Below, in pieces: positions 1-64,000 of a DNA stretch of 64,000 nt. The notes beneath the pieces are model-generated. The model saw only the letters and a program-made list of their open reading frames with translations. It was not told where the DNA came from and searched no databases. This DNA comes from an uncultured Mitsuokella sp. (lineage in GTDB: Bacteria > Bacillota > Negativicutes > Selenomonadales > Selenomonadaceae), in NCBI GenBank assembly GCA_945877355.1, contig CAMCRT010000004.1:1-64000 (forward strand), in the 5' to 3' direction. How positions within the stretch are numbered: the first letter of the stretch is position 1; each line of letters opens with the position of its first letter. The translations under genes were made by a program, and so were the position numbers.

Positions 1-251
1 TCGTCGAGCTTCTCGACGCCGAGGGCCATGGCCATGCGCTCGTAGCTGCCGAAGGCGTTCATAAGGACAGGCATCTTGGAGCCCTTGACGTTTTCAAAGA
101 GCAGGGCCACGTTCTTCTCGCCCTTGCGCTTTGAGATGCGGTCGGTGATTTCCGTGATTTCAAGGTGCGGGTCCACCTCCTGCCGGATGCGGCGCAGGAG
201 TCCCTTTTTCTCCAGGTCTGCGATGAATTCGCGTAAATCCTTGTATGCCAT
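1..251 (-). CDS. UbiD family decarboxylase, N-terminal part (runs off the window edge)
   Basis: Manual reverse translation: [83 protein letters not shown]; typical UbiD/menaquinone decarboxylase N-terminus. Not in the ORF track because it is open at the edge. Confidence 0.9.
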
Positions 252-258
252 ACATGCC

Positions 259-1029
259 TCACTTTTTCATTACAAATCGTACAATGCCGTAGCCCACCTC
301 GTAAAGGACGATCATGGGCAGGGCGATCATGGACTGGGTGAATATATCCGGCGTCGGCGTGATGATCGCGCCGAGGACGAAGGACAGGAATATGACGATG
401 CGCTGGTACTTGCCCAAGAATTTGCTATTGAGAATGCCGAGCTTCGCAAGGATCGTGATGATGAGCGGCAGCTCGAAGACGAAGCCGAAGGGCAGCACGA
501 AGGACAGCGTAAAGTCAAAGTACCGGTCGACGGAGAAAAGCGCCTCCAGCTCCGCATTGCCAAAGCCCATGAAGAACCGGATGCCGGCGGGCAGCACGAG
601 GAAGAAGGCGAAGGCGATGCCGCAGAAGAACAGGATGACCGATACGGGCACCACGATGCCAAGGGTCATGCGCTCCCGGCGGGTCAGCGCCGGCAGGAAG
701 AACCGCCAGACCTGGTAAAAGACGACGGGCAGGGCCATGAGGAAGCCCGCCACCACCGCCACCTTGATATACGTAAAAAACGCTTCCGACGGCTGCATGT
801 AGTATAGCTTGCCCGCAGGAAGCGTCAGGTAGTGCATGATGTCGTCGATGAAGTAGTAGCCCACGCCGCTGCCGACGGCCACGGCCACGAGGCTCTTGAT
901 GAGACGGGAACGAAGCTCTGTCAGGTGGGCGATGAGGCTCATGCTGCCATCGTCCACTATTTCTTCCTCGACGGCCTGGCCCTCCGATGGAAGGCTCCTT
1001 GCCTCCTCGTTACTTTGCTCCACGGTCAT
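259..1029 (-). CDS. tatC: Sec-independent protein translocase TatC
   Basis: [18 protein letters not shown]..., multi-TM TatC pattern; adjacent to TatA-like genes. Confidence 0.95.
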
Positions 1030-1237
1030 CGTCCTTCGGCCCCTCTAGTTCCTTTGGCTTTTCCGTTACGTCGATTTCAGCCTTTTGCTTCGGCTCTTCC
1101 TGCTCCTTATTGGCCGATTTAAACTCCCGGATGCTCTTGCCGAGGGCACGCCCCACGTCGGGGAGCTTGCCGGGGCCAAATATAATGAGCCCCAAGACGA
1201 GAATGATTAAAAGCTCTGGAACACCAAGACCAAACAT
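1010..1237 (-). CDS. tatA: TatA/E family twin-arginine translocase subunit
   Basis: MFGLGVPELLIILVLGLIIFGPGKLPDVGRALGKSIREFK. Confidence 0.93.
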   Translation of the reverse strand: MFGLGVPELLIILVLGLIIFGPGKLPDVGRALGKSIREFKSANKEQEEPKQKAEIDVTEKPKELEGPKDDDRGAK

Positions 1238-1240
1238 GCT

Positions 1241-1699
1241 TTATCCCTCCTGCTTCTGCTTTTCGATGGCCGCCCGCACGCTCTCCTGGGTGGGCGGCTC
1301 ATAGCCTGCCATGGGGAAAGGGCCTGCCCCTGCCTTGGCAGCAGTCTCCTTGCCCTGCTCTGCGTTTGCCTCCGCGGCCTCCGCAGAGGCGCTCGACTGC
1401 GTCTTCTCCTGTGCCACAGCCTCCTGTGATACGGCCTGCTCCTGAGCACCTTGCTTAGGAGCCTCAATAGGCTCCTTCGCTGCCCTTTGCTCCGCAGATG
1501 CTGTGGATGTGGGCGCTACGGGCCTGGGATTTGTCACGTCCGGCGCATTCATGGCCTGGGTGAGCATATCCGAGGCCTTGCGGAACTCCCGCATCCCCTT
1601 GCCGAGCATGCGCCCCATCTCCGGGAGCTTGCCGGGGCCGAATACGATGAGGCCGATGACGAGGATGAGGATGAGCTCCGGCATACCGATTCCAAACAT
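1241..1699 (-). CDS. second TatA/TatB-like subunit with long Ala/Glu-rich tail
   Basis: [44 protein letters not shown] followed by a low-complexity tail. Confidence 0.88.
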
Positions 1700-1711
1700 A
1701 GTCTGCCTCCG

Positions 1712-2692
1712 TCAAAACTCGCGGTCGCCGATGAAGTCCGCCACCATCTCGAAGGACTCCCGCACGTCCTTTGGCAGGGACTCGGGGAGCACCTCCTTGG
1801 CGTGGTTGAGAAACTCATCGGCCTTTTCCTTGGCAAAGTCCACAGCGTCCGTCGCCTTCACGATGGCAAGGGCCCGCTCCACGTCCGCGTCCTCCATTTC
1901 GGGATTGACGAGGATCTTTCGGAGCGTCTCCGCCTCGTTGCTCATCTCCAGGGCCCGGAGCACCGGCAGGGTCACGATGCCCTGGCGTATATCGTTGCCG
2001 GCGGGCTTTCCGATCTTCTCTGCCGTCTGCTCGATGTCGAGGAGGTCGTCCGTGATCTGGAAGGCCATGCCGATGGAGTGACCGTAGTCCGCCATCTGGG
2101 CCGCCTCGTCCTGGTCCATGCCGCCGACGATGCCGCCGAGCTCGCAGCAGATCTCGAGAAAGTCCGCCGTCTTCTTCTGGATGCGGTCGTAATACTCCTC
2201 AATCGTGCGGGCCCCGGAGAAGGCCGCCTGGTCCTGGATGATCTCGCCGACGCTCAGATTGCACACGAGCTCCGCCAGGCGCTTCGATACATAGTCCCCG
2301 TAGCCCTCCGCCGCGATGATGGAGAAGGCCCGGGCAAAGATATAGTCCCCCGCAAGGATTGCCACCTGGTTGCCCCACTTTGCATTGGCCGTCTCCGACC
2401 CGCGCCGGGTGTCCGCGTCGTCGATGACATCATCGTGGACGAGGGAGGCCATGTGGATGAGCTCCAGTGCCTCGGCGAGCGGCATGATGCGCTCCGGCGC
2501 AAAGGCTGCGCCGCCCCGGGCCGAAAGAAGTGCCAGTGCCGGACGGATGCGCTTGCCGCCTGAGGTCACGAGGTGCTCGCCCACCTCCGTCACCAGCGCA
2601 TCCGGTGCCTCCACAGCGCGCAAAAGCCCCTCCTCCAGCACCTCGAGGTCGCTCTTTATCACATCAAACATGGGGTTTGACAAAATCATCAC
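1712..2692 (-). CDS. polyprenyl synthetase (trans-prenyltransferase)
   Basis: GGKRIRPAL, HMASLVHDDVIDDADTRRG (first DDxxD) and FQITDDLLD (second) motifs. Confidence 0.93.
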   Translation of the reverse strand: MMILSNPMFDVIKSDLEVLEEGLLRAVEAPDALVTEVGEHLVTSGGKRIRPALALLSARGGAAFAPERIMPLAEALELIHMASLVHDDVIDDADTRRGSETANAKWGNQVAILAGDYIFARAFSIIAAEGYGDYVSKRLAELVCNLSVGEIIQDQAAFSGARTIEEYYDRIQKKTADFLEICCELGGIVGGMDQDEAAQMADYGHSIGMAFQITDDLLDIEQTAEKIGKPAGNDIRQGIVTLPVLRALEMSNEAETLRKILVNPEMEDADVERALAIVKATDAVDFAKEKADEFLNHAKEVLPESLPKDVRESFEMVADFIGDREF

Positions 2693-2736
2693 CTACATCA
2701 ATCTATTGCGGGTATTTTATGCATACGTATTTATTT

Positions 2737-2765
2737 ATTCTACTACATATTCCATCTTTTGTCAT
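2737..2765 (-). promoter_or_regulatory. sigma-A-type promoter upstream of the polyprenyl synthase
   Basis: minus strand ATGACA-17 bp-TAGAAT. Confidence 0.55.
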
Positions 2766-2890
2766 GCCTCACAGGCAGAAAACACTGCCGTCATCTTATA
2801 AATTTCTCTTGCTCGAAAAAAGACCCGCCGACCTTGAGGCGACAGCCTTGCTTGAACCGATGGGAATCGTACGCTCCAAGTACCCCGTGC

Positions 2891-2935
2891 AAAAGAAAAA
2901 AGCCCTCACCCCTTGTGTTTCAAAGGGTGAGGGCT
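2891..2935 (-). terminator. Rho-independent terminator at the end of the ribosomal operon
   Basis: AGCCCTCACCC/GGGTGAGGGCT stem followed on the minus strand by TTTTTTC. Confidence 0.9.
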
Positions 2936-2944
2936 CAATGTCTC

Positions 2945-3283
2945 TTACACGAGCTCGATGATGACCATCGGAGCTGCGTCGCCGCGGCGGTTGCCGAGCT
3001 TCAGGATGCGCGTGAAGCCACCCTGGCGCTCCTTGTACTTTGCTGCGACTTCGTCAAAAATCTTCCGCACTACGTCTTCTTCAGAAAGCTGCGCGATGAC
3101 CTGACGGCGAGCGTTGAGATCGCCACGCTTTGCCAGCGTGATGATCTTCTCGGCGAACTTGCGGAGCTCCTTCGCCTTTGCTTCCGTCGTCTCGATGCGG
3201 CCATATTTGAAGAAGGAAGTGAGGATGCTCGCAAACAGAGCCTTGCGGGCTGCTGAGTTGCGTCCTAGTTTCCTATAGCTCAT
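2945..3283 (-). CDS. rplQ: 50S ribosomal protein L17
   Basis: [42 protein letters not shown]. Confidence 0.98.
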
Positions 3284-3301
3284 GGGTTTCCCTCTTTCCT
3301 G

Positions 3302-4261
3302 TCATTCGTTGTTCTCTTTGAGCGCAAGACCGAGCTCTTCCAGCTTCTTCTTGACTTCCTCAAGGGATTTGCGCCCAAGGTTGCGAACCTTCATCATGTC
3401 CTCTTCCGTCTTGTCCGCCAGGTCAGCGACCGTGTTGATATTGGCGCGCTTGAGGCAGTTGAAGGAACGCACGGAAAGGTCGAGGTCCTCAATCGTCATG
3501 TCGAGAACCTTCTGCGAAGCATCTTCTTCCTCTTCCGGGAAGGTTGCCTCAACCTCTTCCTCCTCCTCTGCGAGCCCGTCCATGTTCTGGAAGAGCTTCA
3601 GGTGCATGACGAGAATGCCTGCCGCCTTGCTGACGGCTTCCTCCGGGCGGAGCGAACCATCCGTCCAGACCTCGAGGATCAGACGGTCATAGTCCGTGAC
3701 ATTGCCGACACGCGTGTCCTGCACGGTGTAGTTGACGCGCTGGACGGGGGAGAAAATCGAATCGATAGGAATGACGCCGATGGTATCCTCCGGCTTCTTG
3801 TTCTTGTCCGCCGGGACATAGCCACGGCCGCGCTCGACGGTCATCTCGATCTTGAGCTTGCCGTCCTCGTTGAGGGTGGCGATGTGAAGATCGGGATTCA
3901 GGACCTCGATATCCGTGTCGCAGATGATGTCTGCTGCCGTAACCTCGCGCTCGCCCTCCGCATCGATGCGAATGATGCGGGGCTCTGTGCCTGCCATCTT
4001 GAGGCAGAGCTGCTTGAGGTTCAGGACGATGTTCGTCACATCGTCACGGACGCCCGGGATCGTGGAGAACTCATGAAGCACGCCATCGATTCGTATGGAG
4101 GTAATCGCAGCACCTTCCAGCGAGGAGAGAAGCATGCGGCGGAGGCTGTTGCCGAAAGTCGTGCCGTAGCCCCGTTCCAGAGGCTCGCAGACGAATTTGC
4201 CGTAGCGGTTATCCTCGCTGATTTCCGCAATTTCAATTTTCGGTTTCTCGATGTCTATCAT
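3302..4261 (-). CDS. rpoA: DNA-directed RNA polymerase subunit alpha
   Basis: [43 protein letters not shown] and alpha-CTD. Confidence 0.98.
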
Positions 4262-4310
4262 CTTGACTGGACCTCCTCAATACTACTATGCACAAAGGCA
4301 CAATTCGTCA

Positions 4311-4904
4311 TTATTTGGAGTACAGCTCGACGATAGCCTGCTCATTGACAGGGACATCGATTTCCTCGCGATTGGGGAAACGGGTCACCTTGCCCGTGAG
4401 GTTCGCCTGATCTGCTTCAAGCCAGGCAGGAGCGGAAAGGGAGTTCTTGCTCTCCTTGAGCTCCTTGAAGAACGCATTCGTCGCGCTCTTCTCTGCCACA
4501 GCGATGACATCTCCCTCGGAAACGAGTGCGGAGGGGATATCGACGCGCTTGCCGTTGACCGTGAAGTGGCCGTGACGGACAAGCTGGCGTGCCTGACGGC
4601 GCGTGTTGGCGAGGCCGAGGCGGAAGACGACGTTGTCGAGACGACGCTCGAGAAGGCCCAGGAGGTTTTCACCCGTGACGCCCTGCATCTTCTTTGCTTT
4701 ATCATAGTATCCACGGAACTGCTTTTCCAGCACACCGTAGATGAACTTTGCTTTCTGCTTTTCTTTCAGCTGCGTGCCGTATTCGGAAACCTTGCGGTTC
4801 GTGCGGCGAAGCTGCCTTTTCGACTCCTTGCTGCGACCGATGACCGCCGGCTCCAGGCCGAGCGCACGGCAGCGCTTGAGTGCGGGGACTCTATCAATTG
4901 CCAT
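4311..4904 (-). CDS. rpsD: 30S ribosomal protein S4
   Basis: S4 fold with [23 protein letters not shown]. Confidence 0.98.
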
Positions 4905-4923
4905 CTTTTACATGCACCTCCCA

Positions 4924-5316
4924 TTAAACCCTTCTACGCTTCGGCGGACGGCATCCGTTGTGGGGAATCGGGGTGACGTCTTTGATCATGTTGACCTCGA
5001 GCCCCGTTGCCTGCAGGCTGCGGATAGCGGCCTCGCGACCAGCGCCAGGTCCCTTGACATAGACTTCGACCTGCTTGAGGCCATGCTCCATAGCTGCCTT
5101 TGCAGCCGTCTCTGCTGCCATCTGTGCAGCAAAGGGCGTCGACTTGCGGGATCCGCGGAAGCCGAGTCCGCCGGCGCTGGCCCAGGAAAGTGCATTGCCG
5201 CTCTTATCTGTGAGCGTAACAATCGTGTTGTTGAACGTCGAGCTGATATGCGCGACGCCGTATTCAACGTTCTTACGAACTTTTTTCTTCGTGCGAACTG
5301 CTTTCTTAACTGCCAC
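4924..5316 (-). CDS. rpsK: 30S ribosomal protein S11
   Basis: [44 protein letters not shown]. Confidence 0.98.
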
Positions 5317-5333
5317 CAGTCAAACCTCCTTCA

Positions 5334-5705
5334 TTAGTCCTTCTTCTTGCCTGCTACGACCTTTTTCGGGCCCTTGCGTGTGCGGGCATTGTTCTTCGTG
5401 TTCTGTCCACGGACAGGAAGGCCAAGACGGTGACGACGTCCACGGTAGCAGCCGATATCAACGAGTCTTTTGATGTTCATCTGGCGTTCACGACGAAGAT
5501 CGCCTTCGACGATGACGTTCTTATCGATGACATCACGAAGTTTTACAACTTCGTCCTCCGTGAGGTCTCGCGTACGGGTATCGGGATTGATGCCAGTCTT
5601 AGCCAAAAGATCCTGGCTCGTCTTGAGACCAATGCCGAAAATGTACGTCAAAGCAATTTCAATTCTCTTGTCACGGGGCAAATCTACACCGGCAATACGT
5701 GCCAT
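5334..5705 (-). CDS. rpsM: 30S ribosomal protein S13
   Basis: [43 protein letters not shown]. Confidence 0.98.
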
Positions 5706-5729
5706 TAAAAAAGCACCTCCATTTCTCTT

Positions 5730-5843
5730 TTAACCTTGTCTCTGCTTGTGTTTCGGGTTTTCACAAATGATCATGACGCGACCCTTGCGCTTGATGACTT
5801 TGCACTTCTCGCAGATGCGCTTTACTGACGGTTTCACCTTCAT
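5730..5843 (-). CDS. rpmJ: 50S ribosomal protein L36 (four-Cys type)
   Basis: Manual translation [37 protein letters not shown]; below the ORF-track length cutoff. Confidence 0.97.
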
Positions 5844-5951
5844 TCGGATTCCCCCTTTCTCTTTTTTGTCAGTCGTCATTACGCTAGTATATCATGTTTG
5901 GAGCCCTCTGCCTAGAGGGAAACTGAAAAAAGCGACGACGATTGGCGAATT

Positions 5952-6170
5952 TTATTTGAAACGATACGTGATGCGGCCCCTTGTGAGGTCGTAGGGCGTG
6001 AGCTCTATCGTCACCCTGTCCCCCGGAAGGATCCGGATGAAGTTCATGCGGATCTTTCCGGAAACATGGGCGAGAACCACGTGACCGTTTTCCAGCTCCA
6101 CCTGGAACATCGCATTTGGCAGTGCTTCCAGGACTTTGCCTTCTACTTCTATGACATCCTGCTTCGACAT
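5952..6170 (-). CDS. infA: translation initiation factor IF-1
   Basis: [53 protein letters not shown]; the ORF-track start (6284) adds a non-homologous 38 aa. Confidence 0.97.
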
Positions 6171-6285
6171 ATTTGTGGCTCCTTTGCTAGGCCTTATCCA
6201 GATAAGCGGCTGCAAGTGCAGCCTGTGGCGTTGGGCAGAGCACAAGATTTCGATTGGGATGCCCAACAGCAAGTGGTTTTCCATA

Positions 6286-6309
6286 GAAAAAGCGGCCTTT
6301 TAGCCGCTT
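6286..6309 (-). terminator. terminator or attenuator between adk and infA
   Basis: minus strand AAGCGGC-taaaag-GCCGCTTTTTC. Confidence 0.65.
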
Positions 6310-6330
6310 CTTCCTGTATACGATGATTCT

Positions 6331-6984
<654 letters not shown>

Positions 6985-8241
6985 TCATTTCATAAACCCT
7001 TCGTAGTGGCGCATGACCACCATCGCCTCGATCTGCTTCATGGTCTGAAGCGCGACGCCGACGACGATGAGAAGTGCCGTGCCACCGAAGTAGACGCCCT
7101 GGATATGGGTCGCTCCTGCGATGAGATTCGGCAGGACGGCGATGAAGGCCAGGAACACGGAGCCCGCCAGCGTGATGCGGGTGAGCACGTGATCCAGGTA
7201 ATCAGCCGTCGGCTGGCCGGGACGAATGCCCGGGATGAAGCCGCCGTACTTCTTCAGATTGTCCGCCATGTCAGGTATCTTGACGGTGACGGCCGTGTAG
7301 AAATAGGTGAAGAAGATGATGAGGAGGACATAGAGCGTCGTCTGAAGTGGAGTGCCCCATTGCAGGTAGGAGGCGATGAGCTTCACCGTGTCATTCTGGA
7401 CGAACTGCGCGATGGTCGGCGGAAACATCAGAAGTGACGAGGCGAAGATGATGGGTATGACGCCTGCCTGATTGACCTTCAATGGGATATGGCTGGAATG
7501 GCCGCCGAAGGCCCGCTGGCCCACGACGCGCTTCGCATAGGATATCGGGATGCGGCGGAAGCCGGTCTCGATATGGATGACGAAGACGACCATCGCAATG
7601 GCGATGACAGCAAAGAGGAAGACCTGGAAATAGCTGATGGTACCAGCCTGCACATAGTGATAAATCGTGCCAAGATTCTTCGGGAGTGCTGCGACAATGC
7701 CGGCGAAGATGATGAGCGAGATGCCGTTTCCGACGCCCTGCGCTGTGATCTGCTCGCCGATCCACATGAGGAGGATCGTGCCGGCCGTCAGGGTGATTGC
7801 GATAATCAGGATGTTCACCGGATTGGGGTTCAGGATCGCGGACTTTAGTCCGATCGACATGCCGAGAGCCTGCAGGAAGGCGAGGATCACGGTGAGATAG
7901 CGCGTGACCTGCGTCGTCTTCTTATGGCCCTCCGCCCCCTCCTTCGACCACTGCTCCAGGGTCGGGATGACCACGTTCAGGAGCTGGATGATAATCGCCG
8001 CATTGATGTAGGGCGTTATGCTCATGGCGAAGATGGAGAACTTGGAGAACGCGCCGCCCGAGAAGAGATCCAGGAGGCCGAACAGGCTGCCATTGGCAAA
8101 GAGCTGCTCGATGGCTCTCGGATCCACGCCCGGGACGGGGATATGCGTCCCCATGCGGAAAATCGCAAACATGACAAGGGTGAAGATGATCTTCTGTCGA
8201 AGCTCCGGAATCTTGAAGATGTTACCAAGGGCTCCGAGCAC
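6985..8241 (-). CDS. secY: preprotein translocase subunit SecY
   Basis: MGTHIPVPGVDP, QGVGNGISLIIFAGIV. Confidence 0.98.
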   Translation of the reverse strand: MLGALGNIFKIPELRQKIIFTLVMFAIFRMGTHIPVPGVDPRAIEQLFANGSLFGLLDLFSGGAFSKFSIFAMSITPYINAAIIIQLLNVVIPTLEQWSKEGAEGHKKTTQVTRYLTVILAFLQALGMSIGLKSAILNPNPVNILIIAITLTAGTILLMWIGEQITAQGVGNGISLIIFAGIVAALPKNLGTIYHYVQAGTISYFQVFLFAVIAIAMVVFVIHIETGFRRIPISYAKRVVGQRAFGGHSSHIPLKVNQAGVIPIIFASSLLMFPPTIAQFVQNDTVKLIASYLQWGTPLQTTLYVLLIIFFTYFYTAVTVKIPDMADNLKKYGGFIPGIRPGQPTADYLDHVLTRITLAGSVFLAFIAVLPNLIAGATHIQGVYFGGTALLIVVGVALQTMKQIEAMVVMRHYEGFMK

Positions 8242-8242
8242 C

Positions 8243-8683
8243 TCAGATCACCTCGACTTTTCCACCTGCTGCCGTAATCTTTTCTTCTGCGGACTTCGTG
8301 AAGCCGTTGGCGCGGACCGTGAGCTTCTTCTTGAGCTCGCCGTTTCCGAGGATACGGATGCCGTCGCAGACGTTCTTCAGGACGCCGGCCTCCACGAGGA
8401 GCACCGGATCAACCGTGGCGCCATCCTCAAAACGATTGAGGGTCTCCACGTTGACCTCGGCGTATTCCTTCGCCCAGACGTTCTTGAAGCCGCGCTTCGG
8501 GAGACGGCGGTAGAGCGGCATCTGGCCGCCCTCAAAGCCCGTGCGGACGCCGCCGCCGGAGCGGGAGTTCTGGCCCTTCATGCCGCGGCCGCTCGTCTTG
8601 CCGTTGCCGGAGCCGAGACCGCGGCCGACGCGATTGCGCACCTTGCGGGAGCCTTCGGCGGGAGTAAGTTCATGTAGTTTCAT
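8243..8683 (-). CDS. rplO: 50S ribosomal protein L15
   Basis: [27 protein letters not shown]. Confidence 0.98.
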
Positions 8684-8697
8684 CGCTTTCGCCTCCC

Positions 8698-8883
8698 TCA
8701 GTCTGCAATTTCTTCCACGTGAATCAGATGCTCGACCTTGTGGAGCTGGCCGCGAAGAGACGGCGAGTCCACAAACTCCTTGACGGAGTTGATCTTGCGA
8801 AGGCCCAGGGCGCGCACCGTGCGGCGCTGGGTCTCAGGACGCCCGATCAGGCTCCTCTTGAGCGTTACTTTCAGTTTTGCCAT
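8698..8883 (-). CDS. rpmD: 50S ribosomal protein L30
   Basis: [33 protein letters not shown]. Confidence 0.97.
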
Positions 8884-8896
8884 GATCTAAGCCTCC

Positions 8897-9403
8897 TCAA
8901 CCCAGGATTTCCTGAACCGTCTTGCCACGAAGCTCAGCGACCGTCTCAGCACGCTTCAGGCTCTTGAGGCCTTCCATCGTGGCGCGGACCATGTTGTTCG
9001 GGTTCGCGCTGCCCAGGGACTTCGTGAGGATGTCCTTGATGCCTGCGAGCTCGAGGATGGCACGAGCCGGGCCGCCGGCGATGACGCCGGTACCTTTTGC
9101 AGCCGGCTTCAGCATGACGCGGCCAGCGCCGAAGATGCCGATCATCTCGTGGGGAATCGTGCGGCCGTCAAAGAGAGCGATCTCGACGAGATTCTTCTTT
9201 GCGTCCTCGACACCCTTGCGGATTGCCTCGGGGACCTCTGCCGCCTTGCCAAGACCGACACCGACCTTGCCCTTCTTGTTGCCGACGACTACGAGCGCCG
9301 AAAAAGAGAAGCGGCGGCCGCCCTTGACGACCTTTGCAACGCGGTTGATGTAAACAACCTTCTCCTCGAACTCGGGAGTTTCGTTGTCAAAATTTCTAGC
9401 CAT
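8897..9403 (-). CDS. rpsE: 30S ribosomal protein S5
   Basis: [30 protein letters not shown]. Confidence 0.98.
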
Positions 9404-9424
9404 TCATTTACCTCCTTTTGGCAC

Positions 9425-9784
9425 TTAGAACTTGAGCCCAGCTTCGCGGGCTGCTTCTGCGAGGGCTGCGACACGGCCATGGTAGACATAGCCGCCGCGA
9501 TCGAAAACGACTTCCTTGATGCCCTTTTCGATGGCGCGCTTTGCGATCTCTGCACCGATGGCCTTTGCAGCCTCGATGTTGCCGCCGTACTGCTCGAAGC
9601 CCTTGTCCTTCGTGGAGGCAGAGACGAGCGTCACGCCCTGCTCATCGTCGATGACCTGGACGTAGATGTTCTTGAGGCTGCGGTACACGCTCAGGCGTGG
9701 ACGCGCTGCCGTGCCGGAGATATGGTTGCGGACACGCAGATGGCGTTTCTGGCGTGCCTTGTTCTTATCTGCTTTCAAAAGCAC
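9425..9784 (-). CDS. rplR: 50S ribosomal protein L18
   Basis: [36 protein letters not shown]. Confidence 0.97.
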
Positions 9785-9810
9785 AGTGTTTCACTCCTTT
9801 CCCTGTCGTC

Positions 9811-10362
9811 TTACTTCTTGCCCTTCGCGCCGGACTTGCCTTCCTTGCGACGGATATGCTCGCCAGCGTATTTGATGCCCTTGCCCTTATAAGGCTCCGG
9901 CTCACGGAAGGAACGAATCTCCGCTGCGATCTGGCCGACGACCTCTTTGTCGATGCCCTTGACCGTAATCGCATTGGCAGACGGTACGTCGAACTCGATG
10001 CCCGCAGGCGGCTCGACGACGACAGGATGGGAGAAGCCCAGGGAGAGGTTGAGGTTCTTGCCCTGCTTCTGGGCACGATAGCCAACACCATTTATCTCGA
10101 GGTTCTTCGTGAAGCCCTCCGTGACGCCCACCACCATGTTGTGGATGAGGGAGCGGGAAAGGCCATGAAGCGCCCGATGGGGCTTATCGTCGGACGGGCG
10201 GGTGACCGTAAGGACAGCGCCGTCGACGGTTACTTTCATTTCCGGATGGATGTGGCGCGAAAGCTCACCTTTCGGGCCCTTTACCTTCACCAGGTTATCC
10301 TCGCCGACCGTGACCGTGACGCCGGACGGGATATCAACCGGTGCATTACCAATTCTTGACAT
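9811..10362 (-). CDS. rplF: 50S ribosomal protein L6
   Basis: [42 protein letters not shown]. Confidence 0.98.
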
Positions 10363-10385
10363 CTGTACACCTCCTGACTACAAGC

Positions 10386-10784
10386 TTACCAGACATAGGC
10401 GACAACTTCGCCGCCAAGGCCTGCCTTGCGCGCATTCTTGTCGCTCATGATGCCCTTGGACGTCGAGATGATCGCGATGCCAAGACCGCCGAGGACGCGC
10501 GGGAGCTCGTCATGCTTCGCATACTGGCGAAGGCCGGGCTTAGATACGCGCTTGATCCCCGTGATGACCTTCTCACGGGCCGGGCCGTACTTCAGGGAGA
10601 TCTGGATCATGCCCTGCTTGCCGTCCTCTGTAAACGTGTAGTCCTTGATGAAGCCCTCTTCCTTCAAGACATCAGCGATAGCACGCTTGAGCTTGGAGGC
10701 GGGAACGTCCACCGTCTCGTGGTATACGGAGTTTGCATTGCGCAAACGCGTCAGCATATCTGCAATAGGATCAGTCATTGCCAT
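10386..10784 (-). CDS. rpsH: 30S ribosomal protein S8
   Basis: [45 protein letters not shown]. Confidence 0.98.
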
Positions 10785-10815
10785 GGAACCGATATCCTCC
10801 TTTCAAATCGTAAGC

Positions 10816-11001
10816 TTACCAGCTTGCCTTCGTAACGCCAGGGATTGCTCCCTTGTAGCTCTGCTCGCGGAAGCAGATACGGCACATTTCAAACTTGCGC
10901 ATATAGCCGTGCGGGCGGCCGCAAATCTTGCAGCGATTGTACTTGCGTGTGGAGAACTTGGGTTCCTTGCTCCACTTTTCCACCATGGATTTCTTAGCCA
11001 A
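10816..11001 (-). CDS. rpsZ: 30S ribosomal protein S14, type Z (zinc-binding)
   Basis: 61 aa, [20 protein letters not shown]. Confidence 0.97.
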
Positions 11002-11013
11002 GGTATTTCCTCC

Positions 11014-11553
11014 TTATCCCTTGAACGGCATGCCGAGGAGCTTCAGAAGCTCGCGAGCTTCCTCATCCGTCTTGGCCGTCGTCACGATCACAATGTTCAT
11101 GCCGCGGATCTTGTCGATCTTGTCGTACTCGATTTCGGGGAAGATGAGCTGCTCCTTGAGGCCGACAGCGTAGTTGCCGCGTCCGTCAAAGGCCTTGTCC
11201 GAAACGCCGCGGAAGTCGCGGACGCGCGGAAGAGCCACATTCATGAACTTGTCGAGGAACTGGTACATGCGGGTGCCGCGCAGCGTCACCTTGCAGCCGA
11301 TGGGCATGCCCTCACGGAGCTTCCAAGCGGCAAGGGACTTCTTCGCACGGGTCAGCAGGGGCTTCTGGCCGCTGATGATCGTGAGATCGGACACCGCTGC
11401 GTCAAGCGCCTTCGGGTTGCTGACGGCTTCGCCGACGCCCATGTTGATGATGACCTTTTCGAGCTTCGGAAGCTGCATGACATTCTTATAGCCGAACTTC
11501 TCGTTGAGAGCCTTCACGACTTCCGTCTGATACTTTTCCTGTAATCTTTCCAC
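11014..11553 (-). CDS. rplE: 50S ribosomal protein L5 (GTG start)
   Basis: (V/M)[51 protein letters not shown] before GTG at 11553. Confidence 0.96.
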
Positions 11554-11570
11554 GTATTTCCCTCCTTCCC

Positions 11571-11903
11571 TTACTTCGTCTGGTCGATGACTTCGCCGCA
11601 CTTCTTGCAGGCGCGGACGCTCTTGCCATTGACATCCTTATGGGCGACGCGGGTCGCCTTCTGGCAGGCGGGGCAGACGAGCATGACCTTGGAGGCATGC
11701 ATGGGCATTTCCTTCGTGAGGATGCCGCCCTGCGGAGCCTTCTGGTTCGGCTTCGTGTGACGCTTCACCTTGTTGATGCCTTCGACGATGACCTTGCCCT
11801 TCTTCGGAAGAGCCGTGATGACCTTGCCCTGCTTGCCCTTGTCCTTGCCGGACAGCACGAGGACGGTGTCACCCTTCTTTACATTGAGTTTTACGAGAGA
11901 CAA
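11571..11903 (-). CDS. rplX: 50S ribosomal protein L24 with Cys4 zinc-ribbon-like C-terminus
   Basis: [26 protein letters not shown]...CKKC. Confidence 0.97.
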
Positions 11904-11921
11904 AATTGCACCTCCTCTGTC

Positions 11922-12290
11922 TTAAAGAACTTCAGGAGCCAGGGAGACGATCTTCATGAAATCCTTCTCGCGAAGCTCTCTGGCAACCGGTCCGAAAATA
12001 CGCGTGCCACGCGGCGTCTTGTCATCTTTGATGATGACAGCGGCGTTCTCGTCGAAGCGGATGTAAGAGCCATCCGGGCGACGGATGCCCTTCACGCTGC
12101 GGACGACAACCGCCTTGACGACATCGCCCTTCTTGACCGTACCGCCAGGAGCTGCCGACTTGACAGCAGCGACGATGACATCACCGATGTTGGCGTACTT
12201 GCGGTACGAACCGCCAAGCACGCGGATGCACATGATTTCCTTTGCACCCGTGTTATCACCAACATTCAAGATGGTTTGCTGTTGGATCAT
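11922..12290 (-). CDS. rplN: 50S ribosomal protein L14
   Basis: [28 protein letters not shown]. Confidence 0.98.
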
Positions 12291-12322
12291 TTACTGGTAC
12301 CTCCTTCTCCGATTGTTTTGGA

Positions 12323-12580
12323 TTACTTCGCGCGCTCGACGACTTCGACAACTCTCCAGCGCTTTGTCTTGGAAAGCGGACGCGTCTCCATGAGGGCGAC
12401 GCGATCGCCTACATGCGCATCGTTCTTCTCGTCGTGGGCGTGGAACTTGACCGTCCGCTTGACGGGCTTCTTGTAGAGCTTGTGCTGCTCGAGTTCCTCG
12501 ATTGCGACGACGACCGTCTTATCCATCTTATCGGAGATGACCTTGCCGACTCTGTATTTACGTACGTTTCTTTCGCTCAC
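12323..12580 (-). CDS. rpsQ: 30S ribosomal protein S17
   Basis: [32 protein letters not shown]. Confidence 0.97.
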
Positions 12581-12634
12581 AGTTGAGCCTCCTTCCTAGA
12601 CGACCCCAAGGGGGTCATGCCATGCATATCTTCT

Positions 12635-12841
12635 TTAAGCCTTCTTCGCGTTCTCGCGCTGCACCGTCTTGATACGGGCAATGGACTTCTTGACTTCCTT
12701 GATACGCATCGGATTCTCAAGCTGGCCTGTAGCGAGCTGAAAACGGAGGTTGAAAAGCTCCTCTTTGAGCGAAGCAACTTTCTGGCTCAGTTCTTCCGCG
12801 CTCATTTCACGAATCTCATTCACCTTCATTTGCTTCACCAC
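12635..12841 (-). CDS. rpmC: 50S ribosomal protein L29
   Basis: [43 protein letters not shown]. Confidence 0.97.
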
Positions 12842-13265
12842 CCTCTGCTTCCTTTACATCTTCCCGCACCACGAACTTCGTCTTGATGGGGAGCTTGTGA
12901 CCGGCAAGGCGCATGGCTTCCTGCGCGATCTCGCGGGTGACGCCGTCCATCTCGAAGAGGACGCGGCCCGGCTTCACGACGGCAACCCAGTACTCAGGCG
13001 AGCCCTTGCCGGAGCCCATGCGGGTCTCGGCCGGCTTTGCCGTCACCGGCTTGTCCGGGAAAATCTTGATCCAGACCTGGCCGCCGCGCTTGATGTAGCG
13101 GGTCATGGCGATACGAGCCGCCTCAATCTGACGGTTCGTGATCCAAGCCGGCTCCAGCGCAACGAGGCCATACTCGCCGTGGCTGACCTTGTTGCCGCGG
13201 TTTGCCTTGCCCTTCATGCGACCGCGGAACTGCTTGCGGTACTTGACTCTCTTCGGTAATAACAT
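12816..13265 (-). CDS. rplP: 50S ribosomal protein L16
   Basis: [51 protein letters not shown]. Confidence 0.98.
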
Positions 13266-13933
13266 TACGCTTCGCTCCCTTCAGCTGCAGCCTTCTGCTG
13301 CTTTCTTTCTGGAAGGACTTCGCCCTTGAAAATCCAAACTTTAATGCCAATACGGCCATACGTCGTATGTGCTTCTGCCGTGCCATAGTCGATGTCAGCG
13401 CGAAGCGTATGAAGAGGAATGCTGCCCTCGCGGTACGACTCCTTGCGAGCGATTTCTGCACCGCCGAGACGGCCAGCGCAGGCGATCTTGATGCCCTTTG
13501 CACCGAGGCGCATGGTGCGGCCGACGGCCTGCTTCATGGCGCGACGGAAAGCGATGCGGCGCTCGAGTTGCTGTGCGATGTTCTCGGCCACGAGCGTAGC
13601 GTCCATGTCCGGGGTCTTGATCTCGGCGATGTTGATGTCAATACGCTTCGTGGTCATGCCCTTCAGGCCCTCTTTGATCTGCTCGATGCCCGAGCCGCCG
13701 CGGCCGATGACCATGCCCGGCTTTGCCGTGTGGATGGTGATCTTCAGGCGGTTCTTGCTGCGCTCCGTCTCGATGCGCGATACGCCAGCCTGCAGGAGGC
13801 TCTTCTTCAGGTAGTCGCGAATCTTGATATCTTCATGCAGGTTGTCTGCAAAATCCTTGTCTGCATACCAGTTGGCATCCCAGTTCTTGACGATGCCAAG
13901 GCGAATGCCGTGCGGATTAACTTTCTGACCCAA
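13265..13933 (-). CDS. rpsC: 30S ribosomal protein S3
   Basis: [26 protein letters not shown]. Confidence 0.98.
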
Positions 13934-13949
13934 TCCGTTTCCCTCCTTA

Positions 13950-14285
13950 TCAGTTCTTCTCGTCTACGACGATCGTGACATGGCTCGTGCGCTTCAAAAT
14001 CTTGAAGGCCTGGCCGCGGGAACGCGGATGAATGCGCTTCATCGTCGGGCCCTGATCGACGAAGGCCGTCTTGATGTAGAGCTTGTCCACATCCATATCG
14101 AAGTTGTTCTCCGCATTGGCAACGGCGCTGCGGAGGACTTTCTCCACCACATCTGCGCCGGCCTTCGGCGTGAACTTCAAAATCGCAAAGGCATCCGCAA
14201 CGTTCTTGCCACGAACGAGGTCCATGACGACGCGAACTTTGCGCGGAGCGATGCGAATGTATTTCGCTACTGCTTTAGATTCCAC
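13950..14285 (-). CDS. rplV: 50S ribosomal protein L22
   Basis: [32 protein letters not shown]. Confidence 0.98.
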
Positions 14286-14309
14286 CAGGATTCTCCTTTC
14301 GCAAATTCC

Positions 14310-14591
14310 TTAACGAAGCGAGGTCTTTCTCTCTTCGCCAGCGTGTCCCTTGAACGTGCGGGTCGGGGCAAACTCGCCGAGCTTGTGGCCGACCATGTCC
14401 TCCGTCACATAGACGGGGACGTGCTTGCGGCCGTCGTGGACGGCGATGGTGTGACCGACGAAATCCGGGAAAATCGTGGAACTTCTCGACCAGGTCTTGA
14501 CGACCTTCTTATCATTCGACTCGTTGAGGGCCGTGATCTTCTTCATGAGGCTTTCTGCAACGAAGGGGCCTTTCTTAATCGATCTTGACAA
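14310..14591 (-). CDS. rpsS: 30S ribosomal protein S19
   Basis: [67 protein letters not shown]. Confidence 0.98.
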
Positions 14592-14631
14592 AATGATCCT
14601 CCTTCCGCCGGGCTATGCCCGGAGATTTCTA

Positions 14632-15459
14632 TTATTTCGTGCGTCTCTTGACGATGAGCTTGTCCGAAGCCTTCTTGCGACGGGTCTTTGCACCCATCGC
14701 GCACTTGCCCCACTTCGTGACAGGGTGCTTGCGGCCGACAGGAGAGCGGCCCTCGCCGCCGCCATGCGGATGGTCGTTCGGGTTCATCGCGACGCCGCGG
14801 TTCTCCGGGCGCTTGCCGAGCCAGCGGTTGCGGCCGGCCTTGCCGATGGTGATGTTCTCATGCTCGAGATTGCCCACCTCGCCGATGGTGGCGCGGCAGT
14901 TGATGTGGACCTTGCGGAGCTCGCCGGAGGGCATGCGCAGAAGAGCGTAATTCCCTTCCTTTGCCATGAGCTGTGCGCTGGTGCCGGCGGAGCGGACGAG
15001 CTGTGCGCCCTTGCCGATCTTGAGCTCCACATTGTGGACCGTCGTGCCGACGGGGATGTTCTTGAGAGGAAGTGCATTGCCCACCTTGATATCAGCCTCG
15101 GGGCCGGACTCGACCATGTCGCCGACCTTCAGGCCGTTCGGTGCGAGGATGTAGCGCTTCTCGCCATCCACATAGTTGAGGAGGGCGATGCGTGCGCTGC
15201 GGTTCGGATCGTATTCGATGGAAGCGACCCGTGCCGGGATGGCGTCCTTCGTGCGCTTGAAGTCGATCACACGATAGAGGCGCTTGTGGCCGCCGCCCTG
15301 ATGGCGGACGGTGAGACGGCCCTGCATGTTGCGGCCGCCCTTCTTGACGAGGCGCTCCGTCAAGGACTTCTCCGGCTTATCTGTCGTAATCTCGTCGAAG
15401 GACGCGACCGTCATGAAACGGCGTCCTGCGGAGTACGGTTTAAAACTCTTTACTGCCAC
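14632..15459 (-). CDS. rplB: 50S ribosomal protein L2
   Basis: [55 protein letters not shown]. Confidence 0.98.
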
Positions 15460-15481
15460 TTGTTTTTACCTCCTTTACCGA

Positions 15482-15763
15482 TTAAGCTTCGAAGAACTCG
15501 ATGCTTTCACCGGCAGCGAGCTTCACAATGGCCTTCTTGTAATCCGGGCGCTTGCCCTGGGTGCGGCCCATGCGCTTCGTCTTGCCGAGGACGTTTACCG
15601 TGTTGACCTTCTCGACCTTGACCTTGAAGACCTCGGCGACCGCCTTGGCAATCTCAATCTTGTTGGCTGCCTTCGCCACGACGAAGACGTACTTGCCCTC
15701 GCCCATGAGCTGCGTCGTCTTCTCGGTGACGAGCGGGCGAATCAGAATATCGCGTGCTTCCAT
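15482..15763 (-). CDS. rplW: 50S ribosomal protein L23
   Basis: [42 protein letters not shown]. Confidence 0.97.
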
Positions 15764-16386
15764 TATGCGAATACCTCCTCGATGCGGGCGACGGCATCCT
15801 TCGTGATGAAAAGCTTGTCGTGGTTCAGAAGATCGAACACGTTGAGCCCCATCGCGCTGATGGCCTTGACGCCAGGAATGTTGCGTGCGGATTTCTCCAC
15901 CGTATCAGTATCCTCTGCCGTGATGAAGAGGGACTTCTTCGGTGCTGCAAAAACATTCAGGAGCTCGACGACCTGCTTCGTCTTCGGTGCGTCGAAAGCG
16001 AGGCTGTCGAGGACGACGAGGTCGCCGCTCTTCACCTTGTCGCTGAGCACGCACTTGAGAGCAAGGCGGCGCTGCTTGCGCGGCATTGTGAAGGAGTAGG
16101 AACGGGGCTGGGGTCCGAAGACCGTGCCGCCGCCGACCCACAGCGGGCTGCGCGTCGAGCCAGCACGTGCGCGGTCCGTGCCCTTCTGCTTCCAGGGCTT
16201 GCGGCCACCGCCGCGAACCATGGAGCGGGTCTTCGTGGCGTGCGTCCCGAGGCGCTCATTGGCCTGCTGCATGACGACAGCCTGGTGTACGAGGCCTGCG
16301 TTCATCTCGACGCCGAACACGGAGTCATTCAGCTCGATATCGCCGACCTGCGTGTTCTTCATATCATAAACTGCTACTTTAGCCAT
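15763..16386 (-). CDS. rplD: 50S ribosomal protein L4
   Basis: [47 protein letters not shown]. Confidence 0.98.
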
Positions 16387-16409
16387 AACTTACAGGTTCC
16401 TCCTTCCGA

Positions 16410-17054
16410 TTAGTTTTTGCCCGGCTTTACGGTGTTCTTGATGACAACGAAGCTCTTCTTCGGTCCCGGGATTGCACCCTTGACGAGGATGAGATTACGG
16501 TCTGCATCGACACGAACGACCGTCAGGCGCTGGACCGTGACGCGCTCGCCGCCCATGCGGCCCGGGAGCTTCTTGCCCTTCAGCACGCGTCCGCCAGGAC
16601 CGGAAATCATAGCACCCGTGGAGCCCGGCTCACGATGGGACTTGGAGCCATGGCCCATGGGGCCACGAGCGAAGTTGTGACGCTTGATGCCGCCCGCGAA
16701 GCCTTTGCCCTTGGACGTGCCCGTCACATCGACGAGTTCACCTGCTTCAAATATATCAACGCCGATGGTGTCACCGACTTTGTATTCCGAAGAATCTTGA
16801 AGGCGGAGTTCACGGATGAACTTGACAGGGCTTACGCCTGCCTTTTCAAAGTGCCCCTTCAAGGGTTTGTTGACGCGCTGCTCCTTGACTTCGCCGAAGC
16901 CAAGCTGCACCGCATTGTAGCCATCGCTCTCCACCGTCTTGTTCTGGATGATGACGTTGTTGCCGGATTCGATGACCGTTACCGGAACGACCTTGCCTTC
17001 CTCAGTGAAGATCTGGGTCATACCGAGCTTTCTACCTAAAATCGCTTTCGACAT
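16410..17054 (-). CDS. rplC: 50S ribosomal protein L3
   Basis: [29 protein letters not shown]; start moved 3 codons from the ORF track. Confidence 0.97.
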
Positions 17055-17072
17055 ATATTCCACCTCCTCGGA

Positions 17073-17384
17073 TTACAGCTTGATCTGGAAGTCCACGCCA
17101 GCGGGTATATCAAGACGCATCAGGGAATCGACCGTCTTGCTCGTCGGCTGAAGGATATCAATGAGGCGCTTGTGCGTGCGCATCTCAAACTGCTCACGGC
17201 TGTCCTTATTGACATGCGGGCTCCGAAGGATCGTATAGATGCTCTTCTCCGTCGGAAGGGGAATCGGACCAGACACAATGGCGCCGGTCTTCTTTGCCGT
17301 CTCGACAATCTTTACTGCACTCTGATCGAGGGCTTTATGATCATAAGCCTTCAGACGAATGCGGATTTTCTGCTGCTTTGACAA
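17073..17384 (-). CDS. rpsJ: 30S ribosomal protein S10
   Basis: [47 protein letters not shown]. Confidence 0.98.
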
Positions 17385-17551
17385 TTCATTTTCCTCCTTA
17401 CGTCTAAGCTCTTTGGCTCAAACATTTCTCCGTAGCAGTTCCCTTGGTAGCCCAAGCCATCTGCCACGTCATCGCATTGGGGGGTACAAAATTTTAGACC
17501 TTACGATAAGGGCGACGCGAGCGCCGCCCCTATGTGAGGTCAATGGATCAA

Positions 17552-18748
17552 TCAGACTTCTTCGATTTCCGTAACGCGGCCTGCACCAACCGTGTGGCCA
17601 CCCTCGCGAATAGCGAAGCGGAGACCCTTCTCGATAGCGATCGGGGTGATGAGCTCGACTTCCATCTCGACGTTATCGCCAGGCATGACCATTTCCGTGC
17701 CCTCGGGGAGCTTGACGACGCCCGTGACGTCCGTCGTACGGAAGTAGAACTGCGGACGATAGTTCGTGAAGAACGGGGTGTGACGGCCGCCTTCTTCCTT
17801 CGTCAGGACATAGACCTGAGCCTTGAACTTCGTGTGGGGATGGATGCTGCCCGGCTTGGAGAGAACCTGGCCGCGCTCGATTTCCTTACGGTCGATGCCG
17901 CGGAGAAGTGCGCCGATGTTGTCGCCTGCGACAGCCTCGTCGAGCATCTTGCGGAACATCTCGATGCCCGTGACAACCGTCTGCTTCTTCTCGTCCGTCA
18001 GGCCGACGATCTCAACCGTGTCGTTGAGCTTGAGCTGGCCACGCTCGACACGGCCCGTTGCGACCGTGCCACGGCCCGTGATCGTGAAGACGTCCTCGAC
18101 AGGCATGAGGAAAGGCTTATCCGTGTCGCGCTCCGGCGTCGGGATGTAGTCATCGACAGCTTCCATGAGCTTAAGGATGTTCTTAGCCTGCTCAGCATCG
18201 CCCTCGAGAGCCTTCAGAGCGGAGCCTGCGATGACAGGGATGTCGTCGCCAGGGAACTCATAGCTGGAGAGAAGCTCGCGGACTTCCATCTCGACGAGCT
18301 CGAGGAGCTCGGGATCGTCAACCTGGTCAACCTTGTTGAGGAAGACGACGATAGCCGGAACACCGACCTGGCGAGCGAGAAGGATGTGCTCGCGGGTCTG
18401 CGGCATGGGGCCATCAGCTGCGGAAACGACGAGGATAGCGCCGTCCATCTGTGCAGCACCGGTGATCATGTTCTTGACATAGTCAGCGTGGCCCGGGCAG
18501 TCGACGTGTGCATAGTGACGCTTCGGCGTCTCATACTCGACGTGAGCCGTGTTGATCGTGATGCCGCGCTCGCGCTCCTCCGGAGCCTTATCGATGTCTG
18601 CGTAGTCCTCGAAGGAAGCCTTGCAGCCCTCGGTCTCGGAGAGAACCTTCGTGATAGCAGCCGTCAGCGTCGTCTTGCCATGATCGACGTGGCCGATGGT
18701 ACCGATGTTGACATGCGGCTTAGTTCTCTCAAACTTTTCTTTTGCCAT
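17552..18748 (-). CDS. tuf: elongation factor Tu
   Basis: [36 protein letters not shown]. Confidence 0.99.
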
Positions 18749-18765
18749 TGTAGTGATATCCTCCC

Positions 18766-20844
18766 TTATTCACCTTTGTTCTTTGCGACAATCTTGTCAG
18801 CAATATTTTTAGGAACTTCATCATAGTAAGAGACTTCCATGCTGTAGTTCCCGCGACCCTGAGTTCTGGAACGGAGATCCGTCGAATAGCCGAACATCTC
18901 CGAAAGCGGAACGAAGCCATTGATAACCTGGGAGCCGTTGCGGGCCTCCATGCCATCGATGCGTCCGCGGCGCGAATTGAGGTCGCCGATGACGTCGCCC
19001 ATGTATTCCTCCGGGACAACGACCTCGACCTTGACGTACGGCTCGAGAAGGACCGGGTTGGCCTTTTCTGCGCCGTTCTTGAACGCCATGGAGCCTGCGA
19101 TCTTGAAGGCAGCCTCCGAGGAGTCGACCTCGTGGTAGGAGCCGTCATAGACCGTGACCTTGATGTCAACCATCGGGTAGCCAGCCACAACGCCAGCCTC
19201 CATCGCCTGCTTGACACCTTCCTCAATCGGCTTGATGTATTCCTTCGGAACAACGCCGCCAACGACCTTGTTCTCGAATTCAAAGCCTTCGCCCGGCTCA
19301 CGCGGCTCGAGCTTGAGCCAGCAGTGGCCGTACTGGCCGTGACCGCCGGACTGACGGACGAACTTGCCCTCGGCCTCGACAGCCTTGCGGATCGTCTCGC
19401 GATATGCGACCTGCGGCTCGCCGACCTTGCAGTCGACCTTGAACTCGCGGAGCATGCGGTCGACGATGATCTGCAGATGGAGCTCGCCCATGCCGCTGAT
19501 GATGGTCTGGCCCGTCTCCTGGTCCGTGTGGACGCGGAACGTCGGATCCTCTTCTGCGAGCTTCTGGAGCGCGATGCCCATCTTTTCCTGGTCGTTCTTC
19601 GTGGACGGCTCAACCGCAACGGAGATAACGGGATCCGGGAAAACCATGGACTCGAGGATGATCGGTGCATTCTCGTCGCAGAGCGTGTCGCCCGTCGTCG
19701 TGTCCTTCAGGCCGACGGCAGCGGCGATATCGCCGGAGTAGACCTTATCGATTTCCTTGCGGTTGTTGGCGTGCATCTGGAGGATACGGCCAATGCGCTC
19801 CTTCTTCCCCTTCGTGGAGTTGAAGACATAGGAGCCACCGTCGAGGATGCCGGAGTATACGCGGAAGAATGCGAGCTTGCCGACGTAGGGGTCCGTCATG
19901 ATCTTGAAGGCGAGGGCCGAGAACGGTGCCTCGTCGCTGGCCGGGCGGCTGTCCTCCTCGCCCGTATCCGGGTTGATGCCCTGGATCGGCGGGATGTCCG
20001 TCGGAGCCGGCATGTAGTCGACAATCGCATCGAGGAGCGGCTGAACGCCCTTGTTGCGGTACGACGTGCCGCAGGTGACCGGCGTGAGCTTGCACTCGAC
20101 CGTGCCCTTGCGGATGACGCGCTTGATGTCGGCCTCGGTGATTTCCTCACCGCCGAGATACTTCTCCATGAAGTCATCATCGAGCTCGGAGAGAGCCTCG
20201 AGCATGATCTCGCGGTACTCTTCAGCCTGATCCTTCATGTCATCGGGGATCGCAACCTCGTCTTCGACCTTGCCGAGATCGTCCTCATAGACGATGGCTT
20301 CCATCTTGACGAGATCGACGATACCCTGGAACGTGTCCTCTGCGCCAATCGGGAGCTGGATAGCAACTGCATTCGCATTGAGGCGCTCCTTCATCATCTT
20401 GATGACGTTGAAGAAATCAGCACCCGTGATATCCATCTTGTTGACGTACGCCATGCGCGGAACGTTGTAGCGCTCTGCCTGACGCCAGACCGTCTCCGTC
20501 TGCGGCTCGACGCCACCGCGTGCCGTAAGAACAGCAACCGTGCCATCGAGAACGCGCAGGGAGCGCTCGACCTCTACCGTGAAATCCACGTGACCCGGTG
20601 TGTCGATGATGTTGATGCGATGATCTTTCCAGTGGCACGTCGTAGCAGCGGACGTGATCGTGATGCCACGCTCCTGCTCCTGAACCATCCAGTCCATCGT
20701 CGCGGCACCATCATGCACCTCGCCGATCTTGTGGTTGACACCCGTATAGAAGAGGATACGCTCCGTGGTCGTCGTCTTACCAGCATCGATGTGGGCCATT
20801 ATGCCGATATTACGCGTTTTTTCAAGGGAATACTCTCTTGCCAC
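18766..20844 (-). CDS. fusA: elongation factor G
   Basis: [53 protein letters not shown]. Confidence 0.99.
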
Positions 20845-20877
20845 TTTGTTCTCTCCTTATATGTTATGGAAGAAAAA

Positions 20878-21363
<486 letters not shown>

Positions 21364-21382
21364 TCATAATCTTTAAGACAGC

Positions 21383-21760
21383 TTACTTCTTCTTCGCTTT
21401 CTTGGCGCCGTACTTGGAACGGGCCTGATTGCGCTCGGCAACGCCTGCCGTATCGAGCGAACCGCGGATGATGTGGTAGCGGACGCCCGGCAGGTCCTTG
21501 ACACGACCGCCGCGAATAAGAACAACGCTGTGCTCCTGAAGATTATGACCAATGCCCGGGATGTATGCAGTCACCTCGATGCTGTTCGTCAGACGAACAC
21601 GGGCGACCTTACGCAGAGCCGAGTTCGGCTTCTTCGGCGTGGATGTGTAGACACGCGTGCAGACGCCGCGCTTCTGCGGGCAGTTCTTCAGTGCTGGTGC
21701 TTTGGATTTCTCCTGCATGCTCTTTCTGCTCTTGCGAACTAGCTGGTTAATTGTAGGCAT
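21383..21760 (-). CDS. rpsL: 30S ribosomal protein S12
   Basis: [57 protein letters not shown]. Confidence 0.98.
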
Positions 21761-21834
21761 ACATGCACCTCCTTCCTTCAACTTTAGATTTATTATTTAT
21801 CAAATCAAAGGCGAGGCCTTTGATTTTGACTAGG

Positions 21835-22080
21835 TTACTCGAGCACGGCAACGGCTGCCGCCCCGACTGGGATGCCGCTGGCTTTTCCGAGCTCCTTCAT
21901 GGTGCCCCCATCCAGGATCGGGACCCCCTGCTCCTCCGCGGTCATCCGAAGCGCTGCAATCGCGCGCTCCTGTGCATCGTTTGCGAGGAAAAGGGCCGTC
22001 ACGTCATTCCGCTTCAGTGCCTTTGCACACTGCTTTATGCCGGATACGTGCTCTTTTTCCTTCAGCTCGTCCAGTGTCAT
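21835..22080 (-). CDS. L7Ae/L30e family ribosomal-associated RNA-binding protein
   Basis: MTLDELKEKEHVSGIKQCAKALKRNDVTALFLANDAQERAIAAL; position just upstream of rpsL as in many Firmicutes. Confidence 0.88.
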   Translation of the reverse strand: MTLDELKEKEHVSGIKQCAKALKRNDVTALFLANDAQERAIAALRMTAEEQGVPILDGGTMKELGKASGIPVGAAAVAVLE

Positions 22081-22130
22081 TGCTTCCACTCTCCTGCACG
22101 CTTCTCTCTTACCCCCGAAGCACTTGTAAT

Positions 22131-22159
22131 AATATATCAAAACGAAAAACCACTGTCAA
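22131..22159 (-). promoter_or_regulatory. sigma-A promoter of the str operon
   Basis: minus strand TTGACA-17 bp-TATATT, about 50 nt upstream of the L7Ae-like start. Confidence 0.8.
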
Positions 22160-22242
22160 TACTTATTTTACAATGTTTTTTAATTACACGCCACCTTGCG
22201 TATCTTTTTCTTTGATATACTATAAAAATGCTTCTTTTGCAA

Positions 22243-22278
22243 GAAAAAACAGCGGAAACCCACGCTGGATTTCCGCTG
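22243..22278 (-). terminator. Rho-independent terminator after tkt
   Basis: CAGCGGAAA/TTTCCGCTG stem then TTTTTTC on the minus strand. Confidence 0.85.
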
Positions 22279-22304
22279 CCTTGCTTGCCGAATCGTCTAT
22301 CCGA

Positions 22305-24299
22305 TTATTTTCCCAGGACTTCCTTGAAGGTCTTGACCACGTTTTCCTTCGTGAAGCCGAACTTCTTGAAGAGGATGCCAGCCGGTGCTGAGGCGCCGAA
22401 GGTCGTCATGGTCACGGTCTTGCCGTCGAGGCCCACGTATCTCCCCCAGCCGAAGTCCGAAAGGGCTTCCACGGCGACGCGGGCGCGGACGTTCTTCGGA
22501 AGGATGCTCTCCTTGTACTCCGCCGTTTGCTCCTCGAAGAGATCCATGCAGGGCATGGAGACGACGCGGACGTCGATGCCCTCCTTCGCCAGCTCCTCCT
22601 GGGCCTCGATGGCAAGAGACACCTCGGAGCCCGTGGCGATGAGGATGCCGTCCATAGCCGACGCGTTCTTCGCCTCGGACACCACATAGGCGCCCTTCAG
22701 GGCTTCCTGCGAGGAGCCAGGGAGCTGCGGCAGGTTCTGGCGCGTGAGCACGAGGGCTGTCGGCGTCTCCTTCGAGAGGAGGGCGCTCGCCCAGGCTGCC
22801 GCCGTCTCCGTCGCATCCGCCGGGCGGAACACGTGGAAGTTCGGCATGGCCCGGAGGGCTGCTGCCTGCTCGATGGGCTCATGGGTGGGCCCATCCTCGC
22901 CGACGCCGATGCTGTCGTGGGTGAATACATAGATGGTCGGGATCCGCATGAGGGATGCCAGGCGGAGCATCGGCTTCGTGTAGTCGCTGAAGACGAAGAA
23001 GGTGGAGACAAAGGCCTTGAGACCTCCGTGGAGCATGAGGCCGTTCTCCATGCCCGCCATGGCCAGCTCCCGGACGCCGAAGTGGATATTGCGGCCGCTG
23101 TAGTCGCCCTTCTTGAGGAACCCTTCCCCCTTCATCTCCGTCTTGTTGGAGGGAGCAAGGTCGGCGCTGCCGCCCACGAGCTGCGGCAGGACATCCTTCA
23201 AATGGTTGATGATCGCGCCGGAAAGGGCACGGGTCGCCTGGGGCTTGTCCTCATAGCTCCAGAGAGCCTTGTCCGCGAGAATTGCCTTTTCATCCACCTC
23301 GGCGTGGAAGGTATCCCAGAGCTTCTTCTGCTCCGGGAACTTCTCTGCATAGGAGGCAAAGAGCTCGTCCCAGGCCTTTTCCTTCTCGGCGCCATAGGCT
23401 GCGCCCTTCTGGATGTAGTCATAGACATCATCCGGGATGTAGAAGCTCTTGTCCGGATCCCAGCCGAGATTTTCCTTGAGGGCCCGGAGGTTTTCCTCGC
23501 CGAGGGGCTCGCCGTGGGCAGAGGCTTTGCCCTGCTTTGCGGGGCAGCCGTAGCCGATCTCCGTCTTGATGGTGATGAAGGAAGGACGGCTCGTGTCCTT
23601 CTTCGCCACGTCGATGGCCTTGCCGATGGCGGCGAGGTCGTTGCCATCCTCCACGGTGATGGTCTGGAAGCCGAAGGCCTCCATGCGCATCTCCACATTC
23701 TCCGTGAAGGCGATATCCGTGCTGCCCTCGATGGAGATGCGGTTTGAATCATAGAGCACGATGAGCTTGCCGAGGCCCAGGGTACCGGCGAGGGAGAAGG
23801 CCTCCGAGGAGATGCCCTCCATCATGCAGCCGTCGCCGCCGAGCGCAAAGGTATAGTGGTCAACGATATCGAAGCCCGGGCGATTGAACACAGCGGCAAG
23901 ATGTGCCTCGGCTATTGCCATGCCGACAGCCATGGACATGCCAGCTCCCAGGGGGCCCGTCGTCGCCTCGACGCCTGCCGTATGCCTGTACTCCGGATGA
24001 CCCGGCGTAAGGGAGCCGTCCTGACGGAAGCTCTTCATGTCGTCCATGGTGAGGCCATAGCCAAAGAGATGGAGCAGCGAGTACAGCATCGCCGAACCAT
24101 GACCGCCCGACAGGATGAAGCGATCCCGATTCGCCCACTGGGGGTCCTTCGGATTGTGCTTCATGTGGTGGGCCCAAAGCTCAAAGGCCATGGGAGCAGC
24201 CCCCAAGGGAAGCCCCGGATGCCCCGACTTCGCCTTCTCAATCGCATCCGCCGAAAGCACGCGGATCGCATTTACACATTTCGTATCAAGATTACTCAA
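22305..24299 (-). CDS. tkt: transketolase
   Basis: [52 protein letters not shown]. Confidence 0.98.
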
Positions 24300-24315
24300 C
24301 TGGATTACTCCTTTC

Positions 24316-24744
24316 TTATTGAAACAATGCTTCTACGCCCTCGCGGTTCAAAAATTCTGCCACAGAGGAAAGTACCTCCCGTGCATCTTCTATCTGTTCC
24401 GCCGCTTGAGCCTTGGAAGCACTAAAAAAATCATCATAATCACTTGCGTGACGTATGTCTTTTGCAAGCTCAGCCTTCCTGCCAATTTCTCGAAGGAAAA
24501 TACCTGCATGGACAAATTCCTTGTTAAAAGCGCCAATGGCCTGTCCATGTTTTCGAAAGGTTTTTCCTCGTAATGCCAAGCATGCTGAGATTGCATGAAA
24601 CATCGCATAATAGGAGCGGTTATTCGCTGCTCGATAATGCTCCCCTATCATGGTTTCCACAGCCGTATGGAAATCCTCCACTGCCAGCTCAAATCGGAAG
24701 CGAGCGACCTCCTTTTCCTTTTGCACACTCGAATCATGCGGCAT
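24316..24744 (-). CDS. HEPN domain protein (putative toxin of a HEPN/MNT pair)
   Basis: [29 protein letters not shown] (HEPN pattern); overlaps the MNT gene by 11 nt. Confidence 0.88.
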
Positions 24745-25099
24745 AAACCGACACCCCTTCTGTTTTTACAGCATGATAGAAAGGATAGACATCTTCCCAC
24801 TCCTTAAAATGAGAGATATTCTTCACAATGGGTGCCACATCAAGATCGTGTGCATCATTGAAGTCGTAGGTCATATATGAAACAGCTCGCATGTTTTGCT
24901 GAATGGATTCGTCATCAGCATCCACGAGAATCATGATATCAACATCCGAGTCCGGACGAAAATCTCCCCGTGCATAGGAACCATACAGTATGACAGCGCG
25001 CAGGGAATCCTGATATATCGCCCGAATCCCTTCCACATACTGCTGCAAAGCAGCTAAAACAGAATTCCTTTTCTCCGTGATAGATGCTTGCATCGTCAT
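24734..25099 (-). CDS. minimal nucleotidyltransferase (MNT), putative antitoxin
   Basis: ILYGSYARGDFRPDSDVDIMI = GSX10DXD motif. Confidence 0.92.
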   Translation of the reverse strand: MTMQASITEKRNSVLAALQQYVEGIRAIYQDSLRAVILYGSYARGDFRPDSDVDIMILVDADDESIQQNMRAVSYMTYDFNDAHDLDVAPIVKNISHFKEWEDVYPFYHAVKTEGVSVYAA

Positions 25100-25120
25100 A
25101 AAGAACGCCTCCTCTCTCCA

Positions 25121-25489
25121 TCAGCTTTCCTTCGCTGCGATATCGGGACGCAGGGCGGCGGCGCCGCCTTGGTAGACGTGTGCGATCTCGCGCTGGGACT
25201 TTGCCGTTTCGGCTAGCACCAGGACGCGGATACACTTTGCGAGGCTGCCCTCTATGGCGCACTGGCGTGCGTCGAAGAGCGGCACGAGGTCAAAGCCTGG
25301 AAGCGCCCGGACGCCTGCTGTGGGGAATGTGGAGGTGAGGTCCTCCGTCATGGTGAAAATCACTGCGCCGATATCCTCCGGGCTCAGATCATTTCGTGAT
25401 AGAATCTCCTCCATCAGCCCCTGTGCTGCCTTCCATATTGCTTCCTTTTCATCCTTCGCGACCGTAACCGCCCCGCGAATCCCTCTCAT
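25121..25489 (-). CDS. aroH: chorismate mutase, AroH class
   Basis: MRGIRGAVTVAKDEKEAI, FTMTEDLTSTFPTAGVRALPGFDLVPLFDARQ. Confidence 0.95.
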   Translation of the reverse strand: MRGIRGAVTVAKDEKEAIWKAAQGLMEEILSRNDLSPEDIGAVIFTMTEDLTSTFPTAGVRALPGFDLVPLFDARQCAIEGSLAKCIRVLVLAETAKSQREIAHVYQGGAAALRPDIAAKES

Positions 25490-25672
25490 GCTGTAGCCTC
25501 CCAACTGCGAACCAATTGTTTCAAGACAATTCTATCATGTTTTTTTATAGAATACTAGGTGGTGGTCACGTTTCTCCCCTCTGATTTTCCAAGAAATTTC
25601 CTGCCTGTAACATAGCACAAGCAAAAAGCTCTCCATTCCTGCTATACTATTTACTGGAAAGGAAGACATGAT

Positions 25673-26041
25673 ATGAACGCAACGAAAGAGAGCATGCGCT
25701 CTGCTGAAAAGCAAGCCGCCACGGAAAAGAAACGCCAGCAAGAAATCAAATCCATGGAGGAAATCCTGACCATATACTGCCACGGCAAGCATCACCTGCG
25801 GGAGGCTGGCGCAAAGCTCTGCCCTGACTGCCAGAGCCTAGCGGACTATGCCAAGGCTCGCCTCCTCGCCTGCCCCCGCATGGCGGAAAAATCCTTCTGT
25901 GCTGTCTGCCCCATTCACTGCTATCAGAAGGACAGGCGCGAGGAGATCCGCCGCGTCATGCGCTGGGCCGGTCCAAGGATGCTCCTTCGCCACCCTCTTA
26001 TGACCCTTCGCCATATCTGGTACAAAAAAATCGGCAAGTAA
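25673..26041 (+). CDS. YgbA-like 'nitrous oxide-stimulated promoter' family Cys-rich protein
   Basis: CHGKHHLREAGAKLCPDCQSLADYAKARLLACPRMAEKSFCAVCPIHCYQKDRREEIRRVMRWAGPRML. Confidence 0.85.
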   Translation: MNATKESMRSAEKQAATEKKRQQEIKSMEEILTIYCHGKHHLREAGAKLCPDCQSLADYAKARLLACPRMAEKSFCAVCPIHCYQKDRREEIRRVMRWAGPRMLLRHPLMTLRHIWYKKIGK

Positions 26042-26061
26042 CTCGAATTACTTGTCTCAAG

Positions 26062-26093
26062 ACGCCCGCCCAGTCATATCGTGGGCGTTTTTC
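26062..26093 (+). terminator. terminator of the YgbA-like gene
   Basis: ACGCCC...GGGCGTTTTTC. Confidence 0.75.
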
Positions 26094-26101
26094 TTATGCG
26101 C

Positions 26102-26134
26102 AAAAAGACCGCAGAAGAAATATCTTCTGCGGTC
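26102..26134 (-). terminator. terminator of sucCD
   Basis: GACCGCAGAAGA/TCTTCTGCGGTC then TTTTTG on the minus strand. Confidence 0.9.
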
Positions 26135-26154
26135 CGTATCAGCGTGCTATGAGA

Positions 26155-27060
26155 TTAGCAGGTGTGGCAGACGTCGTAGAGGCCCTTAGCCTTCAGCGTC
26201 TTGACGACCGTCTCACCGATGTGAGCGACCGTGTCAGCGACCTCGATGCCGACGGCATTGAGGGCCTTGATCTTGTCAGCAGCCGTGCCCTTGCCGCCTG
26301 CGATGATGGCGCCGGCATGGCCCATGCGCTTGCCCGGAGGCGCCTGACGACCAGCGATAAAGGCCGTTACCGGCTTGTCCGGCATGTTCTCCTTGATCCA
26401 CTTCGCAGCATCCTCCTCAGCGTTGCCGCCGATCTCGCCGATCATGAGGAGAGCCTTCGTCTCAGGATCATCCTTGAAGAGCTTCAGGGCATCGATGAAG
26501 TCCGTGCCCTTGACCGGGTCGCCGCCGATGCCGATAGCCGTCGTGACGCCGATGCCAGCGTTCTTCAGCTGGTAGGCAGCCTCGTAGGTCAGGGTGCCGG
26601 AGCGGGAGATGAGGCCCACATGGCCCTTCTCCTGGATCATGCCCGGGATGATGCCCATCATGGCCTCGCCGCTGGTCATGATGCCAGGGCAGTTCGGTCC
26701 GATGAGGCGGGTCTTCTTGCCCTCGAGGTAACGGCGAACCTTCACCATGTCGAGGACAGGGATGTGCTCGGTGATGCAGACGACGAGATCCATCTCCGCC
26801 TCGATGGCCTCGAGGATGGAGTCAGCCGCGAACTTTGCCGGGACATAGATGACGGAAGCCGTAGCGCCCGTAGCCTTCACAGCGTCGCGGACCGTGTTGA
26901 AGACGGGGACGCCTTCCACCGTCTGGCCAGCCTTGCCCGGGGTGACACCGCCGACAATCTTCGTGCCGTAGGAAATCATCTGCTTCGTGTGGAACGTCGC
27001 GGCCTTGCCCGTGATGCCCTGCACGATGACCTTTGTATCTTTATTAATCAGTACGCTCAT
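26155..27060 (-). CDS. sucD: succinate-CoA ligase subunit alpha
   Basis: [45 protein letters not shown]. Confidence 0.97.
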
Positions 27061-27078
27061 TTTCGCAGTCCTCCCAAA

Positions 27079-28299
27079 TTACGCCTTTTCTGCTTCCTTG
27101 ACGAGCTTCACGATCTGCTCAGCGCCGCCCTGCATGGACTCAGCCATGATGACGTTCTTGATCGGCGTGTTCTTCAGGAGTTCGCGCCCCTTGTCCACGT
27201 TCGTGCCCTCGAGACGGACAACGACAGGAACCGGCATGGACTTGCCACCATCCTTCGAGACGAGCTTTGCCGCAGCGATGATGCCCTCAGCAACGAGGTC
27301 GCAACGGTTGATGCCGCCGAAAATGTTGACGAAGATGCCCTTTGCCTGGCCGCCCTCGAGCATGATCTTGAAGGCCTCTGCCGTCTCCTCCGGGCTTGCG
27401 CCGCCGCCGATATCGAGGAAGTTCGCCGGGTCGCCGCCGAAGTGCTTCAGGATATCGACCGTTGCCATGGCAAGGCCGGCGCCATTGACCATGCAAGCCA
27501 CGTCGCCGCCGAGGTTGACGTAGTTCAGGCCGAGAGCGGAAGCCTCGAGCTCCTTCGGGTCCTCCTCGGACTCATCGCGGAGCTCCACCACATCCGGATG
27601 ACGGAAGAGTGCGCTGTCGTCGAAGTTGAGCTTTGCGTCAAGGCAGATGACGTCGTCCTCTTCGGTGACGACGAGCGGGTTGATCTCAACCTGGCTGCAG
27701 TCCTTGCCGATGAAGGCATCATAGAGCTTCAGGAACGTAGCCGTTGCCTTGCGGACAGCGGGCTGCGGGATTCCGATGGCGTAGGCCATGCGCTGTGCCT
27801 GGAAGGAAGCGAGGCCGATGGCCGGATCGATCGTATCCGTGATGATCTTCTCCGGGGTCTTTGCGGCGACTTCCTCGATGGAGGTGCCGCCCTCGGAGGA
27901 GCCCATCATGACGACGCGGCCCTGGGTGCGATCCACGACGAAGGAGAAGTAGTATTCCTTCTTGATGTTGGAGCCGGCTTCAATAAGGAGGCGGCCGACC
28001 TTCTTGCCCTCAGATCCCGTCTGCTTCGTCACGAGAACCTGTCCGAGAAGAGCTTCTGCGTACTTCTTGACCTCGTCCGTCGACTTGGCAAGCATGACGC
28101 CGTGCATGCTCTCGTTGCCCTTGATGGTGCCTTTGCCGCGGCCGCCAGCATGGATCTGGGATTTGACCACCGTCACCTTGCTGCCGAGCTCCTCTGCAGC
28201 CTTCACAGCCTCCTCGACCGTGAACGCAGGCTTGCCCGCCGGGACATTCACGCCATATTCGCGCAGGATGCCCTTGCTCTGATACTCATGGATATTCAT
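27079..28299 (-). CDS. sucC: ADP-forming succinate-CoA ligase subunit beta
   Basis: [33 protein letters not shown]. Confidence 0.97.
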
Positions 28300-28418
28300 G
28301 AATCTGCCTCCTTATGAAGTTTCTGAGAGACCCTTATCTTACTCCGTCGGCAAGTGTTGAATTTGCCGATTTGCCAGAATAATTCTGATAAATTGTCATC
28401 TCTTTCCTACATTTACAA

Positions 28419-28447
28419 ATTATATCGTATTATCCGACTTGCGTCAA
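28419..28447 (-). promoter_or_regulatory. sigma-A promoter upstream of sucC
   Basis: TTGACG-17 bp-TATAAT on the minus strand. Confidence 0.75.
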
Positions 28448-28482
28448 TTACTTCGCGTTTTTTTCGAGGTCTAAAGCAAAGT

Positions 28483-29601
28483 TTATTTTTTCACATGCTT
28501 TTTCTTCCCCGCAGCGCCCTCCTGCTCTGCATGATAGGCCTCCAGCTTCTCCGAGGCCTCATGGAGCATGGTCTGGGTGATCTTGTAGGGAAGGATGCGC
28601 ACATCCTGCTTTTTCTCCGTGGCGCGGAAGACCTTCTGGACCCGGGCCTCGCTGGCTCCGGTGCCCTCCCGGCAGGTGGCAAGGCCGAGGCGGGAGCAGA
28701 AGTCGTAGAAACGCTTGAACTCCTCCTCCTGCCCATCGGCGAGGAGCAGCAGCAGCACGCCGTAGGCGGCGAGGCCCCCATGGTGGGCGCACCGCTCCGA
28801 CTCAGGGAGGGCCGCCAGCTCGGAGAAGAGCGCATTTGCCATGTGGCCGTTGTACTCCGGCGAGGCGTAGTTCGACACCATGGCACTGGTGACGACGACA
28901 GCCAGCACTGTCTCCTCGAAGGCGGTGCTGCGGGTATGGCTGCGGTTGTCCGCCACGGCCTGCTCCGCATACTCATAGAGGGGCTCGGAGCACATTTTCG
29001 AGAGGGCGAGGGCTATGCCGTCCTTGTGGAGGAGCTTCTTGCCCCGGGCGGCGATCTGCGCCTCGTAGTATTTCGCCATGGTGTCGGCGATGCCCCGCAA
29101 GAGGAAGCTCTCCGGCGCCTGCAGGATGATGCGGGTGCAGAGAAATACGTGGACAGGCGGCCGGTGGAGGAAGTAGAACTCCGCAAAGCTGCCATCCTCG
29201 TTGTAAATGGTGGAGATGCGGGCTGCCGCCGCGCAGCTCCCGGCGACGGTCGGGAAGGTAAAGACTGGCTTGTGAAGGCGGCTTGCCACCGCCTTTGCCG
29301 TGTCGATGGCCTTGCCGCCGCCCACGGCGAAGACCATGTCCGCCTCCTGGGTGGCATGGTCATTTGCAAGCCTGTCGATGCGGGCCCAGGTGGTCTCCCC
29401 CTCCGCCAGCAGGAAGCCGGTGAACTCCAGGCCCACGCCCTCCACAGACTTTATGAGAGAGTCCTGGGCAGCCTCCACGCCCCGGCGGCCGCCGATGACG
29501 ACGACGCTCTTGCCAAAGGGCGGGCAGACCTCGCGGATCTTATCGTAGGCGTCCGAGCCGATGGTGTAGTCCGGGCGCGATATGGTATAGCGTTCCTTCA
29601 T
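28483..29601 (-). CDS. iron-containing alcohol dehydrogenase / glycerol dehydrogenase-like
   Basis: MKERYTISRPDYTIGSDAYDKI, VFAVGGGKAIDTAKAVA, PTVAGSCAAAARISTIYNEDG. Confidence 0.88.
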   Translation of the reverse strand: MKERYTISRPDYTIGSDAYDKIREVCPPFGKSVVVIGGRRGVEAAQDSLIKSVEGVGLEFTGFLLAEGETTWARIDRLANDHATQEADMVFAVGGGKAIDTAKAVASRLHKPVFTFPTVAGSCAAAARISTIYNEDGSFAEFYFLHRPPVHVFLCTRIILQAPESFLLRGIADTMAKYYEAQIAARGKKLLHKDGIALALSKMCSEPLYEYAEQAVADNRSHTRSTAFEETVLAVVVTSAMVSNYASPEYNGHMANALFSELAALPESERCAHHGGLAAYGVLLLLLADGQEEEFKRFYDFCSRLGLATCREGTGASEARVQKVFRATEKKQDVRILPYKITQTMLHEASEKLEAYHAEQEGAAGKKKHVKK

Positions 29602-30731
29602 TTCGTTTCCTTTCTGCCCAACACAAAGACGGTCTGGGCTTTCCACGTGTCCCCCTTGCGAAGCACCGGCTGAGGGAAGGCTGGATTCGCAAAGGCATTC
29701 GGGTAGTACTGGGTCTCGAGGCAGAAGCCTGTACGCTTCCCGAAGACCGCGCCCTTCCCCTTCTCCCCGCGGAGGAAGTTGCCCGTGTAGAACTGGAGCC
29801 CCGGCTGGGTCGTGAAGCAGGTGAGCGTCAGGCCCGTCTTTTCCGACTCCGCATAGGCCGCCTTCTTGAGACCGCCTGCGGTGTAGTCGATGGGGCAGGA
29901 TGGGTCATAGCCAAAGGCCCCCGGCTGGACCTCCACCACGGGCTTCTCATCCCGGATGATCCAGTTGTGGTCGTAGCCGCCCGCCATCTTCAGCTCGTCA
30001 TAGTCGTCGTCGATATGGGCGCCGATGGGCGTGAGCTGGCGAAGGTCCATGGGTGTCCCCTCCACGGGGAGAATGCGGCCGTCCGGCAGGGACTCCGCAT
30101 CCGCCCAGGTGAAGGTGTCGGAGAAGAGCTGGATGCGCTGGTCGAGCACGTCGCCCATGCCCTCCCCCACGCCGTCCAGATTGAAGTAGGCGTGGTTCGT
30201 CAGGTTGCAGACGGTGTCTGCGTCGCTCTCGGCCTCGTAGGAGATGAGAAGCTCATTGTCGTTCGAAAGGGCATAGCGGACGCGCACGGTCATATTGCCG
30301 GGGTAGCCCCCCTCGCCATCCGCCGCATGGTAGGTCAGAAGCACGCCCCCATTGTCCTCCTGCCCCTCCCAGAGGCGGCAGTGGAAGCCCTTCAGGCCCC
30401 CGTGGATATGGTTCTGCTTCTTGGAGCCCGTATTGAGCTCCAGCTGATACTCCTTTCCGCCGAGGACGACGCGCCCGTCGGCGATGCGGTTCGCATGGCG
30501 CCCCACAAGGCCGCCGATGCTGGCCGTGTCCTTCTCATACTCCTCCGCGCTCGTAAAGCCCAGGAGCACGTCCCGCTTCACGAAGTCCTTGTCAAAGGCC
30601 CTCCAGGAAACGAGCCGTGCCCCGTAGGTGGTGACAGCCACCTCCGTCCCCTTCGTATTGCGCAGGGTAAAGAGGAACACCTCCCGTCCATCGGAAAGGT
30701 GCCCAAAGGCTTCCTTCTTCACTTCCGCCAT
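29598..30731 (-). CDS. galM: aldose 1-epimerase
   Basis: VAVTTYGARLVSW, GLVGRHANRIADGRVVLGGKEYQL, NHAYFNLDG. Confidence 0.94.
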   Translation of the reverse strand: MAEVKKEAFGHLSDGREVFLFTLRNTKGTEVAVTTYGARLVSWRAFDKDFVKRDVLLGFTSAEEYEKDTASIGGLVGRHANRIADGRVVLGGKEYQLELNTGSKKQNHIHGGLKGFHCRLWEGQEDNGGVLLTYHAADGEGGYPGNMTVRVRYALSNDNELLISYEAESDADTVCNLTNHAYFNLDGVGEGMGDVLDQRIQLFSDTFTWADAESLPDGRILPVEGTPMDLRQLTPIGAHIDDDYDELKMAGGYDHNWIIRDEKPVVEVQPGAFGYDPSCPIDYTAGGLKKAAYAESEKTGLTLTCFTTQPGLQFYTGNFLRGEKGKGAVFGKRTGFCLETQYYPNAFANPAFPQPVLRKGDTWKAQTVFVLGRKETK

Positions 30732-30802
30732 AATGACCCTCCTCATCCTAGTCGTTAGAATATTCTTTTGTGTAAAGTATAAGCCATTCAAAGGGAGAAC
30801 GC

Positions 30803-30835
30803 AACAAAAGAAGCGACAGATTTCTCTGCCGCTTT
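30803..30835 (-). terminator. terminator after hemL
   Basis: minus strand AAAGCGGCAGA-gaaa-TCTGTCGCTTCTTTTG. Confidence 0.65.
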
Positions 30836-30844
30836 CTACTAAAG

Positions 30845-32164
30845 TCAGCCACGCATTTCGCATACCTTGGCGAAGGCCTTGTGGGAGGCCTCTATGGTGC
30901 GGTCGATGTCCTCGTCCGTGTGGGCGAGGCTCATGAAGAGGGTCTCGAACTGGCTCGGGGCGAGGTAGATGCCCTGCTCCAGCATGGCCTTGAACCAGAC
31001 GGCAAACGCCTTCTGATCCGACGCGCTGGAATCGTCGAAGTCCCAGACCTCGTTTTCGTTGAAGAAGATGCCGAACATGGAGCCCGCCTGGTGGGCCTGG
31101 ATTGCGACGCCCGCCTTCTTGGCCTCCTCCTGCCAGCCCAGGAGCAGCTTCTTGACCTTCAGGGTCAGCACCCGGCTGGAGTCCGGCTCGCCCGGCTCTG
31201 GCTCTGCCGTGATGATCTTGAGCGTCTCAATGCCAGCCGTCATGGCAAGGGGATTGCCGGAGAGCGTCCCTGCCTGGTAGACGGGGCCCTTCGGGGCGAC
31301 CTGCTCCATGATGTCCCGGCGTCCGCCGTAGGCCGCCACCGGGAGGCCGCCGCCGATGATCTTGCCGAGGCAGGTGAGATCCGGCTTCACGCCGTAGGCC
31401 GCCTGGGCACCGCCCAGAGAGGCCCGGAAGCCGCACATGACCTCGTCGAATATGAGGAGCGAGCCCGCCTCCTTCGTGAGGTGGCGCAGATGGTCGAGAT
31501 AGCCCTGGCGCGGCAGGACGCAGCCCATATTGCCCGCCACCGGCTCCACGATGATGCAGGCGATTTCCTCCCCATGCTCACGCATGACTTTCTCGATGGC
31601 ATCGAAGTCATTGTAGGGCACGGCGATGGTGTCGGCCGCCGTCCCCTTCGTCACGCCGGGACTGGAGGGCACGCCGAAGGTGGCGAGGCCCGAGCCGGCG
31701 CTCACGAGAAGGCTGTCGCTATGGCCGTGGTAGCAGCCGATGAACTTCACGATCTTATCCCGGCCCGTGAAGCCGCGGGCAAGGCGCAAAGCGCTCATGG
31801 TAGCCTCGGTGCCGGAGTTCACCATGCGGATTTCCTCGATGGTGGGATAGACCTCCATGACGCGCTTCGCCAGCTCCGACTCCAGAAGGGTCGGCGCCCC
31901 ATAGCTCGTCCCCCGCTCGGCTGCCGCCTGCAGGGCACGGACTACATTCGGATGGGCATGGCCCGCCACCATGGGCCCCCAGGAGCCCACATAGTCGATG
32001 TATTCGTTGCCGTCGATGTCATATATCTTCGAGCCCTTGGCATGGGAGATAAAGGGCGGATTCGAGTCCACGTTGGCAAAGGAACGCACAGGACTATTCA
32101 CGCCCCCCGGCATAAGCCCCTTCGCCTCATCAAAAGCCGCCTGAGATTTTTCCAAATGTAGCAT
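30845..32164 (-). CDS. hemL: glutamate-1-semialdehyde 2,1-aminomutase
   Basis: LMPGGVNSPVRSF, LIFDEVMCGFRASLGGAQAAYGVKPDLTCLGKIIGGGLPVAAYGG. Confidence 0.97.
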   Translation of the reverse strand: MLHLEKSQAAFDEAKGLMPGGVNSPVRSFANVDSNPPFISHAKGSKIYDIDGNEYIDYVGSWGPMVAGHAHPNVVRALQAAAERGTSYGAPTLLESELAKRVMEVYPTIEEIRMVNSGTEATMSALRLARGFTGRDKIVKFIGCYHGHSDSLLVSAGSGLATFGVPSSPGVTKGTAADTIAVPYNDFDAIEKVMREHGEEIACIIVEPVAGNMGCVLPRQGYLDHLRHLTKEAGSLLIFDEVMCGFRASLGGAQAAYGVKPDLTCLGKIIGGGLPVAAYGGRRDIMEQVAPKGPVYQAGTLSGNPLAMTAGIETLKIITAEPEPGEPDSSRVLTLKVKKLLLGWQEEAKKAGVAIQAHQAGSMFGIFFNENEVWDFDDSSASDQKAFAVWFKAMLEQGIYLAPSQFETLFMSLAHTDEDIDRTIEASHKAFAKVCEMRG

Positions 32165-32181
32165 AGCACACCTCTTTTACC

Positions 32182-32340
32182 TTATTTGTTTGCCAATCGT
32201 TTGTACAGCTCATAATTTTTCTCGAAAAGTATCCTCGAAGCCTCATCCATCTTCTTTTTCAGCTCAGGATTATCTTTCGTGGTAATTTGGATTGAACGTA
32301 CTCGCGGCTTTTCCGAACCATCTATTTTCTTCTCATCCAT
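32182..32340 (-). CDS. small hypothetical protein between hemB and hemL
   Basis: MDEKKIDGSEKPRVRSIQITTKDNPELKKKMDEASRILFEKNYELYKRLANK; AAAGGA-like RBS upstream; operonic position. Confidence 0.55.
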   Translation of the reverse strand: MDEKKIDGSEKPRVRSIQITTKDNPELKKKMDEASRILFEKNYELYKRLANK

Positions 32341-32378
32341 CAGGATCAATCCTTTCCCTTGGATTGCACGATTGTTTT

Positions 32379-33353
32379 TCAGCCCTTCAGCCACTTGGCG
32401 GCGTCGATGGCGTGGTAGGTGATGATGATGTCGGCGCCGGCGCGTTTCATGCTGGTCAGGGTCTCCAGGACGATGCGCTGCTCGTCGATCCAGCCATTGG
32501 CGGCGGCGGCCTTTACCATGGCGTATTCGCCGCTGACGTTGTAGCAGGCCACCGGGTGATGGATGGCGTCCCGTACCTCGCGGACGATGTCGAGGTATGC
32601 CAGGGCCGGCTTCACCATGATGATGTCCGCGCCCTCCTCGATGTCGAGCATGGTCTCCTTCAGGGCCTCGTGGCGGTTTGCCGGATCCATCTGGTACTGG
32701 CGGCGGTCACCGAAGCTGGGGGCGCTGTCGGCGGCGTCCCGGAAGGGGCCGTAGTAGCCGGAGGCGTACTTGACGGCGTAGCTCATGATGCTCGTATTGA
32801 TGAAGCCCTTTTCGTCGAGAGCCTCGCGGATGGCCCGGACCCGGCCGTCCATCATGTCGGAGGGGGCTACGATATCCGCGCCGGCCTCTGCCTGGCTGGT
32901 GGCCACCTTCTGGAGAAGGGCCAGCGTCGCGTCATTGTCCACGTAGTGGTCGCAGAGATGGCCGCAGTGGCCGTGGGAAGTGTACTGGCAGAGGCAGACA
33001 TCCCCCACGATGATGAGCTCCGGCACTGCCTTCTTGATGGCAGTGATGGCCCGCTGGACGGGGCTCGTCATGTCCCAGGCGGAGGAGCCGTCCTCGTCCT
33101 TGTACTCTGGCAGACCAAAGACCTCCACGGAGGGGATGCCGAGGGCTGCGATTTCCTTGGCGAGCTCCACGGCGTTCTCCACGGAGAGGTGGTAGCAGCC
33201 GGGCATGCTGGGGATCTCCTCCCGGACATTCGTGCCGGGCACGACGAAGATCGGATAGACAAAATCCGTGACGCTAAGGGTCGTCTCCCGGACCATGGCC
33301 CGCATGGCGGGCGAGATGCGCATGCGACGTGGACGAAGTCTTTGCTCAAACAT
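32379..33353 (-). CDS. hemB: delta-aminolevulinic acid dehydratase (porphobilinogen synthase)
   Basis: RPRRMRISPAMRAMVRETTLSVTDFVYPIFVVPG, DVCLCQYTSHGHCGHL. Confidence 0.97.
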   Translation of the reverse strand: MFEQRLRPRRMRISPAMRAMVRETTLSVTDFVYPIFVVPGTNVREEIPSMPGCYHLSVENAVELAKEIAALGIPSVEVFGLPEYKDEDGSSAWDMTSPVQRAITAIKKAVPELIIVGDVCLCQYTSHGHCGHLCDHYVDNDATLALLQKVATSQAEAGADIVAPSDMMDGRVRAIREALDEKGFINTSIMSYAVKYASGYYGPFRDAADSAPSFGDRRQYQMDPANRHEALKETMLDIEEGADIIMVKPALAYLDIVREVRDAIHHPVACYNVSGEYAMVKAAAANGWIDEQRIVLETLTSMKRAGADIIITYHAIDAAKWLKG

Positions 33354-34891
33354 TATGGATTCTCCCTTTCATAATAGGCGCGAATGGCCGTGACGAGGCC
33401 GTCTATCGTGTAGGTCTCGGCGACGACGGTCGACTTGAGCGCGTTTTTCTCCATGGTCTCAGCGGTGACAGGGCCGATGGCTGCCGTTTTCACATTTTCA
33501 AGCGGCGAGATATTACCCAGCATGGCCACGAGGTTCTTTACCGTGGAGGAGCTGGTGAAGGTGATGAAGTCGTATTTCCCCTCAGAAAGCTCCTGGGCGA
33601 GGGCCTCCCGCTCCTCCTCAGGGCAGTCGGCCATCACCGTGCGGTAGGCGGGGGCCACATCGACGGTCGCTCCCTTCTCCCGCAGGGACTCGGGCAGGAT
33701 TTCCCTTGCCTCCTCCGCCCGGGGAAGGAGGATCTTTGCATGGGGCGGCATCTTGCCCTTCAGGGCCTCGAGGACGCCCTCCGCCCGGAAGGCCTCCGGC
33801 ACCACGTCCGCTGTGATGCCGTATTCCCGGAGCTTCGCCGCCGTGGCGGAGCCGATGGAGGCGACCCGGGCGTAGCCCAGGGCCCGGGTGTCTTTCCCCG
33901 CCTGATGGAGCCGGTCAAAGAAATGGGTGACGCCATTGACGCTGGTGAAGATAAGCCAGTGGTAGGAGTCGATGCGCCCGATGCATGCGTCGAGGGCGGC
34001 GTAGCCGTCCGATGGCGGCTCGATGGAGATGGCGGGCACCTCCCTGCAGGCGGCGCCGAGGGCCTCGAGCCTTTCCGTGAGCTTCGAGGCCTGGCTACGG
34101 GCCCGAGTCACGAGGATATGCTTCCCGAGAAGCGGGCGCAGGGCTGGGTCATCGAACCAACGGAGCTTTTCCCGGAGCTTTACCACATTGCCCACGATAA
34201 AGATGGCAGGCGGCTTTATGCCCTGCTTCTGCACGTCCTCTGCGGCACTGCCGAGGGTCGTGACGAGGGTCTCCTGCTCTGCCTTTGTACCCCAGCGGAT
34301 GACGGCGGCGGGGGTGTCTGCCGGACGGCCGTTTTCGATGAGGCGCTCTGTGATCTTCGGCAGGTTCGCGACGCCCATGAGGAATACGAGGGTGTCGACG
34401 CCGGTGGCGAGGCCCGCCCAGTTCATGCCGCTTTCGGACTTCGTGGGGTCCTCATGACCGGTGACGACGGCGAAGGATGTGGCGACAGCCCGATGGGTGA
34501 CGGGAATGCCCGCGTAGGCGGGCACGGAGATGGCGCTGGTGATGCCCGGCACGATGGTGAAGGGAATCCCATTCTCCTCGAGAAGCAGGGCCTCCTCGCC
34601 GCCCCGGCCGAAGACGAAGGGGTCGCCGCCCTTGAGGCGCACGACGGTCTTTCCTTCCTTTGCCTTGTCCACGAGGAGCTGGTTGATGTCTCCTTGCTTC
34701 ATGGTGTGGTGGGCCGAGGCCTTGCCCACGTAGATGAATTCCGTGGCTTTCTTGGCCCAGCCGAGGATGCGGTCGTCAGCCAGCCGATCGTAGACGACCA
34801 CATCGGCGATTTCCAGTGCTTCTTTGCCCTTTATGGTCAAAAGACGATAGTCGCCAGGGCCCGCCCCGACGAGAAATACAGTTCCGTTCAA
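33353..34891 (-). CDS. cobA-hemD: fused uroporphyrinogen-III C-methyltransferase / uroporphyrinogen-III synthase (CobA-HemD)
   Basis: VFLVGAGPGDYRLLTIKGKEAL...VRLKGGDPFVFGRGGEEA (SUMT) followed by a HemD domain ILVTRARSQASKLTERLEALGA. Confidence 0.95.
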   Translation of the reverse strand: MNGTVFLVGAGPGDYRLLTIKGKEALEIADVVVYDRLADDRILGWAKKATEFIYVGKASAHHTMKQGDINQLLVDKAKEGKTVVRLKGGDPFVFGRGGEEALLLEENGIPFTIVPGITSAISVPAYAGIPVTHRAVATSFAVVTGHEDPTKSESGMNWAGLATGVDTLVFLMGVANLPKITERLIENGRPADTPAAVIRWGTKAEQETLVTTLGSAAEDVQKQGIKPPAIFIVGNVVKLREKLRWFDDPALRPLLGKHILVTRARSQASKLTERLEALGAACREVPAISIEPPSDGYAALDACIGRIDSYHWLIFTSVNGVTHFFDRLHQAGKDTRALGYARVASIGSATAAKLREYGITADVVPEAFRAEGVLEALKGKMPPHAKILLPRAEEAREILPESLREKGATVDVAPAYRTVMADCPEEEREALAQELSEGKYDFITFTSSSTVKNLVAMLGNISPLENVKTAAIGPVTAETMEKNALKSTVVAETYTIDGLVTAIRAYYERENP

Positions 34892-34935
34892 TCGTTTCCC
34901 CTCACTTCGATTGCGCTTTTCTCTTTTCCAGTTTC

Positions 34936-35868
34936 TTATACAAGCAGCCCCAATTCCTGAAGAATGGCGAGGCCGCCCTCGTCTAACAGGCGCTCGGCGA
35001 GCTCTCTGCCTAGGTGCTCAGCCTCGGTCTCCTGCCCGTGGGTCTTGCTGCGATAGAGGCGGCGGCCGTCCAGGGAGGCTATGACGGCCTCGATGGTCAG
35101 CTCACCCTGGTCGCACTCGGCGTAGACGCCCACGGGGACCTGGCAGCCGCCCTCGACCCGTGCGAGGAAGGCCCGCTCGGCGGTGGCCGCCGTTTGCATA
35201 TCCGGGTCATTCAGGAAGGCGATGACCTCGTTGACAGCCTCATCGTCTGCCCGGCTTTCGATGGCAAGGGCCCCCTGCCCTACGGCGGGGAGCATGTGCT
35301 CCCGGGGGATAATCTCCCGGATGCGCTCGCCGAAGCCCAGCCGCGTGAGGCCGGCGACGGCGAGGACGATGGCGTCATACTCCCCTGCGTCGAGCTTATC
35401 GAGGCGAGTGCCCACATTGCCCCGGAGGTCGTGGATGTCGAGATCCGGCCGGAGGGAGAGAAGCTGGGCCCGGCGCCTTAGGCTCGAGGTGCCCACCCGC
35501 GCCCCCTTAGGGAGTTCCGATAGATGGGCGTAGCGATTGCTGACGAAGGCATCGCCCGGATCCGCCCGCTTCGTGATGGCGGTGATGGCGAGCCCCTCCG
35601 GCACCTCCGTGGGCATGTCCTTCAGGCTATGGACGGCGATGTCTATCTCTCTCGATAGCATGGCCTCCTCCAGCTCCTTTGTGAAGAGCCCTTTGCCGCC
35701 GATTTTTGCCAGCGGCGCATCGAGGATCTTGTCCCCCTTCGTCGTCATGCGTTGTTCTTTTACGGCAAGCTCCGGGTGCTCCCCTTTTATGGCCTCTGCC
35801 ACGAAGTCCGCCTGCCAGAGGGCCAGCTTACTGCTCCGCGTACCGATAATGATGGTGTCGTTCTTCAC
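34936..35868 (-). CDS. hemC: hydroxymethylbilane synthase
   Basis: IIIGTRSSKLALWQADFVAEAIK, DIAVHSLKDMPTEVPEGL, RAFLARVEGGCQVPVG. Confidence 0.97.
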   Translation of the reverse strand: MKNDTIIIGTRSSKLALWQADFVAEAIKGEHPELAVKEQRMTTKGDKILDAPLAKIGGKGLFTKELEEAMLSREIDIAVHSLKDMPTEVPEGLAITAITKRADPGDAFVSNRYAHLSELPKGARVGTSSLRRRAQLLSLRPDLDIHDLRGNVGTRLDKLDAGEYDAIVLAVAGLTRLGFGERIREIIPREHMLPAVGQGALAIESRADDEAVNEVIAFLNDPDMQTAATAERAFLARVEGGCQVPVGVYAECDQGELTIEAVIASLDGRRLYRSKTHGQETEAEHLGRELAERLLDEGGLAILQELGLLV

Positions 35869-37147
35869 TCGTTCCCGTCTCCCCGATTGTATCCAGCTTG
35901 AAGAGGGCGCGCATGGCCTCGATGTAGAAGGCCTCGTTCTTCGTCCCCGCTGCCGTGTTCAGCTTCATCATGGGCATCCGCAGGATCTTTCGCACGATCA
36001 TGCGGGTCATGTGGTCGATCTGCCTCTGCTCCTCATGGGTGAGATCCGGCAGCTTTGAGGCCGCCCGACGCACCTCCCGCTCCCGGATGCGCTCGCAGCG
36101 GTCCGAGAGAAGGGCCATGAGAGGGCGGAAGGAAAGGTATTGGAACCGCTCCTCGATGGAGGCGATTTCCTCCTCGATGATGCGCGTCGCCTTCTTTGCC
36201 TCGTGCTTCCGCTCCTCGATATGGGCGTCCACCACCGCCTCGAGAGAGTCGATGTTGTAGAGGGTGACGCCCTTGATATTCTCCACATCCGGATCCACAT
36301 CCCGGGGCACAGCGATATCGATGAAGAAGAGCTCCCGCCCCTTGCGCTTCGCCATGAGCTTTCGCGTCTCCCAGGCCTTTACCACATAGTGGGGCGCGCC
36401 AGTGGAAGTCACGATGATGTCGATGTCCACCGCCCGAGAAAGGGCCTCCTCAAAGGGTACGGCCTCCCCGTCGAAGAGGGCCGCCAGCTCCTCTGCCTTG
36501 TCGATATGGCGGTTCGCCACGTAGATTTTCTCCACGCCCCGGGAGATGAGGTGCTGGGCTGTGAGCTGGGCCATCTTGCCGGCACCGAATATCAGTGCCT
36601 TCTTCCCCTCGAGGGTCTTGAGCTTCGCCCGGGCCAGCTCCACGGCGGCATAGCTCACGGAGACGGAGTTGTAGGCGATGCGGGTCTCCGTGCGCACCCG
36701 CTTTCCCGTCTTGATGGCCCGATGGAAAAGCGTGTTGAGTATGGTGCTGGTGGCGGCCTCCTCCCGGGCGATGGCGTAAGCCTCCTTCACCTGGGAAAGG
36801 ATCTGACCCTCCCCCAGCACGAGGGAGTCGAGGCTCGAAGCCACGCGAAAGAGGTGGCGGATGCAGTCCTCCTCCACGTAGGAGTAGAGGTATTCATCGA
36901 TGTTCTCCTCATTGCCCGTCAGGTCAAAGAGGAAGGACTTCATGGCGGGGATATCCTCCGCTGCATCGTCCACCGCTGCATAGAGCTCGCTGCGGTTGCA
37001 GGTGCAGAGGAGGACCGCCTCCTGGATTCCCTCGTACTCATTGAGGTTCGCGAGGCCATCCTTCACCGCCTGCTTCGACAGGGAAAACCTTTCCCGCACA
37101 TCCACAGGAGCCGACTTATGATTCAGCCCCAAAACTACTAATTGCAT
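35828..37147 (-). CDS. hemA: glutamyl-tRNA reductase
   Basis: VVLGLNHKSAPVDVRERFSLS, LLCTCNRSELYA. Confidence 0.97.
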   Translation of the reverse strand: MQLVVLGLNHKSAPVDVRERFSLSKQAVKDGLANLNEYEGIQEAVLLCTCNRSELYAAVDDAAEDIPAMKSFLFDLTGNEENIDEYLYSYVEEDCIRHLFRVASSLDSLVLGEGQILSQVKEAYAIAREEAATSTILNTLFHRAIKTGKRVRTETRIAYNSVSVSYAAVELARAKLKTLEGKKALIFGAGKMAQLTAQHLISRGVEKIYVANRHIDKAEELAALFDGEAVPFEEALSRAVDIDIIVTSTGAPHYVVKAWETRKLMAKRKGRELFFIDIAVPRDVDPDVENIKGVTLYNIDSLEAVVDAHIEERKHEAKKATRIIEEEIASIEERFQYLSFRPLMALLSDRCERIREREVRRAASKLPDLTHEEQRQIDHMTRMIVRKILRMPMMKLNTAAGTKNEAFYIEAMRALFKLDTIGETGTSEERHHHYRYAEQ

Positions 37148-37766
37148 CTCGAACTTCTGCCTCCGCTTTCTCCAGCTCTCCTGCTCTCACATGGGCGATG
37201 ACGCTCTCAGAAAACGCGTGTCGCCAAAATGCCTGTCGCTTCACCGGGTCCAGAAGGAGCCGGGCATCGTCGCGCATATCGTGCAGGCGTATCATCCAGT
37301 CCGCAAAGGTGGGCGGAAACTCCCGCTCCAGCTCTCCCCTGAGGAACCGGGAAAAGGCCGGGCTGGCACCGCTTGTGGACACGGTGAGGAGCAGCGGTCC
37401 CCGTCGCACTCGGGAAGGCACGACGAAGTGGCCTGCCCCCTCCGCATCATCGATGGCTGCATCGTTGATGAAGGCTCCGAGCTCCTTTGCCTCCTCCGCC
37501 GCCATCCGATTCACGGACGAGACAGAGGCGAGGAATACCATGCGGGGCATGATCTCCTTGAGCATGCCCCTGTGATATCGCTCCCGGAGGACAGTCACCT
37601 TTCCCTCTTTTTCCATGTGCTCCACCCGGTCGGCCACCTCCGGCGCGATGACCGTCACGCGGGCGCCGCACTCCACGAGACCCGCCGCCTTGCGGGAGGC
37701 GACGCTGCCACCCCCTACAATGACGCATGCCATGCCTTCGATGTTCACATTCATCGGATACAGCAT
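37116..37766 (-). CDS. precorrin-2 dehydrogenase / sirohydrochlorin ferrochelatase family protein
   Basis: YPMNVNIEGMACVIVGGGSVASRKAAGLVECGARVTVIAPE (CysG-N/SirC NAD-binding pattern). Confidence 0.92.
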   Translation of the reverse strand: MLYPMNVNIEGMACVIVGGGSVASRKAAGLVECGARVTVIAPEVADRVEHMEKEGKVTVLRERYHRGMLKEIMPRMVFLASVSSVNRMAAEEAKELGAFINDAAIDDAEGAGHFVVPSRVRRGPLLLTVSTSGASPAFSRFLRGELEREFPPTFADWMIRLHDMRDDARLLLDPVKRQAFWRHAFSESVIAHVRAGELEKAEAEVRDAISSFGAES

Positions 37767-37799
37767 ACGCTCACCTCCTTGTTTCCCTACATCCTGAAC

Positions 37800-37840
37800 G
37801 AGACGCGCATAGGCCCGTTTACGGCCTCCTGCGCCGTCTC
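37800..37840 (-). promoter_or_regulatory. structured leader hairpin upstream of the heme operon
   Basis: minus strand GAGACGgCGCA gg AGGCC gtaaacg GGCCT a TGCGCGTCTC; about 15 bp in three helices. Confidence 0.4.
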
Positions 37841-38036
37841 CGCAAACGCTCAGAGAACCCCCTGCGCCCTGCGAACTCGGCTTTCGATTCGCATCCTAAA
37901 AATCATGAATGCCATTCATAAATTTCAATAATCATAATACCACACTTTTTTGCAAAATAAAAGGCCGCTTCTCCTATGAGAGAAACAACCTTTTCATTCG
38001 TATCTGTCTTATCTCTTTTTCTGTGCGCCAAGCCCC

Positions 38037-38708
38037 TTAGTCCAGCGTGATGATCTTGTTCTTCAGCACATAGATGAGGGCCTGGGTCCGGTCGTTGACC
38101 TTGAGCTTGTGGAAGATGCTCGTCAGGTGGTTCTTGACCGTCTTTTCCGAGAGATCCAGTGCCTTGCCGATGTCCTGGTTCGAGAAGCCCTTGGCGATGC
38201 ACTGGAGCACATCCATCTCCCGGGCTGTCAAGCGCTCGCTGCGCCCCTCGTTCCACATGTCCTTCGCCATCTGCTCCACATCGTCCGTCTCCTTGAGGCT
38301 GCCGAAGAGGCGCTCCGCCAGCTGGGGATAGACGAAGGCATTGCCCTCGTGGACCGTGTGGATGGCCTTCACCAGCACATCCGGCTCCACATCCTTCATG
38401 AGGTAGCCAAGGGCACCGTTCTTCAGCATCTCCAGGACGTAGTTGTCGCTGTCGTGGATGGTCAGGGCGATGATATGGGTGGGCGAGTTCATCTCATGGA
38501 GCCGCTTCGTCACCTCGAGGCCCGTGAGCCCCGGCATATTGATGTCCAGCAGCAAAATATCCGGCTGAAGCATGAGCGTCCTTGCCAGGGCCTCCTGGCC
38601 GTCCTCCGCCTCGCCGACCACCTCCAGGTCATCTTCAAAATCGAGAATCCGCTTAATTCCCTGGCGTAGAAGTGCATGATCATCTGCAATCAAGATTGTA
38701 ATCGGCAT
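38037..38708 (-). CDS. NarL/FixJ (DegU-like) family response regulator, orphan
   Basis: ITILIADDHALLRQGIKRILDFEDDLEVVGEAEDGQEAL, LuxR HTH LTAREMDVLQCIAKGFSNQDIGKALDLSEKTVKNHLTSIFHKL. Confidence 0.95.
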   Translation of the reverse strand: MPITILIADDHALLRQGIKRILDFEDDLEVVGEAEDGQEALARTLMLQPDILLLDINMPGLTGLEVTKRLHEMNSPTHIIALTIHDSDNYVLEMLKNGALGYLMKDVEPDVLVKAIHTVHEGNAFVYPQLAERLFGSLKETDDVEQMAKDMWNEGRSERLTAREMDVLQCIAKGFSNQDIGKALDLSEKTVKNHLTSIFHKLKVNDRTQALIYVLKNKIITLD

Positions 38709-38781
38709 GATTCTATCCCCTTCAACTTTGTCCAACCAATATTCTTATGCAAACGCCGAATGCGCTGGGAATCCCAGCGGC

Positions 38782-40173
38782 TCATCCGACGACGCGTGCT
38801 GTGAGAAAAATCGTAACTTCCGTGTCCTGCTTACTGTGGGAAATGCTCCGAAAGAGCGCTCCAAGTATGGGTATATCCCCGAGGAAGGGCACCTTCTCCA
38901 TCTGGCGCGACTCCTCCTTCCCGATGAGGCCGCCGATGACCATGGTCTCCCCGTCCTTCAGGCGGACCGTCGTATCGGCACTGCGATCCTGGAAGCGATA
39001 GGTCTTCAGCGTATCCACATAGTAGGGCGTGCTGACCTCCGTGTGGACATGGGCTGTGATTTCCCCGTCCTCATTGACCTGGGGCGTGCACCTGAGGATG
39101 ATGCCTGCCTTCCGGTAATGATAGGTGGTGCGGGTGATCTGGTTCGATACGGTCTCCGTGGAGATGGGCACATCGCTGCCGATGTTGATGACCGCCTCCC
39201 GGCCCTGCACCGTCGTCACATTCGGCCGGGCGAGGATCTGGGCCTTGCCATCCGTCACGAGGGCATTGAGCTTCGCCTCGTAGTAGAACTCGAAGGGATA
39301 GCCATTGGGCCCTCGACCGAACTGGATGATGCCCGGCACATAGTCCTTGCCATTGTAGTGGCGGGTCACATCCTCATCCACGCTTTCATTCGACGTGCCA
39401 CGGCGGTAGACCCGCTCATTCACGTCCGGCGACTGGGGCAGCGTCGACCACTCCCAGGTCACGCCAAGGGATTTGGAGGCATCCTTCGAGAGGGCCACCA
39501 CCTTCGCCTCGAGGGCTACCTGCTTTGCAGGCACGTCAAGCTTTTCGAGGACGCCCTTCACCATGTCCGCCTCCGCCTGGGTCCCGTAGAATACCAGGGA
39601 GTTCGTCGCTGGGTCCACCCGCACCCGGTCGCTTTCGACGGCTTGCTGCGCGTTCCCGTTGCTCGCAATCGAGACCTCTACATGGGTAGTGCTCCTATCG
39701 TCCTTCGATTCCTTTTGAGAGGCCGTGTCCTCTGGTAGAGAACCTCTCTTGTTTTTTGTATTCGCTATATCTTGCGAATTTCCTCCCATTTTCAGCGATA
39801 AATTTACGATACGGGCGAAATCTTCTGGATTTCCATAGCGGATCTTGTACACATGGATGGAGGAGAGTGCCGAGGCCTTTCCCGCGCTTGTCACGAGGAA
39901 GACGTTTCCCTCCTGCACGAGGGTGAGCCCCTGGGTCCTGACAATATACCGCAGGATATTCTCCGGCTCATCCGTGATGTTCGCCGTCACAGAGCCGTCG
40001 ATGCCATCGTCAAAGACAAGGCTCATGTCCGCCATGCGGGCGACGGACAGCAGCGTCGAGCGCACATCCGCCCCCGCCACCTGCAGGCTCACCGGCGATG
40101 CCAGCGCAAGGCGCGGAAGAGCCGCCAGGGCCACAAAAAGGAAAAGCAAAGGGAAACGCAGAATCTCCCTCAT
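38782..40173 (-). CDS. secretin (PilQ/GspD family)
   Basis: STN/N0-like VSLQVAGADVRSTLLSVARMADMSLVFDD...; C-terminal secretin domain LVTDGKAQILARPNVTTVQGREAVINIGSDVPI...LKDGETMVIGGLIGKEESRQMEKVPFLGDIPILGALF. Confidence 0.93.
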   Translation of the reverse strand: MREILRFPLLFLFVALAALPRLALASPVSLQVAGADVRSTLLSVARMADMSLVFDDGIDGSVTANITDEPENILRYIVRTQGLTLVQEGNVFLVTSAGKASALSSIHVYKIRYGNPEDFARIVNLSLKMGGNSQDIANTKNKRGSLPEDTASQKESKDDRSTTHVEVSIASNGNAQQAVESDRVRVDPATNSLVFYGTQAEADMVKGVLEKLDVPAKQVALEAKVVALSKDASKSLGVTWEWSTLPQSPDVNERVYRRGTSNESVDEDVTRHYNGKDYVPGIIQFGRGPNGYPFEFYYEAKLNALVTDGKAQILARPNVTTVQGREAVINIGSDVPISTETVSNQITRTTYHYRKAGIILRCTPQVNEDGEITAHVHTEVSTPYYVDTLKTYRFQDRSADTTVRLKDGETMVIGGLIGKEESRQMEKVPFLGDIPILGALFRSISHSKQDTEVTIFLTARVVG

Positions 40174-40189
40174 ACATCACACCTCGCAA

Positions 40190-40732
40190 CTATCGCGCCA
40201 ATGGAAGGTACTGCTCCCCCGACGCGCCCCGTACCAGGACGCCATTCTCCTCGATGCGCTCCACCGTGACTCCCGCGAGGGTCTCCCCGACCGCCACCGG
40301 TCCGGAGGCTCCTCCCACGGAGAGGATCGCCATGGCGCCAGCGTCGCTGCGCACAAGCCCCCTAAGCACCGGCACCGCGGCGGGTGCCTTTGGAGCAGGC
40401 TCCTGCTCCGCCTTTGCTGCAGCAGGCGGTGTAGCTGTCAAAGGAGCTGCAGAGGGTGTTTCGGGGGAGTGCGCCCCTTCCTCCTGCGGCAAAGGAGCCG
40501 CAGCCTCCCGCTTTCCATGAAGCATGTCAAAGGGATCCCCGAGAGCGTCCCGCGACACCGCCTGCTCCTGTCCCGGTATCGGGCGGTTCTTTTCCGGCGG
40601 CGATGCGGCATCTTCCTCCCCTGGCACAAGAGCAGGCGACTTCTCTTCCCCCAGGAGCGAATAGGAAGCAATGCTGAGGAAGGCAAGAACCGCCAGCACT
40701 ATCACCAGCAAGCGTCTCCTCTCCTCCCCCAT
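40190..40732 (-). CDS. inner-membrane-anchored protein with GspC/PilP-like C-terminal domain
   Basis: N-terminal TM, Pro/Ala-rich linker, VPVLRGLVRSDAGAMAILSVGGASGPVAVGETLAGVTVERIEENGVLVRGASGEQYLPL; directly upstream of the secretin. Confidence 0.65.
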   Translation of the reverse strand: MGEERRRLLVIVLAVLAFLSIASYSLLGEEKSPALVPGEEDAASPPEKNRPIPGQEQAVSRDALGDPFDMLHGKREAAAPLPQEEGAHSPETPSAAPLTATPPAAAKAEQEPAPKAPAAVPVLRGLVRSDAGAMAILSVGGASGPVAVGETLAGVTVERIEENGVLVRGASGEQYLPLAR

Positions 40733-40833
40733 CGCGCACCCTCCAAATAATTCTAAAATGAACGAATATTTCTCATAATATACCACAAAGACAGAATTTC
40801 GTAAAGATTTTATTCCTGCCAGCCGCTAGCAAT

Positions 40834-41451
40834 CTATTGCCGCACAAGCGTATAGGTATTGCTTCCCCCTTCATTCATTCCATTGAAGTATGTCGTATGG
40901 TTCAGCGCGTAATATACGGCGTATGTGATGCCGCCTCCGCCATCCCGCGTCCCCACGACCTGCACGGTCCCCACCGATGGAACCTTGAAAGTGGCCGGTT
41001 CATTGCGTATCATAAAGGGATTCCCCAGGGGCTTTCCGTCCACCAGTACCTGGACATAGTCCCCATCCTCCGCCGCGTAGTCCCATATATAGAGGGTCGT
41101 CTCGCTGGCATCGGATTGGTGGGTGATCGTCAGATCCCCGCCCACATAGCCCCCGTCCTTTTCCAGCAGCCGCATCCCCGCTGGCAGCGTCGTCGACACA
41201 TGGGACTCGATGGCATCTGCCACCTCTTCTCCCTTTCCCACACTCTTCTCCCCATTCGTCAGGCCATAGACAAGAACACTGAGGAAAAACACGGCAAAGA
41301 GAATCCACGCCCCTCTTTTTATGCGTTTCGTATAGGGAGAATGCCCGCTTGTCGGCTGTTCAAAGGACTCCTCGCCTATCCCCTTGATATATTCTCTCTT
41401 CTCTGACTCTGTTTCGCGTTCCATCCTGTCACCTTCACTCCGCTCTGTCAT
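40834..41451 (-). CDS. hypothetical membrane-anchored protein with C-terminal beta-rich domain
   Basis: single TM WILFAVFFLSVLVYGL then GDLTITHQSDASETTLYIWDYAAEDGDYVQVLVDGKPLGNPFMI...; no family recognised. Confidence 0.7.
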   Translation of the reverse strand: MTERSEGDRMERETESEKREYIKGIGEESFEQPTSGHSPYTKRIKRGAWILFAVFFLSVLVYGLTNGEKSVGKGEEVADAIESHVSTTLPAGMRLLEKDGGYVGGDLTITHQSDASETTLYIWDYAAEDGDYVQVLVDGKPLGNPFMIRNEPATFKVPSVGTVQVVGTRDGGGGITYAVYYALNHTTYFNGMNEGGSNTYTLVRQ

Positions 41452-41860
41452 ATTTATGCAGCACCATGGGATTCTTTTTCAGATATATGCACATGGCGAT
41501 GCGACACCCGACCAGCTGCAACACCATCAGGATTACCGCCACCACATGACGCGTGGTGCTGACCTCCGAAAAGCCGATGGAAAGTATCGTCTCGGCAATG
41601 GAAAGGATCGCCAGATCCATCGTCAGAATCATGTTGAAGGGATAGAGCCAGGGCAGCCTGTAATAGCAACGCCGGAAGGCGGGCACGAGGCCTGTGAGCC
41701 AGAACATGAAGCTGGCATACATGAGGAGGGCAAAGCCAACCGTCGATTGGGAAAAGCCAGTCTTCAGCATACCGATGATATCCGAAAAGACAATCATGGG
41801 GATGGCAGCTATCAAGAGCAGCGTTGTCCCCAAAAGTACGCCCAAAAACCAAAGGACGGC
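41435..41860 (-). pseudogene. multi-TM membrane protein, N-terminus apparently lost at the junction with the AAA ATPase
   Basis: GIAVLWFLGVLLGTTLLLIAAIPMIVFSDIIGML... is open through the junction but has no RBS/ATG; the ORF track only finds a TTG inside TM1 (41845). Confidence 0.6.
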
Positions 41861-43530
41861 GATTCCGCCAGGATGACCACGAGATCGTTGCGGTTGTCCT
41901 CCATCCCCTTCACGAGGGCATCAATGGCCTCGAGACCGAAGATATCCCCTTTGTTACGGCACAGGGAGTAGGCCTCATCGATGAAGAGCACGCCGCCCAC
42001 TGCCTCGTTTATGACCCGCGTCGTTTTCACCGCCGTGTGCCCCACATACTGACCCACGAGATCGGCCCGCGTCACCTCCCGCAGCTGACCGGAGGAAAGC
42101 ACGCCGATGGCCTTGAGATACTTCGCGACGATGCGCGCGATGGTCGTCTTGCCCGTGCCTGGATTGCCGGCAAAGATCATGTGCATGGAAAGGTCCGACT
42201 TCTTCAGCCCGCGCCCCTCCCGCATCTGCTGCACCTTGTAATTCGTCTCAAGGGCCAGGACGTACTCCTTCACCTTGGCAAGGCCGATGACCTGGTCTAG
42301 CTCCGCCTTCGCCGCCTCCAGCTCCAGGGCACTGTAATTTTTCTGATACCCGGTGATATTCAGCCGCCGCCCGTCCGGAAGCAACAGGAAGAAGCCGCCC
42401 CCATGGGAGAGGGTGGCGACCGTATCCTCGGGGAGGTCCCCCCGCAGCCTCATTTCCGACAGGGCCGCATAGAGCGTGTCCTCCATATACTCCGAAAGAC
42501 CTTTGACGCCCTTTCGTGGATGATAGGCCTGGCCGATGGCCTCCCGGGCGGGCTCGGCGAAATCGATTTGCACCTGGAGATTTTTCTTGCACTTCTCCGT
42601 GAAATTTACGCAGAGGGTATAGACGAGATCCTTTATCTCCTCCTCGCGAAGGGGATCCAGCACGAGGATGTCGCCGATTTCCTTGATAAATTTATTGCCG
42701 AGGAATGTGACGAGCTTTTCCTGGGAAAACGCAGAGGTCATGATGAAGAACTTTCTGTTTGCCGTGAGCTCTGATACGAGATTCGTATTCAGGACCCCCG
42801 TCGCCTCCACCAGGCCTCCATTCATGAACATATAGCGCTGGGAAAGGTGGTAGATGCCTGTCCGCATGAGCTCCTGCAAAATCGCAAGCTGCCCCGCCAC
42901 AGCCCTGTCAATATCCTCGAATACGACACACTCCGTATCCGTATTCAGAGCCTTGTAGAGATCGCTTAAAAACAGGAGATTGGAGGAATCCATCGCATAC
43001 TCCTTCATCCTCAGGCAAGCGATCTGCGTGTGATGAAAGAGCTTCCGCTTCTTGAGAAGCATCGTGATGCACCGGACGCCATACACCTTCCCGCGGCTTT
43101 CTGGCCCCAAGATCAGGATGGAGTTCTTGGGCCGCATGTTGTTAAACCCCCGGACGTAGGGCCGCTGGAAGGCCCGGCAAAGGGCAGCCCTGTCGGCATC
43201 GGAGCCCACCCAGTAGGTCTTCAGCTCCTGGGACAGGCCAGAAAAGGCCTCCTCCGCCTTCTGTGCGGCCTTCCGCTCCTCCCGATACGAGGCAGGTGGT
43301 GCGACCTGATTGCTCTGCCCCTCTGGCGAAAGAGGTGCAGGCCTCTCAGCCGCAGCAGCCGTCGGTGCTATCTGCTGCCCTGCATTTCCCGCCCGGTGTA
43401 CCTGGGAAGGCGACTGCGCCATGCGGGAACCTTTCTGCCGCTTGGCAAAAAAGCCGCGCTCGTCGATACTCGCCTTGATCTGATACTCCGGAAACAGAAA
43501 TCGCAGCACTTCCCCTAGCCTAGCTCTCAT
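41812..43530 (-). CDS. tandem AAA ATPase (second domain CbbX/SpoVK-like), C-terminally truncated
   Basis: Second AAA: MIFAGNPGTGKTTIARIVAKYL (Walker A), GGVLFIDEAYSL (Walker B); first AAA degenerate ILILGPESRGKVYG / CVVFEDIDRA; ends LVVILA|ESPSFGFWAYFWGQRCS instead of the usual AGYxxEM...NPGLxSRF. Confidence 0.85.
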   Translation of the reverse strand: MRARLGEVLRFLFPEYQIKASIDERGFFAKRQKGSRMAQSPSQVHRAGNAGQQIAPTAAAAERPAPLSPEGQSNQVAPPASYREERKAAQKAEEAFSGLSQELKTYWVGSDADRAALCRAFQRPYVRGFNNMRPKNSILILGPESRGKVYGVRCITMLLKKRKLFHHTQIACLRMKEYAMDSSNLLFLSDLYKALNTDTECVVFEDIDRAVAGQLAILQELMRTGIYHLSQRYMFMNGGLVEATGVLNTNLVSELTANRKFFIMTSAFSQEKLVTFLGNKFIKEIGDILVLDPLREEEIKDLVYTLCVNFTEKCKKNLQVQIDFAEPAREAIGQAYHPRKGVKGLSEYMEDTLYAALSEMRLRGDLPEDTVATLSHGGGFFLLLPDGRRLNITGYQKNYSALELEAAKAELDQVIGLAKVKEYVLALETNYKVQQMREGRGLKKSDLSMHMIFAGNPGTGKTTIARIVAKYLKAIGVLSSGQLREVTRADLVGQYVGHTAVKTTRVINEAVGGVLFIDEAYSLCRNKGDIFGLEAIDALVKGMEDNRNDLVVILAESPSFGFWAYFWGQRCS

Positions 43531-43710
43531 CAAACCATCCTCCCGCCCATACTCCATTCGATTTCCATGCATAATGATACAAGTATTATATCAAAATAAG
43601 CGGGTTTAATCCATGCCCTTCCCTGTAGATTGCACTTCTATTGAATTTGCGAAAATATGAAATCCAACATGAAACATAAGCCTTTATCTTTGCCTCGTGA
43701 ATCCGTGCAA

Positions 43711-43739
43711 CAAAAAGCCACCCTGCAAAAGGGGTGGTT
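43711..43739 (-). terminator. terminator of the small ORF 43771-43968
   Basis: minus strand CCACCC..GGGTGGCTTTTTG. Confidence 0.65.
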
Positions 43740-43770
43740 CAGCATCTTATTTGAGACTGGCGTATGAGTA

Positions 43771-43968
43771 TTATTTTACTGCTGACTGTCCATAGGCGAC
43801 CATCGCTCCCCTTATGTCATTCCCCACAGCAATCCAGTCGGAGGCAAGTGCATCCGCATCAGACCTATTGTGCATTTTTTTGAGCCGCGCATTGCGTACA
43901 CCAATGGGGCTAACCAGCATCTGAATCCCCTGCACAAATGATTTTCTTATTTTGTTGAGCGTCTGCAT
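43771..43968 (-). CDS. small hypothetical protein
   Basis: MQTLNKIRKSFVQGIQMLVSPIGVRNARLKKMHNRSDADALASDWIAVGNDIRGAMVAYGQSAVK; AAAGGAG RBS spaced 7-8 nt from ATG; own terminator. Confidence 0.6.
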   Translation of the reverse strand: MQTLNKIRKSFVQGIQMLVSPIGVRNARLKKMHNRSDADALASDWIAVGNDIRGAMVAYGQSAVK

Positions 43969-44077
43969 GATTCTCATCTCCTTTATTGTGCATTCGTCTA
44001 GCTCTATTTTACTTCTCAAGGGCTGATTTAGCAAGACATTTGTAGCAGTTCCCCTTTTATACGGAAAGTGTCTGCAG

Positions 44078-45322
44078 TTAGTCCTTGATTTGCAGCACTG
44101 CCTCTGCGGCACCTAGGATGCCTAGGGTGGCGTGCTCGTAGGTCAGGCCGCCCTGGAGGTAGACGTTGTAGGGCGGGCGCAGGGGGCCGTCGGCGCTGAA
44201 CTCTATGGAGGCGCCCTGGACGAAGGTGCCGGCGGCCATGATGATCTTGTCGGCGTAGCCGGGCATGTCCCAGGGCTCCGGGGCGGCGAAGGAGTCCACG
44301 GGGGAGTATTTCTGGATACCGCCGCAGAAGGCGATGAGCTTCTCGGCGGTGCCGAGCTCTATGGCCTGGATGATGTCTCCCCGCTTCTCCTCCGGGAGGG
44401 GCAGGGTCTTGTAGCCGATGTGATGGAACATGCCGGCGGCAAATATGGCTCCCTTTATAGCCTGGGATACCACATGAGGAGCCAGGAAGAAGCCCTGGAA
44501 TATGTGGCGGTTGCTCACGAGGCTCGCGCCGAGCTCGTCCCCCATGCCGGGGGCTGTGAGGCGGTAGGAGGCGAGCTCCACCAGCTCATCCCTGCCGACG
44601 ATGTAGCCGCCTGTCGGGGCGATGCCGCCGCCGGGGTTCTTGATGAGGGAGCCCGCCATGATGTCGGCACCGACGGCCGTGGGCTCCTGCACGTCGACGA
44701 ACTCCCCATAGCAGTTGTCCACGAAGCAGACGCAGTCGGGCTTCAGACGGTGGACCTCCTCGCATATCGCTGCGATATCCTCGATGGAGAGAGGCTGGCG
44801 CATGCTGTAGCCACGGGAGCGCTGAATCTCCACCATCTTCGTCTTCGGCGTGATGATATTCTTGATGCCGGCGAGGTCCACCTTGCCCTCCACCATGGGG
44901 AGCTCATTGTAGGAGATGCCAAATTCCTTTAGGGAGCCGGGGCTGGGATTGTCGTAGCCGATGACGGTCTGCATGGTGTCGTAGGGCTTGCCGGTGATAG
45001 AGACGAGCTCATCGCCGGGGCGCAGGATGCCAAATAGGACTGTCGCGAGAGCGTGGGTGCCGGAGACGAACTGGCTGCGCACGAGAGCCCGCTCGGCGCC
45101 GAAGACCTTCGCATAGAGCTCCTCCACCTTCGCCCGGCCGATATCGTCGTAGGCGTAGCCCGAGGTGATGCCAAAGTGGGCATCGGAGACGCGGCACTCC
45201 CGCATGGCGTCGAGGACCCGCAGGGTGTTCTGCTCGGCTATGGCCTCTGGGTGAGCGAGATAGGGCTGTATTTCCTTCTGGACCAGCTCCTTCGTCGCAA
45301 GTATTTTTTCTGAAAATGCCAA
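44078..45322 (-). CDS. methionine gamma-lyase family / aluminium-resistance-like PLP enzyme
   Basis: ALVRSQFVSGTHALATVLFGILRPGDELVSITGKPYDTMQTVIG, VDNCYGEFVD, AGSLIKNPGGGIAPTGGYI; TTG start at 45322 behind GAAAGGA RBS. Confidence 0.9.
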   Translation of the reverse strand: MAFSEKILATKELVQKEIQPYLAHPEAIAEQNTLRVLDAMRECRVSDAHFGITSGYAYDDIGRAKVEELYAKVFGAERALVRSQFVSGTHALATVLFGILRPGDELVSITGKPYDTMQTVIGYDNPSPGSLKEFGISYNELPMVEGKVDLAGIKNIITPKTKMVEIQRSRGYSMRQPLSIEDIAAICEEVHRLKPDCVCFVDNCYGEFVDVQEPTAVGADIMAGSLIKNPGGGIAPTGGYIVGRDELVELASYRLTAPGMGDELGASLVSNRHIFQGFFLAPHVVSQAIKGAIFAAGMFHHIGYKTLPLPEEKRGDIIQAIELGTAEKLIAFCGGIQKYSPVDSFAAPEPWDMPGYADKIIMAAGTFVQGASIEFSADGPLRPPYNVYLQGGLTYEHATLGILGAAEAVLQIKD

Positions 45323-45347
45323 TGGTTTTTCCTTTCTATCGCAATCG

Positions 45348-46883
45348 TCAATCGATGGTGTCGCTAGCTGCTGCATAATAGGAGAATCTTTCATGGATGG
45401 CTCCAAAGAGCGCCCCTGTCAGCGCCGCTTGCCAAAAGCGCCTTTTGGCGAAGCCGTGCCGGAACGCCTCCCGGATGAAGCCCCGGGCAGCGAGGGTGCT
45501 GTGGCGAAATAGCGCTGCCTCCGGCCCCTGAGGGAGCGTCTTACCCTCCCCCTCAAGAGCCGCGAGGATCATATCCCCCTCCCCTGTCTGGTAGAGCTCA
45601 CCGGGCTGAAAGACAAGGGCCGCCTCATCAGGGCGCGTCATATCGGTAGCCGCATCCGCAAGGAGAAAGTCCAGCGTCTCCTGCTGGAAAAGGGAGGCCC
45701 CCATGGCCCGAAGCTTGTCCGGCCGTAGGCTGCTTCCCGGCATAATCCACTGGACGAAATCCCCAGTGACGCTATGGGCTAGCTCATCAAAGAGTGCGTC
45801 GATGTCGTCGTCGAGGATAAGGGCAATATCCAGCTCCTCGCTCTCCTCCTGCAGATATGCTTCGAGGTCTTCGATATTTCCCTGGGAGGAGGAGAAGACA
45901 ATGTATTCCTTTTCCGGATAGTCGGTGGAAATGGCGCTTTGAAACGACAGCTGGAAGCTCTCCAGATCCCCGAAGAATGGAAAGAGCAGGGAGATTTTCC
46001 TCCGCTGCTGGAGGAAGCGCTCCTCGGCCAGCTCCGACGCGAACTCCTCCGCAAGGGAACAGGGATTCAGGCTGCTGCGCTCCAGCAGCCCCGAATAGCG
46101 TGGCGGCTTTGCTGTGATTTCTGCAGGGACATGAAGTAGCTGGGAGGCTCGCGCCTCTGGCATAGGGGCACACTCTCCCCGCTTTAGAGCCTGATAGGGT
46201 GCGCCCCATTGGTGGGCCACATTCGTATAGCGGGTGAACTGAGCCACATTGGATAGCCAGCCCACGAGGATTTTTCTCTGGGCCTGGGCCTCGCTGCGCC
46301 AGGGAAAATGAGCGAGGAAAAGCCCCTGCACGGGAAGGGGCTCCAGAGCCCGCCCCCCGCCAAGGAGTGCGTGATGATTGCCCTGGGCCAGGGTGAGCCC
46401 CGTCGCCTCAAAGGCCTGGCGGCCGATAATGAGCTTTGGGAGTGGCTCCGCCTCATGAGCCCGCCAAAAGGTACCCCCGAAGAAAAAGACGCCGTCCTCT
46501 CCCCCAGCCTCCAGACGGGAATCGTAATAGGGCATAGCGTAGACGCCCTCGGAGGAAAGTGCTTGTAGCGCTTCCACGAGCTCTGCCACGCTAGGAGCAC
46601 ATAGAAATTCATCCGCGTCCAGCGGAAATACGAGGTCAGCCCCCGCGGCAAAGGCCCGTCGCATCATGTCCGTCATGACCTTCGCCTGGGCATGGCCCTC
46701 TCTCTGGTAGGAGAATATGCGGATTGGCAGGCCCTCGCTGCGGAGTGCCTCGAGGATTTCCCGTGTACCATCCATGCTCCGATGGTCGGTAATGTATATT
46801 TCATCGACGAGCTGAAGCGTATGGCGCACGAAGGACTCTATGGCATCCTCCTCATTTCGCACCATGGATATGGCTATTCGCAC
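45348..46883 (-). CDS. family 2 glycosyltransferase, GTG start
   Basis: RIAISMVRNEEDAIESFVRHTLQLVDEIYITDHRSMDGTREIL, LVFPLDADEF; GGGGGG RBS before GTG 46883. Confidence 0.88.
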   Translation of the reverse strand: MRIAISMVRNEEDAIESFVRHTLQLVDEIYITDHRSMDGTREILEALRSEGLPIRIFSYQREGHAQAKVMTDMMRRAFAAGADLVFPLDADEFLCAPSVAELVEALQALSSEGVYAMPYYDSRLEAGGEDGVFFFGGTFWRAHEAEPLPKLIIGRQAFEATGLTLAQGNHHALLGGGRALEPLPVQGLFLAHFPWRSEAQAQRKILVGWLSNVAQFTRYTNVAHQWGAPYQALKRGECAPMPEARASQLLHVPAEITAKPPRYSGLLERSSLNPCSLAEEFASELAEERFLQQRRKISLLFPFFGDLESFQLSFQSAISTDYPEKEYIVFSSSQGNIEDLEAYLQEESEELDIALILDDDIDALFDELAHSVTGDFVQWIMPGSSLRPDKLRAMGASLFQQETLDFLLADAATDMTRPDEAALVFQPGELYQTGEGDMILAALEGEGKTLPQGPEAALFRHSTLAARGFIREAFRHGFAKRRFWQAALTGALFGAIHERFSYYAAASDTID

Positions 46884-46941
46884 GGCTATCCCCCCTTTCA
46901 AAGCCTTTCCATCATATCATCTTGAAATTCTCACTGCAATA

Positions 46942-46971
46942 GAAAAATCCGAGGAGCAAATGCCCCTCGGA
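46942..46971 (-). terminator. terminator of amtB-glnB
   Basis: TCCGAGG/CCTCGGA stem then TTTTTC on the minus strand. Confidence 0.8.
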
Positions 46972-46988
46972 CGTTTCTCGTATAAAAT

Positions 46989-47357
46989 TTAGTGCTTTGG
47001 CTCCTCGCCGGTATCCATGACGGCCTGGTCGCCCCGGTCGCCGGTGCGGATGCGGACGGCATCGGAGAGCTGATAGACGAAGATCTTGCCGTCGCCGGGC
47101 TGGCCGGTGCGGACGGCCTTCTGGGCCACCTCCAGCACCTTTTCCACCGGGACCTCACAGACGACGGTCTCGAGCTTTATCTTCGGCACGAGATTGATGT
47201 CGTACTCCCGGCCGCGATAGACCTCTGTGTGGCCCTTCTGGATGCCGCAGCCGAAGACCTGGCTGACGGTCATGCCGAGGACGCCAATCTCATTGAGTGC
47301 CTTCTTCAGATGCTCCAGCTTGTTGGAGCGCGTGATGATTTCTACCTTTGTCAGCAT
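46989..47357 (-). CDS. glnB: P-II family nitrogen regulator
   Basis: MLTKVEIITRSNKLEHLKKALNEIGVLGMTVSQVFGCG, TGQPGDGKIFVYQLSDAVRIRTGDRGDQAV. Confidence 0.95.
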   Translation of the reverse strand: MLTKVEIITRSNKLEHLKKALNEIGVLGMTVSQVFGCGIQKGHTEVYRGREYDINLVPKIKLETVVCEVPVEKVLEVAQKAVRTGQPGDGKIFVYQLSDAVRIRTGDRGDQAVMDTGEEPKH

Positions 47358-47367
47358 CGTCTTCACC

Positions 47368-48684
47368 TCAATCCTTCAGGGCGCCGGTATTGGCCTGCAG
47401 CACCGTATTTGCCAGGAGTTCGCTGGAGTTCTCCAGATCCCCGAGGAGCGGGCTGCCGATGGACATGGCGCTGGCATAGCCACGCTCGCCATGCTCCACG
47501 ATATCGAGACCTGCGATTTCCTCTGTTTCGTCCACGCGGACCTTCATGAAGGAGCTGACGATCTTGAAGAGGATGTAGGAGCCGACGATGGCGAGGACGT
47601 AGGCCACCACGATGGAGATGACCTGTGCCACGAGGAGGTCGGAGCTGCCGTAGAAGAGGCCGTCGGTGCCGGCGGGGTTGACCTCCGTCGTTGCCCAGAG
47701 GCCCGTGGCGATGGCACCCCAGGTGCCACCGATGCCGTGGACGCCGAAGGCGTCAAGGGAGTCGTCGTAGCCGAGCTTTTCCTTCAGGACGGCGACAGCC
47801 ATGAAGCAGACGATGCCACCCACGAGGCCGATGATGACAGCGGGCATGGGAGCTACGAAGCCAGCGGCCGGCGTGATGGCCACGAGGCCGGCGACGCAGC
47901 CGGAAGCTGCACCGAGGAGGGTCGGCTTGCCGCTGTGGTACCACTCGGCGAGGACCCAGGAGACCGTTGCAGCAGCGGCGGCTGCCTGCGTGGTGACGAA
48001 GGCATTTGCGGCGAGGGCGTTTGCCCCGAGGGCGCTGCCGGCATTAAAGCCGAACCAGCCGAACCAGAGGAGTGCAGCACCGAGGACAGTCATCGGGAGG
48101 TTATGAGGAATCATAGCCACATCGCCGTAGCCCTGGCGCTTGCCGAGGAGAATGCAGATGGTGAGACCGGAGACGCCGGAGAGGATGTGGATGACGAGGC
48201 CGCCGGCGAAGTCAAGAGCACCGAGCTTTGCCAGGAAGCCGCCGCCCCATACCCAGTGGGCCATGGGGTTGTAGATAAATACGGCCCACAGAAGGATGAA
48301 CACGGCGAAGGCCGCGAAGCGCATGCGCTCGGCAAAGGCGCCGGTGATGAGGGCCGGCGTGATGACGGCGAACATGCACTGGAAGGCAACGAAGGCGAGC
48401 TCCGGAATCGTGCCGCCGTCGAGGACCTGGAGGCCGACGCCTGCGAGGCCGATCTTATCGAGCTGGCCGATGAAGCCATTCACGTCCGTACCGAAGGTCA
48501 TGGCGTAGCCGAGGATTATCCACTCGACGGAAATCATCGCTACGATGAAGAAGCTCTGCATGATGGTGGTGAGCACGTTCTTGCTGCGCACCATGCCGCC
48601 GTAGAAGAAGGCAAGGCCTGGTGTCATGACGAAGACCATGGCGGCGCTTATGAGCACCCAAGCTGTATCGCCTGTGTCGATCAT
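47368..48684 (-). CDS. amtB: ammonium transporter
   Basis: MIDTGDTAWVLISAAMVFVMTPGLAFFYGGMVRSKNVLTTIMQSF; AAAGGATG RBS before ATG 48684. Confidence 0.97.
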   Translation of the reverse strand: MIDTGDTAWVLISAAMVFVMTPGLAFFYGGMVRSKNVLTTIMQSFFIVAMISVEWIILGYAMTFGTDVNGFIGQLDKIGLAGVGLQVLDGGTIPELAFVAFQCMFAVITPALITGAFAERMRFAAFAVFILLWAVFIYNPMAHWVWGGGFLAKLGALDFAGGLVIHILSGVSGLTICILLGKRQGYGDVAMIPHNLPMTVLGAALLWFGWFGFNAGSALGANALAANAFVTTQAAAAAATVSWVLAEWYHSGKPTLLGAASGCVAGLVAITPAAGFVAPMPAVIIGLVGGIVCFMAVAVLKEKLGYDDSLDAFGVHGIGGTWGAIATGLWATTEVNPAGTDGLFYGSSDLLVAQVISIVVAYVLAIVGSYILFKIVSSFMKVRVDETEEIAGLDIVEHGERGYASAMSIGSPLLGDLENSSELLANTVLQANTGALKD

Positions 48685-48733
48685 AGGTATCATCCTTTCA
48701 AAGGAACAAGATTCATAGGGCTCCATATCCTCG

Positions 48734-48780
48734 AAAAAGCGTCCGCACGCAGGGGATCTCTATTCCCTGTATGCGGACGC
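48734..48780 (-). terminator. terminator-like hairpin T2 in the amtB leader
   Basis: minus strand GCGTCCGCATACAGGG / CCCTGCGTGCGGACGC (15 of 16 paired) followed by TTTTTC. Confidence 0.75.
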
Positions 48781-48788
48781 CTTTGTCC
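48775..48788 (-). promoter_or_regulatory. hexaloop hairpin P2, GGAC-AAAGGC-GUCC
   Basis: Perfect 4-bp stem with 6-nt loop having A1 and G4; overlaps the 5' arm of T2. Confidence 0.6.
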
Positions 48789-48822
48789 TTTTGAATATGG
48801 ATTTGAAGCGACAAGAAAACAG

Positions 48823-48858
48823 AAAAACCCCGCAAATCTGGTACCATGATTTGCGGGG
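48823..48858 (-). terminator. terminator-like hairpin T1 in the amtB leader
   Basis: minus strand CCCCGCAAATC-atggtacca-GATTTGCGGGG-TTTTT (perfect 11-bp stem). Confidence 0.75.
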
Positions 48859-48868
48859 CGCCTTTGCC
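48857..48868 (-). promoter_or_regulatory. hexaloop hairpin P1, GGC-AAAGGC-GCC
   Basis: Same AAAGGC loop as P2; overlaps the 5' arm of T1. Confidence 0.5.
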
Positions 48869-48896
48869 TCAGTTGCTGTTTTCTTGTGATGTGGAT

Positions 48897-48925
48897 AGTA
48901 TAGCGCGAGGTCATTTCCCTGTCAA
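48897..48925 (-). promoter_or_regulatory. strong sigma-A promoter of amtB-glnB
   Basis: TTGACA-17 bp-TATACT on the minus strand; predicted leader about 205 nt. Confidence 0.88.
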
Positions 48926-48952
48926 GCTTTTTTCTGAAGAAATTCTGTATAC

Positions 48953-48978
48953 AAAAGGAACTGCCTTGCGGCAGTTCC
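48953..48978 (-). terminator. terminator of the RND operon
   Basis: GGAACTGCC/GGCAGTTCC then TTTT on the minus strand. Confidence 0.8.
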
Positions 48979-48984
48979 CAAAAA

Positions 48985-51900
48985 TCACATGTAGTCTGCT
49001 GTTGTCTTCTTCTTTGCCTGCTTCATGAGGCCGAGCTTTGCGGCGATCCACTCCGTGATGACGAAGAACACGGGGATGAGGAAGATGCCGAGGCTCGTGG
49101 CGAAGAGCATGCCGCCCACGACGGCGACGCCCATGCCGTTACGGGCTGCCGCACCGGCGCCCGTGGCGACAGCCAGAGGCAGACAGCCGATGATGAAGGC
49201 GAAGCTCGTCATGAGAATCGGGCGCAGGCGCAGGCCTGCCGCCTCGATGGCGGCCTTTACAGGCTCCATGCCCCTATCGACGCGCACCTTTGCGAACTCG
49301 ACGATGAGGATGGCGTTCTTTGCTGCAAGACCGATGATCATGATGATGCCGATCTGCATGTAGACGCTGTCCTGGAGGCCGGCGTTCTGGGTGCCAAAGG
49401 TCGCCTCGAGGATGGAGAGTCCATACTCGGACACCACGGCGCCGAGGATGCCCGTCGGGACCGTCAGAAGGACGGCGAACGGGACGGACCAGCTCTCATA
49501 GAGGGCTGCGAGGCACAGGAACACGAAGAGGAGTGCCAGGGCCATGACGCGGCCCGTGGAGCTGGAGGCGTTCTTCTCCTCGCGGCTCTGGCCGGACCAC
49601 TCGATGTTGTAACCCGAGGGTGCGTACTGATGGATGATCTCCTCGATGGCGTTCATGGCCTGGCCCGAGGAGTAGCCCTGTCCCGCACTTCCCTGGAACT
49701 GGATGGCGCGGACGCCGTTGAATCTCGATATCTGGGACGGTGCCGTGCCAAGCGTCGGCTTCAAGAGCGTATCGAGAGGCACCATGGTGCCGGTGGAGCT
49801 CCGGACGAAGACGAACTTCATGGCCTCTGCCTCGCCGCGATACATGGTATCGGACTGAAGCATGACCTTGTAGCTGCGACCGAACTGGTTGAAATCATTG
49901 ACCTGGGCACCGCCGAAGTTGACCTGCAGTGCCGTGAACACGTCGGAAAGGGCTACGCCCAGCTGCTTGACCTTCTCCCTATCAATCTCATAGGTATAGG
50001 TAGGCGAATTGATGGAGTACGTGGTGCGCACGCCCGCCAGCTCCGGCCGCTGGTTGGCCGCGGCGAGGATTTTCTGGGAGAGATCTGCCAGCTCCTCATC
50101 CGTATGGCCGCTCATGTCCTGGAGCTGGAGGGTCCAGCCGCCCACAGAGCCCAGGCCCGGCAGGGCCGGCGGGTTGATGGCGATGACCGTGGCCTCCGGG
50201 GCAATCTTGGCACCAATACCAAACATCTTCTTGACAGTAGAGGCGACGGAGAGATCCGTCTCCTCCCGCTGGGACCAATCCTTCATGCCCAGAACCACGA
50301 GGCCGCCGGAGGACTTGGCACCGCCGGAGAGCAGGTCAAAGCCCGTGATACCCATGACGTTCTCCACGCCCGGCAGCTCCTTTGCCGCCATGGAGATCTT
50401 GTCGACGGTCTTCTGGGTCTGATTGAGGGAGGTACCCTCCGGCAGATTCACGTTGGCAAAGAGGTAGCCCTGGTCCTCCTCCGGCACGAAGGTGGAAGGG
50501 AGCTTCGAGTAGATAAGCCCCGTCACGCCGCAGACCAGCACCATGAAGAGGATGGCGAGGCGGGCGTGGCCGATGAACCGGGCGACGATGCCCATATAGC
50601 CGTTTTTCATGCGGTCAAACCAGTTGTTGAAGGCAGTGAAGAAACGATCGAGAAGACCTTCTTTCCCGCCCTTTTCATGGGGCTTCAGAATCATGGCACA
50701 AAGGGCCGGCGTCAGCGTCAGGGCGACGAAGGCGGAGAGCGCCATGGAGATGGCGATGGTCAGAGCGAACTGCTTGTAGAGAACACCCATCATGCCACCC
50801 AGGAAGGCGACGGGCACGAAGACGGCCGCGAGGACGAAGGCGATGGCCACGACAGGCCCCTGCACCTCGCTCATGGCCCGCTCGGTGGCATCCACCGGGC
50901 TGAGTCCCTGCTCCATGTGATGCTCCACATTCTCAATGACGACGATGGCATCGTCGACCACGAGGCCGATGGCAAGCACCATGGCGAAAAGGGTCAGCGT
51001 ATTGATGGAGAAGTCCAGCACGATGAAGGCGCCGAAGGTACCGATGAGAGATACCGGGACGGCGAGGAGCGGGATAAGGGTCGCCCGCCAGTTCTGCAGA
51101 AATATGAAGATGACGAGCACCACCAGGAAGAGCGCCTCGAAGAAGGTCTCTGCCACCTCCTTGATGGAGGTCTTGATGTAGTTGGTGCTGTCGAAGATTT
51201 CCTTCATCTTGAGGTCCGGCGGCAAATCCTCCTGGGCCTCGCTAAGAATCTTCTTGACGCCGCTGACGGTCTCCATGGCGTTGGCGTCACTCGTGAGCAT
51301 GAGACCGAAGCCCACGGACGGGTAGCCGTTGAACTTCGAGATAATGGAGCTGGACTTCTCTCCCGTCTCGATGCGGGCCACATCCTTCAGGCGGACGAAC
51401 TTGCCATCGCCGCCGGACTTCAGGATGATGTCGCCGAACTGCTCCGGCGTCACGAGGCGTCCTTCCACCTTGCCGGTGTACTGCTTTTCCTGGCCGTTCG
51501 TAGCAGGCATACCGCCGACGGTGCCGGCCGGTGCCTGGATGTTCTGCTCCTTGATGGCGCTTGAGACATCGGACACGGTAAGACCCAGCTCGGCAAGCTT
51601 GTCCGGATTCAGCCAGATACGCATGGAGTAGTCGGAGCCAAAGACGCGGACCTCGCCGACGCCCGGCACGCGCTTCATCTTGTCGACGAGGTAGATGTCG
51701 GCGTAGTTCTTCATGAAGGCGCGGTCATAGCTGCCGTTCGGCGTGTAGATGCCCATCATGTAGGCCATATCATTCGAGGCCTTACGGGTGGTGACACCCA
51801 CCTGCTGGACATCGCTTGGGAGGCTGGCATTGGCTGTGGCCACATTGTTCTGGACCTTGACGGAGTCCATGTCGCCATCCGTGCCCACCTCGAAGGTGAC

Positions 51901-52173
51901 GGAGAGGCGATAGGAGCCCGTATCGTCGGAGGTGGAGGACATGTAGTCCATGCCCTGGGTTCCGTTGACCTGCTCCTCGATGATCTGGGCCACCGTCTCG
52001 TTGATGACAGCGGCGTTTGCACCCGTGTAGTTCGTGGAGACGCCGATGGTCGGCGGCGAAATCTGCGGGTACTGGGCGATAGGCAGCTGCAGTGCCGCCA
52101 GTACGCCCACGATGACGATAATAAGCGATATGACAATCGCAAATATCGGTCGGTGAATAAAGAATTTTGACAA
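48985..52173 (-). CDS. RND efflux transporter permease (AcrB/HAE1 family)
   Basis: MSKFFIHRPIFAIVISLIIVIVGVLAALQLPIAQYPQISPPTIGVSTNYTGANA; 1062 aa. Confidence 0.97.
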   Translation of the reverse strand: MSKFFIHRPIFAIVISLIIVIVGVLAALQLPIAQYPQISPPTIGVSTNYTGANAAVINETVAQIIEEQVNGTQGMDYMSSTSDDTGSYRLSVTFEVGTDGDMDSVKVQNNVATANASLPSDVQQVGVTTRKASNDMAYMMGIYTPNGSYDRAFMKNYADIYLVDKMKRVPGVGEVRVFGSDYSMRIWLNPDKLAELGLTVSDVSSAIKEQNIQAPAGTVGGMPATNGQEKQYTGKVEGRLVTPEQFGDIILKSGGDGKFVRLKDVARIETGEKSSSIISKFNGYPSVGFGLMLTSDANAMETVSGVKKILSEAQEDLPPDLKMKEIFDSTNYIKTSIKEVAETFFEALFLVVLVIFIFLQNWRATLIPLLAVPVSLIGTFGAFIVLDFSINTLTLFAMVLAIGLVVDDAIVVIENVEHHMEQGLSPVDATERAMSEVQGPVVAIAFVLAAVFVPVAFLGGMMGVLYKQFALTIAISMALSAFVALTLTPALCAMILKPHEKGGKEGLLDRFFTAFNNWFDRMKNGYMGIVARFIGHARLAILFMVLVCGVTGLIYSKLPSTFVPEEDQGYLFANVNLPEGTSLNQTQKTVDKISMAAKELPGVENVMGITGFDLLSGGAKSSGGLVVLGMKDWSQREETDLSVASTVKKMFGIGAKIAPEATVIAINPPALPGLGSVGGWTLQLQDMSGHTDEELADLSQKILAAANQRPELAGVRTTYSINSPTYTYEIDREKVKQLGVALSDVFTALQVNFGGAQVNDFNQFGRSYKVMLQSDTMYRGEAEAMKFVFVRSSTGTMVPLDTLLKPTLGTAPSQISRFNGVRAIQFQGSAGQGYSSGQAMNAIEEIIHQYAPSGYNIEWSGQSREEKNASSSTGRVMALALLFVFLCLAALYESWSVPFAVLLTVPTGILGAVVSEYGLSILEATFGTQNAGLQDSVYMQIGIIMIIGLAAKNAILIVEFAKVRVDRGMEPVKAAIEAAGLRLRPILMTSFAFIIGCLPLAVATGAGAAARNGMGVAVVGGMLFATSLGIFLIPVFFVITEWIAAKLGLMKQAKKKTTADYM

Positions 52174-52187
52174 GTTACGCCGCCTCC

Positions 52188-53405
52188 TTATTCATCCGAG
52201 CCGGAGTTCACGACCGTGCTGGAGTCAAAGGCCGTGTCGTCTGCCGTCGTGGAGAAGCCCATGTCCTCCGGCGTCACCATGGTGACAGCAAGGTCCCGGC
52301 CCTCCTGGAGGTTCGAGAGGCCCTCCACCACGACGGTATCATTGACGGAGATGCCGTCCTTGATGATGTAGTAGCTGCCCACCTTGGAGCCGAGCTTGAC
52401 GGTCTTGGCCACGCTCTTGCCGTCATCCCCCACCACCATGACGAAGGACTTGCCGAGGAGCTGTTGGACAGCCCGCTGGGGCACGAGGATGGCGTTTGGC
52501 ACCACCTCGCCCGTTATCTTCACCCGGGCGAACATGCCTGGGAGGAGAAGCCCGTTCGGATTGTCAAAGAGTGCCTTGATGGTCAGCGTCCCCGTCTGGG
52601 AGGCCAGGGCCCGGTCCGCCTCGGCGATGCGCCCCTCCAGGGGGTACGTACTGCCATCGGAGAGGGTCAGGCCCACATGGATGTCCGCCCCCGTCCCTGC
52701 GTTCTGACGCATCTGCTGGATGTTCATGAACTTCAGGTAGTCCGTCTCCGAGATGGAAAACTGGGCGTAGACGGGATTAGAGGAGCCGATGGTCACGAGG
52801 TTCGTATTGCCCGCCGTGGCAAAGGTGCCCACTGCCACATCGTCAACAGCCAGCTGGCCGGACATGGGAGCATAGATGACCGTATCCGCCAGATCCTGCT
52901 GGGCCTTCTGGAGAAGAGCCGCATTGGCTGCCGCTGCTGCCTGGTAGGCATTGACATTGGCCTGCTGGGTCGTCACCGTCTGCTCGGAGATGGCATCGGA
53001 GGCCAGGAGCTGCTGATCCCGATAGAGATCCGTCTGGGCGTTATTCAGCGTCGCCTCGGACTGGGCGAGCGTCGCCTGGGCCTGAAGGACAGCCGACTCA
53101 TACTGGCGGGAGTCGATGCGGTAGAGGGGCTGGCCCGCCGTGACGAACTGGCCGCCGGTGACGTATTTTTCCACCACGTTGCCGGAGACCTTCGACTGGA
53201 CGCTTACGGTGTTCTTGCCCACAATCTGGCCCGCGTACTCATTCGTGAGCGGCGTGTCCTGCTGGATGACCTTCATGGCCTTGACCTGGGTCGCCTGGGA
53301 CTGCTGTGCCTGCTGGCCGCCGCAGCCTGTGAGGGCGACGGGCGCCCCTGCGATGAGCGAGGCGAGCACAAGCGCCTTGAGTTTTCTGTTTCTCGCAAAA
53401 AACAA
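52188..53405 (-). CDS. RND efflux periplasmic adaptor (AcrA/MFP family lipoprotein)
   Basis: lipobox LTGCGG; NEYAGQIVGKNTVSVQSKVSGNVVEKYVTGGQFVTAGQPLYRIDSRQYES. Confidence 0.96.
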   Translation of the reverse strand: MFFARNRKLKALVLASLIAGAPVALTGCGGQQAQQSQATQVKAMKVIQQDTPLTNEYAGQIVGKNTVSVQSKVSGNVVEKYVTGGQFVTAGQPLYRIDSRQYESAVLQAQATLAQSEATLNNAQTDLYRDQQLLASDAISEQTVTTQQANVNAYQAAAAANAALLQKAQQDLADTVIYAPMSGQLAVDDVAVGTFATAGNTNLVTIGSSNPVYAQFSISETDYLKFMNIQQMRQNAGTGADIHVGLTLSDGSTYPLEGRIAEADRALASQTGTLTIKALFDNPNGLLLPGMFARVKITGEVVPNAILVPQRAVQQLLGKSFVMVVGDDGKSVAKTVKLGSKVGSYYIIKDGISVNDTVVVEGLSNLQEGRDLAVTMVTPEDMGFSTTADDTAFDSSTVVNSGSDE

Positions 53406-53479
53406 AAAAATAACCTCCTTAAAACTCCAGCAGAAATTCCTGCCGTGTCATGATGGCTTTAAAAAACTTGCAAATCGAT

Positions 53480-53499
53480 TAGTAAATATTTGTTTACTA
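53480..53499. promoter_or_regulatory. palindromic operator candidate between marR and the RND operon
   Basis: TAGTAAA-TATTTG-TTTACTA; each arm forms the -35 (TTTACT) of one divergent promoter. Confidence 0.7.
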
Positions 53500-53588
53500 T
53501 TCACGCGCTTTAGTCTATACTATCCCTAGCGAAAAGTCAAGAAAACCTTTTCACATATATTCATTGAACATTAAGAAAAGGAGGCTAC

Positions 53589-54014
53589 ATGGAGCTTTCC
53601 ACCCTATCAAACTACTTTATGGAAACGGTCATGCTCATGCACAACCGGCTGTTCCGGAACGTCCCCGTCCCCCTTCCCGTCAACCAATTCTGCACGCTCA
53701 TCGCCCTGATGAACGAGGGCTCCATGAGCGTATCAGATCTGAGCCAGGCCCTGCAGGTCTCCAAGCAGCAGATGTCCTCCATCGTGGAGCGTCTCGTGGA
53801 GGCGGGCCATGTGACAAAGGCCCAGGACAGGTCAGACCGGCGCCGCTCGATCGTCTCCCTGACGAAGAGCGGGCAGGAAATTCTCGACCGTCACAGCAAC
53901 AAAATCCGCGATCGCTTCGAGGGACGGTTGAAGGAGCTCACGCCGGAGGAGCTCACCTCGATCCAGGCGGGCATCCTCCGCTTTCACGACAGCATCGCAA
54001 AGCTTTTCCCCTAA
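53589..54014 (+). CDS. MarR family transcriptional regulator
   Basis: MSVSDLSQALQVSKQQMSSIVERLVEAGHVTKAQDRSDRRRSIVSLTKSGQEIL. Confidence 0.95.
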   Translation: MELSTLSNYFMETVMLMHNRLFRNVPVPLPVNQFCTLIALMNEGSMSVSDLSQALQVSKQQMSSIVERLVEAGHVTKAQDRSDRRRSIVSLTKSGQEILDRHSNKIRDRFEGRLKELTPEELTSIQAGILRFHDSIAKLFP

Positions 54015-54162
54015 GAGCCTTCTATTTCTTTCCAAAAACATAAAAAGCAGGACAATTTACCTTGTCAAAACAATGCCACATGATATAATTTAACTATTGC
54101 AAGGAACCTATGCTTTGTTGCAGGCTTCCAGCAATACCAACCCCAAAGGAGCAAGACCCAAA

Positions 54163-54786
54163 ATGAGCAGAATCAAGGATGCTTTCGATGCCGTTGCACA
54201 GACTATCGTCGAGCAGCGTGACTATCTCACCTCGCTCGACCGGGAAATCGGCGACGGCGACCATGGCATCAATATGGCCCGCGGCTTTGCAGCAGCCCAG
54301 GAGGCCGTGGACGAAATGCACGACACAGACAACCCCGGACCCGTGCTGGACACCATTGGCCAGGCCCTCATCCAAAATACAGGCGGCGCCGCAGGGCCCC
54401 TCTTCGGCACGGCCTTCCGAAAGGCTGCCGCAGCCTGCGACGAGGAGACCCGCCTCAATATCAAGAGCCTTGAAAAGCTTCTCGCCGCCGCCATCGAGGG
54501 GATAAAGGAGCGGGGCCGGGCCGAGGCCGGGGACAAGACCATCCTCGATGCCCTCATCCCCATCCACGACGTGTTCCTGCCGGAAAACACGGAGGACAAG
54601 CGCCTCTTCGAGGTGCTCCAGGAGGGCCTCCGGGCCGGCCGGGAGGGCGTCGCCTACACGAAGACCATCGTGGCGAAGAAGGGCCGGGCCAGCCTCATCG
54701 GGGAGCGCAGCATCGGCCATGAGGATCCCGGCGCCATGAGCACGCTCCTCCTCTATCGGGCGCTCTACCAATTTCTCAAAAAATAA
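54163..54786 (+). CDS. dhaL: dihydroxyacetone kinase subunit DhaL (orphan)
   Basis: REIGDGDHGINMARGFAAAQEAV, GGAAGPLFGTAFRKAA, GRASLIGERSIGHEDPGAMSTLLL. Confidence 0.92.
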   Translation: MSRIKDAFDAVAQTIVEQRDYLTSLDREIGDGDHGINMARGFAAAQEAVDEMHDTDNPGPVLDTIGQALIQNTGGAAGPLFGTAFRKAAAACDEETRLNIKSLEKLLAAAIEGIKERGRAEAGDKTILDALIPIHDVFLPENTEDKRLFEVLQEGLRAGREGVAYTKTIVAKKGRASLIGERSIGHEDPGAMSTLLLYRALYQFLKK

Positions 54787-54813
54787 TCCTATATCTTACG
54801 GAGGGAATTCAGC

Positions 54814-56271
54814 TTGAACACTACTGTACGCACACGCTTTGCCCCGAGCCCCACGGGCTACATGCACATCGGCAATCTCCGCACGGCGCTCTACGGCTAT
54901 CTCTATGCCAAGTCCCAGAAGGGTGACTTCGTGCTCCGCATCGAGGACACGGACCGCAGCCGCTACGTGGCGGATGCCGTCGACTTCATCAAGCGCACGC
55001 TGGAGCTCGCCCACATCGTCCCGGACGAGGGCCCGGGCTTCGGCGGGGACTACGGCCCCTATGTCCAGAGCGAGCGCATGGACCTCTACAAGAAGTACGC
55101 GGAGGAGCTGGTGGAAAAGGGAGCGGCCTATCGCTGCTTCTGCGACCCGGACGAGAATCACGCCGCCGGCGAATTTGGCGGCTATGACCGCACCTGCCGG
55201 GATCTGCCCGCTGACGTCATCGAAAAGCATCTGGCGGACGGGGACCCCTACGTCATCCGCCAGAAAATGCCCCTCTCCGGCGAGACCACCTTCTTCGACG
55301 TGCTCCACGGCAACATCACCATCAAGAACGAGGAGCTGGAGGACCAGGTGCTCCTGAAGCGGGATGGCATGCCCACCTACAACTTCGCCAATGTCATCGA
55401 CGACCACCTCATGAAGATCACCCACATCATGCGAGGAGCCGAGTTCATCACCTCCACGCCGAAGTACACCCTCCTCTACGAGGCCTTTGGCTGGGAGGTC
55501 CCCACCTTCATCCACCTGGCCCCCGTCATGGGCAAGAACGAGGACGGCACGGTGTCGAAGCTCTCGAAGCGCCACGGCGCCACGAGCTTCGAGGATCTCG
55601 TGAAGGCCGGGTATCTGCCGGAGGCCATCACGAACTACGTGGCACTCCTGGGCTGGAATCCGAAGACGACGAACCAGGAAATCTTCTCCATGGAGGAGCT
55701 CATCGAAGCCTTCCGGCTGGACGGCCTCTCCAAATCCCCCGCTGTCTTTGACTACGACAAGCTGGGCTGGATCAATGGGGAGTACCTGAAGAAAATGGAC
55801 GAGGCGGAGTTCGAGAAGCTCGCCCGTCCCTTTGCCGGCGACCTGCCGGACTATCTTGAGGCCCACTTTGGGACGCTCGCTGCGCTCCTAAAGACCCGCC
55901 TCACCCGCCTCTCGGACTTTGCGGGAGAAATCGCCTTCCTCATCGACCAGCCCGCCTTTGACGCCAGCTTCTATGAGAATAAGCGCAACAAGGTGACGCC
56001 GGAGAAGGCAAAGGAGCTCCTGCCGGACATGATCGCCCTCCTGGAGGAGGTCCCGGAAGCCGACTGGACGAACGATGCCCTCTATGCAAAGCTTAACGAC
56101 TTCATCGCCGAGCGTGAAATCAAGAAGGGCCTTGCCATGTGGGTGCTGCGCATCGCTGCGGCGGGCAAGCTCGTGACGCCGGGCGGCGCCACGGAGATCC
56201 TCTCCATTCTCGGCAAAAAAAATTCTTTGGAGCGACTCAAAAAAAGTCTTGCATCCCTCTCCGCAATGTAG
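54814..56271 (+). CDS. gltX: glutamyl-tRNA synthetase (TTG start)
   Basis: VRTRFAPSPTGYMHIGNLRTALYGYLYAKSQKGDFVLRIEDTDRSR, VSKLSKRHGA; GGAGGG RBS. Confidence 0.97.
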   Translation: MNTTVRTRFAPSPTGYMHIGNLRTALYGYLYAKSQKGDFVLRIEDTDRSRYVADAVDFIKRTLELAHIVPDEGPGFGGDYGPYVQSERMDLYKKYAEELVEKGAAYRCFCDPDENHAAGEFGGYDRTCRDLPADVIEKHLADGDPYVIRQKMPLSGETTFFDVLHGNITIKNEELEDQVLLKRDGMPTYNFANVIDDHLMKITHIMRGAEFITSTPKYTLLYEAFGWEVPTFIHLAPVMGKNEDGTVSKLSKRHGATSFEDLVKAGYLPEAITNYVALLGWNPKTTNQEIFSMEELIEAFRLDGLSKSPAVFDYDKLGWINGEYLKKMDEAEFEKLARPFAGDLPDYLEAHFGTLAALLKTRLTRLSDFAGEIAFLIDQPAFDASFYENKRNKVTPEKAKELLPDMIALLEEVPEADWTNDALYAKLNDFIAEREIKKGLAMWVLRIAAAGKLVTPGGATEILSILGKKNSLERLKKSLASLSAM

Positions 56272-56277
56272 TATAAT
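56249..56277 (+). promoter_or_regulatory. promoter for the tRNA-Glu pair inside the 3' end of gltX
   Basis: TTGCAT-17 bp-TATAAT. Confidence 0.65.
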
Positions 56278-56298
56278 ATTTCTTGTCGTTAAGACAAC

Positions 56299-56373
56299 GG
56301 CGCCTTCGTCAAGCGGTTAAGACACCGGCCTCTCACGCCGGGTTCATGGGTTCGAATCCCATAGGCGTCACCA
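56299..56373 (+). tRNA. tRNA-Glu (anticodon CTC), CCA encoded
   Basis: GGCGCCT...CCGGC-CTCTCAC-GCCGG...TTCGAAT...AGGCGTC-A-CCA cloverleaf. Confidence 0.95.
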
Positions 56374-56374
56374 A

Positions 56375-56449
56375 GGCACCTTCGTCAAGTGGTTAAGACA
56401 CCGGCCTCTCACGCCGGGTTCATGGGTTCGAATCCCATAGGTGTCACCA
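56375..56449 (+). tRNA. tRNA-Glu (anticodon CTC), second copy, CCA encoded
   Basis: GGCACCT...CTCTCAC...AGGTGTC-A-CCA; 1-nt spacer from the first copy. Confidence 0.95.
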
Positions 56450-56512
56450 TGAATACACACGCCATGACTCCTGTCATGGCGTTTCTTGTTTTTCCTGTGG
56501 GAGGCCTCTCCT

Positions 56513-57274
56513 ATGCTTATTTTGTCCATGCTTGCCCTGGGGGCCGTCATCGGCTTCGTCGGAGCAGGTGGCGCAGGCGTCACCATCACCCTTCTCACGG
56601 TGGGCTTCGGCGTGCCCATCCACACGGCCCTCGCCGTGGCCCTCGCCGCCATGGTCTTCACTACCCTCTCCGGCGCCGTCAGCCATTTCCGCCAGCACGA
56701 GGTCATCGTGCGGACGGGAGCCATCGTCGGCGGCAGCGGCATGCTCGGCGCCATCATCGGCGCCAATGTCTCAAACATCATGCCTTCGGCTGACCTGAGC
56801 CTCATGACCTCCCTGATGATCCTCTCCAGTGCCGTGATCCTCTACATCAAGATCTACCACGCGGAATGGCTCTCCGCCCACTTCCCCGTGCGGGAGACAC
56901 TCCTGACGGGCAGGAAGCTTTGGCTCTACGGCATCCCCATCGGCATCGCCTCAGGCTTCCTCTCCGGCGCCTTCGGCATCGGGGCGGCTGCCTACATCCA
57001 GCTGGCCCTCATGGTCGTCTTTGGCGTGCCTCTCCTCCAGTCCATTGGCACCTGCATGATGATCATCCTCCCCATCTCGGCGGCAGGCGGCCTCGGCTAT
57101 CTCTTCAACGGGCGCCTGGACATGATGATTTTCCTGCAGACCCTAATAGGCCTCACCGTCGGCGCCTGGTTCGGCGCCAAGGGCTCCCACCTGGCGCCGC
57201 TGCCCGTCCTAAAATTCGCCATAGTAGCCCTTCCCACCATCGGCGGCATCATCATGCTGCTGTTCCACCACTGA
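56513..57274 (+). CDS. sulfite exporter TauE/SafE family protein
   Basis: MLILSMLALGAVIGFVGAGGAGVTITLLTVGFGVPIHTALAVALAAM...; TauE/SafE repeat. Confidence 0.88.
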   Translation: MLILSMLALGAVIGFVGAGGAGVTITLLTVGFGVPIHTALAVALAAMVFTTLSGAVSHFRQHEVIVRTGAIVGGSGMLGAIIGANVSNIMPSADLSLMTSLMILSSAVILYIKIYHAEWLSAHFPVRETLLTGRKLWLYGIPIGIASGFLSGAFGIGAAAYIQLALMVVFGVPLLQSIGTCMMIILPISAAGGLGYLFNGRLDMMIFLQTLIGLTVGAWFGAKGSHLAPLPVLKFAIVALPTIGGIIMLLFHH

Positions 57275-57300
57275 CCCCAAACACCTCTCAACAAACACGA

Positions 57301-57334
57301 AAAAACCGCCCTTTCGGGCGGTCTGTTTTTTTTG
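57301..57334. terminator. bidirectional terminator between tauE-like and prs
   Basis: AAAAAACCGCCCtttcGGGCGGTCTGTTTTTTTT. Confidence 0.9.
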
Positions 57335-57342
57335 GCATTAAA

Positions 57343-58305
57343 TCAGTTCTGCTCGGTCTTGCCGAAGAGCTGGCTGACGGAGCGGTGGCTTTGGATGCGC
57401 ATGATGACGTCGCCGATGGCATCGGCGAGGGTCAGGACGACGAGCTTGTCGGACTCCTTCTCCGGCGGGAGGGGAATCGTGTCCGTGATGACGAGCTTCT
57501 CGATGTCGGAGTCATTGATGCGCTGGACAGCGGGATCCGAGAGGATGGCGTGGGAGCAGGCGGCGAAGATGTGCTTTGCGCCGTGCTTCTTCAGTGCCTT
57601 TGCACCCTCGCAGAGGGAGCCGGCCGTGTCTACGATGTCGTCGATGATGACGGCTGTCTTGTCCTTCACGTCTCCGATGAGGTTCATGACCTCGGCACAG
57701 CCCGGTGCAGGGCGGCGCTTCTCGATGATGGCGATGGGCGCATGGAGGTGATCCGCCAGGATGCGGGCGCGGGTGACGCCGCCGAGATCCGGGGAAACCA
57801 CCACCACATCCTCCAGCTTCTTGCTGCGAAGATGCTTTGCGATGACGGGAGCTGCTGCCAGGTGATCCACCGGAATATCGAAGAAGCCCTGGATCTGGCC
57901 CGCATGGAGGTCCACCGTCACGACGCGGGTGACGCCGGCTGTCGTCATGAGGTTCGCCACGAGCTTGGCGGAGATGGGCTCCCGGCCCCGGGTCTTGCGA
58001 TCCTGGCGAGCATAGGCATAGTAGGGAACGACTGCCGTGATGCTGTGGGCAGAGGCTCTCTTGCAGGCATCCGCCATGATGAGGAGCTCCATGAGGTTGT
58101 CGTTGACAGGCTGGGAGGTGGGCTGGATGATGAAGATGTCCTTGCCGCGGATGCTCTCCCCTATCATCACCTGCGTCTCACCATTGTTGAAATGACCGAC
58201 GTGTGCATCGCAGAGATTGACGCCGATATGGTCGGCGATCTTCTTTGCCAGGTCCGGGTTGGCATTGCCCGCGAGGATGCACAGATTTCCAGTGTCTAAA
58301 GCCAT
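57343..58305 (-). CDS. prs: ribose-phosphate pyrophosphokinase
   Basis: QPVNDNLMELLIMADACKRASAHSITAVVPYYAYARQDRK, VVVSPDLGGVTRAR. Confidence 0.97.
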   Translation of the reverse strand: MALDTGNLCILAGNANPDLAKKIADHIGVNLCDAHVGHFNNGETQVMIGESIRGKDIFIIQPTSQPVNDNLMELLIMADACKRASAHSITAVVPYYAYARQDRKTRGREPISAKLVANLMTTAGVTRVVTVDLHAGQIQGFFDIPVDHLAAAPVIAKHLRSKKLEDVVVVSPDLGGVTRARILADHLHAPIAIIEKRRPAPGCAEVMNLIGDVKDKTAVIIDDIVDTAGSLCEGAKALKKHGAKHIFAACSHAILSDPAVQRINDSDIEKLVITDTIPLPPEKESDKLVVLTLADAIGDVIMRIQSHRSVSQLFGKTEQN

Positions 58306-58472
58306 TTTGATAAAAACCTCCACGTCGAAGCCCGCCCAATCGCGAAGCTCCTTGAATCAAACAATACACAAAGCGCACTGCGCTACAGGATTAGTATAGC
58401 ATAAACGTCCCAAATTTGTATAGTACGGGACTGCTGATATTTTGTCTAAAAATTTTTGCCGCAGCAAAGCGC

Positions 58473-59837
58473 TCACTTGCGCTTGTCCACCCAGCCCTCG
58501 ATGGTCTTTTGCCGCTCCCGAGCCACGGCGAGCGTCCCCGGCGCCACGTCCTTCGTGATGGTGGAGCCTGCCGCGATGTAGGCGCCTTCGCCGATGGAGA
58601 CGGGGGCCACGAGATTCGAGTTGCAGCCCACGAAGGCATTGTCGCCGATCTTCGTGCGGTGCTTCACCTTGCCGTCGTAGTTGACGGTGATGGTGCCGCA
58701 GCCCATGTTGACGTTCTCCCCCATGTCGCAGTCGCCGATGTAGGAGAGATGCGGCAGCTTCGAGCCCTTGCCAATGACGGAGTTCTTGACCTCGATGAAG
58801 TTGTCGATCTTGACATTCTCGCAGATGTGGGCGTTCGGCCGCAGGTGGACGAACTGGCCAAGGGCGACATTATCCTCCACCTCGCAGTCGTGGGCATAGA
58901 GGAACTGGCAGGTGACGCCATTTCCCATGCGGACATTCTGCATGCGCACGGAGGGGCCGATCTCGCACTCCTCGCCGATGGTGGTGCCCGCCTCGAGCCA
59001 GGTCATGGGGTAGATGACGGTATCCCTGCCCACGGTGACATCTGCATCGATGTAGGTAGTATTGGGGTCCATGATCGTGACGCCCTCTGTCATGAGCTCC
59101 TCGTTCTTACGGCGGCGCAGAATGCGTTCAGCCCCCGCCAGCTGTGCCCGGGAATTGATGCCGAGGGTGTCCTCCACATCGTCCGCCGCCACGGCCCAGA
59201 TCTTCTCGCCCTTACCCCGCAGGATGGAGATGACATCCGGGAGGTAATACTCGCCCTGGGCATTGTCATTGCCCACCTGGGCGAGGGCCTCGAAGAGGGA
59301 CTCGATATCGAAGCAGTAGATGCCCGCATTCGCTTCCCTGACCTTCCGCTCCTCCTCTGTCGCGTCCTTCTGCTCCACGATCTTCACCACGGTGCCGTCC
59401 TGAGCCCGGATGATGCGGCCGTAGCCCGTGGCATCGTCAAAGATGGCCGTGAGGATCGTCGCCTTTGCCTTCGCCTCCTCGTGCTCCTTCGCAAGGCGGG
59501 CGAGGAGCTTTGGCGTCAGGAGGGGCGTGTCGCCGCAGAGCACCATGAGCGTGCCCTTCTCCCCGGCGAGAAGGTCCTTTGCCTGGAGGACGGCGTGGCC
59601 CGTGCCCAGCTGCTCAGCCTGGGTGACGCACTCGACCTGGCTGCCGATGGCCTCCCGCACCAGGTCGCCGCCAAAGCCTGTGACGACGATCTGTCGCCGG
59701 GCTCCCGCTGCCTTTGCCGCGTCCAGCACATGCTGCACCATGGCCTTGCCCGCTGCCTTATGGAGCACCTTCGGCAGGCGGGACTTCATGCGGGTTCCCT
59801 TGCCTGCTGCCAGTATGACTGTAATGAAATCTGCCAT
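58473..59837 (-). CDS. glmU: bifunctional UDP-N-acetylglucosamine pyrophosphorylase / glucosamine-1-phosphate N-acetyltransferase
   Basis: MADFITVILAAGKGTRMKSRLPKVLHKAAGKAMVQHVLDAA; C-terminal hexapeptide repeat. Confidence 0.97.
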   Translation of the reverse strand: MADFITVILAAGKGTRMKSRLPKVLHKAAGKAMVQHVLDAAKAAGARRQIVVTGFGGDLVREAIGSQVECVTQAEQLGTGHAVLQAKDLLAGEKGTLMVLCGDTPLLTPKLLARLAKEHEEAKAKATILTAIFDDATGYGRIIRAQDGTVVKIVEQKDATEEERKVREANAGIYCFDIESLFEALAQVGNDNAQGEYYLPDVISILRGKGEKIWAVAADDVEDTLGINSRAQLAGAERILRRRKNEELMTEGVTIMDPNTTYIDADVTVGRDTVIYPMTWLEAGTTIGEECEIGPSVRMQNVRMGNGVTCQFLYAHDCEVEDNVALGQFVHLRPNAHICENVKIDNFIEVKNSVIGKGSKLPHLSYIGDCDMGENVNMGCGTITVNYDGKVKHRTKIGDNAFVGCNSNLVAPVSIGEGAYIAAGSTITKDVAPGTLAVARERQKTIEGWVDKRK

Positions 59838-59862
59838 TGTCTTGCTCTCCTCCATCGATTCC

Positions 59863-60603
59863 TTATTTGCTTTCCTTATCCGCGTCTTTTTTCTTCTCGG
59901 CGGACGGTTTCTTTTCCTTTTCCTGCTTGCGGGCCTCTATGGCGAGCATGAGGGTCTTTTCCGACCGTTCCATGTGGCGCTGGGCTGCCTTTCTCGCTGC
60001 CTTCCTGTCGCCCGCCGCGATGGCCTCCACGATGGCCCGGTGCTCCTCAAGAGTCGCCTCCAGGCGGCCGGGATAGGACATGGACAGGGTGCGGAAGCGG
60101 GTGAGCTGATCCCGGAGGTTCGAGATGATGCCCACGAGCCGCTCATTGCGGGCCGCATGGTAGAGAAGATCGTGAAACTCGATATCCGTCTCCACGATTT
60201 TCTCCATGTTGCCCTCTTTGATGTAGCCGCCGATGATGACGAGGAGCCGCTGCAGGTGCTCCAGCTCGTCCTCTGTGATATGCTCGGCAGCGAGGCCATT
60301 CGACAGTGCCTCGAGAGCCGTGCGGATCTCGAAGATCTCGCAGATATCCCGGATGGACATATCCGCCACGTAGGTGCCCCGACGGGGCATCATGACCACG
60401 TAGCCCTCCAGCTCCAGCTTGCGGATGGCCTCCCGCACCGGCGTGCGGCTGACGCCCAGCTCCTCAGCCAGCTGGATCTCCATGATGCGTTCGCCGGGGC
60501 GCAGGACGCCCTTTCGTATGGCCTCGCGAAGGGCCTCGCAGACCACCTCGCGCAGGGGCTGATAGCTGTCCAGCCGTATCGGTGCCAGCTTTTTTTCCTC
60601 CAT
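59863..60603 (-). CDS. GntR family (FadR-like) transcriptional regulator
   Basis: GVLRPGERIMEIQLAEELGVSRTPVREAIRKLELEGYVVMMPRRGTYVA. Confidence 0.95.
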   Translation of the reverse strand: MEEKKLAPIRLDSYQPLREVVCEALREAIRKGVLRPGERIMEIQLAEELGVSRTPVREAIRKLELEGYVVMMPRRGTYVADMSIRDICEIFEIRTALEALSNGLAAEHITEDELEHLQRLLVIIGGYIKEGNMEKIVETDIEFHDLLYHAARNERLVGIISNLRDQLTRFRTLSMSYPGRLEATLEEHRAIVEAIAAGDRKAARKAAQRHMERSEKTLMLAIEARKQEKEKKPSAEKKKDADKESK

Positions 60604-60613
60604 CGTATCCCTC

Positions 60614-61474
60614 CTATGCCTTCCGGCCGCGGGTCTCTGTCAGGATGACCTCCGCATGCTCTACATCCGCGAAGGCATCACGTATTCTTTCTGCCTGCTC
60701 CCTCGTCTCCGCCAGGGCAAAGACGGTGGGGCCGCTGCCGCTCATCATGGCGGCGAGAGCCCCCGCTCCCAGCATCCTATCCTTGTATTCCTGGATGACG
60801 GGGTGCTCCCCTATACTAACACGTTCCAGCGCATTGCACAACAAGCGGGCTATCTCCTTCCGGTCTCCTGATGCCAGGGCCGCCTCCATCGCCGCGTTAT
60901 CCGGGCGGCGATCCGTGCCCTCCTTGTCATAGGTGCGGTAGGCCCAGGGGGTGGAGATGGAGATAGGCGGCTTTGCGAGCACCACGTAGAAGTGAGGCAC
61001 CGCAGGCAGTCGCCGGAGCTTCTCCCCTCGCCCAGTGGCGAGCATCGTGCCCCCCATGAGGGAGAAGGGGATGTCGGAGCCCAGCTCCGCTCCCAGGGAG
61101 CAAAGCTCCTCATCAGTCACGGGGATATCGTAGAGCCGCGTCATGGCGACGAGGGCCGCCGCCGCATCGGCGCTTCCCCCGGCGAGGCCCGCAGCGATGG
61201 GGATGCGCTTTTTGAGGCGGATTGCAGCGCCGCCCTTGATACCGTAGCGCTCCTTGACGAGGGCTGCCGCCCGCCAGGCGAGGTTCCGCTCGTCGCTCTC
61301 CAGCCCCTCCCGGTTATGGACGAGGGAGATGGCTCCCTCCGTCTTTTCCAGGTCGAGGGTATCGGAGAGTGCCAGGGACTGCATGACCATGGCTACCTCG
61401 TGAAAACCATCCGGGCGCGTCCCCAGGATATCGAGCGTCAGATTGATTTTTGCATAGCCTTCCACCGTAATCAA
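60614..61474 (-). CDS. ispE: 4-diphosphocytidyl-2-C-methyl-D-erythritol kinase
   Basis: AYAKINLTLDILGTRPDGFHEVAMVMQSL, IPIAAGLAGGSADAAAALVA, MMSGSGPTVFAL. Confidence 0.97.
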   Translation of the reverse strand: MITVEGYAKINLTLDILGTRPDGFHEVAMVMQSLALSDTLDLEKTEGAISLVHNREGLESDERNLAWRAAALVKERYGIKGGAAIRLKKRIPIAAGLAGGSADAAAALVAMTRLYDIPVTDEELCSLGAELGSDIPFSLMGGTMLATGRGEKLRRLPAVPHFYVVLAKPPISISTPWAYRTYDKEGTDRRPDNAAMEAALASGDRKEIARLLCNALERVSIGEHPVIQEYKDRMLGAGALAAMMSGSGPTVFALAETREQAERIRDAFADVEHAEVILTETRGRKA

Positions 61475-61604
61475 CGTTGCACCTCATTGACATTTTCAAA
61501 GATTTGTCCGATAGTATCTAGTGCGGCAATGTATTTTATCCGCACCGATACATCCTATTTCATCAAAACACTACTATCTTATCATAAACGGAGCTGTTTT
61601 TTCC

Positions 61605-62909
61605 ATGGAAAACTTCTCTTTTTTGCGCTATTACCTGCCCTTCTCCCTGATTCTCGCCATAAATATCGCCTTTGGCTGGCATTTTGCAGGTCTCACCCTT
61701 TGGGAGAGCCTCTCCATCCTTCTGACGGTTCTCTTTGCCATGCTCCCCTTCGGCCCATTGCTTGCGGTACGTCCGGCCCTGCAGCGGGGTCGGAAACGCG
61801 GGCGGATCCTTGGCTTTACGTTCACCTCGAGCTGGGCTCTCCATACCCTCTCCCAGGTGGACACCCTCGCCCTCGCAAAAAACGGCGTGGTGACGAGCGG
61901 CCATCCCTACATCAAGGCCCTCATCGGCGAGGGCACCACCAAGCTCTCCCTGCTGGCGCTTGCCGCCTCAGTGGAGCGAAAGGCAACCCATCCCGTGGGA
62001 AGGGCCATCTACGCCACGGCTATGCGCAACCGCTGCCGCCTCCAGATGCCCTCCGCCCTCTCGGAGCTCTCCGGTCTCGGCGCCGAGGGGCTCATCGCTC
62101 GGACCCCCGTCCGGGTGGGAAAGGGGAAATGGCTCCAGGAGGAAGGGGTAGAGATCAGCGCCGCGCTCCTGACCCAGGGAGACCAGATCGCCTGCCAGGG
62201 GCTCACGCCCCTCTACGTCAGCAATGGCCGTCACTGCCGCGGCATCATCGTCATGGCAGATGATATGCCGGAGGGCACGGCGGGTGCCATGCGAAAGCTG
62301 CGGAAGCTCGGGCTCCATACGATCCTCCTGACCGGCGAGGGCCGGCGGGTGGCGAATGCCATCCGGGAGGAGGCGGATATGGACGAGGCCCGGGCAAACC
62401 TCACGGCGGAAGGAAAGGCCCGGGAGGTCCAGCTCCTGCGCACGAAGGGAAAGACCATCGCCCTGGCTGGAGAATGGGCACGGGACGAGCTGGCCCTGAA
62501 GGAGGCCGATGTCCGCATCGCCCTTCTGCGTCCCCAGGGGACGCCCGGCTCCCCTCTCGATGTGACAGCGGAGGATACAGCAGCGGAAGCAACCGAACGC
62601 AGCGAGTAGGGCCCCATACATTCGGAGGATTCCGACGGAAACACGCCCGTTTACGACGGCTCCACCTATGACCTTTTGGTACATTCCGGAAATCTCGCCA
62701 GCATCCCAGATGCCATCGCCCTCGCTCGCCATACGACGAATGTCATACGTACCGGAAAAGTGCTCTCCCTCGTGGGAAGCCTTCTGCTTGCCCTTGCGGC
62801 GACAGGCCTTCCCCGCGCCTTTGGTTTGCCCTTTCTCCCGACCTATGCGGCAATAGGCCTAAATTTTTTTCTTGCGGGAATAATTTTTTTGAATGCCCGC
62901 AGGGCTTGA
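61605..62909 (+). pseudogene. degenerate P1B-type (heavy-metal) ATPase-like protein interrupted by an in-frame amber codon (62607-62609)
   Basis: DTLALAKNGVVTSGHP aligns to DTxxxDKTGTLTxGxP; THPVGRAI to HP motif; LLTGEGRRVANAIREEADMDEARANLTAEGKAREVQLL to TGDN region; LAGEWARDELALKEADVRIAL to GDGINDAPALxxADVGIA; ORFs 61521-62609 and 62676-62909 share the same frame with only TAG between. Confidence 0.8.
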
Positions 62910-62979
62910 TACTGCGCCTTTTGTCGCAGTATTCTCAGTTACAATAATAATTCTTTTTGACGAATCTCTCTATTTATCA

Positions 62980-63008
62980 TTGTTATCTGAATTGTTTTGC
63001 GCTATAAT
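62980..63008 (+). promoter_or_regulatory. sigma-A promoter of cydA
   Basis: TTGTTA-17 bp-TATAAT about 65 nt upstream of cydA. Confidence 0.65.
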
Positions 63009-63075
63009 AAACAACGAGTTCCATTTCAGTATCTTTTCATGGATACATGGATATATCTTTAAGGAGGTTATCAAA

Positions 63076-64000
63076 TTGGAAGCCATGTTCCTATCGCGAT
63101 GGCAGTTCGCCATCACAACGGTCTACCACTTCCTGTTCGTCCCCGTGACACTCGGCCTCTCCGTCTTTGTCGCACTGCTTGAGACATGCTATGTGCGCAC
63201 GAAGAAGCCGGAGTGGAAGGGTGCGTGCAAGAAGCTCGTCCAGTTCTTCGGCGCACTCTTCATCATCAACTTCTCCATGGGTGTCGTCACCGGTATCGTG
63301 CAGGAGTTCCACTTCGGCATGAACTGGTCGGAATACGCCCGCTTCATGGGCGACATCTTCGGCGCCCCGCTGGCCCTCGAGGCCCTCACTGCCTTCTTCC
63401 TGGAGTCCACCATGCTCGGCGTCTGGATCTTCGGCTGGAAGCGCCTGTCGGAGAAGGCCCACTGCGTGACGATTTGGCTTGTGGCCATCGCCAGCAACCT
63501 GTCCGCCTTCTGGATCCTGGTGGCGAACTCCTTCATGCAGCATCCGGTGGGCTACGTGCTCAACAATGGCCGCGCGGAGATGCAGGACTTCTTCGCGCTG
63601 CTCACGAACCACTACGTCCTCGGCGAGTACACCCACACCTTCTTCGCAGGGTGGGCTACGGCAGGCTTCGTGGTCGTCGCCGTGTCCGCCTGGAAGGTGC
63701 TCCACGACGAGAAGTCCCGCAACGCCTTCCGCCAGACCCTGAAGAGCGGCGCCCTCTTCATGCTCATCGGCCTTCTGTGCTCTGCTGGCACGGGTCACTT
63801 CCATGCCCAGTATCTCGAGCAGGCAAACCCAATGAAGCTCGCAGCGATGGAAGCCCTCTGGGAGGATGAAAATCCTGCCCCCTTTGCCGTCTATGCGAAT
63901 ATCAATGAAAAGACCCACAAGAACGACTCGGAACTCACCATCCCCGGCCTCTTCTCCTTCATGGTCTACAACACGCCCTCGGGAGAGGTTCGCGGCATGA
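63076..64000 (+). CDS. cydA: cytochrome bd ubiquinol/menaquinol oxidase subunit I, N-terminal part (runs off the window edge), TTG start
   Basis: (M)EAMFLSRWQFAITTVYHFLFVPVTLGLSVFVALLETCYVRTKKPEW..., AAGGAGG RBS 8 nt before TTG; absent from the ORF track because partial. Confidence 0.95.
   Translation, partial: MEAMFLSRWQFAITTVYHFLFVPVTLGLSVFVALLETCYVRTKKPEWKGACKKLVQFFGALFIINFSMGVVTGIVQEFHFGMNWSEYARFMGDIFGAPLALEALTAFFLESTMLGVWIFGWKRLSEKAHCVTIWLVAIASNLSAFWILVANSFMQHPVGYVLNNGRAEMQDFFALLTNHYVLGEYTHTFFAGWATAGFVVVAVSAWKVLHDEKSRNAFRQTLKSGALFMLIGLLCSAGTGHFHAQYLEQANPMKLAAMEALWEDENPAPFAVYANINEKTHKNDSELTIPGLFSFMVYNTPSGEVRGM

Follow-up and report, generated by a model that had tools for sequence, protein, structure and literature searches.

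The gene that lies between ispE and cydABDC in the genome of an uncultured Mitsuokella sp. very probably encodes a catalytically dead protein that is kept by selection. Taken as a whole, the evidence makes it probable that this protein is a conserved, CopA-derived pseudoenzyme of the P1B-ATPase family, which acts as a nucleotide-responsive membrane regulator or scaffold; the chances that it binds nucleotides and has a regulatory role, as deduced from the retained residues, appear to be about even. Judged by its residues, a P-type transport cycle would be impossible for this protein. Because the degenerate copies form a single widespread clade, evolve with a dN/dS of 0.05-0.25 and have kept the ATP-contact residues compared with the loss of the catalytic and CPC residues, the protein can be regarded as an ancient, selected pseudoenzyme. 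The initial annotation had left a choice between a conserved pseudoenzyme and a very recent knock-out of a pump. The former is supported by one old clade under purifying selection, in which the phosphorylation Asp was lost in 104 of the 105 relatives; the motif loss is common to the whole bacterial family and is not private to this genome.

Gene structure and motifs

The window, i.e., the whole 64,000-nucleotide stretch of DNA that was analysed, carries the gene on the forward strand in a single frame from ATG 61605 to TGA 62907-62909, which is interrupted by one TAG (Table 1). The frame is open from 61515, and the ATG that is preceded by GGAG was assigned as the start. Both the interrupted frame and the position upstream of cydA had been described correctly; a divergent ispE lies on the other side and cydABDC downstream. 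The part matched by the copper P-type ATPases comprises the P and N domains together with the TM pair that precedes the P domain; the A. fulgidus CopA structures matched the window protein at 1e-30, TIGR01494 gave 67.0 bits (cut-off 62.3) and Pfam Hydrolase gave 44 bits. As regards a functional P1B-type pump, the homology was found and DKTGT, CPx, the actuator TGE and GDGxND were not. The protein lacks the HMA, the actuator domain with its TGE and the first four TM helices, in agreement with the claim that the N-terminal metal-binding and actuator domains are missing; the C-terminal TM pair is present. The substituted motifs (MLPFGP, AKNGV, TGEG and GEWARDEL) and the retained THPVG also read as had been claimed, and all of the N-domain ATP-contact residues (Glu, the HP His, GxG and G) were found. 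Compared with CopA (a P1B-1 copper exporter; TIGR01511/TIGR01525; A. fulgidus 3j08 and 3a1c), the protein has the TM pair, the P domain and the N domain with its ATP-contact residues in the same order over approximately 300 aa, but it lacks the HMA, the actuator domain, CPC, DKTGT and GDGxND, and has four TM helices whereas CopA has eight. An AlphaFold model of the window protein, in which TAG was read as Gln and the alignment comprised two sequences only, had a pLDDT of 34.

Table 1. Features of the pseudo-P1B-ATPase gene and its surroundings in the window.
Feature	Position	Strand	Basis
ispE, divergent neighbour and syntenic anchor	60614-61474	-	
Sigma-70-like promoter TTGACA-17-GATAGT in the divergent gap between ispE and the pseudoATPase gene	61487-61515	+	consensus match only
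Shine-Dalgarno-like GGAG, 11 nt 5' of the ATG	61590-61593	+	
Pseudo-P1B-ATPase, 334 codons up to the TAG, with a TM pair, the degenerate P domain and the N domain	61605-62606	+	sequence, homology, dN/dS
MLPFGP at the CPC metal site; Pro retained, both Cys gone	61740-61757	+	
AKNGV where DKTGT is expected	61875-61889	+	
N-domain Glu124 and His129-Pro130, retained; ATP-contact positions by alignment	61974-61994	+	
N-domain GxG (G157, G159) and G172, retained ATP-contact positions	62073-62120	+	
TGEG where TGDN is expected	62331-62342	+	
GEWARDEL where GDGINDAP is expected	62469-62492	+	
TAG in frame, within the variable linker that joins the P domain to the last TM pair	62607-62609	+	sequence; GGG in the nearest relative G001
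Remainder of the frame, with 99 codons for the linker and the C-terminal TM hairpin, and the TGA	62610-62909	+	sequence, selection
C-terminal TM pair, 3' of the TAG	62754-62891	+	
Hairpin in the gap that separates the pseudoATPase gene from cydA; the stretch has a fold z of -2.3 and lacks a clear T tract	62908-62933	+	
Promoter-like site of its own 5' of cydA	62980-63008	+	consensus match only
cydA, runs beyond the window; cydBDC next	63076-64000	+	

Distribution and retained residues

Searches of 61 related genomes and then of 189 Selenomonadaceae genomes showed that the gene is present in most members of this family of gut and oral bacteria, to which an uncultured Mitsuokella MAG that is a close relative of the window genome also belongs. 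By the count of best matches, the degenerate form occurs in about 150 of the 189 genomes; its carriers span some two dozen genera, the frames are open in the great majority of them, and only a handful of internal stops were seen among the matches listed. The ribosome-binding sites are retained in the family copies, and hydropathy indicated a 2 + 2 TM layout in most relatives. In 301 genomes sampled across the class, the matches outside the Selenomonadaceae were as long as an ordinary pump (at least 740 aa) and scored no better than an ordinary CopA; the other Negativicutes families in this sample thus had ordinary-length ATPases only.

Some copies deserve separate mention. Six genomes of genus g21 (G062, G064, G068, G070, G073 and G022) have frames of 380-413 aa with a weak match to the family, some with stops, which are probably remnants of the same gene. 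In G196, the pseudoATPase and cydA alike contain stops, a sign that the assembly is poor or the bin mixed. In genus g7 (L053), an RqcH/NFACT-like gene, so named by eye, starts within the end of the pseudoATPase frame, and translational coupling is suggested there.

Motifs were counted in the 105 degenerate loci that were extracted, with some columns scored in 104. The phosphorylation Asp was kept in one of the 105 and its Thr in three, one CPC cysteine in 12 of 104 and the other in 10, and the Asn of GDGxND in seven of 104. The N-domain Glu was kept in 97 of the 105, the His of HP in 95, the second Gly of GxG in 105 and the third Gly in 104; the Glu of SEHP was kept in only 10 of the 105. The sole degenerate member with the Asp, L055 (G020), reads DRSGT and is missing the actuator domain and GDGxND. 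Retention was also computed over the 122 columns that are invariant in 24 active ATPases, and the ATP-contact positions were placed via an alignment to the CopA structures, their roles being those established for the CopA and ATP7B N domains. The mean retention was 0.91 for the ATP-contact positions, 0.36 for the catalytic positions and 0.11 for the CPC cysteines. The ATP-contact positions exceeded both the catalytic positions (p = 0.0007) and the other invariant N-region positions from DKTGT to TGDN (0.91 vs. 0.55, one-sided p = 0.024), some of the retained ATP positions being glycines that may be structural instead.

Selection

Across the family, dN/dS lay within the range given above in all 33 computable pairs of the 34 independent species pairs. 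In the matched pairs, the values for the pseudoATPase were above those for cydA (0.01-0.10) and ranged from slightly below to about twice those for ispE; they lay near those for ispE or cydCD. The window gene and its nearest relative differ by no indel across 433 codons and have an overall dN/dS of 0.20, with 0.17 on the 5' side of the TAG and 0.33 on the 3' side, compared with 0.03 to 0.27 for the neighbouring genes. The part that encodes the C-terminal TM hairpin had by itself a pN/pS of 0.31 (p = 6e-6). The comparison of orthologues that had been proposed initially thus revealed constraint both before and after the TAG until recently.

Origin of the locus

The degenerate copies formed one clade, with a UFBoot of 100 in a 60-sequence subset tree and an SH-like support of 0.947 in the full tree, although, given its long branches, loss on several independent occasions retains some plausibility. 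This clade is nested in a locus clade, to which six intact ATPases of the CopA type from four genera also belong, and stands apart from the canonical CopA found in the same genomes. Orthologues with DKTGT, which had been named as a sign of ordinary pseudogenisation, do exist at the same locus, but they fall outside the pseudoenzyme clade, where they represent the ancestral state, and are not evidence of recent decay. Intact copies adjoin ispE at L039 (G017) and at L040 and L178 (G025/G095), the latter two with cydABDC or cydA next downstream, and the order ispE, this gene, cydABDC is ancestral. At L039, L040 and L060, an HMA (CopZ-like) segment seems to sit past the stop of the intact locus ATPase because the CopA query matches through the stop.

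A strong CopA match was found in 171 of the 189 genomes, and a canonical CopA accompanies the pseudo copy in nearly all genomes. The six genomes with an intact locus copy have no separate canonical CopA, their best CopA match being the locus-type copy itself. Intermediates were also observed: the A domain is present with its TGES destroyed in L032 and L054, and it is eroded with the N-terminal TMs still present in L035 and L052; the N-terminus is gone in most degenerate copies. The history of the locus was likely one of replacement followed by repurposing. The ancestor of the Selenomonadaceae would have carried a CopA-type copper ATPase between ispE and cydABDC; with a second, canonical CopA present, the locus copy would have lost the phosphorylation Asp, the CPC cysteines and the GDGxND loop, next the actuator domain and, in most lineages, also the first four TM helices. 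What remained would be four TM helices, two on either side of an N domain that is carried by a degenerate P-domain scaffold. Given the retained residues, the N domain most likely still binds ATP or ADP, and the protein would most likely serve as a membrane-anchored nucleotide-responsive regulator or as a scaffold for another membrane protein.

Discussion

The TAG in the window gene invites the reading that this is a decaying copper ATPase pseudogene whose catalytic motifs were lost first. The nearest relative (G001) has the sense codon GGG at this place, two changes from TAG, and its frame stays open there; a TAG at this position was seen in no other family member. Because it occurs in this genome only, the relative is open and the downstream region was under selection until recently, the TAG is either a lesion of recent date or an error of the assembly. 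It would remove the last TM pair of the window protein, and the only in-frame restart site 3' of it, TTG 62676, has no clear ribosome-binding site. The same relative has ATA after a good Shine-Dalgarno sequence where the window has its ATG start (L061:6001-6003). Both genomes of the pair thus show a possible lesion, which could reflect a real weakening in the lineage or metagenome assembly errors, and therefore this genus may be one in which the gene is weakening. Decay would also fit the remnants in one genus and the stops or frame breaks that occur rarely elsewhere, but open frames across so many genomes and genera, the low dN/dS, the invariant N-domain residues and the conserved ribosome-binding sites largely refute it for the family as a whole, and we consider it improbable. 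Read-through or recoding of the TAG would give the full protein in the window genome, and the 99 open codons past it, formerly under purifying selection, would be in line with this. TAG is, however, a normal stop in this genome, where it ends ispE, which rules out stop-codon reassignment; as the relative has a plain sense codon and the TAG was seen in no other relative, read-through is extremely unlikely.

To our knowledge, cytochrome bd contains no copper. The link to this oxidase that had been suggested initially stands as a positional one: cydA is directly downstream at 37 of the 105 loci, ispE is upstream at 47 and at least one of these neighbours is present at 67, with contig ends hiding some. 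A dedicated assembly or regulatory factor for cytochrome bd would occupy a position analogous to that of CcoI/FixI with the cbb3 oxidase, and cydA also follows the intact locus of G025/G095. CcoI/FixI is a CopA2-type P1B-ATPase of cbb3 oxidase biogenesis (PMC8475189), and CcoI transports copper. The two cases have in common that a P1B-related gene adjoins a terminal oxidase operon in many genomes; the pseudoATPase differs in that its catalytic residues are lost and its oxidase link is dispensable. Strict co-occurrence with cydA was not found. cydA is missing from 33 of the 189 genomes, including every genome of genus g7 (11 in all) and G195, which is nearly complete, and those that were examined keep the pseudoATPase gene. 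Moreover, nearly every genome of g13 and half of those of g17 have the gene next to unrelated genes although cydA is present, and no constant gene partner was found around the relocated copies. Since the gene persists in the absence of cydA in g7 and in several further genomes, and has been relocated in other lineages, a functional tie to cytochrome bd is not required; with the separate promoter-like site and hairpin before cydA, we give a dedicated bd factor little credit. A special case of the regulator reading, in which the protein has a modulating effect on the canonical CopA present in its cell, e.g., by pairing or by competing for the copper chaperone, is rather unlikely but better placed. 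Descent from a CopA and the canonical CopA in nearly every genome with the gene favour it, but the metal-binding cysteines and the HMA are gone, there is no shared operon, and the co-occurrence follows from the replacement history.

We therefore prefer the conserved, nucleotide-responsive pseudoenzyme. Because the residues for pumping were lost, yet selection kept the protein and the residues of its ATP-binding pocket, it was probably repurposed for another job. This resembles pseudoenzymes in general (PMC5106787, PMC10211241), in which catalytic motifs are lost while the fold and some ligand-binding residues stay under selection. No described bacterial P-type ATPase pseudoenzyme was found among the titles and abstracts listed from the literature covered, with subscription papers lying mostly outside the search, and the passages found in a 2023 review of the superfamily (PMC10654040) contain no such inactive bacterial protein. 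In these bacteria, a protein labelled ‘P-type ATPase’ or ‘HAD hydrolase’ need not export copper. Tentatively, with the odds falling slightly short of even, this family may have turned a P-type ATPase into a dead ATP-binding membrane regulator, its living members preserving the steps: an active pump, a disabled A domain, a lost A domain and a lost N-terminal half. The intermediates in living genomes offer an experimental series from pump to non-pump. P-type ATPases are defined by their phospho-aspartate, and a selected, family-wide lineage without it signifies that the rest of the P-type molecule can be useful by itself.
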